From NCBI GenBank assembly GCA_025451835.1, contig JANWJR010000055.1:1-39998 (forward strand): 39,998 nt of DNA, given 5' to 3'. Of the stretch, positions 1 to 39,998 are shown in pieces (the stretch's first letter is position 1; each line of letters opens with the position of its first letter). The translations under genes were made by a program, and so were the position numbers. The notes beneath the pieces were generated by a model. The model worked only from the letters and a program-made list of their open reading frames with translations. It did no database searches and had not been told where the DNA came from. This DNA is from Candidatus Acidiferrales bacterium. GTDB taxonomy: Bacteria; Acidobacteriota; Terriglobia; Acidiferrales; UBA7541.

Positions 1-252
1 ATAATCCGGTTTCGTGCCACGGCCCACCTCCGTGCAAATTGATGTTTTGGATATAGAAAGCCTCAGACGTTAGAAGCCTGACTTAAAGTTCAACGCCGTG
101 AAGGCCACTAAATAACCTACCGCACCCCAACTTCGCCTCAACTCACACTCTGGCGGGCATTCTATATGACCCGGAGGACCGGAAGTCAAGGCGAATTTCA
201 AAAATCAGTGGATGATAAGCGTCTAGGGGTATGACTTGAGGTCAGAAAAGGG

Positions 253-280
253 GAGCGGCCGGTGGGGGTGCCGGCCGCTC
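253..280. other. Perfect 10-bp inverted repeat (GAGCGGCCGG-TGGGGGTG-CCGGCCGCTC), possible terminator or RNA hairpin
   Basis: Read directly; no T-tract follows, so intrinsic terminator function is unproven. Confidence 0.5.
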
Positions 281-721
281 GTGGGCATGGGGTGATGGAG
301 GTGCAAACATTCGAAGTGCTATCCAGCGCTGCGGCAATTGCCGCGCACCGCACAGAGCCTCGAATACTTGGTCAGTGTGCCTGTGCGGCGCGCGGGCGTC
401 GATAGGACGCTCGGTTCATTTCGTCCCGGTACGAAGGTACCCTTTGCGGCGTTCGCCGGAGTTGCGCCCGCGCGATCCCAAGGGAGACTGACGATGGCGT
501 GCAGCTCGAATGCGCGTACTACCCGCGTCCGGGCCGCGATACAAAGCCCCGTTTTTGTATCCCCAACTTCGACTCGACATAGTCCGCAGCCTTTCGGCTT
601 GATCGAGCAGCCTGTTTGCTCCTTGCAGAAAGTTGAACCCTTCGAAACGGGGTGGTAGGCTCGCGAAAGCAGCAGCTTCTGGCCTCGCGGATCGCGAGGA
701 ACTGTTAGCCGGTCATTTCCT

Positions 722-3634
722 GTGGGTGCGCCCCGAACACAAATCGATCGCGCGGCCGCTCTCGAAATTGAAGCACTCGCGACAGTGCGACAATTGCTCG
801 CCGAACTAGGAAGTGCGCGAGGACTTGAAGAGCTATCCGCGCGCGGAGCCGCCGCTCACCTCGAGCGGGAGCTGGGACTCGGCAGCCTTGAGCGGGTTGA
901 ACTGCTTGTGCGCCTGGGCGACGCCGCCGGCGTGCGGCTTCCCGATGCCGTGGTAACGAATGCCAATACCGTGCAAGATTTGATCGACGCGCTGGCGCGA
1001 GAAGAACCAGGCGCCGAACCGCCGCGTCAGTCAACGGCTGCTTTGACCGCGGCTGCTTTGACCGCGCCTGCTTCAGCTCCCATCCAGCTAGGTCTCGAAG
1101 AGAAAATCTGCAGCGCCCAAACATTAACTGAAATCCTGCGTTTGCGAGGCCTCGGCGAGCCTGCCCGCGCGCACATCCATCTGTACGAAGAAAACGATCA
1201 GCTTCGCACGATCACGTTCGGCGAGCTGTACCAACGCGCGACATCGGTGGCAAGAGAATTACTTCGCCGGGGGCTCGAACCGGAACAAACGGTGGCGATC
1301 ATGGTTCCGACGTGCGCCGAATTTTTCGCTGTGTTTGCGGGAATCCTTCTGGCCGGGGGAATTCCGGTCCCGATGTATCCGCCGTTCCGCGTCGACCGCA
1401 TCGAGGAGTACGCCGCCAGACAGTCCGCCATTTTAGGCAATGCCGAGGCGCGATTCCTGATCACGTTCCGGCAAGCCGAAGGTCTTGCGCGAATGCTTCG
1501 TCCCCGTGTGCCCACGCTGCGTGAAGTGCTGATCGCGGAATCACTCGCCACGATCCCGGCACGCCCGGAAAACCTGCAGCCCGCGACATGGCAGCCCGTT
1601 CAAGAACTCTCGCACGAGGCACGAGGCGGCGATATCGCGTTTCTGCAGTACACATCCGGGTCGACGGGGAATCCCAAGGGCGTAACGCTGACGCATGCGA
1701 ACCTGCTGGCGAACATTCGCGCGATTGTCGACGCGATCGAAATCGTGCCTGCTGACGTTGCGGCAAGCTGGCTGCCGCTCTATCACGACATGGGGTTGAT
1801 CGGCGCATGGTTTGTTCCGTTATTTACGGGCATCCCGGTGGTCATAATGTCGCCTCTGGCATTCCTGAGCCGGCCGGAGCGATGGCTGTGGGCCATCCAC
1901 CGGCACCGGGCTACGATCAGCCCGGCACCGAATTTCGCGTTCGAACTCTGCGTGCGAAAGATTGGGGAAAAAGATATCGAAGGATTGGATCTCAGTTCGT
2001 GGCGCGCGGCGCTCAACGGCGCGGAGCCGGTTCGCGCGGAGACTTTGAACCGGTTCGTGGACCGGTTTTCACGCTACGGGTTCCGTCGTGAAGCGCTGCT
2101 CGCCGTGTATGGACTGGCGGAGGCGTCTCTCGGCGTATCTGTTCCGAAAATCAATTCGGGATATCAGGTTGACCGTATCGAACGCGCGGCGTTTGAATCG
2201 CAGGGCCACGCGATTCCGGTTGCTGCGTGCGCGACGACCGCCCTCGAATTCGTGAGCGCGGGGCAGCCTCTTGCAAACGTCGAGGTTCGAATTGTGGCGG
2301 CGAACGGAAGCGATGCCGGCGAGCGAATGGAAGGAAATCTCTGGCTCCGCAGCCCGTCGATTATGAACGGTTACTATCGCAACGTGGAGGCGACGCGCGA
2401 TGTGATGCGGAGCGGCTGGCTGGATTCGGGAGATCGAGCCTATCTTGCTGCCGGCGAGCTTTATATCACCGGCAGAGCAAAAGATATCATCATCAAAGCA
2501 GGACGAAATCTCTATCCCCACGAAGTGGAACAAGTGGCGGGAGGAGTGCCTGGTGTTCGCGCGGGGTGCGTGGCTGCGTTCGGCGCCCCGGATGAGCGAA
2601 GTGGCACGGAGCGTTTGGTGGTGGCTGCGGAAGTTCGTGACATGGCTGATGCGAAACGTATCAGCCGGGAAATCGCGTCGGCTCTCGTTGAAGCGCTGGG
2701 GATTCCGCCCGATGCCGTCAAGTTACTGCCGACGCACTCGATTCCCAAGACTTCGAGCGGAAAACTCCGCCGCGGCGAGGCGCGACGGTTGTACCTGGAA
2801 GGCAGACTCGGCGCGAAACAATCGCCGGCATGGATGCAGGTCGCGCGCCTGGCGTCACGAAGCGCGGCTCCTCGCGCACGGGACGCTACCAAAAATGTCA
2901 CGCGGCGATTGGCTCAGATTCTCTACGGGCTGTACGCACTGGCCGTCTTCGCAATCGGGATGATTCCGTTGCGAATTGTCGTGCCGTTGATCTCAAAGCG
3001 CGAACGTGCTGCAAGATTCACACGCGCCGGAGCGAGGCTCATGTTACGCGCAGCCGGGATTCCGGTGCATTTTGAAGGAGAGCGTCTTCTGGGGGAAATC
3101 GCAAAATCAGGGCCGTGGATTTTTGCACCGAATCATTCGAGCTACCTGGACGTTCTCGTGACGATGGCGTGCCTGCCGGCAGGAGTGAGGTTTGTCGCGA
3201 AGGGCGAGATTGCCTCCATGCCGCTGGTGGGCAAAGTAGCCATGAAATCCGGGCAGTTGGTATTTGATCGAAACGATCCCCAGGCGCGGATCAGCCAGGC
3301 GAAGGCAGTGAATGCGGCGCTCGAGCGCGGGGAATCCGTTGTCATCTATCCGGAAGGGACATTCACGCCGGTTGCTGGTATTCGGCCATTTCAACTCGGA
3401 GCTTTCAAAGCGGCCGTGGATACTGGCCGGCCAATTTGCCCTGTTGCCGTACGCGGCGCGCGCCGGATTCTGCGCGATACCACCTATCTTCCGCGCCCGG
3501 GCAGCGTGACCGTGACATACGGGCAGCTCGTCACGCCGGATCGGAACGCCTCGAGCGAATGGAAGGAAACCATTCGATTGCGCGACTCTACGCGTGAGAT
3601 CATCGCGCGAAATGCCGGTGAACCGCTTCTCTAG
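722..3634 (+). CDS. Acyl carrier protein / fatty acyl-AMP ligase / 1-acyl-glycerol-3-phosphate acyltransferase (PlsC) fusion protein
   Basis: GTG start. N-terminal ACP-like segment (LGLGSLERVELLVRLG); adenylation motif FLQYTSGSTGNPKGVTLTHANL and GDRAYLAAGELYITGRAKDIIIKAGRNLYPHEVE; C-terminal PlsC-like NHSSYLD and YPEGTFTP motifs. Confidence 0.9.
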   Translation: MGAPRTQIDRAAALEIEALATVRQLLAELGSARGLEELSARGAAAHLERELGLGSLERVELLVRLGDAAGVRLPDAVVTNANTVQDLIDALAREEPGAEPPRQSTAALTAAALTAPASAPIQLGLEEKICSAQTLTEILRLRGLGEPARAHIHLYEENDQLRTITFGELYQRATSVARELLRRGLEPEQTVAIMVPTCAEFFAVFAGILLAGGIPVPMYPPFRVDRIEEYAARQSAILGNAEARFLITFRQAEGLARMLRPRVPTLREVLIAESLATIPARPENLQPATWQPVQELSHEARGGDIAFLQYTSGSTGNPKGVTLTHANLLANIRAIVDAIEIVPADVAASWLPLYHDMGLIGAWFVPLFTGIPVVIMSPLAFLSRPERWLWAIHRHRATISPAPNFAFELCVRKIGEKDIEGLDLSSWRAALNGAEPVRAETLNRFVDRFSRYGFRREALLAVYGLAEASLGVSVPKINSGYQVDRIERAAFESQGHAIPVAACATTALEFVSAGQPLANVEVRIVAANGSDAGERMEGNLWLRSPSIMNGYYRNVEATRDVMRSGWLDSGDRAYLAAGELYITGRAKDIIIKAGRNLYPHEVEQVAGGVPGVRAGCVAAFGAPDERSGTERLVVAAEVRDMADAKRISREIASALVEALGIPPDAVKLLPTHSIPKTSSGKLRRGEARRLYLEGRLGAKQSPAWMQVARLASRSAAPRARDATKNVTRRLAQILYGLYALAVFAIGMIPLRIVVPLISKRERAARFTRAGARLMLRAAGIPVHFEGERLLGEIAKSGPWIFAPNHSSYLDVLVTMACLPAGVRFVAKGEIASMPLVGKVAMKSGQLVFDRNDPQARISQAKAVNAALERGESVVIYPEGTFTPVAGIRPFQLGAFKAAVDTGRPICPVAVRGARRILRDTTYLPRPGSVTVTYGQLVTPDRNASSEWKETIRLRDSTREIIARNAGEPLL

Positions 3635-3804
3635 TATCTGCCAGCGCCGGAAACCCGCGCAAAAGCGATTGCATCTAAGTTCGTTCCAGCCTGATCGGGG
3701 TTTGCCATGGTTGGAAAGACTTTCGCGTTAGTGGGCAAACGGATACCATGGCGTGAGACACGAAAAGTATCTCGAAATGCAGGATTCCTTGGGAGGAATG
3801 ATCT

Positions 3805-4311
3805 ATGGTCCGCAAGCTGTCGCTATTGCTGGCGCTGGTTTTTGTAGCTTCAATTTCGGCTCGTGCGCAAGGGATCGCCGACAAAGTCGAGGCTTTCGGC
3901 GGATACTCCTTCGAGCGGTTCAGGGGCTCCCCGTCGGGTAATTTGAACGGCTGGGAGCTTTCGGGACAATACAAGGTCACTGATTGGCTGGGGGGAGTGG
4001 CTGATTTCGACGGCCATTCGGGCTCTCCGAATGGATTGCATGAGTCCGTGCACACGTACCTGTTCGGCCCGCAAGTGTCATTTCCCGCGCGGATTTCTCC
4101 TTTTGCCCATGTGCTGTTCGGTGGCGCGCACATCAGCCGGGACGGATTGTCTCTTTCCTCGTTTGCGACGGCGATTGGCGCTGGGATCGATGCGCGAATC
4201 GCGCATGGAATTTCGTGGCGCGTGATCCAGGGAGATTACGTCCACACGCACTTTTTTGGAAGCGCGCAAAACAGCGCACGGCTCTCGACAGGCATCGTCA
4301 TACATTTCTGA
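3805..4311 (+). CDS. Outer membrane beta-barrel family protein
   Basis: Signal peptide (MVRKLSLLLALVFVASISARAQ), alternating amphipathic strands, terminal aromatic F. Confidence 0.7.
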   Translation: MVRKLSLLLALVFVASISARAQGIADKVEAFGGYSFERFRGSPSGNLNGWELSGQYKVTDWLGGVADFDGHSGSPNGLHESVHTYLFGPQVSFPARISPFAHVLFGGAHISRDGLSLSSFATAIGAGIDARIAHGISWRVIQGDYVHTHFFGSAQNSARLSTGIVIHF

Positions 4312-4317
4312 GCTGAA

Positions 4318-5082
4318 CTACATCACGAAATTTACGGTGACGTAGGTTTCAACCTCGACAGGCTGGCCATCCAGCCGCGTAGGGCGGTATCGCCATTGGC
4401 GCACGGCGGCAAGCGCTGCCTGCACGAGGATGGGATTGCCACTAAGCACCGTCAGATTGCGAACGCCTCCGTCCGTGCTGATGATTGCACGCAGCTCCAC
4501 GGTGCCGGAAAGCCTCATGATTTTTGCCGCTGACGGATACGCGGGCTCAACGCGGTGAATCAGCGCCGCTTCCATGACGCCTTCGCTGATGCGCCGCAGC
4601 TCGGTTGGCTTTTCGGGAGGGCGAGGCGGATTCGGCATGACTGGACCATTTCCCGTCGCGCCGGGAATCACGGGGCCGGAGTTCGCATCGCCGGGGCGCC
4701 GATCGTCGGCGCCGCCCGTCTCGATCTCCAGCGGTGGTCCCTGGCTCGCTGCGGCTATGTGAAGTGGGACGTGGGGCGGCTGAAGGATGGGTGGCGGATC
4801 GGCAATTGGTGTGTGCCTGCGTGTCGGTGGATGCGAATTGGCATGGGCACTTAGAGCGCTTGCGTTGCCGCCGGGATATGGCGGGACGGGAGTCACGACG
4901 TAGCGCGCAGGCAACGCGCCCGGCATGAGCAGCGGCCAGAGAAATACGCTGGCAACAAGAAAGCATTCGAGCGCAATCGAGAGAGCCAGCGCCTCTCTTC
5001 GCAAGCGGCGAGCTCGTTGGCGAGTTTCCGAGTCGCTTTCCAGCAGACATTCCGTCAGTCTTTCCGGGCCGCACATGGACAC
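4318..5082 (-). CDS. Energy transducer TonB family protein
   Basis: N-terminal TM helix, Pro-rich linker, C-terminal TonB-like domain (AYPSAAKIMRLSGTVELRAIISTDGGVRNLTVLSGNPILVQAALAAVRQWRYRPTRLDGQPVEVETYVTVNF). Confidence 0.88.
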   Translation of the reverse strand: MSMCGPERLTECLLESDSETRQRARRLRREALALSIALECFLVASVFLWPLLMPGALPARYVVTPVPPYPGGNASALSAHANSHPPTRRHTPIADPPPILQPPHVPLHIAAASQGPPLEIETGGADDRRPGDANSGPVIPGATGNGPVMPNPPRPPEKPTELRRISEGVMEAALIHRVEPAYPSAAKIMRLSGTVELRAIISTDGGVRNLTVLSGNPILVQAALAAVRQWRYRPTRLDGQPVEVETYVTVNFVM

Positions 5083-5375
5083 ACCTCCTCCGTTGGCTCT
5101 TCACAAAGCAAGTGAATCGTGGCGGCGTGTGTGGAAACGCCGCCATAGCCCGATCTCGGAGTTCACGCGACCTCTGATTGGATAGACACCAAAGTTGTAC
5201 CGGTGTGCCCGGCTGTCTGCCAGGCTGTACGTGAGCTTTAGAGCTTCCTGGGAGATTCCCATTAAGGTTTTTAATTTGTTGGAGTTGCAAATTTCAGTGA
5301 GTTGATGCATCACTTTGCTGCGAATACACGTCTAATCGAGTGAAATGACCCTTTCGGGGTTTGAGGTAAGGCATC

Positions 5376-5690
5376 ATGAACAAACCTTCTCTTGAGACAG
5401 TAGGCGTGCGGTACACCGGATGGGCCGCGCTCAATCGCGACCCGCTCGAAGATCATGTTGAGTACACTTGCCCTCATTGTGGAGCACGGGGAGCCAAATC
5501 GGCTCGGCGTCCGCGGTCGGCTTATCATTTTTCGGACGGGTTCGTGCAGGACCTGCAGGGCGAAGCGACGACATGCCGCAATTGCAAGCAATCGTTCCGC
5601 GTGTCGCCGGTGGTGATGCTGCACGACCAGGACGAAAAGCGGCGATTCAAAGCGGTCTTCTCGGCGGATCTCGAAGTCTCGTCTAATTGA
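5376..5690 (+). CDS. Small hypothetical protein with two CxxC motifs (possible zinc ribbon)
   Basis: CPHCGA...CRNCK; GAGGTAAGG ribosome-binding site upstream of ATG. Confidence 0.65.
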   Translation: MNKPSLETVGVRYTGWAALNRDPLEDHVEYTCPHCGARGAKSARRPRSAYHFSDGFVQDLQGEATTCRNCKQSFRVSPVVMLHDQDEKRRFKAVFSADLEVSSN

Positions 5691-5716
5691 CTCGGGTTTG
5701 TCGTTGAATCAATGCG

Positions 5717-5737
5717 CAAGCAACTGCCAGTTGCTTG
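5717..5737. repeat. Inverted repeat CAAGCAACT-GCC-AGTTGCTTG in a convergent intergenic region
   Basis: Perfect 9-bp stem, 3-nt loop, between convergent genes ending at 5690 and 5808. Confidence 0.6.
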
Positions 5738-5747
5738 GCGTTGTAGC

Positions 5748-5765
5748 GCCGAGCTTTAGCTCGGC
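5748..5765. repeat. REP-like palindrome GCCGAGCTTTAGCTCGGC
   Basis: Near-perfect hairpin in the convergent intergenic gap; similar layout to GCCGGGCTGAAGCCCGGC at 28276. Confidence 0.55.
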
Positions 5766-5807
5766 ATGCCGCCGTGACGCGCGCTCCGCGTATTTCTCCG
5801 CGGTCTG

Positions 5808-6692
5808 CTAGCGGCGATCCCAATCCGCATCTAGGTTCAGGTGGTGATTCTCCATGTCTGCGCGGACCTGCTCGAACGCGTCGTCAACGTTATCCACGAA
5901 TTGCAGCAGCTTGTATTCTCGCTGGCTGATCGTTCCTGTGCGCACCATGTGCTTCCAATCGAGCACTTTGTCCCAGTATTGCCTCCCGTAAATCAAGATT
6001 AAGTGGTGCGAAGAAAGCTTTCCCGTTTGCAACAGCGTCAACATTTCCCACAGCTCATCCATGGTGCCGAAGCCACCCGGAAAAACGATGAGCGCTTTGG
6101 CCATCTGCGCGAACCACAGCTTGCGCATGAAGAAGTAATGGAAGCAGAAGTTCAGCTCGGGCGAAATATAGGGATTGGGGCGCTGCTCGTGAGGAAGCTG
6201 GATGCTCAAGCCGACGGATGATCCGCCCGCTTCAGCGGCGCCGCGGTTGGCTGCTTCCATGATTCCCGGACCGCCTCCCGAGCAGATCACGAACCGCTTC
6301 GGCTGCGTGCCGAGCGTCATGGCCCAGGAAGTGATGCGGCGGGAGAGCTCGCGCGCTTCTTCGTAGTAACGCGACATCTGCACGATCGAGCGTGCCGCGC
6401 CGACTTTCAGCCTCCATTCGTGGGTGCGGCGGCCTCGTGCGGCAGCCCGGACTTTCTTCAGGTCCGCGAGGGCGCGGTCCCGCGGCTGGATGCGCGCCGA
6501 TCCAAACATCACGATGGTGTCTCCCACATTTTCCTGACGAAGGCGTTTGAGCGGATCCAGGTATTCCGCCAGAATCCGCAATGGCCGTGCCGTGAGACTC
6601 TCCATGAATTTCGTGTCTTGATATGCAAGCTTGGACATCAGCAGATGACCACGGCGATTCATGAAGTTCCCCCTTAGGTTAGAACGCAACAT
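5808..6692 (-). CDS. LOG family protein (TIGR00730-type Rossmann fold, nucleotide phosphoribohydrolase-like)
   Basis: Conserved SGGGPGIMEAANRGA and PGGFGTMDELWE motifs; the start may be a downstream ATG. Confidence 0.88.
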   Translation of the reverse strand: MLRSNLRGNFMNRRGHLLMSKLAYQDTKFMESLTARPLRILAEYLDPLKRLRQENVGDTIVMFGSARIQPRDRALADLKKVRAAARGRRTHEWRLKVGAARSIVQMSRYYEEARELSRRITSWAMTLGTQPKRFVICSGGGPGIMEAANRGAAEAGGSSVGLSIQLPHEQRPNPYISPELNFCFHYFFMRKLWFAQMAKALIVFPGGFGTMDELWEMLTLLQTGKLSSHHLILIYGRQYWDKVLDWKHMVRTGTISQREYKLLQFVDNVDDAFEQVRADMENHHLNLDADWDRR

Positions 6693-6791
6693 TCATTCTA
6701 GTACCGTTCCCGGCGGTTGCGAGTCTGCGCGCGTGGCGGGGTTTGTGTTCAGCCAACATGCAACGCAGCCGTGGCCCAAGGAATCAGATAA

Positions 6792-7958
6792 GTGAGCCAC
6801 AAGGTGCGATCGCCAAAAGCAATTTACGGGATTTTGTTGTTTGCTCTGATGGGGCTTGTTTCGTCGACGTTCGGCCCGGCGGCATGGGGCCAGGGAGAGC
6901 TGGAAGGGCCGATTCGTCCCAAGTCCGGTGTCCAGCCGCAACCGATGCCGAAAGCGGAGCAGGAGAGGCGTGCGATACGGTCGCAAGTGAACGAAGTGAT
7001 CGCTCCGATTACGGTTCGGAACGCGTCTGGCGAAATGGTTCTCGACCTCGCGAAAAATAATTTCCGCGTTTTCGACAATGGCACAGAGCAAAAAATCGAC
7101 CATTTCGACCTCGGCGGCGAACCGTTCTCGATCGTGCTCGCCGTCGAAACCAGCTCGCACATCGACGCACTCATGCCACAGGTTCGCAAGACGGGCATCA
7201 TCTTCACGCAAACCGTGATGGGACAGACTTCGGAAGCAGCCGTCATCGGCTACGACGATTCCGTGCTGTTGCTGCATGGGCTCACCACCGACCCAGATGC
7301 CATTCAGAGCGTAATCAATAATCTTCGCGAAGGCACCGACGGTTCGCGCGTGTACGACGCCATGGCCAAGGGAATTTCAATACTCGAGAAGCGTCCGGCC
7401 GCTCGCCGGCGGATTCTGGTGGTCATGGGAGAAGCGCGGGATACTGGCAGCGAAAATAAGTTGGGCGAGGTTCTGCGCCATGCGGAGCTTGCGAACGTCA
7501 CGATCTATTCGATCGGCTTGAGCACCACGATGGCCGAATTGCGCGCCAAGCCCAGCCAGGCGCAGCCTCCCGGAATTGGTCCTCCGGGAACTTATCCCAC
7601 ACCGTTGCCGCCCGGAACCCTTCAGACGCCGGATAACGAAGCCGCTGTGTACGGCAATATGGACTTGATGGGACTTGCCGTGTGGCTGCTGAAAACGGGT
7701 AAAAATGCGGTCGGGCCAAATTCACTGGCTGTGGCAAGCAAAGCCACGGGCGGCCTGCACGTGAACACACTGAAAGACCGCTCGATCGAAAAGGCCATGG
7801 ACGAAATCGGCGGCGAGCTTCACGCGCAGTACTCGATCAGCTACCGGCCGAAAGATGATGAGCCGTCCGGCTACCATGAGATCAAAATCACCGTGGACCG
7901 TCCGAACGTCACCGTGCGCACCCGCCCGGGTTACTACATTCCCCCGCCGGAATCGTAG
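6792..7958 (+). CDS. VWFA domain-containing protein
   Basis: Signal-like N-terminus; VWFA-like segment (SIVLAVETSSHIDAL...VIGYDDSVLLLHGLTTD...GSRVYDAMAKGISILEKRPAARRRILVVMGEARDTGSE); C-terminal YSISYRPKDDEPSGYHEIKITVDRPNVTVRTRPGYY, common in acidobacterial VWFA proteins. Confidence 0.82.
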   Translation: MSHKVRSPKAIYGILLFALMGLVSSTFGPAAWGQGELEGPIRPKSGVQPQPMPKAEQERRAIRSQVNEVIAPITVRNASGEMVLDLAKNNFRVFDNGTEQKIDHFDLGGEPFSIVLAVETSSHIDALMPQVRKTGIIFTQTVMGQTSEAAVIGYDDSVLLLHGLTTDPDAIQSVINNLREGTDGSRVYDAMAKGISILEKRPAARRRILVVMGEARDTGSENKLGEVLRHAELANVTIYSIGLSTTMAELRAKPSQAQPPGIGPPGTYPTPLPPGTLQTPDNEAAVYGNMDLMGLAVWLLKTGKNAVGPNSLAVASKATGGLHVNTLKDRSIEKAMDEIGGELHAQYSISYRPKDDEPSGYHEIKITVDRPNVTVRTRPGYYIPPPES

Positions 7959-8026
7959 ACGGTAGCGTTCCCCGCAAGCATGCAGCGGACGCTTTTGTAA
8001 CGCTGACTCGGGCGCGGCCATGCACG

Positions 8027-10702
8027 CTAGCTCTTTTCCGGTTCGAGTGGCAAAGCAGCGACGACGACGGCGGATTCCTCTTCGAGGATTGCAGCGGCTG
8101 CGGCGATGCGGTCGCCTTCTTCGAGGCGCAGCAAGCGGACGCCTTGAGTCGATCGGCCGGCTTCGCGAATTTCCGCCGAGTGCACGCGGATCACCTTGCC
8201 CTGGCCTGTGATGATCATCACGTCGGAATCTTCGCGCACCTGGAGCGCCGCGACAACAGCGCCATTTCGATCGGTTGACTTCAAGTTGATCACGCCCTTG
8301 CCACCGCGCGACGTGACGCGATATTCGGCGAGCGGCGTGCGCTTGCCATAACCCTTTTCGGCGACGGTAAGCATCAGCGACGTGAGCGATTCGCGGATGT
8401 GGTCGCTTTCGAGTTCGTCGAGGTTCCGCGTGGTCTGCTTGTATTCCTTCTCGATGATTCCGAAATCGGGCTGCGCGGCATCCATCGAGACCACGAAATC
8501 GTCTTTTGCAAGGTCCATTCCGTTGACGCCGCCAGCAGCGCGGCCCATCGAGCGAACCTCGGTCTCGCGGAATAGAATCGCCTGGCCGTCGCGGCTGGCG
8601 AGAAAAATCATCTGCTTGCCGTCGGTGAGCTTCGCGCCGATCAATTCATCGCCGGGTTCGAGATTAATCGCGATGATGCCGGACGGACGCGGATTTGAAA
8701 ATTCGGCGATGGCGGTTTTTTTCACGGTGCCATTGCGCGTGGCAAGAAAGACGAATTTGTCCTCCTGCTCGAGGCTCCTTACCGACACGACGGCCGTCAA
8801 CTTCTCGCTTTCCTGAAAACGCACCAGGTTTCCAATCGCTTTTCCGCGCGTGGCGGCCGCGGCTTCGGGAATTTCGTACACCTTCAGCCAGTAGATGCGG
8901 CCTTTTGAGGTGAACAGCAGGATGTAACTGTGCGCGGACGCCACGAAAAGGTGCTCGACGAAATCCTCTTCGCGCGTTCGGGCGCCGATGCGGCCCTTGC
9001 CGCCGCGCGATTGATGGCGGTAAACGTCCACCGACGTGCGCTTGATGTAGCCGGCGTGGCTGACGGTGATGGCCATCTCTTCGTCCTTGATCAAATCTTC
9101 GAGCTTGATTTCCTCGACGCGGTCGACGATTTGCGTGCGCCGCTCGTCGCCATAGGATTTCAGCACTTCGCGCAACTCGGCGACGATCACGGCTTTCAAC
9201 TTTTTCTCGCTGGCAAGAATTTCGCTCAGCTCGGCGATGCGATCTCGGATTTCCTTCAGTTCCTTGAGAATTTCGTCCACGGAAAGCTGCGTGAGCCGGT
9301 GCAACTGCAGTTCGAGGATGGCGTCAATCTGGACGTAGCTGAGCCCCAGGCCTTCGCCGGAACTGGCAACCGTAATCCCATATTTCTTTGCGTCGAGCTT
9401 CACGCCTCGAACCGTGGTTTCTTTCCCGCCGACCAGGACCTTAATGGACTTATTTTCGAAGAATTCGTGCAGGTTCTCGCGGGCATTTGCTCGGCTCGAC
9501 GAACCGCGAATGATTTTGATGACGTCGTCAATGTGGTCGAGAGCGATCCGGTAGCCGAGCAAAATATGCTCGCGGTCCCGTGCTTTTCGCAGTTCGTATT
9601 GCGTGCGGCGGCGGACCACATCCACGCGGTGCTCGATAAAAAGGCGCAGCAGTTCGACGAGGCCCAACTCGCGCGGCTGGCCGCCGACAATCGCGAGCAG
9701 GATCATGCCGAACGATTCCTGCATTTGCGTATGCTTAAAGAGTGCGTTGAGGATGATCTGCGGCTCTTCGTCGCGTTTTACCTCGACGACGATGCGCATT
9801 CCATCGCGGTCGCTTTCATCGCGAATGTCGGCAATGCCTTCGATCTTCTTGTTCTGAATCAGCTCGGCGATGTGTTCGATCAGCCGCGCCTTGTTCACCT
9901 GGTAAGGCAATTCGGTGACGACGATATCCTGGCGATCCTTGCCGCGCTGCTCGATGGCGGCCTTCGCGCGCACTTGAAACGATCCACGCCCGGTTTTATA
10001 GGCCTGCTCGATTCCTTCGCGGCCGTAGATGTAGCCGCCGGTCGGAAAATCAGGACCCGGAACGAGCTTCATCACTCTTTTGAGGTTTACATCCGGCTCT
10101 TCGATCATCAAGATTGCGGCTTCGACGGTTTCTTTCAGGTTGTGCGGCGGAATGTTGGTGGCCATGCCGACGGCGATTCCGCTCGAACCGTTAACCAACA
10201 AATTCGGGATGCGCGTGGGAAGAACGACCGGTTCGTGCTCGCTTTCGTCGAAATTGGGAACGAAATCAACCGTTTCCTTTTCGATGTCCGCAAGCATCTC
10301 TTCAGCGATTTTCGAAAGGCGCGCTTCGGTGTAGCGCATGGCCGCCGGCGGATCGCCGTCCACGGACCCGAAGTTGCCTTGGCCGTCAACCAGCGGATAG
10401 CGCATGTTGAAATCTTGCGCCAAGCGCACGAGAGCGTCGTAGACAGGCGAATCGCCGTGCGGGTGGAACTTGCCGAGCACTTCGCCGACGATCTTCGCGC
10501 ACTTGCGGTAGGCCTTCGTCGAAGTCAGCCCGAGCTCGTACATCCCGAAAAGAATTCGCCGGTGCACCGGCTTGAGGCCGTCGCGCACGTCCGGAAGCGC
10601 GCGCCCAATGATTACGCTCATGGCGTAATCGAGGTACGACTTCTTCATTTCGGATTCGATGTCTACCGGCGTCAGTATTTGCTGGCTCGTCTCGTCTGCC
10701 AT
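8027..10702 (-). CDS. gyrA: DNA gyrase subunit A
   Basis: Full-length match to Gyr[55 protein letters not shown], GyrA-box-like QSRGGKGR. Confidence 0.98.
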
Positions 10703-10711
10703 TTTTCCTCG

Positions 10712-10963
10712 TTACATTCGTTTTGAAGCCCGATCGAGTACATACGCTTTCACGGTTTCGAAGGCCGAGGCGCTGTTCGTGAATCGTTCCCTCGCGAAAT
10801 GATCGTGGAGATGGCCCAGAAACGCGTCGCGCTCGGCATCGTTTGTGAATTCGACCGCAACGCCCTGTTCGGTATCCGGCGCGTCAGTGGGTGTGGCACG
10901 AAACTCCGAGCAGCTCAACCCGCGCAGCCCCGGCAAAATCTTCCACGTCAGTTGGTGAATCAC
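10712..10963 (-). CDS. Small hypothetical protein (possible Dabb-like alpha/beta-barrel)
   Basis: Fits between gyrA and gyrB on the same strand with plausible composition; family call is weak. Confidence 0.5.
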   Translation of the reverse strand: MIHQLTWKILPGLRGLSCSEFRATPTDAPDTEQGVAVEFTNDAERDAFLGHLHDHFARERFTNSASAFETVKAYVLDRASKRM

Positions 10964-11038
10964 AATCGTTGCGTCGCTTCAAACCAAGTTTCCAGCGCCT
11001 TTCTATTGTTTTGCAGGTCGCGGTTTTAACTGCGCTTC

Positions 11039-13462
<2,424 letters not shown>

Positions 13463-14009
13463 TCAGATTGCTGGTGATGCTCGGGAAGGCGGTCGCGCGG
13501 ATTGCCCGACACTTGCCTGCCCATTGGCCCCAGTCCGAACTGGGACTCGAAGGGTTCTTTGAAGCTTCATCCCGTCTCGTTCCGAAAAAATCGGGCGGAC
13601 GCGGCAAAGCTTTTTTTCCCCCGCGGAGGGGATTGTCCATCGCCTCGCTGGCCTTTCCTGCCCTGGCGCGAACAAGAATTGCGTGAGGCCGCAAGCGCGG
13701 ACGCGGTGCTGTTCAGGAGGATTTCCGGAACACCAGATTTTACCGGAAGGCCAGCAATTTCACAAGGAATTTCCGGCCCGGGAATCCAATTTATCGTTTG
13801 TCGTTTCAATATGTTACACGACGGCAGATCGGCTATATGGGAAGCGCGATTCGAAGCCAAGAATTCGCCAAGATTTGTGGTTGCTTGGCCGACGTAGAAG
13901 CGTAAGAAGATCATGGAGTTTGGAGCCCTTCGATAACTTTGGCACGGGGGAATGCGAAAGCTCTGACAGTTGCGATGCCGAAAAATTCAACGATGCGTGG
14001 TGGCTTCTG

Positions 14010-15122
14010 TCAGATGCGCATGGGCATTACGACGTAGCGGTAACGGCTGGATTCGTCCCCGACGGGGCGCAACTGGCCAGCGGACTGTTCATCCTTCAGC
14101 TCGAAGCTGATGGGACCGTCGGCGGCGGCGGCAAGAAAATCCAGCAAGTATTGCGCGTTAAAACCGATCGATATCGGGTCGCCCTTGAATTCTTTTTCGA
14201 TCGCTTCCTTCGCTTCTCCATATTCGGGGCTGGACGCGGAAATCTCGATGCCTTCGTTTGCAAGCGTGAATTTCACGGCATGGGAACGCTGATCGGCAAG
14301 CTGCGAAACACGGCGCAGCGCATCTTGCAATTCACCGCGCTCGAGCACAACCGTCTTATTCGCGTCACGCGGAAGCACCGCTTCGTAATTCGGGAATTGG
14401 CCGGTGAGCTTTCGCGAAGTCAGCAGGCGCGCGCCGAACTGAAAGAAAAGATGGCTTTCATCCTGCGCGAATTCGATGACGCCGTCGTCGCCAGCCTGCG
14501 CGGCGAGGCGCTGGACTTCCGTCATGGCTTTCTTCGGAACGAGCACCCGAGCCTCGGACGAGAGGCCGTCGAATTTGTGATCCGTTTCGACCATGGCAAG
14601 GCGATGACCATCGGTGGCGACCATGGTGAGCGAACCGGGCTTTACCACCAGCAGCGCGCCATTCAGTGTGTAGCGGGACTCTTCGAGTGAAATGGCAAAC
14701 GTGGTCTTGGCGATCAGGTCCGCCAGCAGCTTCGAAGGAATCCTTACGAGCGCTTGCGGAAAACTTGGCAGCGCCGGAAAGTTTTCTTTTGACATCCCGA
14801 CTAGTTTGTAGTTCTTGCGATCGCAGGTGATTTGCACCCAATGGTTTTCGAGCAGCTTGAAACGTATCTCGCCTTCCGGCAGCAGCCGCACGAGTTCGAG
14901 AAGCTTCTTCGCCGGGATCGTGCCAGCGCCTTCTTTCTTGATCTTGGCATCGCAGGACGTGCGGATGCTGAGTTCGAGGTCGGTAGCCGTGATGGTCAGA
15001 TGGTTTCCCTTCGCCTCGCAAAGGAGATTCGAGAGGATGGGAATAGTGGTCTTGCGCTCGACGACGCCTTGCGTCAGTGAAAGCTCATCGAGAAGATCGG
15101 ATCTCTTTACGCTGAATTCCAT
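14010..15122 (-). CDS. dnaN: DNA polymerase III subunit beta (sliding clamp)
   Basis: Full-length DnaN-like sequence ending ...GDESSRYRYVVMPMRI; adjacent to dnaA. Confidence 0.97.
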   Translation of the reverse strand: MEFSVKRSDLLDELSLTQGVVERKTTIPILSNLLCEAKGNHLTITATDLELSIRTSCDAKIKKEGAGTIPAKKLLELVRLLPEGEIRFKLLENHWVQITCDRKNYKLVGMSKENFPALPSFPQALVRIPSKLLADLIAKTTFAISLEESRYTLNGALLVVKPGSLTMVATDGHRLAMVETDHKFDGLSSEARVLVPKKAMTEVQRLAAQAGDDGVIEFAQDESHLFFQFGARLLTSRKLTGQFPNYEAVLPRDANKTVVLERGELQDALRRVSQLADQRSHAVKFTLANEGIEISASSPEYGEAKEAIEKEFKGDPISIGFNAQYLLDFLAAAADGPISFELKDEQSAGQLRPVGDESSRYRYVVMPMRI

Positions 15123-15171
15123 CTCGGCCAGTCCTCGTGTTCAGTTAGAAACGTTTTGGAGAGGCTACTCT

Positions 15172-15298
15172 ACTTCTTTTCTTTACTTGAATAAATATAT
15201 AAGAACACCGTAGTAGCCGCCGCATCTGTGGATACTGCGGAAAACGCCGTAAGACGAATCCCTTGCAACCGTTGCCGCTTTCCGTGTCGTGTGGAAAC
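15172..15298. promoter_or_regulatory. Candidate second oriC segment in the dnaN-dnaA gap: AT-rich tract plus TGTGGATAC (15227) and TGTGGAAAC (15290)
   Basis: AT-rich TTCTTTTCTTTACTTGAATAAATATATAAGAA in a GC-rich genome, followed by two DnaA-box-like sequences. Confidence 0.5.
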
Positions 15299-15424
15299 CT
15301 GCGCGGCAGGCCGGAAAACTTACGCTGGTGGCGACCCCGTGGACCCTGTCGGGAGTCTTGCACAAATCATTCACAGGACAATCACAGCAGGAACGAGAGC
15401 CCGGCGGACACGGCGAAGCTAAGT

Positions 15425-16741
15425 CTACCCGAACGAGTCCAACAGCCTGTTAATCGTCTTGTTCAAATCTTTGTCGGTTTGACGAAGCAGTTCAATTTTC
15501 TTGATCGAGTGCAACACCGTGGTGTGGTGTTTGTCGCCAAATTGCCGGCCGATTTCGGGCAAGGAAGCGGAGGTGAGCTGCTTCACAAGAAACATCGCCA
15601 CCTGGCGCGGATACGCGATGACCTTCGAATTGCTTTTCATCTTCAAGTCCTGCGCCCGCAAACCGAAATGCTCGCCCACCCGCTTCTGTATCTGCTCGAT
15701 GGTGATCTTCTTTTCCTGCGTTTCGATGATGTTCTTGAGCACCTGCTGTGCGGTGAGCAGATTGACCTCCGCACCGGTGAGCGAAGCGTAGGCCATCAGG
15801 CGGATCAGAGCGCCTTCGAGCTCACGTATGTTCGACTTGATCGAGCGTGCGATATATTCTGCTACGTCGTCCGGCACGTGGACGTGCTCGTTATCGGCTT
15901 TCTTCTGCAGAATCGCGATCTTCGTTTCGAGATCGGGCATTTGAATGTCCGCAATCAGTCCCCACTGGAATCGCGAGCGCAGCCGCTCTTCGATCGAGGA
16001 AATTTCCTTCGGAGGGCAATCGGACGAGATGACGATCTGCTTTTGCTGATCGTAGAGCGCGTTAAACGTGTGAAAGAATTCTTCCTGCGTGCGCTCGGCG
16101 CGAGCGATGAACTGGATGTCGTCCACCATCAGCACATCCATGTTGCGGAAGCGATCGCGAAAAGAAGGCATGCGCTCGAAGCGGATCGACGAAATCACTT
16201 CATTCGTGAATTTTTCTGCGCTGATATACGTTAGCCTCAACGAGGGGTTTCGCTTCTTGAGCGCGTGGCCGATCGCCTGCATCAAGTGCGTCTTGCCCAG
16301 TCCCACACCGCCGTAAAGGAAGAGCGGGTTGTACGATTTGGATGGCTGTTCGGCAACGGCAACAGCCGCGGCGTGCGCGAACTGGTTCGACGAGCCTACG
16401 ATGAATGTATCGAAGGTATATCTTGAGTTGAGCTGAGGACTGACGGAATCGAAATCGAGTTTGGCCTGCGGCGGAGGTGCAGCCGCGCTGGCCGGTGCTG
16501 GCTCCGCTTCCGCGCAAACAAATTCGAGATGCAATTGGGGTTTGCCGATTTCGGTCAGAACGGCTTGCAGGAGTTGCCCATACGTTTCCGTCAGGCGCTT
16601 GCTGAAGAGCCGCGTGGGAACGCGAACCACGAGATTGTCATCCTCAGCGCGTTCTTGACGCGTCGGACGAAACCAGGTGGCGAAACTATGCGGGTTTACG
16701 CGCCGTTCGGTGTGCTGAAGAATCTTATCCCAAAGGTTCAT
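15425..16741 (-). CDS. dnaA: Chromosomal replication initiator protein DnaA
   Basis: AAA+ motifs (NPLFLYGGVGLGKTHLMQAIGHAL), C-terminal box-binding DKHHTTVLHSIKKIE. Start placed at MNLWDKILQHTERRVN (16741) instead of the upstream ORF start at 16765. Confidence 0.97.
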   Translation of the reverse strand: MNLWDKILQHTERRVNPHSFATWFRPTRQERAEDDNLVVRVPTRLFSKRLTETYGQLLQAVLTEIGKPQLHLEFVCAEAEPAPASAAAPPPQAKLDFDSVSPQLNSRYTFDTFIVGSSNQFAHAAAVAVAEQPSKSYNPLFLYGGVGLGKTHLMQAIGHALKKRNPSLRLTYISAEKFTNEVISSIRFERMPSFRDRFRNMDVLMVDDIQFIARAERTQEEFFHTFNALYDQQKQIVISSDCPPKEISSIEERLRSRFQWGLIADIQMPDLETKIAILQKKADNEHVHVPDDVAEYIARSIKSNIRELEGALIRLMAYASLTGAEVNLLTAQQVLKNIIETQEKKITIEQIQKRVGEHFGLRAQDLKMKSNSKVIAYPRQVAMFLVKQLTSASLPEIGRQFGDKHHTTVLHSIKKIELLRQTDKDLNKTINRLLDSFG

Positions 16742-16763
16742 GAAACGAGTCCGCCCCGACCAC

Positions 16764-16795
16764 ATTTTCCACCGGTGTGGAAATGCTGTGGAAAT
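16764..16795 (-). promoter_or_regulatory. DnaA-box-like cluster upstream of dnaA (candidate oriC part or dnaA autoregulatory site)
   Basis: Plus strand ATTTTCCACC|GGTGTGGAAAT|GCTGTGGAAAT: two tandem TGTGGAAAT units 11 bp apart plus one inverted copy. Confidence 0.6.
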
Positions 16796-16999
16796 CCCAC
16801 CACGCTCTGGTGGGGATGTTCTTGATCTGGCCTTTTAGGTTCGATGCTGCGACCAAGCGCCCCTGGGTCCTCAGCATCCATGAGTGCTGGCGTTTCCGGT
16901 GCGTCGGACACGTGAGGCGGGATTCTGCCTAAACGCAGCGTCGGTAGCAAGAGAAAATTGAGCACAGGGCGCTCACAGGTTTCACATTTAATTCACAAC

Positions 17000-17008
17000 T
17001 TTTCCACA
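17000..17008 (+). promoter_or_regulatory. DnaA-box-like TTTTCCACA
   Basis: Close to the TTATCCACA consensus, in the dnaA-hicB divergent intergenic region. Confidence 0.5.
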
Positions 17009-17100
17009 GGTGAGATTTTTGTTGCGTGCCGCTGCTTCTCGTGCATCACATGCGTCCGGCAAATTGGCTCTTGGCCGTTGTGGCTTCATAATCACAGCAA

Positions 17101-17322
17101 ATGACGCTGCGATTCCGCGTCCTAATCGAGCAGGACGAAGACGGCGCGTTGGTCGCCGAATGCCCGAATCTTCCGGGTTGCATCTCGCAGGGGAAGACAC
17201 GCGCGGAGGCTCTCGCGAACATAAAAGATGCGATGGAAGGCTATCTCGCCAGCCTCGAGCAACACAAAGAACCAATCCCACCGCCGGTCGGCGAAGAAAT
17301 CGGCGAAGTCTCGCTGAAGTAA
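17101..17322 (+). CDS. HicB-family antitoxin-like protein
   Basis: MTLRFRVLIEQDEDGALVAECPNLPGCISQGKTRAEALANIKDAMEGYLASL is the typical HicB/UPF0150 fold motif. Confidence 0.85.
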   Translation: MTLRFRVLIEQDEDGALVAECPNLPGCISQGKTRAEALANIKDAMEGYLASLEQHKEPIPPPVGEEIGEVSLK

Positions 17323-17553
17323 CTGTTGAACGGCACCTCGCGAATACTCCGCACAAAATGCTCGGACTCCGATGGTTCCAACTGACGCTGGGCTTTTCGC
17401 CGCCAGACGGGTTCGCACACTATTCTCCGACAGTCGCTTCCCCCGTTTCGTCGTTTCACGATCCCAAATCACAACGAGCTTGCCAAAGGAACGCTCCGCG
17501 CAATTATTCGTCAGGCTGGATTGACCGTTGAAGAATTCGCGTCGCTAATTTAA
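17323..17553 (+). pseudogene. Degenerate HicA toxin (frame change or stop near 17383)
   Basis: Frame-1 translation after the in-frame TGA at 17383-17385: RWAFRRQTGSHTILRQSLPPFRRFTIPNHNELAKGTLRAIIRQAGLTVEEFASLI*, clearly HicA-like; the N-terminal part appears only in another frame (HLANTPHKMLGLRWFQL), with no good start. Confidence 0.7.
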
Positions 17554-18332
17554 TCGAGACGGAAGTTAAGGCGTTCGATGGAGCGCGAATGGCCGGTGGT
17601 TTCGTCCACTTCGAGCAAAACTGAATTCATCTGGATGTCGCCCTCGGCGACGGAGAATCGCGCCGGCATGGCATCAAGAAATCTTTGCACGATAGCCTTT
17701 TTCTCCATGCCGATCACGGAATCGTGCGGGCCGGTCATGCCGACGTCGGTGATGTACGCCGTGCCGCCTGGCAGGACGTGATTATCAGCCGTGGCAACGT
17801 GCGTGTGCGTGCCGAGCACGGCGGAAACCTTTCCGTCGAGAAACCAGCCCATGGCCTGCTTTTCAGAGGTTGTTTCCGCGTGCATATCCACGATTCGTAT
17901 TTTCACATCGGCTGGAATCTTTGCCAGCTCTTGCTCGGCCGCGCGAAAGGGGTCGTCAATCGGCGCCATGAAGGTGCGGCCCTGGAGATTGAGCACCGCG
18001 TATCCCGCGCCATTTCTCGCCGTGCCGACGTACAACCCGCGGCCGGGTGATCCTGCGGGAAAATTCGCGGGGCGCAAAAGGCGGGGCTCGTGCGGGAAGA
18101 AATCCAGAACTTCCTTGCGATCCCAGATGTGATTTCCGCCGGTGATGACTTCGACTCCGGCGGCGAATATCTCTTCCGCAAGCCGCGGCGTGATACCGAA
18201 GCCCGACGCCGAATTTTCGCCATTGGCAATGCAGAGATCAATCTGGCGCTGCGTGAGAATGTCCGCTAGGCGGTCGTGAACGATCTTGCGGCCCGGAGAG
18301 CCTACGATGTCACCGATAAACAGAATGTGCAC
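17550..18332 (-). CDS. YmdB/TIGR00282-type metallophosphoesterase (probable cyclic-nucleotide phosphodiesterase)
   Basis: VHILFIGDIVGSPGRKIVHDRL...NGENSASGFGI...GGNHIWDRKEVLDF...VLGTHTHVATADNHVLPGGTAYITDVGMTGPHDSVIGM. Start moved to GTG 18332; the ORF-track extension overlaps the 6S RNA candidate. Confidence 0.9.
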   Translation of the reverse strand: MHILFIGDIVGSPGRKIVHDRLADILTQRQIDLCIANGENSASGFGITPRLAEEIFAAGVEVITGGNHIWDRKEVLDFFPHEPRLLRPANFPAGSPGRGLYVGTARNGAGYAVLNLQGRTFMAPIDDPFRAAEQELAKIPADVKIRIVDMHAETTSEKQAMGWFLDGKVSAVLGTHTHVATADNHVLPGGTAYITDVGMTGPHDSVIGMEKKAIVQRFLDAMPARFSVAEGDIQMNSVLLEVDETTGHSRSIERLNFRLD

Positions 18333-18409
18333 TCTCGCGAGTCTCTTTTCTCTCCGGCATCGAGTGTCTGGCTTGCAATTTAGTACGGAGCGGTCCGCTT
18401 CGCCGTGCG

Positions 18410-18550
18410 TGCTAGGCCCTGAACCCCACGAATAGGTGGGTGCCCTGCGCCTGCTTTCAGGCTGTCCAGTGGCCGAAACCATCGGACGGCACAAGGGCAG
18501 GGCGACGCGGGCTCCCTGGGATCCAGTGTTGGTTCAAATAGGCTTTCGCA
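18410..18550 (-). ncRNA. ssrS: Candidate 6S RNA (SsrS)
   Basis: Minus strand: GCCTATTTGAACC...(bubble)...GCCCTGCCC...[GTCC..TGG-TTTCGG-CCA..GGAC; GCCTG-AAAG-CAGGC]...GCAGGGCACCCACCTATTCGTGGGGTTCAGGGC. Closing stem, central bubble and terminal stem fit 6S architecture. Confidence 0.65.
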
Positions 18551-18596
18551 ACGACACCTGCGTTGCAGGCCAACTCCAGAGATATTGTAGCAGGAA

Positions 18597-18836
18597 TCAC
18601 CAGCGCAACGATTTCAGGTAAGCGACGATCTACCGGCGGCGCTGCTCGGGCAAACCCGGCCAGCAACAACGCATGCCCGCTGCGAGATTCCCGTTGCGCA
18701 AGAACCATTCGAGCTCGCCCGATGTCGCATTCTGCACGGCGCGCAGATGAAGATCTACAGCGCGTCCGATTCCGCGAGCATGCGGCCCACGCGTTGTTAT
18801 GGTAACCGCATCAGACCTGCAAAACGTCGCCATCAC
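18597..18836 (-). pseudogene. Cytochrome c C-terminal remnant
   Basis: Minus-strand translation NATSGELEWFLRNGNLAAGMRCCWPGLPEQRRR*IVAYLKSLRW*: cytochrome c-like tail with an in-frame TAG at 18630-18632. Confidence 0.6.
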
Positions 18837-21800
18837 GCGCGACCGTTCGATACAGCACTGGATCGACGAACACAGCGAGGCACAATCGGGAGATCAAACC
18901 TGCAACGATCACAATCGCAAACGGCTTTTGAGTATCAGAACCGATCCCCGAGGAAAGCGCGGCGGGCAGAAGGCCGAGGCAAGCCACGAGCGCCGTCATC
19001 ATGATGGGTCTTAGCCGCATGAGAGCGGCTTCGCGTGTTGCGGTTCGAATATCCTTTCCTTCTTGCCTGAGCTTATTGATAAAAGACACGAGGATGACGG
19101 CGGTTTCGACCGACACGCCCATCAGCGCCAACAAGCCGAGCACGGAAGAGACGCTGAGCGATGTGTGCGTCAGCTTGAGAGCGATTAACGCTCCCACGGG
19201 CTCCGTGATGAGCACGCCAAAGGCGATCGCCATGGGGAATTTGAAATTGCCATACAGCACGAACAGAATCATGAATATCAGCAGAACCGCCAGTGGGCCG
19301 ATGATTTCCATCTGGTGCTCCGCCTCCACGAATTCGCTGTATTCTCCGCCCCAGGTCAGGCGGTAGCCCGTGGGAAGTGTTTTACTGATGTTGGCAATCG
19401 CGCGCTGGCCATCTTTCACCGCGCTGGCGAGGTCGCGGCCTTCGATGCTGAATTGCACGCCGATATACCGCGAATTATTTTCACGATAGATAAACGAAGC
19501 GCCGCTCGCTTCACGAATGTTAGCCAGATCGCTCAATGGAATCTGCTGTCCGGCGGGAGTTCCAACGAGCAAGTTTCCAATTTGCTGAGCGTTTTGGCGG
19601 AACTGGGGCTTCATGCGGACAACAAGATCGAAAAGTTTTTCACCCTGAATCACCTGCGTGGCGGCCTGTCCGCCCACGGCGGCCTGTACGACGGCTTCGA
19701 CGTCCGCGACGTTGACTCCGTACCTCGCGATCTTGCCGCGATCGACGTCGATTAGAAGGCTGGGTTGCCCAAGCTCGCGCACGACGGTCAGCTCCGTAAA
19801 ACCGGGTACTTGCGAGAGTTGCCGCTTGATTTCGATCGCCTTCGACTGCAAGACGTTGAGGTCCGGGCCATAGATCTTTACAGCAAGCGCGCTCTTGAGT
19901 CCGGTCAAGGCTTCGTCAACGGCGTCTTCAGCGGGCTGCGTGTAATTGAAGATCACGCCAGGATACGTGCTTAGTTTCTTTTGAAGATCCTCCTGCAGCG
20001 CGGCCTTGTCGTGAACGGGACCCTTTTTCCAGGTCGCGTCATCATAGGGTTTCAGCCCGACGTAGAATTCACAGTTGAAGAAACCGGTGGGGTCGGTGCC
20101 ATCGTCGGGGCGGCCAAGCTCCGAACCCACGTCCGTCACCATTGGATACTGCATCAAAATGTCACGGATCTGCGGCGCGAACTTACTCGCTTCGTCATAA
20201 GAGATGGTGTAGGGCATCGTCGCGCGCACCCACAGTGCGCCCTCATCGAGATGAGGCATGAATTCGCCGCCGATGAATGGAACCAACAGCAGGACGCCGC
20301 CGAAAATGGCCACTGCAACCAGAATCGTGATTTTGGGATGATCGAGACAGCGGTCGAGCTGGACGGCATATTTTTCTTTTATCCATTCGAACGGCTTGTT
20401 GACGCGCTCGCGCACGCCGTTTTTGAACCAGTACGAGCACATGACGGGAACGAAGGTGAGAGTCAGAATCAGCGCGCCGATGAGCGCGATGGACATCGTG
20501 TCCGCCATGGGATGGAAAAGTTTTCCGGCGGGCCCGCTGAGCGCGTAGATGGGGATGTACCCGGCGATGATGACGGCCACGGAGTAAAAAATTGGCCGGT
20601 CGACGTCTTTCGCCGCGGCCAGGATCACTTCATGCAAATCGTATCTCTGGCCTTCGCGCAAGCCTAGCTCGCGGAAGACGTTTTCGACCATCACCAGCGT
20701 GCCATCGATGATGATTCCAAAATCGATCGCGCCGATCGAAAGCAAGTTCGCGGCGACGCCCTTGGCATGCAGAAAGATGAATGAGAAAAGGAGCGCCAGC
20801 GGAATCGTTAGCGCCACGATCACCGCTGCGCGAACGTTCACCAGGAAAAACATCAGCACGATCAGGACGAGGATCATCCCGCGTATCAGGTTCTTTTCCA
20901 CGGTGTCGGTGGTCACCCGGACTAGATCGCTGCGGTCGTAGAAGGGATGAACCTTTACGTCCGGCGGCAAAATGTGTTCGTTGAGTTGCTTCGTTTTCGC
21001 CTCGACGCCCTTAAGCACGTTCTGGGTTTGCTCGCCGCGAAGCATCAGAATAACGCCCTCGACCGAATCGTCCGTTTTGTTGAATCCAAATTCGCCGAGC
21101 CGAGGCGCATGCCCGATCGCGACTTCGCCGATGTCGCGCACCAGCACTGGCACACCATTCTGGTTTCCAACGATCACGTTGGCGATATCCGCTTCATCGC
21201 GGATCAGACCAAGCCCGCGCACGTAATAAAACTGCCCGCCCTGCGAGTAGAAGCCTCCTCCAGCATTGGAATTATTGACGGCTAGCTGCTGAATCACCTG
21301 CGGAACAGTGATGTGATAACCGTAGAGGCGCGCGGGATCGAGCAGAACTTGATACTGCATGACCGTCCCGCCGAAGCCGGAATCATCGGCAACGCCGCGA
21401 ACCTGCTTGTACTCGCGCTCGATGACCCAGTCCTCGTAGGTCTTCAATTCCTGCGGGCTGCGGTCAGGGCTTTCGAGTACGTAGCGGTAGACGAGTCCGG
21501 AAGGGCTCGAGAGCGGCGCCAGCGAGGGAGCGACGCCAGAGGGAAACGTGACTTCGCTGAGACGCTGGAAGACCACCTGCCGCGCAAAATAATCGTCCGT
21601 ATCTTCATCGAATGTCAGCCGAACGTCCGAAAGGCCGTACAGGGAAATCGAGCGCATCACGGACATTTTCGGCACGCCGTTCATTTCCACTTCGATGGGC
21701 AGCGTGACGAGGCGCTCGATTTCCTCGGCGGCATGGCCGCTCCACTGCGTGATGATCTCCACCATCGGCGGTGAGAGGTCCGGATAAGCATCCACCGGCA

Positions 21801-21900
21801 TGCGCTGGAAGGAGACGCTTCCGCCCACCAGGATAAACACCACCAGCATCATGACCAGGAACCGCTGCCTCAACGAGAACTGAACGATGCGATGAATCAT
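18811..21900 (-). CDS. CusA/CzcA family heavy-metal efflux RND transporter permease
   Basis: Full-length 1029-aa HME-RND: RFLVMMLVVFILVGGSVSFQRMPVDAYPDLSPPMVEIITQWSGHAAEEIERLVTLPIE; IDGTLVMVENVFREL. Confidence 0.95.
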   Translation of the reverse strand: MIHRIVQFSLRQRFLVMMLVVFILVGGSVSFQRMPVDAYPDLSPPMVEIITQWSGHAAEEIERLVTLPIEVEMNGVPKMSVMRSISLYGLSDVRLTFDEDTDDYFARQVVFQRLSEVTFPSGVAPSLAPLSSPSGLVYRYVLESPDRSPQELKTYEDWVIEREYKQVRGVADDSGFGGTVMQYQVLLDPARLYGYHITVPQVIQQLAVNNSNAGGGFYSQGGQFYYVRGLGLIRDEADIANVIVGNQNGVPVLVRDIGEVAIGHAPRLGEFGFNKTDDSVEGVILMLRGEQTQNVLKGVEAKTKQLNEHILPPDVKVHPFYDRSDLVRVTTDTVEKNLIRGMILVLIVLMFFLVNVRAAVIVALTIPLALLFSFIFLHAKGVAANLLSIGAIDFGIIIDGTLVMVENVFRELGLREGQRYDLHEVILAAAKDVDRPIFYSVAVIIAGYIPIYALSGPAGKLFHPMADTMSIALIGALILTLTFVPVMCSYWFKNGVRERVNKPFEWIKEKYAVQLDRCLDHPKITILVAVAIFGGVLLLVPFIGGEFMPHLDEGALWVRATMPYTISYDEASKFAPQIRDILMQYPMVTDVGSELGRPDDGTDPTGFFNCEFYVGLKPYDDATWKKGPVHDKAALQEDLQKKLSTYPGVIFNYTQPAEDAVDEALTGLKSALAVKIYGPDLNVLQSKAIEIKRQLSQVPGFTELTVVRELGQPSLLIDVDRGKIARYGVNVADVEAVVQAAVGGQAATQVIQGEKLFDLVVRMKPQFRQNAQQIGNLLVGTPAGQQIPLSDLANIREASGASFIYRENNSRYIGVQFSIEGRDLASAVKDGQRAIANISKTLPTGYRLTWGGEYSEFVEAEHQMEIIGPLAVLLIFMILFVLYGNFKFPMAIAFGVLITEPVGALIALKLTHTSLSVSSVLGLLALMGVSVETAVILVSFINKLRQEGKDIRTATREAALMRLRPIMMTALVACLGLLPAALSSGIGSDTQKPFAIVIVAGLISRLCLAVFVDPVLYRTVARDGDVLQV

Positions 21901-21914
21901 AAGAGCTGCCGCCT

Positions 21915-23078
21915 CTAGTGTTGGAGCGAATTGGCGAACTGCAGGAACAAACTCCCGTCGCCTACAACCTTGTCGCCCGGAGAGAGACCCTTCAAGATTT
22001 GCGTTTTGCCGCCCTCGCTCTGTCCGATGTCGACGGAACGGCGGCCGAACTGGTTCGCGCCGCTGGCAACGTAAACGAACGGCTGATTCTCATCGTCGCG
22101 AAGAACCGCGGAATCGGGCACGGCGATGGCGTTCTGAATCTGGCCCGCCGTGACGCTGACGGTGCAATACATGTCCTTTTTAAGTTTTTCGCCGTGATTA
22201 TCGACGACGATGCGGGCCTGCAAAGTGCGCGTATTCGGATCGAGCGCCGGCGAGATAAACGAAATTTTTCCGTGGAAGACGTCCGGATACGCGTCGGTGT
22301 GAACTTCAACGGAATCGCCGACTTTCACGTCCGCGAGATCGGCCTGGTAAATGTTGGCAAGCACCCAGACCGTGTTCATGTCGGAAATTGTGAATGCTTG
22401 CGTCGACCCTGCCTGCAGTACTTGGCCGGGCGCGACGAGCCGTTCGACGATTTCTCCTCCAATCGGAGCAAGCAGCGGGACTTGTGCGGAGACTGGAGCT
22501 TTTTCGAGCTGCTCGGGATTCTTGATCCCGAGAATTTTCATTCCCTGCTCGGCCGCATTCCTATCCGCCTGTGCTTGATTGCGGTCTGATTCGGCCTGCT
22601 GCAAATCGCGCTCCGCGATGGCGTGGTGTTTGTACAGATCCTGCGCGCGCACGTAATTTTTGTCCGCCAGGCGGAACGCATCGTTCGCTTTCAGGTACAA
22701 GTCTAGAAGCTGCGAGTAATCGGGGCTGCTCACTTCGAGTAATGGCTGGCCCTGGTGAACCCGCTCGCCGGGAACCACCAGAATCCGGCTGACAGGTCCG
22801 CCAACTTGCGTGATGACAGGCGTGGTCTTAAAGGCGTTATATGCGACGGCGCCCGTAAGGCGAAGCGTGCGTGTCAACTTCGCGGGTGCCACCGTCACGA
22901 CCTGCACATGGGACATCTGATCTTCCGGGATCGTGAAGAGCGACGCGGTATTCGCCTTCGATCCCTGGGAGGAATACGACGTCATCGTGCTTGGCTTGTC
23001 GGAACTGCAAGCTGCGAGCGAAAGCGCGGCGACCAGAGCCAGCAAGCACACACTTCGAGCGATGGTTTGGACGTTCAT
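21915..23078 (-). CDS. Efflux RND transporter periplasmic adaptor subunit (CusB/CzcB type)
   Basis: Lipoprotein-like signal (LSLAACSSD), membrane-fusion-protein core; upstream of the RND permease. Confidence 0.93.
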   Translation of the reverse strand: MNVQTIARSVCLLALVAALSLAACSSDKPSTMTSYSSQGSKANTASLFTIPEDQMSHVQVVTVAPAKLTRTLRLTGAVAYNAFKTTPVITQVGGPVSRILVVPGERVHQGQPLLEVSSPDYSQLLDLYLKANDAFRLADKNYVRAQDLYKHHAIAERDLQQAESDRNQAQADRNAAEQGMKILGIKNPEQLEKAPVSAQVPLLAPIGGEIVERLVAPGQVLQAGSTQAFTISDMNTVWVLANIYQADLADVKVGDSVEVHTDAYPDVFHGKISFISPALDPNTRTLQARIVVDNHGEKLKKDMYCTVSVTAGQIQNAIAVPDSAVLRDDENQPFVYVASGANQFGRRSVDIGQSEGGKTQILKGLSPGDKVVGDGSLFLQFANSLQH

Positions 23079-24352
23079 GGCAAACTCCTGGTACCCACGG
23101 CTTCGCGCAATTGTTCAACCGCGGAAAGGTAGGAAGCGAGCGACTGGCGATAGGCAAGCTCGGTTGAGCGATAGCTGCGTTCGGCGTCGAGGAAATCGAG
23201 AAGGCTGGCCGCACCCTTTTTGTAAGCGTACTCCGCGATGTCTCGCGATTGCTTCGCCTGATCGAGGTAGCCGGAGCGGTAAAGCGTGACCACCTGGTCG
23301 TTGTCGCGAACTCCTTCGTAGGCGTTGAGCACGTCGCTCATCACCTGGTCGCTGGCCGCGAGTTCGAGTTCGCGCGATTGCGCAATGACGTAATTGGCGC
23401 GCGCGATCTCTCCCTGGTTGCGATCGAAGATCGGCAAAGGAACGCTGACGATGATGGACGCTGAGTTGTAGCCGGTGATATGCGTGAAATTCAACGTGCC
23501 AGTGACGTCTTGCTTCGCGATGGCTCTTTGCAATTCGTACTGGCTCTTGGCCGAGCTAATGCCTTGTTGCGCAGCACGGAAATCCGGCCGGTTCTGCAGG
23601 GCCTTTGCCTGCAAGTCTTCCAGCCTCATGGTCACCGGAATGTAGTCGAAATCGCCCGAGACATCGTAGTCTCTTGGAACGGCGTTATATCCGAGCAGTT
23701 GCCGCAGCCCGACCAGGGCTTGCATTCTGGCAAGATTTGTCTGGGTCACGTCCGATTGAAATTGCAGCAACTGAATCTTGATTTTGAGATAGTCGCCTTC
23801 GCTAATATCGCCGGCCTTGTATCGCGCTTCGCTGATGTCCACGGTATTTTGAAAGCTCTTCAGATCCTGCTGCGCCAGGGCCAGAGTGGATTCCGCAAGC
23901 TGCACGGTGATGAATTGCGAAGCCACCTGAAACGTGAGCGTGCGCTCGTTGTCCGTCACCTGCGATCGCGTAACCGTCGTCGCGTCTTTCGCCGCCTGCA
24001 GACGGTGCTGGCGCTTCTTTCCGCGCTCGAACAGATAGCCGAGTCCTATGTCAAATTCGGTCGCGTCGATATTGTTAGCGGTGAAAGTGCCGGGCGTCAG
24101 CGGAAGGCCCACAACATCGGCGCCGAAGACGGGATTGGGGCGCAGGTTTGCCGTGATCTCCTCGGCTTCGTTTTGCTGAATTGTCGTTTGCGCAGCCAGT
24201 AGGTTGTGATTGTGCTGGATGGCCAACTGAATGGCTTGATCGAGCGTAATCCGAACCGGTCCTTGCGTTTGCGCGCGCAAATCCGGCGCAAGGAGCGCTG
24301 CCGCGAAAATCAGAATCGCAACAAACCCGGACCGCATGAGTTGCACACGCAT
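23075..24352 (-). CDS. TolC/CzcC family outer membrane efflux protein
   Basis: Signal peptide, TolC-type coiled-coil repeats; ATGA overlap with the adaptor gene. Confidence 0.93.
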   Translation of the reverse strand: MRVQLMRSGFVAILIFAAALLAPDLRAQTQGPVRITLDQAIQLAIQHNHNLLAAQTTIQQNEAEEITANLRPNPVFGADVVGLPLTPGTFTANNIDATEFDIGLGYLFERGKKRQHRLQAAKDATTVTRSQVTDNERTLTFQVASQFITVQLAESTLALAQQDLKSFQNTVDISEARYKAGDISEGDYLKIKIQLLQFQSDVTQTNLARMQALVGLRQLLGYNAVPRDYDVSGDFDYIPVTMRLEDLQAKALQNRPDFRAAQQGISSAKSQYELQRAIAKQDVTGTLNFTHITGYNSASIIVSVPLPIFDRNQGEIARANYVIAQSRELELAASDQVMSDVLNAYEGVRDNDQVVTLYRSGYLDQAKQSRDIAEYAYKKGAASLLDFLDAERSYRSTELAYRQSLASYLSAVEQLREAVGTRSLP

Positions 24353-24432
24353 CGGCGTTCAGCCTTCTTCGAATCAAATACAACGTGGATTGTGGATTGG
24401 CGTGCTGGCAACAGCACAGAAAAAGCCGAGGA

Positions 24433-24723
24433 TTATGCGGAAGGAGGTGCGCGTGCAGGCAGCGGGCATATTACCAGAATTGCCGCGGGGCCAACTATTT
24501 GCAGTTCTGGGCCGCGTCCCAAGGGAGCCAGAACCGGAGTCCGGTTCGTTGCCACGGGGCGCTCGACCGATTGATGGCTCAAATGACAGATTGGGCAGCA
24601 GTTCGTCTCGGAGGAAGTTGCGTGGTGATGGAAAACGTTTCCGAGCGTGGTTCCGAGAACCAATAGCGCTACAAGCGCCAGCGGCACCACCAGACGCCGA
24701 AATGTGACTCGCTTAGCCATCAC
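24433..24723 (-). CDS. Small membrane-anchored His/Cys-rich protein, candidate metal-binding accessory of the efflux operon
   Basis: TM helix followed by FHHHATSSETNCCPICHLSHQ; immediately upstream of the efflux operon on the same strand. Confidence 0.6.
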   Translation of the reverse strand: MMAKRVTFRRLVVPLALVALLVLGTTLGNVFHHHATSSETNCCPICHLSHQSVERPVATNRTPVLAPLGRGPELQIVGPAAILVICPLPARAPPSA

Positions 24724-24824
24724 CGAAAACTAGTGAGATTCCCCAAGTTCCAAGAATAATATCGTAGACGCTCCCGAGCGCCAATAGGTTGTGCTTGAAT
24801 TGTGCCGCCAAAGGCACTCCAAAT

Positions 24825-25100
24825 TTAGTTTGTGTGCTCGAGCGCCTTTTCAACCATGCCTACGCACTTTTCAACGCGTTTCCGCAGCGGTCCTTCAATC
24901 TCCTGCCGTTGGCGCAACGTAAGCAGCTCGTCGGCGATGTTGAGCGCCGCCAGGACGGCCACCTTCACGGTGTCCACGGTGTGCGTTGCGTCGGCCACGG
25001 TGCGCATTTTGGCGTCAACGTAGGCGCCAAGCTCCCTGACGTAGTCTTCATTCTGGTCCGCAGCGACGTTGTAAGTCTGATCGAAAATTTCAATTTTCAC
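24825..25100 (-). CDS. zapA: Cell division protein ZapA
   Basis: VKIEIFDQTYNVAADQNEDYVRELGAYVDAKMRTVADATHTVDTVKVAVLAALNIADELL; GTG start at 25100 with GGGAGA RBS. Confidence 0.85.
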   Translation of the reverse strand: MKIEIFDQTYNVAADQNEDYVRELGAYVDAKMRTVADATHTVDTVKVAVLAALNIADELLTLRQRQEIEGPLRKRVEKCVGMVEKALEHTN

Positions 25101-25168
25101 GGTCTTGATCTCCCGCGCGAATGCGAATCCGCGCCATTGTCCGTGATTGATGGAGATCAAGCAAGCAC

Positions 25169-27262
25169 TTACGAGGCGCGCAGCGTGGCGCCCAGTGCTC
25201 TTTCGACGGCCGCGATGATCCGCGAAGAAAAATCCGAGAGCTGGGCGTCTGTAAGCGTTGCGTCGGAACTCTGAAAGACAGCTCGAATCATGAGAGAGAA
25301 CTTTCCGGGCGGGATCTGCCCGCCGCGAAAGAGGTCGGCGGCCTCGATCTTCTGAAGTTCGACGATATTCAACAAACGGATCGCCTCCGCAACCTGGGCG
25401 AATGTTACACCATCCTCGATCACGAGAGAGAAATCGCGTTCGACCGCCGGAAAGCGCGCGAGTGGGATAAATCGGCGGGCGGCCGCCGCTGATTCAATTC
25501 CGGCAAGCAGATGCTCCAGCCGCAATTCCGCGAGGAAAATTTCCTGCCGGAGCTTGAATTGGTCGGCAACGCGACGCGCAAGCTTTCCTGCGGCGCCGAG
25601 ACAGGCGCCATTGCTGGTATCCCCGGTGAGCGAAACTTGTGCCGCATGTCCAGCCACTAGCCAACTGGGAGCGCCGGGCTGCCACGAGAATCCGCCGGCG
25701 AGCTCGCCGAGCCGATCGAGGTCACCCTTGAAATCGGCAAACGCAAATTCGCGCGCCGTATCGTGAATGGTCTTTTCGCGGGCGAGGCCTGTAGCGCCTA
25801 GCGTCAACACTCGCGTCTCAACGGGTTCGCCGTCGCGTAATTCGTAGGTCTTGCCGATTTCGAACAGGCGCAAATTGCGCTGACCATGGTTCAGGTTCCA
25901 TTCGAGCGCACCAAGCATGCTGATGATACCGTTCGAGCGCATCACCGCCGCATCTTCCGCGAGAGGATTCCCGATTTTTGCAGGCGCAATGCTCTTGGCG
26001 CGAAAAATTTCATCGCGAAGAGGATCTACAAGGGGAATTTCGACAATTTCCTGATATCCGAGAGCCACGATCCGTTCAACCAGGCAATCTTGCGCGTCTG
26101 CATGGGGCAAGCGGTGGGCGGGACGCTTCGCGGGAGGCAGCCGCGACGGGAATTTATCGTAGCCGTAATGGCGTGCGACTTCTTCGATCAAATCGATCCC
26201 GCGCGTGACATCCCTTCGCCAGGACGCGCGTTCGCATTGCCAGACCGCCAGGAGCGAGCCCGGGCTCCCACGATTGGCATCCACGCGGACGGGATGAAAT
26301 CCGAGCGCGCTCAAAATTCCCTCGATGTCCCGGTCGGGAACATCCGCACCCATTACTCGCAGAAGCTCTTTGCGCGTGAGTTCGATTTTCGGCAGCGCTT
26401 CGTGGCGCGGATACACGTCCACAACACCCGCGAGAATTTCGCCACCGGCCAGTTGCTGAATCAGCTCCGCCGCGCGGCGCGAGGCAAGCTCCGTCATTTC
26501 CGGATCCGTGCCACGCTCGAAGCGGTAGGAAGCCTCCGACCGCAGGCCCAGTGCCTTTGAAGTGCGGCGAATCGAAATTGGATCGAACCAGGCGCACTCG
26601 ATGAGAATGTTGCGCGTGCTGAAGCTGATTTCGCTGTCGGCGCCGCCCATCACTCCGCCAATGGAAAGCGCACGGGATGCGTCCGCGATCACGCACATAT
26701 CTCTTGCCAGCGTTCGTTCAACGCCATCGAGCGTGCGAAGTTTCTCTCCAGGCTGCGCGCGTCGCACGACGATGCGATGCTCGGTGATTTTTTCGAAATC
26801 AAAAGCGTGGAGCGGGTGCCCGAGCTCGAACAACACGTAGTTGGTCACGTCGACAACGTTGTTGATCGACTTTTGTCCGGTCGCTTCGAGACGCTGGCGC
26901 AGCCAATCCGGCGACGGCTGCACTTTTACGCCGCGCAGAACTCGCGCCGTGAAGCGCCCGCACAAATCCGCAGCTTCGATTTCGACGCGTACGGCGTCGC
27001 TCGCTTTTTCAGCGGACTCCTTCAGCTTAGGCTGCATGGATTTGTGCGGCAGGCGATAGATCGCGGCTACTTCGCGGGCAACGCCATAGTGGCCGAGGCA
27101 ATCGGGACGATTCGCCGTAACCTCCACGTCTAGCACGGGGCCCGTCGGGGTTTCCTCGATCGCATCGACAGCCGTGCCGGAAAGCGAAAGCTTCGCGCGC
27201 AGATCATCCGCGGGCGCTTCGACGTTCACGAATTCTTTCAGCCAGTTGTAGATGACCTTCAT
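25169..27262 (-). CDS. pheT: Phenylalanine--tRNA ligase subunit beta
   Basis: MKVIYNWLKEFVNVEAPADDLRAKLSLSGTAVD...; B3/B4, B5 and FDX-ACB-like C-terminus. Confidence 0.96.
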   Translation of the reverse strand: MKVIYNWLKEFVNVEAPADDLRAKLSLSGTAVDAIEETPTGPVLDVEVTANRPDCLGHYGVAREVAAIYRLPHKSMQPKLKESAEKASDAVRVEIEAADLCGRFTARVLRGVKVQPSPDWLRQRLEATGQKSINNVVDVTNYVLFELGHPLHAFDFEKITEHRIVVRRAQPGEKLRTLDGVERTLARDMCVIADASRALSIGGVMGGADSEISFSTRNILIECAWFDPISIRRTSKALGLRSEASYRFERGTDPEMTELASRRAAELIQQLAGGEILAGVVDVYPRHEALPKIELTRKELLRVMGADVPDRDIEGILSALGFHPVRVDANRGSPGSLLAVWQCERASWRRDVTRGIDLIEEVARHYGYDKFPSRLPPAKRPAHRLPHADAQDCLVERIVALGYQEIVEIPLVDPLRDEIFRAKSIAPAKIGNPLAEDAAVMRSNGIISMLGALEWNLNHGQRNLRLFEIGKTYELRDGEPVETRVLTLGATGLAREKTIHDTAREFAFADFKGDLDRLGELAGGFSWQPGAPSWLVAGHAAQVSLTGDTSNGACLGAAGKLARRVADQFKLRQEIFLAELRLEHLLAGIESAAAARRFIPLARFPAVERDFSLVIEDGVTFAQVAEAIRLLNIVELQKIEAADLFRGGQIPPGKFSLMIRAVFQSSDATLTDAQLSDFSSRIIAAVERALGATLRAS

Positions 27263-28080
27263 CGTGATTCCGCAGCCCCCAAAGTCGCCGGGCGGAGATG
27301 TCCGTAGAAAACCTGCGTTTCATATTCGAAACGCACACGGCCATTTTTCTGATGGGCGTCGAATATCCGCCGCAACTCGGCGAGCATCGGAGAATGGTTG
27401 GGTTGCTCCTGCCGTGGTGCGTAAGACGAACTCATCAACCTGCCCTTCAAGCCGTCGAAATCAAAAATCTGTTCATTCGGGAACGATTTTTCGCGAAGGC
27501 CGTCCGCCCCGAAGAAATTCGCAAAATGCCGGCTTCCGACATACGTCGAGGCGACCTGGCCGTAGTCGGTTCCGTAGGTGCGAAGCAAAGTCTCGTAGTC
27601 GCGCAAAAAGGGAGTCGAATCGGTCTTTCGCTCGTTCCAGACGATGGCGACCCAGCCGTGCGGCAGAAGCACGCGAAGAAATTCGGCGCGCGTCCGTGCG
27701 GCGTCAAACCAATGAAATGCCTGGCCCGCAGTTATGAAGTCGACGCTCGCATCCGGCAGCGTGGTGGCTTCAGCCGAACCGGTAACGCTGTGGAATTTCG
27801 GATTATTTATCAGCAGGCGCTCACCGGCTTCCCGCATGGCCGCATTCGGCTCTACCGCGTAAACCACGTTGCCATTCTCGAGAAAAAGCCGGGTGAGGAA
27901 TCCCGTTCCGGAGCCGACGTCCGCCACGACGGATTCGGGCGTTAGATTACATTCCGTTCTCAGGAGGTCGATTATCCCGGGTGGATATCCCGGGCGATAG
28001 CGGGCGTAGTCCTCCACGCGGTCGGAGAAGCGCAGCTTTGGATCAGGCGAAGTTGCGGGGTTGCTGGCGTTGGCTGGCAT
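27259..28080 (-). CDS. Class I SAM-dependent methyltransferase
   Basis: VVADVGSGTGFLTRLFLENGNVVYAVEPNAAMREAGE and FITAGQAFHWFDAARTRAEFLRVL; ATGA overlap with the pheT start. Confidence 0.9.
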   Translation of the reverse strand: MPANASNPATSPDPKLRFSDRVEDYARYRPGYPPGIIDLLRTECNLTPESVVADVGSGTGFLTRLFLENGNVVYAVEPNAAMREAGERLLINNPKFHSVTGSAEATTLPDASVDFITAGQAFHWFDAARTRAEFLRVLLPHGWVAIVWNERKTDSTPFLRDYETLLRTYGTDYGQVASTYVGSRHFANFFGADGLREKSFPNEQIFDFDGLKGRLMSSSYAPRQEQPNHSPMLAELRRIFDAHQKNGRVRFEYETQVFYGHLRPATLGAAESR

Positions 28081-28275
28081 GGCTAACGGGGCCCCTGAAA
28101 AGTGTCGATTAGAAGTAAGAGTCGCATTTTGTTTTCAATGAGTTAGCACTGTTTCTAATCCCTGTTGGGCCGATTAGAAATCGGCCTCGCGCCGGAGAGG
28201 ATTGTACTCCCTCCGGCCCACTCTCCATAATCGAGCAGGATACCTGACACGTAATGCCGTTTGTCAGGGTGGCGT

Positions 28276-28293
28276 GCCGGGCTGAAGCCCGGC
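28276..28293. repeat. REP-like palindrome GCCGGGCTGAAGCCCGGC
   Basis: 8-bp perfect stem, in the pheS-methyltransferase gap. Confidence 0.6.
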
Positions 28294-28363
28294 GCTGCAA
28301 CGGCAAGAAATTCGTGCCCGCGAGAAAACTCGCTAGGATGCCAGAGAAGCCTCGCCCACGGTT

Positions 28364-29494
28364 CTAGGGAAATTGGCGCAGGAAGCGCACGTCATTCTGG
28401 AACAGCAGCGGCACTTCGGTGACGCCGTGCTTCATCATCGCGAGGCGGTCCACGCCCATGCCGAAGGCGAAGCCCGAGAGGCGCTCGTGATCGTAATTCA
28501 CGAAGCCGTAGACGGCGGGGTTCACCATGCCCGCGCCGAAAAGCTCGATCCAGCCGGATTGCTTGCAGACGCGGCAGCCCGAACCGCCGCAGATGTGGCA
28601 GGTGGCGTCAACCTCAGCCGAAGGCTCCGTAAACGGAAAATAGCTCGGGCGCAGGCGAGTCTTTGTTTTCGGGCCTAGAAATTCTCGCGCGAAATATTCG
28701 ACCGTGCCTTTGAAATCGCAGAAAGTAATGTCGGTATCGACGGCCAGTCCTTCGATTTGGTGAAACATATATCCGTGCGTGGCGTCCGGGTTGTCGCGGC
28801 GATAGACTTTTCCGGGAACGACGATGCGCACGGGTGGCTGCTGTTTTTCCATCGTGCGAATCTGCATCGGCGAAGTGTGCGTGCGCAGCAAATGTCCGCC
28901 GTGCGCGCCTTCGATGTAGAAAGTGTCCATGTTGTCGCGCGCCGGGTGATGCTCGGGAATGTTAAGCGCCTCGAAATTGTAGTAAGGCGTTTCGATTTCG
29001 GGGCCTTCGACCACGCTGAAGCCGATCGAAAGAAAAATCCGCTGCAATTCCTCGAATGTTTGGCGGATCAGGTGGCGCGAGCCGATCGCACGTTCGACGC
29101 CGGGAAGCGAGAGGTCGATTCGATCGCGGGCTTGCGCTTCTCGTTCGGTCGCCGTGGCGATCTCCCGGTGTTTCTTTTCGAACGCTGATTCGACGAAGGT
29201 CTTGAGTTGATTGAGTTCCTGTCCAACGACTCGCTTCAGTTCCGGCGACGCAGGCTTCAGCCAGTTATCGGTGATTTGAGACAAGACACCGGTTTTGCGG
29301 CCGAGCCAATGGTCCCGAGCGCTTTTCCATTCGGATTCGTTTGAAATCCGCCGCCCGTAGTGCGTCGTGAATTGAGATGGAAGTTCGGCGAACAGAGAAG
29401 TGACTTGCTGGGGAGTCGTGATTCCCAACTCGGCGAGTGTTCTTGCGACAATCGGTTTATCAGCCATGCTGCCAGTTCGCACCGGGCACGGCAT
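28364..29494 (-). CDS. pheS: Phenylalanine--tRNA ligase subunit alpha
   Basis: Motif 2/3 sequences: EGPEIETPYYNFEALNIPEHHPARDNMDTFYIE, GLAVDTDITFCDFKGTVEYFAREFLG, GFAFGMGVDRLAMMKHG. Confidence 0.97.
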   Translation of the reverse strand: MPCPVRTGSMADKPIVARTLAELGITTPQQVTSLFAELPSQFTTHYGRRISNESEWKSARDHWLGRKTGVLSQITDNWLKPASPELKRVVGQELNQLKTFVESAFEKKHREIATATEREAQARDRIDLSLPGVERAIGSRHLIRQTFEELQRIFLSIGFSVVEGPEIETPYYNFEALNIPEHHPARDNMDTFYIEGAHGGHLLRTHTSPMQIRTMEKQQPPVRIVVPGKVYRRDNPDATHGYMFHQIEGLAVDTDITFCDFKGTVEYFAREFLGPKTKTRLRPSYFPFTEPSAEVDATCHICGGSGCRVCKQSGWIELFGAGMVNPAVYGFVNYDHERLSGFAFGMGVDRLAMMKHGVTEVPLLFQNDVRFLRQFP

Positions 29495-29503
29495 GCCGTG
29501 CCC
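29484..29503. repeat. Perfect 20-nt palindrome GGGCACGGCATGCCGTGCCC (copy 1)
   Basis: Identical sequence recurs at 30558-30577, followed in both by CCTA. Confidence 0.9.
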
Positions 29504-29647
29504 CTACAGAGACGTCTAAATCCACGAGCCCATCGCTATAACTCGGGCCAGATATCATGCATCTTGCGTCTTCAAACTCGAGGCTCCTCTCCTGGGAAAA
29601 CCTCGCCTCTAAAGAAGTGAGCTACAGCGAAGGGCCCGTGCCTCGTT

Positions 29648-30037
29648 TTAGGCCGCGGGCTTCGGCGATGCGGCCGGAGCGGACTTCAAATGCTGCTTTG
29701 CCGAGGCAACCAGCGCGGTAAAGCCTTCGGCATCGCGCACGGCCAGGTCCGCGAGAATCTTGCGGTCGAGGTCGATTCCGCCGAGCTTGAGGCCATGAAC
29801 CAATTGGCTATACGTAATGCCGTTGTTGCGCGCGGCGGCCCCGATGCGCTGAATCCATAGCGTGCGGTAATCGCGCTTGCGAGTGCGCCGGTCGCGATAG
29901 GTGTAACGCAGCGAGCGGTTCACCGCCTCTTTGGCGGACCGAAAAAGCTTTCCCTTAGTAAGGAAGAAACCCTTGGCGTGCTTCAGCAGCTTCTTGCGGC
30001 GAGCGCGCCGCTTTGTTCCACGTTTAACTCGAGCCAT
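29648..30037 (-). CDS. rplT: 50S ribosomal protein L20
   Basis: [65 protein letters not shown]. Confidence 0.97.
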
Positions 30038-30283
30038 GTTTCTGTTCTCCTCGGATGCGCCTTATGGCGTCTTTGACCATGTTGTTGCGAGTGCTGAAAG
30101 ATTGAAGTCTCGCAACTCACTTGACGGGAAGACAAACGAGGTCCGGTTGCGCGCAGCGAATGGCTGCGGCAATAGGACGGGTTTGTCTCAGGACTTCATG
30201 GCGTTCCCGCAGAGTTGACGGCGCGGGACGCTGCCGGCAGGCACCCGTTACGCACTGCCTGGCACAAAAATCAGATCTTTCAG

Positions 30284-30499
30284 CTAATTACCGTACGGCA
30301 GCGCGAGGCGGACGTTCGGCGCATCGGCGGCATTTACCTGTGTGCCCTTGCGCAACTTCCGCATGCGGCTCGGCGCCTTGGTGCCCATCAGGTGACGCTT
30401 GCCGGAATGCGCGCGCAAGATTTTTCCGGTCGAGGTCATCTTGAAGCGCTTGGCAGCGCCGCGGTGCGTCTTAAGCTTCATTTTCTTGTTTTTCTTCAC
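30284..30499 (-). CDS. rpmI: 50S ribosomal protein L35
   Basis: MKLKTHRGAAKRFKMTSTGKILRAHSGKRHLMGTKAPSRMRKLRK. Confidence 0.96.
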   Translation of the reverse strand: MKKNKKMKLKTHRGAAKRFKMTSTGKILRAHSGKRHLMGTKAPSRMRKLRKGTQVNAADAPNVRLALPYGN

Positions 30500-30557
30500 A
30501 ATTTCCTCATTGCCAAAAATCTCCTGTAGTCAAGAAGCGCCGGGTACTGCAGGAAGC

Positions 30558-30577
30558 GGGCACGGCATGCCGTGCCC
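30558..30577. repeat. Perfect 20-nt palindrome GGGCACGGCATGCCGTGCCC (copy 2)
   Basis: Identical to copy 1; lies between rpmI and infC. Confidence 0.9.
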
Positions 30578-30595
30578 CTAAGACTTCCTTTCTCA

Positions 30596-31174
30596 TTACG
30601 CCTGGCCACCTGCCGCCGGCTGCGCCGGACGCGATGGAGCCGGAGTAGGCACGCCCTTTTTCGGCGCCAGCAAAGCGAGCAGGATATTCGCTTCCATCCG
30701 CGGCCCGAATTCCACCTGCGCGTGCTCGTTGATATCCTTGAGCAGGCGGTCCATCTTGGCGTGGCCTACTTCTTTGTGAGCCATTTCGCGGCCGCGATGG
30801 AAAATCATGGCTTTCACTTTGAATCCTTCGCCGAGGAACCGGATGATCTGGTTCTTGCGAACCTGATAATCGTGCTCGGCGGTGGACGGCCGGAACTTCA
30901 CTTCCTTGATGTGCGAACTTTTCTGATGTTTCTTGGCTTCGTGCGCCTTCTTGTTCTGTTCGTAGAGAAATTTTCCGTAATCCACGAGCTTGCAGACAGG
31001 AGGCACAGCGTTTGGCGAAATTTCGACGACGTCCAGCCCGGACTCGCGAGCGGTCTTCATCGCGTCGAAAAGCGTCATCACCCCGAGCTGATTACCCACT
31101 TCGTCCACTACACGAACTTCACGAGCGCGAATGCGCTCATTGACCCGAAGGCCACCGCTACCACGTTCTGCGAT
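30596..31174 (-). CDS. infC: Translation initiation factor IF-3 (probable AUC start)
   Basis: IF-3 sequence RVNERIRAREVRVVDEVGNQLGVMTLFDAM...; in-frame extension to ATC at 31174 preceded by GGGAGGTGAGTTT. No ATG/GTG/TTG between the upstream in-frame stop and the conserved N-terminus. Confidence 0.9.
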   Translation of the reverse strand: MAERGSGGLRVNERIRAREVRVVDEVGNQLGVMTLFDAMKTARESGLDVVEISPNAVPPVCKLVDYGKFLYEQNKKAHEAKKHQKSSHIKEVKFRPSTAEHDYQVRKNQIIRFLGEGFKVKAMIFHRGREMAHKEVGHAKMDRLLKDINEHAQVEFGPRMEANILLALLAPKKGVPTPAPSRPAQPAAGGQA

Positions 31175-31274
31175 AAACTCACCTCCCGGATGCGCGCGTA
31201 TCGAGTCCGCCGCCCGCTAGCCCACCAACCCTCCCCGAAGACACAAAAACGCGCCGAGGACGGGTGGGGCAAAA

Positions 31275-31305
31275 ATTATAGCACGGGTTTGCCGCCCGTT
31301 CGCAA
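31275..31305 (-). promoter_or_regulatory. Candidate promoter of the infC operon (TTGCGA-N19-TATAAT, extended -10 TGCTATAAT)
   Basis: Minus strand TTGCGAACGGGCGGCAAACCCGTGCTATAAT, about 100 nt upstream of infC. Confidence 0.55.
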
Positions 31306-31688
31306 GCAGGAACGCGGCTGATTGTGGTGTCTACTTCTTGAGAAGCGAGGTCAAGAAATCGGAAGCCAGAGCATCCATTCGTTCGATTATTTCGTATACA
31401 CCAACGACGAAACCTGTTGCCCGCTTGATTTCTTCAACGCAGATTGCGTAACAAGTGTTTAACATGACTTCCAGATCGTACTCATTGCTCCAGCTATTCA
31501 GCAAGGAAGTTCCCGGCGGACTTGCGCAAACAGAAACACCGGCTTTCCGGGTGCTTTGACTGCAGCCGGTGAAAATTGATCCGAAGAGGCTACAATCGGC
31601 GCTCCAAATGGGTGTCGCCCGGGTAGAATCGAAGTTCGGAATCGGTGAGACCGGCGAGCGCCTTGGTTTAGGGGCAAAGAGGGGCACG

Positions 31689-32174
31689 ATGATGGTTAGG
31701 GAAGTGCATCCCCAGGTGGTTCGCAAAGACGAAGGACCGGCAAGGTGGTTTCTGAACACGCTTACATTCGTCAAGGCCACTGCCGAAACCACGCGCGGCG
31801 CCTTCGGACTGATCGACCAATTGATCCCGGCTGGGTTCGCCACGCCGTATCACTTGCATCACGCCGAAGATGAGGCGTTTTATATACTCGAAGGTGAAGC
31901 AACTTTTATCTCCAACGGCAAAAAGGTGAAGGTTGGCCCAGGAGCGTACGTCTTCGGACCGCGCGAGGTCCCACATGGCTTTCGAATCGAAGGAGCAGCA
32001 CCGGCAAGAATGCTCGTGCTTACCACCCCGGGCGGCTTCGAAGGTTTCGTCGTGGACATGAGCGAACCTGCCACGGAACTGGCCCTTCCGCAACCGACTG
32101 CGCCCAACATGCAGAAACTGGTGGCGCTGGCCGCCCGATACAACATCGAGATTCTTGGGCCGCTCCCCGAATAG
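31689..32174 (+). CDS. Cupin domain-containing protein
   Basis: Cupin motif PYHLHHAEDEAFYILEGEATFISNGKKVKVGPGAYVFGPREVPHGFRI; GAGGGG RBS before ATG at 31689 suggests this start over 31569. Confidence 0.85.
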   Translation: MMVREVHPQVVRKDEGPARWFLNTLTFVKATAETTRGAFGLIDQLIPAGFATPYHLHHAEDEAFYILEGEATFISNGKKVKVGPGAYVFGPREVPHGFRIEGAAPARMLVLTTPGGFEGFVVDMSEPATELALPQPTAPNMQKLVALAARYNIEILGPLPE

Positions 32175-32223
32175 GGGAAAGCGGTCGTGGTCTGCCTCAG
32201 CAAGGCAGGCGATACCCATTGCG

Positions 32224-32252
32224 TTGACCACTCTGCGGGCGTCGCCTAGAAT
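32224..32252 (+). promoter_or_regulatory. Sigma70-like promoter upstream of ffh (TTGACC-N17-TAGAAT)
   Basis: Read directly, 17-bp spacer; -10 lies only 14 nt from the ffh ATG. Confidence 0.6.
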
Positions 32253-32266
32253 AACGAACATTAACC

Positions 32267-33607
32267 ATGTTTGAGACACTCACAGAAAAGCTGCAGCGCG
32301 CGTTCAAGAATCTCCGCGGGCAGGGGAAGCTGTCGGAAGAGCACCTCGACGCGGCTCTCGCCGAGATTCGCGAATCGCTGCTCGATGCCGACGTTAATCT
32401 CGGCGTGGCGGACGAATTTATCGCGCACGTTCGCGAAAAGGCGCTCGGCTCGGAAGTCCTCCTGCAACTCTCGCCCGACCAACAAGTGGTGAAGATCGTT
32501 CGCGACGAGCTTGCGGAGCTGCTCGGCCGCGAGGCCAAGCCGCAATTCGGATCACGGCCGCCCTCGGTATGGCTGATCGTTGGTCTGCAAGGCTCCGGCA
32601 AGACCACTTCCACCGGCAAACTTGGCAAATGGCTTTCCGAACACGGCCACCGGCCAATTGTGGTTTCGACGGACGTCTACCGCCCGGCTGCGCGGGAGCA
32701 GTTGGCACAGGTCGCCAAAGCGACGAATACACCGCTGTGGCCCGGCACGGGAACGGACAAGCCGCTTGAAATCGTGCGCGGCGCAATGCGCGAGGCAAAA
32801 CTTTCCGCGTACGACGTGATTCTCGTCGATACCGCCGGCCGCCTGCACATTGACGACGAATTGATGAACGAGCTCTCCGCGCTCAAGCGCGAGCTGAATC
32901 CTTCCGAGCTTCTCTTCGTTGCCGACGCGATGATTGGTCAGGACGCGGTTCGCTCAGCCGGCGAGTTTCACAAGAGGCTCGGCGTCACGGGCGTGATCCT
33001 CACGAAATTGGATGGCGACGCTCGCGGCGGCGCGGCGCTTTCGATCCGAAAAGTTACGGGCGCGCCGGTGAAATTCGTCGGCGTCGGCGAAAAATACGAC
33101 GCGCTCGAGCCGTTTTTCCCCGACCGCATTGTGGGCCGCATTCTGGGCATGGGCGACGTGCTCGGCCTGATCGAAAAAGCGGAAAAAACAATTGACGCCA
33201 AGCAGGCGCGCGAACTCGAGCGCAAAATGCGCGAGGATGATTTCACGCTCGAGGATTTCCGCGACCAGTTGCGCCAAATTCGCAAAATGGGTTCGATCGA
33301 GCAGTTGATGGGCATGCTGCCGAAAATTGGGCCGTTCGCGAAGCTTCCGAAAGACGCGCAGGTGGATGAGGGACAATTGAAATCGATCGAAGCCATTATC
33401 AATTCGATGACGGCGCGCGAACGCGAAAACCACAACTTGATCGACGGCAAGCGCCGCAAGCGCATCGCCACCGGCAGCGGCACGTCCGTGCAGGAAGTAA
33501 ACCAGGTCCTGAAGCAGTACAACGATATGCGGCGGATGATGAAGCAGTACGGCGCATTCGCGCGCGGCAAGATGCGCGGGATCGGCAAGCTTGCCGGATT
33601 GAAATAG
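32267..33607 (+). CDS. ffh: Signal recognition particle protein Ffh
   Basis: GLQGSGKTTSTGKLGKWL, DVYRPAAREQL, DTAGRLHIDDELMNEL, TKLDGDARGGAALS; M-domain at the C-terminus. Confidence 0.98.
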   Translation: MFETLTEKLQRAFKNLRGQGKLSEEHLDAALAEIRESLLDADVNLGVADEFIAHVREKALGSEVLLQLSPDQQVVKIVRDELAELLGREAKPQFGSRPPSVWLIVGLQGSGKTTSTGKLGKWLSEHGHRPIVVSTDVYRPAAREQLAQVAKATNTPLWPGTGTDKPLEIVRGAMREAKLSAYDVILVDTAGRLHIDDELMNELSALKRELNPSELLFVADAMIGQDAVRSAGEFHKRLGVTGVILTKLDGDARGGAALSIRKVTGAPVKFVGVGEKYDALEPFFPDRIVGRILGMGDVLGLIEKAEKTIDAKQARELERKMREDDFTLEDFRDQLRQIRKMGSIEQLMGMLPKIGPFAKLPKDAQVDEGQLKSIEAIINSMTARERENHNLIDGKRRKRIATGSGTSVQEVNQVLKQYNDMRRMMKQYGAFARGKMRGIGKLAGLK

Positions 33608-33615
33608 GAGCGTCT

Positions 33616-34083
33616 GTGCCAATCACTGCTAAAAGCACGCTCAATGACATTCGGGGAATCGCCGCGAGCGGGAACGATCGCCCCGAAAAGGCCAGGCGCC
33701 TTGCCGAACTCATCCAGAAACTTGGGGAGTACCGCTGGGTCGGCGTGTACGATGTTGGCGTGGAACTCGTGTCCATTATCGGGTGGATCGGACTAGGCGC
33801 TCCGCAGTTCCCGGCATTTTCCGTGGAGCAGGGACTCACTGGTGCTGCGATCAAGGAAAAGAAAACCGTGATCGCGGGTGATGTACGAAGCGATCCACGC
33901 TACCTGACGGCGTTTGACAACACGCAATCGGAAATCATCGTTCCGGTGCTGGCGCCCGGTGGCGGACGGGTGATTGGAACGGTTGACGTCGAAAGCGAGC
34001 GTACGAATGCCTTTTCAGTTCGCGACCAGCAGATGATCGAGCAGTGCGCCGAGGCTGCTTTGCCCCTTTGGCTCCTTCGCTGA
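33616..34083 (+). CDS. GAF domain-containing protein
   Basis: GTG start; GAF-like VGVYDVGVELVSIIGWIG...GLTGAAIKEKKTVIAGDVRSDPRYLTAFDNTQSEIIVPVLAPGGGRVIGTVDVESERTNAFSVRDQQMIEQ. Confidence 0.85.
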   Translation: MPITAKSTLNDIRGIAASGNDRPEKARRLAELIQKLGEYRWVGVYDVGVELVSIIGWIGLGAPQFPAFSVEQGLTGAAIKEKKTVIAGDVRSDPRYLTAFDNTQSEIIVPVLAPGGGRVIGTVDVESERTNAFSVRDQQMIEQCAEAALPLWLLR

Positions 34084-34166
34084 AGGCGGCGTTCCGACAG
34101 TTTGGGATAGGTGAAAGCGCGGCCTTTCGCTATAATAGCTTGATTTGACTTAGGAGGATTTACGCT

Positions 34167-34406
34167 GTGCTAACGATTCGCCTTGCCCGTATTGGCAAGA
34201 AGAAGCACCCATTCTACCGCGTGGTGGTCACCGAAAAGACCCGCCCCCGGAATGGCCGGTTCGTCGAGATCGTCGGGACGTACGACCCGCTGAAGAAGCC
34301 CGCGGCCATCACGCTGAAGCACGACCGCGTGCAGTATTGGATCGGTAAAGGCGCTCAGCCGAGCGATACCGTCCGAAGCTTCCTGCGCAACCATAAACCT
34401 GCTTAA
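34167..34406 (+). CDS. rpsP: 30S ribosomal protein S16
   Basis: [53 protein letters not shown] start. Confidence 0.97.
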
Positions 34407-34495
34407 GGCGTCTCACCCTCAGGGCGGTTATCGAAATAGCTCGGGTACAAACTCCCGTGCATGCGATTGAACTCGGCTTGTTTTGGGGGTGCGCC

Positions 34496-34726
34496 ATGAA
34501 AGCTCTTGTGGAAGATATCGCGAAGGCTCTTGTTGATCATCCGGAACAGGTGCAGGTGAACTCCGTGGAAGGCGAGCAAGTGACCGTGCTCGAACTGCGC
34601 GTTCACCCGGAAGATCTTGGCAAAGTGATCGGGCGGCAAGGGCGGACGGCAAAATCCATTCGCACGCTGCTCGGCGCCGCCGGGATGAAATTGAAGAAGC
34701 GTTACACGCTGGAAATCCTCGAGTAG
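34496..34726 (+). CDS. khpA: KH domain RNA-binding protein (KhpA)
   Basis: [59 protein letters not shown]; start moved to ATG 34496; between rpsP and rimM. Confidence 0.92.
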
Positions 34727-35280
34727 TGGCCACGCCAAAACCGGCGAGAGCGACACTGGCGCGAGTGCTGCGTCCGCATGGACGCCGCGGCGAAGTGGCT
34801 GCCGAAATCCTCACCGACTTTCCTGAACGGCTCACAAAACTTACCTCCATTGAATTGTGGGATGGAAGATCCGAGCCCCGGCACGCCCGGGTTCGCTCGT
34901 GCTGGCTTTCGCATAGCCGGGGCGGCCAGGCAATTTTTCATTTTGAAGGCTCGAATTCGATTTCCGACGCGGAAAAACTGGTGGGGCTGGAAGTGCAGAT
35001 TCCACTTTCACAACGCGTGCCGCTTCCCTCGGGGAGTTACTACGTAACGGACCTGATCGGCTGTCAGGTGCGCGAGCGCGGCGGGGCAAGCCTGGGGCGC
35101 GTTTCCGACGTGCAGATCACCGGTGAAGCTGTAGCGGGAACGCCGATCCTGGTTGTGGGCACGGAGCAGGGGGAGTTGCTAGTCCCACTTGCGGCGGAGA
35201 TTTGCGTGAGCGTAGACCTTGCCGCCCAAAGCATCGAAGTCATTCTTCCGGAAGGTCTCCGCGATTTGAACCGCGAATAA
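34726..35280 (+). CDS. rimM: Ribosome maturation factor RimM
   Basis: RVLRPHGRRGEVAAEILTDFPERL...; PRC-barrel-like C-terminal half; GTG start overlaps the khpA stop. Confidence 0.92.
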   Translation: MATPKPARATLARVLRPHGRRGEVAAEILTDFPERLTKLTSIELWDGRSEPRHARVRSCWLSHSRGGQAIFHFEGSNSISDAEKLVGLEVQIPLSQRVPLPSGSYYVTDLIGCQVRERGGASLGRVSDVQITGEAVAGTPILVVGTEQGELLVPLAAEICVSVDLAAQSIEVILPEGLRDLNRE

Positions 35281-35349
35281 CAGGGCTTTCATCGTCTCTC
35301 GAGCCGCGGAATGGCAACACAAACAGAGACTTTGCGGTACGATTGCGCG

Positions 35350-36201
35350 ATGCGATTTGACGTCATCACGATTTTTCCCGATTTTTTCGCCGGTCCGCTC
35401 GATTACGGAATCGTGAGACGCGCACGCGAGGCGCGGCTGATCGAGACGCACATTCACGATCTGCGCAGTTTCACCCACGACCGGCATCGCACGGTGGACG
35501 ACCGTCCATTCGGGGGCGGCGAGGGAATGGTGCTGAAGCCGGAGCCGCTATTTGACGCGGTCGAATCGCTCGTTGGCGCGGCAGAGGCACGCGATTCTTC
35601 CACGACGGCAGTCGTGCTGCTTTCCGCGGCGGGCACGCTATTTCGGCAGGAGGCGGCGCGACGATTCGCGAAGCTTGAACGAGTTGTGCTGCTTTGCGGG
35701 CGCTACGAAGGAGTGGACGAGCGCGTGGCAGAACACCTTGCGACCGATGAAATCTCGATCGGCGATTTCGTGCTCTCGGGCGGTGAACTGGCTGCGGCCA
35801 TGGTGATTGACGCGGTGACGAGGCTGATTCCCGGCGCTCTCGGCAATGAAGATTCCACGGTGAACGAATCCTTCAGCGAGCCCGAAATCACGCCGGAGGG
35901 GGCACGGCATGGCGCGCCCCTACGAAGTGCAAAGACAAATCTGGGGGATGCAAACACTGACCTGGGACTGGCGGTTCAAGGATCACTAGCCACTGGTCAC
36001 CATCCACTCGTCAGCGATCGTGGCATCCTCGACTACCCACATTACACGCGACCGGCGTCATATCGCGGCTGGAACGTGCCCGAAATTCTGATGAACGGCA
36101 ACCACGAGGAAATTCGACGCTGGCGCCGCAAGAAAGCGGTCGAGAAGACGTCGCGCAACCGCCCGGAACTCCTTACGTCGGCGACGCCCGAGCAGCCATA
36201 G
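35350..36201 (+). CDS. trmD: tRNA (guanosine(37)-N1)-methyltransferase TrmD, with an unusual linker insertion
   Basis: MRFDVITIFPDFFAGPLDYGIVRRA, RPFGGGEGMVLKPEPL, LLCGRYEGVDERV, DEISIGDFVLSGGELAAAMVIDAVTRLIPGALGNEDS, DYPHYTRPASYRGWNVPEILMNGNHEEIRRWRR. Confidence 0.95.
   Translation: MRFDVITIFPDFFAGPLDYGIVRRAREARLIETHIHDLRSFTHDRHRTVDDRPFGGGEGMVLKPEPLFDAVESLVGAAEARDSSTTAVVLLSAAGTLFRQEAARRFAKLERVVLLCGRYEGVDERVAEHLATDEISIGDFVLSGGELAAAMVIDAVTRLIPGALGNEDSTVNESFSEPEITPEGARHGAPLRSAKTNLGDANTDLGLAVQGSLATGHHPLVSDRGILDYPHYTRPASYRGWNVPEILMNGNHEEIRRWRRKKAVEKTSRNRPELLTSATPEQP
35900..35919. repeat. Variant copy of the 20-nt palindrome inside trmD (GGGCACGGCATGGCGCGCCC)
   Basis: 18/20 identity to GGGCACGGCATGCCGTGCCC, also followed by CCTA. 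Confidence 0.75.
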
Positions 36202-36318
36202 CCGCCTGGATGTTTCCGGCTCAATTTCATGTAGGCAGATAGGCCGAAATTCACTATAATTGGCGATTGTCTGTAGTGTGCTGGCCCCACCTGAGCGGGT
36301 CTGCCGGGAAAAACAGTC

Positions 36319-36699
36319 ATGAAGCCGATAATTGCCAAGGCCCAGGAATCCCAAATTCGCAAAGATCACCCCGCATTTCGCCCGGGCGACACGATTCGCG
36401 TCAACGTCCGGTTGAAGGAAGGCGAGGGCGATAAGGAGCGCATTCAGCCATTCGAGGGCGTGGTGATGAGCCGCCGGGGCGAGCTTCTTGGCGAGAGCTT
36501 TACGGTTCGGCGCGTGAGCTTCGGGATTGGCGTCGAGCGCATTTTCCCCGTGCATTCCCCGATGATCGGATCGATTCAAGTGGTACGCCAGGGCCGCGTT
36601 CGCCGCGCCAAGCTGAATTATCTGCGCCATCGCAAAGGCAAGGCCGCGCGCATCAAACGCGCCGAGAAATTTGAACCTGTGGGCGCGTCCGCGAACTAG
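36319..36699 (+). CDS. rplS: 50S ribosomal protein L19
   Basis: [87 protein letters not shown]. Confidence 0.97.
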
Positions 36700-36876
36700 C
36701 CGCAAACCCGCGCGCCGTGACTTCCTGGAAGTGCACAATCTCTCTGCGAGAAGCGGGCGCAGCAACGAGCGCCCCTGCAAAACCCTCCGAGGGCGGCTGT
36801 ATCTCCGTTGTGATTGCTAGCCGTTTCAAATCTGCGAACAGTAATTGCATGAGGAGGCCGCGTCGCGACGGCGCGT

Positions 36877-37575
36877 GTGCTAAAATCCGCGCCGATGGGA
36901 CGTCTTTGTTGTGCGCGGTACGAACGCGAAGCCCGCCAGCGGGGCTGGCAGCGCATCGCGGGACTCGATGAAGCGGGACGCGGATCGCTGTTTGGCCCGG
37001 TGGTCGCCGGAGCGGTGATTTTGAATCCGCGCCGCCGGATCGTCGGCCTCGACGATTCGAAAAAACTGGTCCCCGAGCGACGGCGCGAGCTGGCCCAACG
37101 AATTCACGAACACGCACTGGCATGGGCCGTGGCGGAAATAGACGCTGCTCGCATTGACGCCTGGAATATCTACCAGGCTAGCCGGCACGCGATGATGGCT
37201 GCCGTTTCGCAATTGAATCCTCTTCCGGACTATCTCCTGCTGGACGCGATCGAAATCGATCTTCCAATCGAGCAGAAAGCGCTGATTCACGGCGACGCGC
37301 GATCCGTTTCCATCGCAGCAGCTTCGATTCTCGCGAAAACCGAACGCGACCGGCGGATGGAAGAGTACGACGAGCTCTACCCGCAATACGGCCTCGCACA
37401 ACATAAGGGATACAGCACGCCCGAGCATCTCGAAGCTCTGCGGATACATGGACCGTCGCCGCTGCACCGGTTCTCGTATGCGCCGGTGCGGGAGGCGCGC
37501 TGCTGGGCGTCTGGAGCCACGCAGAACCCGCTTCCGCTGCCCATTGAGCCGGTTCCCGCTGGTACCGAGCCGTAA
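36877..37575 (+). CDS. rnhB: Ribonuclease HII
   Basis: IAGLDEAGRGSLFGPVVAGAVIL, DDSKKLVPERRREL, SIAAASILAKTERDRRMEEYDELYPQYGLAQHKGYSTPEH; exact start uncertain. Confidence 0.94.
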   Translation: MLKSAPMGRLCCARYEREARQRGWQRIAGLDEAGRGSLFGPVVAGAVILNPRRRIVGLDDSKKLVPERRRELAQRIHEHALAWAVAEIDAARIDAWNIYQASRHAMMAAVSQLNPLPDYLLLDAIEIDLPIEQKALIHGDARSVSIAAASILAKTERDRRMEEYDELYPQYGLAQHKGYSTPEHLEALRIHGPSPLHRFSYAPVREARCWASGATQNPLPLPIEPVPAGTEP

Positions 37576-37636
37576 CCCAAACAGTACGCCGGCTTCGCAC
37601 TGTTATCGCCTTCATAACCTTGCCTGACGCGCTTCG

Positions 37637-37666
37637 TTGACCCTTGTTTTTACCGCGTGCTAGCCT
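37637..37666 (+). promoter_or_regulatory. Candidate promoter TTGACC-N18-TAGCCT upstream of the TPR gene
   Basis: Read directly; about 70 nt upstream of the ATG at 37738. Confidence 0.4.
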
Positions 37667-37737
37667 GAAGCACTGAGCTGAGGCTGCGGCCCAGCCACGC
37701 CGCGCGGAACCAGCCCCGGGGGCAGACGAGATCGTAC

Positions 37738-39998
37738 ATGGCGTTCAATAAAAGCAAAGCGCTCGAGAACGCGCTGAAATTCCTCAACCAGGGGAAGACG
37801 CCCCAGGCCATCGCGGAATACCAGCAAATTCTTCGCAACGATCCCAAAGACCAAGCCACCCTGATGACGGTTGGCGATCTGTACGCTCGTCAGGGCGACA
37901 TGTCGCATGCCGTCGAATACTTCGAGCGGCTCGCGCAGGTTTACCTCAGCGATGGCTTCAACAGCAAAGCCATCGCCATATACAAAAAGATTGCCAAGCT
38001 CGCGCCGAACGAGCTGGCGCCGCTCGAGCGGCTCGCCGATTTGTACGTTCAGCAAGGCGTGTTGAGCGAAGCGCGGCCGCTATTCCTGCAAATCGCAGAA
38101 GCGCAAATAAAAGCGAATCACGCGACCAAGGCAGTGGAAGTTCTCCACCGCCTCCTCGATGTGGAACCCGAGAACCTGCGCGTGCAGATGCGACTGGCCG
38201 AGCTTTACAACGTGATGGGCCAGAAGAAGGAAGCGGCGGAAACATATCTGGCATACGCGCAACGATTGTTCGATCGCGGCGAAACCGAAGATTCAGAAAA
38301 ACTGATCGATCGCGCGCTGGGTGTGGATCCTGCCAACGCGCCGGCGCACTTTCTGAAGGCCAAGACCTTAAGCGCAAACAATAAGCCCGCTGAGGCCATC
38401 GCGACGCTCGCGCGCCATCCCGAAGCGGAAACCGGCGGCGAAGTCACCAACCTATTGGTCGATTTCGAACTGCAGGCAGGACACATCGAGCAAGCCGCGG
38501 ATCGCGCGCGCCGGCAATTGGCTCGGGGACAAGAACACTTTGGCCTGCTTTATCACATCGCGGAAAGCCTGATTCAAAGCCGCCGCGCGGATGAGGCGGT
38601 TGCCCTGCTCGGCGAACTTCGCGGCCCGATGATCGAGGCAGGTGAACAAGACAAGTTTCTCAAGTCTCTGACGAGCGCTACCGAAGCACTCCCGGGCCGC
38701 ACGGAACCGCTCGAAATGCTTGTCGATTTCTGCCGGACCACCAGCGATCCGTTCCCGTTGAACGCGGCACTGGGCCAGCTTTCCGACGCCTACGCCGGAG
38801 CCGGAAATTACGAGCAAGCGGAACAACTTCTCGAGGAGCTGGTTGAGCGCAACAAGAACGACGAACGTGTTGCGGAGCGGCTCAATCAATTCAGAGCGCA
38901 TCACGGCCACGGCGGCGCGCCGGAATCGGGCTCGGCTGAGGCGGAAGAGGCCGTCGCAGCAGAACCTGAGGAACAGCCGCCTGTTGAGGAAGCCGCGATC
39001 GCTCCGCCGGCCGTTACCGAAGAACAATACGACGAAGAGACGCAACACTACATTGCTCAAGCTCTCACCGACGTCGATCTGTTCTCAAGCTACGGGCTGA
39101 CGCAAAAAGCCACGCACCTTCTCGAAACCGTCCTCGAACGCGCGCCACGGCATACGCCCACCTTGGAGCGATTGCTCGATATGTATCTTGGCGCCGGGAA
39201 CGAGCGCCGCACGGCAGAATTAGCTGCGGTATTGGAACAAATTCACCGCGAACGCAACGACTATCAGAATGCCGACCGGTTCAGTGAGCTCCGCCAGCGA
39301 TTTCAGAGAGCGGCGGGAATTACGGAAGAGGAACTACCGCCTGCGCCTCCGGCCGCGTCGGTTACGGTGCCGCAGCCACAGCCTGAAGCGCGAGCCTCGG
39401 CGGAGGTTGCGGTTGAGACGCCTCCGCCCTTCGAGATCGCTTCATCCTCGCCGGAGCCTTCTCCAGCTCCCGTGGGCGCAGCGCCGGTCGAGTTTGAAGT
39501 TCCACTGGCTGAGCCGGCCTCCGAAGAGATCAAGGAACCGCTCGCAACGGCTCCTCCCGAACCCGCGCAATCGGAACCGGTTCTTGCAGGCGAGGAAGTA
39601 GACCTTTCGGACGAATGGGATGCGATTTCTCAGGAGACCGCCGAATCGCCCACGGAAGCCTCAACGAACGAGCCTGAGCCTGCACCCGAATCAGCGCCCG
39701 AACCCGTCGCAGCAGCTTTTCCCGAGGCTCATCCCGAACTCGAAGCGATCTTCCTCGATGCCGCGAAGCAGACCCCCGAGACGAATGTCCCTATCGCCGA
39801 GGAGCCTGCGGCCCAGGAACCCTCCACCGCGCCGGAAGAAGTTGCAGAATCCACGCTGCCTGAAGAGCCTGCACAAGAAGAAGTTCCGGCGGAAATTCCA
39901 AACGAACCCGCATTTGAAATCGTAGAAGAGCCCGCAGCGGAGGAAGCATTAGCCCACAGCAACGAGTTTGAACTGGAGCTTACGCCCGAGCCTTCCCC
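37738..39998 (+). CDS. Large tetratricopeptide-repeat protein with Pro/Glu-rich C-terminal region, truncated by the window edge
   Basis: Continuous reading frame MAFNKSKALENALKFLNQGKTPQAIAEYQQILRNDPKDQATLMTVGDLYARQGDMSHAVEYFERLAQVY... to the last base; missing from the ORF track because it has no stop in the window. Confidence 0.9.
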   Translation, partial: MAFNKSKALENALKFLNQGKTPQAIAEYQQILRNDPKDQATLMTVGDLYARQGDMSHAVEYFERLAQVYLSDGFNSKAIAIYKKIAKLAPNELAPLERLADLYVQQGVLSEARPLFLQIAEAQIKANHATKAVEVLHRLLDVEPENLRVQMRLAELYNVMGQKKEAAETYLAYAQRLFDRGETEDSEKLIDRALGVDPANAPAHFLKAKTLSANNKPAEAIATLARHPEAETGGEVTNLLVDFELQAGHIEQAADRARRQLARGQEHFGLLYHIAESLIQSRRADEAVALLGELRGPMIEAGEQDKFLKSLTSATEALPGRTEPLEMLVDFCRTTSDPFPLNAALGQLSDAYAGAGNYEQAEQLLEELVERNKNDERVAERLNQFRAHHGHGGAPESGSAEAEEAVAAEPEEQPPVEEAAIAPPAVTEEQYDEETQHYIAQALTDVDLFSSYGLTQKATHLLETVLERAPRHTPTLERLLDMYLGAGNERRTAELAAVLEQIHRERNDYQNADRFSELRQRFQRAAGITEEELPPAPPAASVTVPQPQPEARASAEVAVETPPPFEIASSSPEPSPAPVGAAPVEFEVPLAEPASEEIKEPLATAPPEPAQSEPVLAGEEVDLSDEWDAISQETAESPTEASTNEPEPAPESAPEPVAAAFPEAHPELEAIFLDAAKQTPETNVPIAEEPAAQEPSTAPEEVAESTLPEEPAQEEVPAEIPNEPAFEIVEEPAAEEALAHSNEFELELTPEPS

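Follow-up and report, generated by a model that had tools for sequence, protein, structure and literature searches.

A recurrent single-chain fusion of an acyl carrier domain, a fatty acyl-AMP ligase and a PlsC-type acyltransferase, predicted to function in CoA-independent fatty acid salvage in bacteria

Domain searches, motif conservation and structural modelling indicate that a 970-residue protein of a Candidatus Acidiferrales bacterium combines, on a single chain, an N-terminal acyl carrier protein (ACP), a fatty acyl-AMP ligase (FAAL) and a C-terminal PlsC-type acyltransferase. We consider it fairly probable that this protein mediates CoA-independent salvage or remodelling of fatty acids, with the FAAL loading the ACP of the same chain and PlsC acylating a lysolipid. 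The gene lies in a window of 39,998 nucleotides, the whole stretch of DNA analysed here, which is all of contig C55 of a fragmented MAG (2.2 Mb, 79.5% complete); it starts with GTG and has no internal stops. Its features are the following:

722-3634, + strand: whole open reading frame, 970 residues, in the order ACP, FAAL, hydrophobic helix, PlsC (ORF call, Pfam, AlphaFold)
767-1006, + strand: acyl carrier domain spanning approximately residues 16-95, with the Pfam PP-binding match at 42-91 (Pfam, equivalog model, PDB matches, model helices)
884-886, + strand: codon of Ser55, predicted phosphopantetheine site, LGLGSLERVELL (conservation; first residue of model helix 55-69)
1097-2812, + strand: predicted FAAL domain, residues 126-697, with complete N- and C-subdomains (Pfam, NCBIfam, PDB sequence and fold matches)
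1649-1684, + strand: ATP-binding P-loop, YTSGSTGNPKGV, residues 310-321 (83-homologue alignment)
2147-2257, + strand: FAAL-specific insertion region, about residues 476-512 (3pbk alignment, insertion length)
2762-2764, + strand: codon of Lys681, the C-subdomain adenylation lysine, in KTSSGK (83-homologue alignment)
2909-2992, + strand: predicted membrane anchor, a hydrophobic helix spanning roughly residues 730-757 (model; hydrophobic in 38/38 homologues checked)
3059-3556, + strand: PlsC-type acyltransferase core, residues 780-945, Pfam match at 793-910 (Pfam, profile against PDB, domain model, fold match)
3134-3151, + strand: catalytic HX4D motif, His805 to Asp810 (83-homologue alignment)
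3353-3361, + strand: PlsC motif III, EGT, residues 878-880 (83-homologue alignment)

The first-pass annotation, made from the sequence alone, had read a carrier, a FAAL and a PlsC on this one chain, and that reading is borne out by the Pfam domains (PP-binding 42-91, AMP-binding 156-552, Acyltransferase 793-910), by motifs shared among 83 aligned homologues, on which all conservation counts below are based, and by a confident AlphaFold model with its fold matches. Moreover, when this alignment was inspected for loss of FAAL or PlsC catalytic residues, all were found to be present and invariant across the family.

With respect to the ligase, the AMP-binding match (E 1.2e-71) is accompanied by a top NCBIfam hit to the model 'fatty acyl-AMP ligase' at 453 bits, below the strict subfamily cut-off of 600 of that model, and general acyl-CoA ligase models score lower. 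The top PDB sequence match is the E. coli FAAL 3pbk, in a gap-poor alignment, and a Foldseek comparison of the ligase part of the model with the same structure gives a TMt of 0.92. The spacing between YGLAE and GYYRN, which spans the FAAL insertion, is 82 residues here and 79-90 in 71 homologues, as against 44-49 in acyl-CoA-ligase-type paralogues. Furthermore, the ANL motifs (P-loop, YHDMG, A5 YGLAE, A8 and A10 with Lys681) are invariant or nearly so among the 83 homologues. Because the NCBIfam match, the sequence and fold matches to 3pbk and the FAAL-length insertion agree, the ligase is assigned, at the level of sequence and model, to the FAAL rather than the acyl-CoA ligase type. FAALs use holo-ACP and reject CoA, according to the published biochemistry as presented in the relevant passage of PMC8460268. 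In its insertion-bearing FAAL and the pairing of this domain with a carrier, the protein resembles 3pbk and the FAAL-ACP didomains of PKS/NRPS systems, but in contrast to these didomains it has the ACP at its N-terminus and a PlsC domain as the receiver of the chain.

The N-terminal segment matches the PP-binding model with 26.3 bits, a modest score that is nevertheless above the Pfam cut-off of 20.8; its best equivalog model is an acyl carrier protein, and in the PDB it matches type II acyl carrier proteins. Ser55 opens helix 55-69 of the AlphaFold model, and in genuine ACPs the phosphopantetheine serine is likewise the first residue of a helix. The Asp that usually precedes this serine, in the DSL motif, is not strictly required. 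The earlier observation that GLGS stands here in place of DSL is correct and describes a variant found in a subset of the family, with 62 of the 83 homologues carrying D at position 54, 18 carrying G and 2 carrying S. Since G54 recurs in this way and Ser55 is kept in 82 of the 83 (the remaining row is truncated), GLGS can be read from the alignment as a recurrent, ordinary variant rather than as a mark of decay. As for the modifying enzyme, a search for a PPTase gene in the MAG, which is 79.5% complete, found none, which counts against the proposal that all steps occur on one chain, and each of the 36 relatives searched has PPTase genes, which counts in its favor.

The acyltransferase match at the C-terminus (E 4.4e-26) includes N804, H805, D810, E878 and G879, all invariant in the 83 homologues, along with T880, which is present in 78 of them. 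A profile of this part returned a single match against the PDB, the Thermotoga maritima LPA acyltransferase PlsC (5kym; E 1.5e-37), and when the domain was predicted separately (pLDDT 93.4), 5kym was again its top fold match (TMt 0.81), membrane-embedding helices included. The C-terminal domain thus shares its fold, motifs and preceding helices with 5kym, which, unlike the present protein, is a stand-alone enzyme with neither a ligase nor a carrier. Among curated models, the best is that of 1-acylglycerol-3-phosphate acyltransferase (TIGR00530), at 88.8 bits against a cut-off of 102.95, followed by two lyso-ornithine lipid O-acyltransferase models (63.6 and 61.5 bits). The shortfall to TIGR00530 counts against an LPA-type reaction on this chain; on sequence grounds, membership in the PlsC superfamily stands despite it.

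The order ACP, FAAL, PlsC is not an accident of a single genome. The gene was found in 17/20 genomes of the genus, in nearly all of the family, and in 41/101 genomes sampled across the class, chiefly in three families; in a sample of the phylum, 11/119 genomes match, 3 of these with the FAAL only. Beyond Acidobacteriota, homologues were detected in Pseudomonadota (alpha, beta and gamma), Thermodesulfobacteriota, Nitrospirota and Mycobacterium innocens. Four more, all with an N-terminal DSL carrier, are encoded by plasmids or chromids in Cupriavidus, Methylobacterium, Paraburkholderia and Photobacterium. The survey across Acidobacteria that had been suggested at the outset therefore confirms the architecture there but does not support its being an Acidobacterial oddity, since it is widespread in bacteria. 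Because dozens of genomes encode the same order at near-full length (38-70% identity) and Ser55 is retained in 82/83 homologues, chance can be set aside as an explanation of the arrangement. Two apparently ACP-less FAAL-PlsC proteins, in Cupriavidus and Photobacterium, had been delimited by BLAST match boundaries, and the frames contain a DSL ACP upstream of the match, on which ground the idea of ACP-less forms there was rejected.

In the tree of the family the phyla are interleaved (14 changes against a minimum of 6), a pattern that suggests horizontal transfer. The PlsC-domain tree groups the ACP-FAAL-PlsC proteins in a single clade (SH-aLRT 96) next to stand-alone PlsC, a topology consistent with a single origin of their PlsC part. 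Moreover, Ser55 and the PlsC catalytic residues are conserved jointly in almost every homologue, which argues that carrier, ligase and acyltransferase are kept as a unit by selection. Relatives in the order, class and phylum also encode stand-alone FAALs of about 630-690 residues, without ACP and PlsC (L135, L134 and L136), which very closely resemble the FAAL domain in the fusion and are possible precursors or products of domain loss.

All three PlsC-family genes found in the MAG (G000 below) encode fusions, in three different domain orders. The two besides the gene under study, and a related group in other genomes, are:

G000:C30:3213-5801 (L003:1339-3930, L109): ligase-ACP-PlsC, 863 residues, with an acyl-CoA-ligase-type domain, an ACP (LQLSSIERVELL) and PlsC, read in the same genome
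G000:C66:5886-9257 (L006): LplT-PlsC-Aas fusion (MFS, acyltransferase, AMP-binding), exceeding the NF006386 cut-off
L124:1714-4650, L125, L126:2097-4862, L127:1871-4597, L137: further ligase-ACP-PlsC group in relatives, about 910-980 residues

The 863-residue protein is matched in 43/61 relatives. The group in relatives has the ACP motif LGLDSM/LxRVELL and a PlsC on a separate branch, with which one short PlsC ORF (L133) also groups. Both kinds of ligase-ACP-PlsC proteins resemble the ACP-FAAL-PlsC family in placing three functions on one chain and in an almost identical ACP helix II (S-x-x-RVELL), but differ from it in domain order, in a ligase that lacks the FAAL insertion and in a PlsC from a different branch. 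In the PlsC tree the ligase-ACP-PlsC clade (support 99) is apart from that of ACP-FAAL-PlsC, as is LplT-Aas, whose long branch makes its placement unsure. The simplest reading of these sequences is that activation, carrier and acyltransferase have been joined more than once, and the separately ordered fusions of ligase, carrier and PlsC in the same genomes suggest that tethering these steps is beneficial. The notion that the fusions replace stand-alone PlsC was rejected, given that short stand-alone PlsC ORFs occur in those relatives whose genomes are the most complete and that the MAG itself is 79.5% complete. Likewise, replacement of Aas by ACP-FAAL-PlsC was rejected for Acidiferrales, where most genomes with the fusion also carry LplT-Aas. 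The coexistence of LplT-Aas in the same genome and stand-alone PlsC in relatives counts against the proposed one-chain pathway, and implies that the fusion is not simply their replacement.

The gene is mostly solitary, and no conserved operon partner that would name the acceptor was found among the loci compared, which also counts against the proposed function. The only recurrent neighbor outside the genus is an Atg22-family MFS transporter (PF11700, UMF1-like), immediately adjacent in six loci of Gammaproteobacteria, Betaproteobacteria and Terriglobia and absent elsewhere in the flanks:

L034:10802-12064, L055:6620-7969, L056:6357-7679: Atg22-family transporter genes
L079:10721-12211, L088:1-1161, L105:6452-8317: Atg22-family transporter genes

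These six loci are scattered on the tree (6 changes), and a rough estimate rather than a computation, assuming that a genome of ~4,000 genes encodes one or two of these transporters and taking about 77 loci, gives well under one adjacency expected by chance as against the six seen. LplT stands beside Aas, and the analogy hints that the Atg22-type transporter may import a lysolipid or a fatty acid; a literature search on the substrate of bacterial Atg22-family proteins returned nothing helpful.

We infer that the FAAL would use ATP to turn a free fatty acid into acyl-AMP and would pass the acyl group to the phosphopantetheine arm predicted at Ser55 in the N-terminal ACP; the acyl-ACP so tethered would then feed the C-terminal PlsC. 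The latter, presumably kept at the membrane by the hydrophobic helix of about residues 730-757, would esterify a lysolipid, for which 1-acyl-glycerol-3-phosphate or a similar lysophospholipid is the likeliest candidate, such that the protein would act as an analogue of Aas with the intermediate kept on its own carrier. E. coli Aas (2-acylglycerophosphoethanolamine acyltransferase/acyl-ACP synthetase) and LplT-Aas (NF005959, NF006386) similarly couple fatty acid activation to lysolipid acylation on one chain via acyl-ACP. They differ in having the order PlsC-ligase and no ACP domain, as had been rightly pointed out for the E. coli enzyme, in contrast to the order ACP-ligase-PlsC with a ligase of the FAAL type; the 970-residue protein scores 182.9 against NF006386, far below the cut-off of 1221, and falls outside Aas.

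The same chemistry could be directed to another acceptor, namely a non-glycerophosphate lysolipid, such as a lyso-ornithine or other aminolipid, or G3P, which would make the product a special lipid rather than recycled phospholipid. The lyso-ornithine models ranking second and third, together with the fact that stand-alone PlsC would already cover LPA acylation in relatives, speak for such an acceptor; nevertheless, we deem it unlikely, considering that both the top curated model and the top fold, 5kym, are of the LPA-acylating type and that no aminolipid N-acyltransferase was recognized among the top recurring neighbor families. It is a good deal less plausible that there is no transfer in cis at all, with the ACP serving partners in trans, PlsC drawing on acyl-ACP from FAS or on acyl-CoA, and the fusion mainly co-localizing the domains at the membrane. 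Although FAAL-ACP didomains are known loaders of PKS/NRPS starters (PMC11837247), PKS/NRPS families are absent among the top recurring neighbors, and nearly all near-full-length homologues retain a PlsC with invariant catalytic residues.

That the ligase might instead make acyl-CoA, reducing the protein to a plain acyl-CoA synthetase/acyltransferase fusion with a vestigial ACP, is suggested by remote members of the ANL superfamily that do so and by the acyl-CoA-ligase-type domains of the LplT-Aas and ligase-ACP-PlsC paralogues, but the FAAL insertion, the FAAL-type top matches and the retention of the carrier serine make this highly improbable. Finally, the fragmented state of the MAG could raise the suspicion of two genes wrongly joined in assembly or annotation; the probability of such an artefact is negligible, since dozens of independent genomes, among them finished records of plasmids and chromosomes, encode the identical architecture and refute it.

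Returning to the preferred pathway, in which FAAL, ACP and PlsC of one chain act in succession, we extend it tentatively, with somewhat less than even confidence, to a CoA-free synthase that would turn fatty acids into membrane lipids with the acyl group never leaving the chain. It would be one of several separately assembled fusions (ACP-FAAL-PlsC, ligase-ACP-PlsC and LplT-PlsC-ligase) that coexist in Acidobacteria, sometimes with an Atg22-type transporter, and route different free fatty acids to different lysolipids.

Known bacterial routes for recycling exogenous or released fatty acids are Aas, FakAB, AasS and FadD. If the proposed pathway is correct, a FAAL tied through its carrier to PlsC would constitute an additional route that bypasses CoA, and FAALs would act beyond PKS/NRPS and mycobacterial lipid pathways. 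The family, common in uncultured soil Acidobacteria and scattered in Pseudomonadota, is annotated simply as 'AMP-binding protein', and offers a compact system for studying carrier-tethered acyl transfer onto a membrane lipid. A single clause in Patil et al. (2021, eLife 10:e70067, PMC8460268) mentions, without a function, the fusion of a few FAAL-like domains from bacteria to lysophospholipid acyltransferases, and the accompanying text reads such fusions as recruitment for PKS/NRPS-independent functions. These are very probably members of the same family, although that passage does not mention the integral ACP, the spread or the paralogous fusions. A 2025 review of FAALs (PMC11837247) mentions neither PlsC nor phospholipid, and in the open-licence literature we found no functional paper on this architecture, PMC8460268 alone mentioning the fusion; the protein is therefore a variant of the Aas-type fusion that has been noted but not studied. 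What is new here is that the same genome encodes a differently ordered ligase-carrier-PlsC protein and LplT-Aas, with PlsC domains outside the ACP-FAAL-PlsC clade, and that an Atg22-type transporter adjoins the gene in six scattered lineages.

As for the rest of the window, the region next to the gene (3805-5082) encodes a small protein resembling an outer-membrane beta-barrel, together with a TonB C-terminal protein, and both are kept in several genomes of the same genus. By eye, a three-gene RND efflux set of the heavy-metal type, comprising an inner-membrane pump, an adaptor and an outer-membrane factor, lies at 18811-24352 (- strand), and gyrA, gyrB, dnaN and dnaA stand together at 8027-16765 (- strand), which places the probable chromosome origin around 16.8-17.5 kb.
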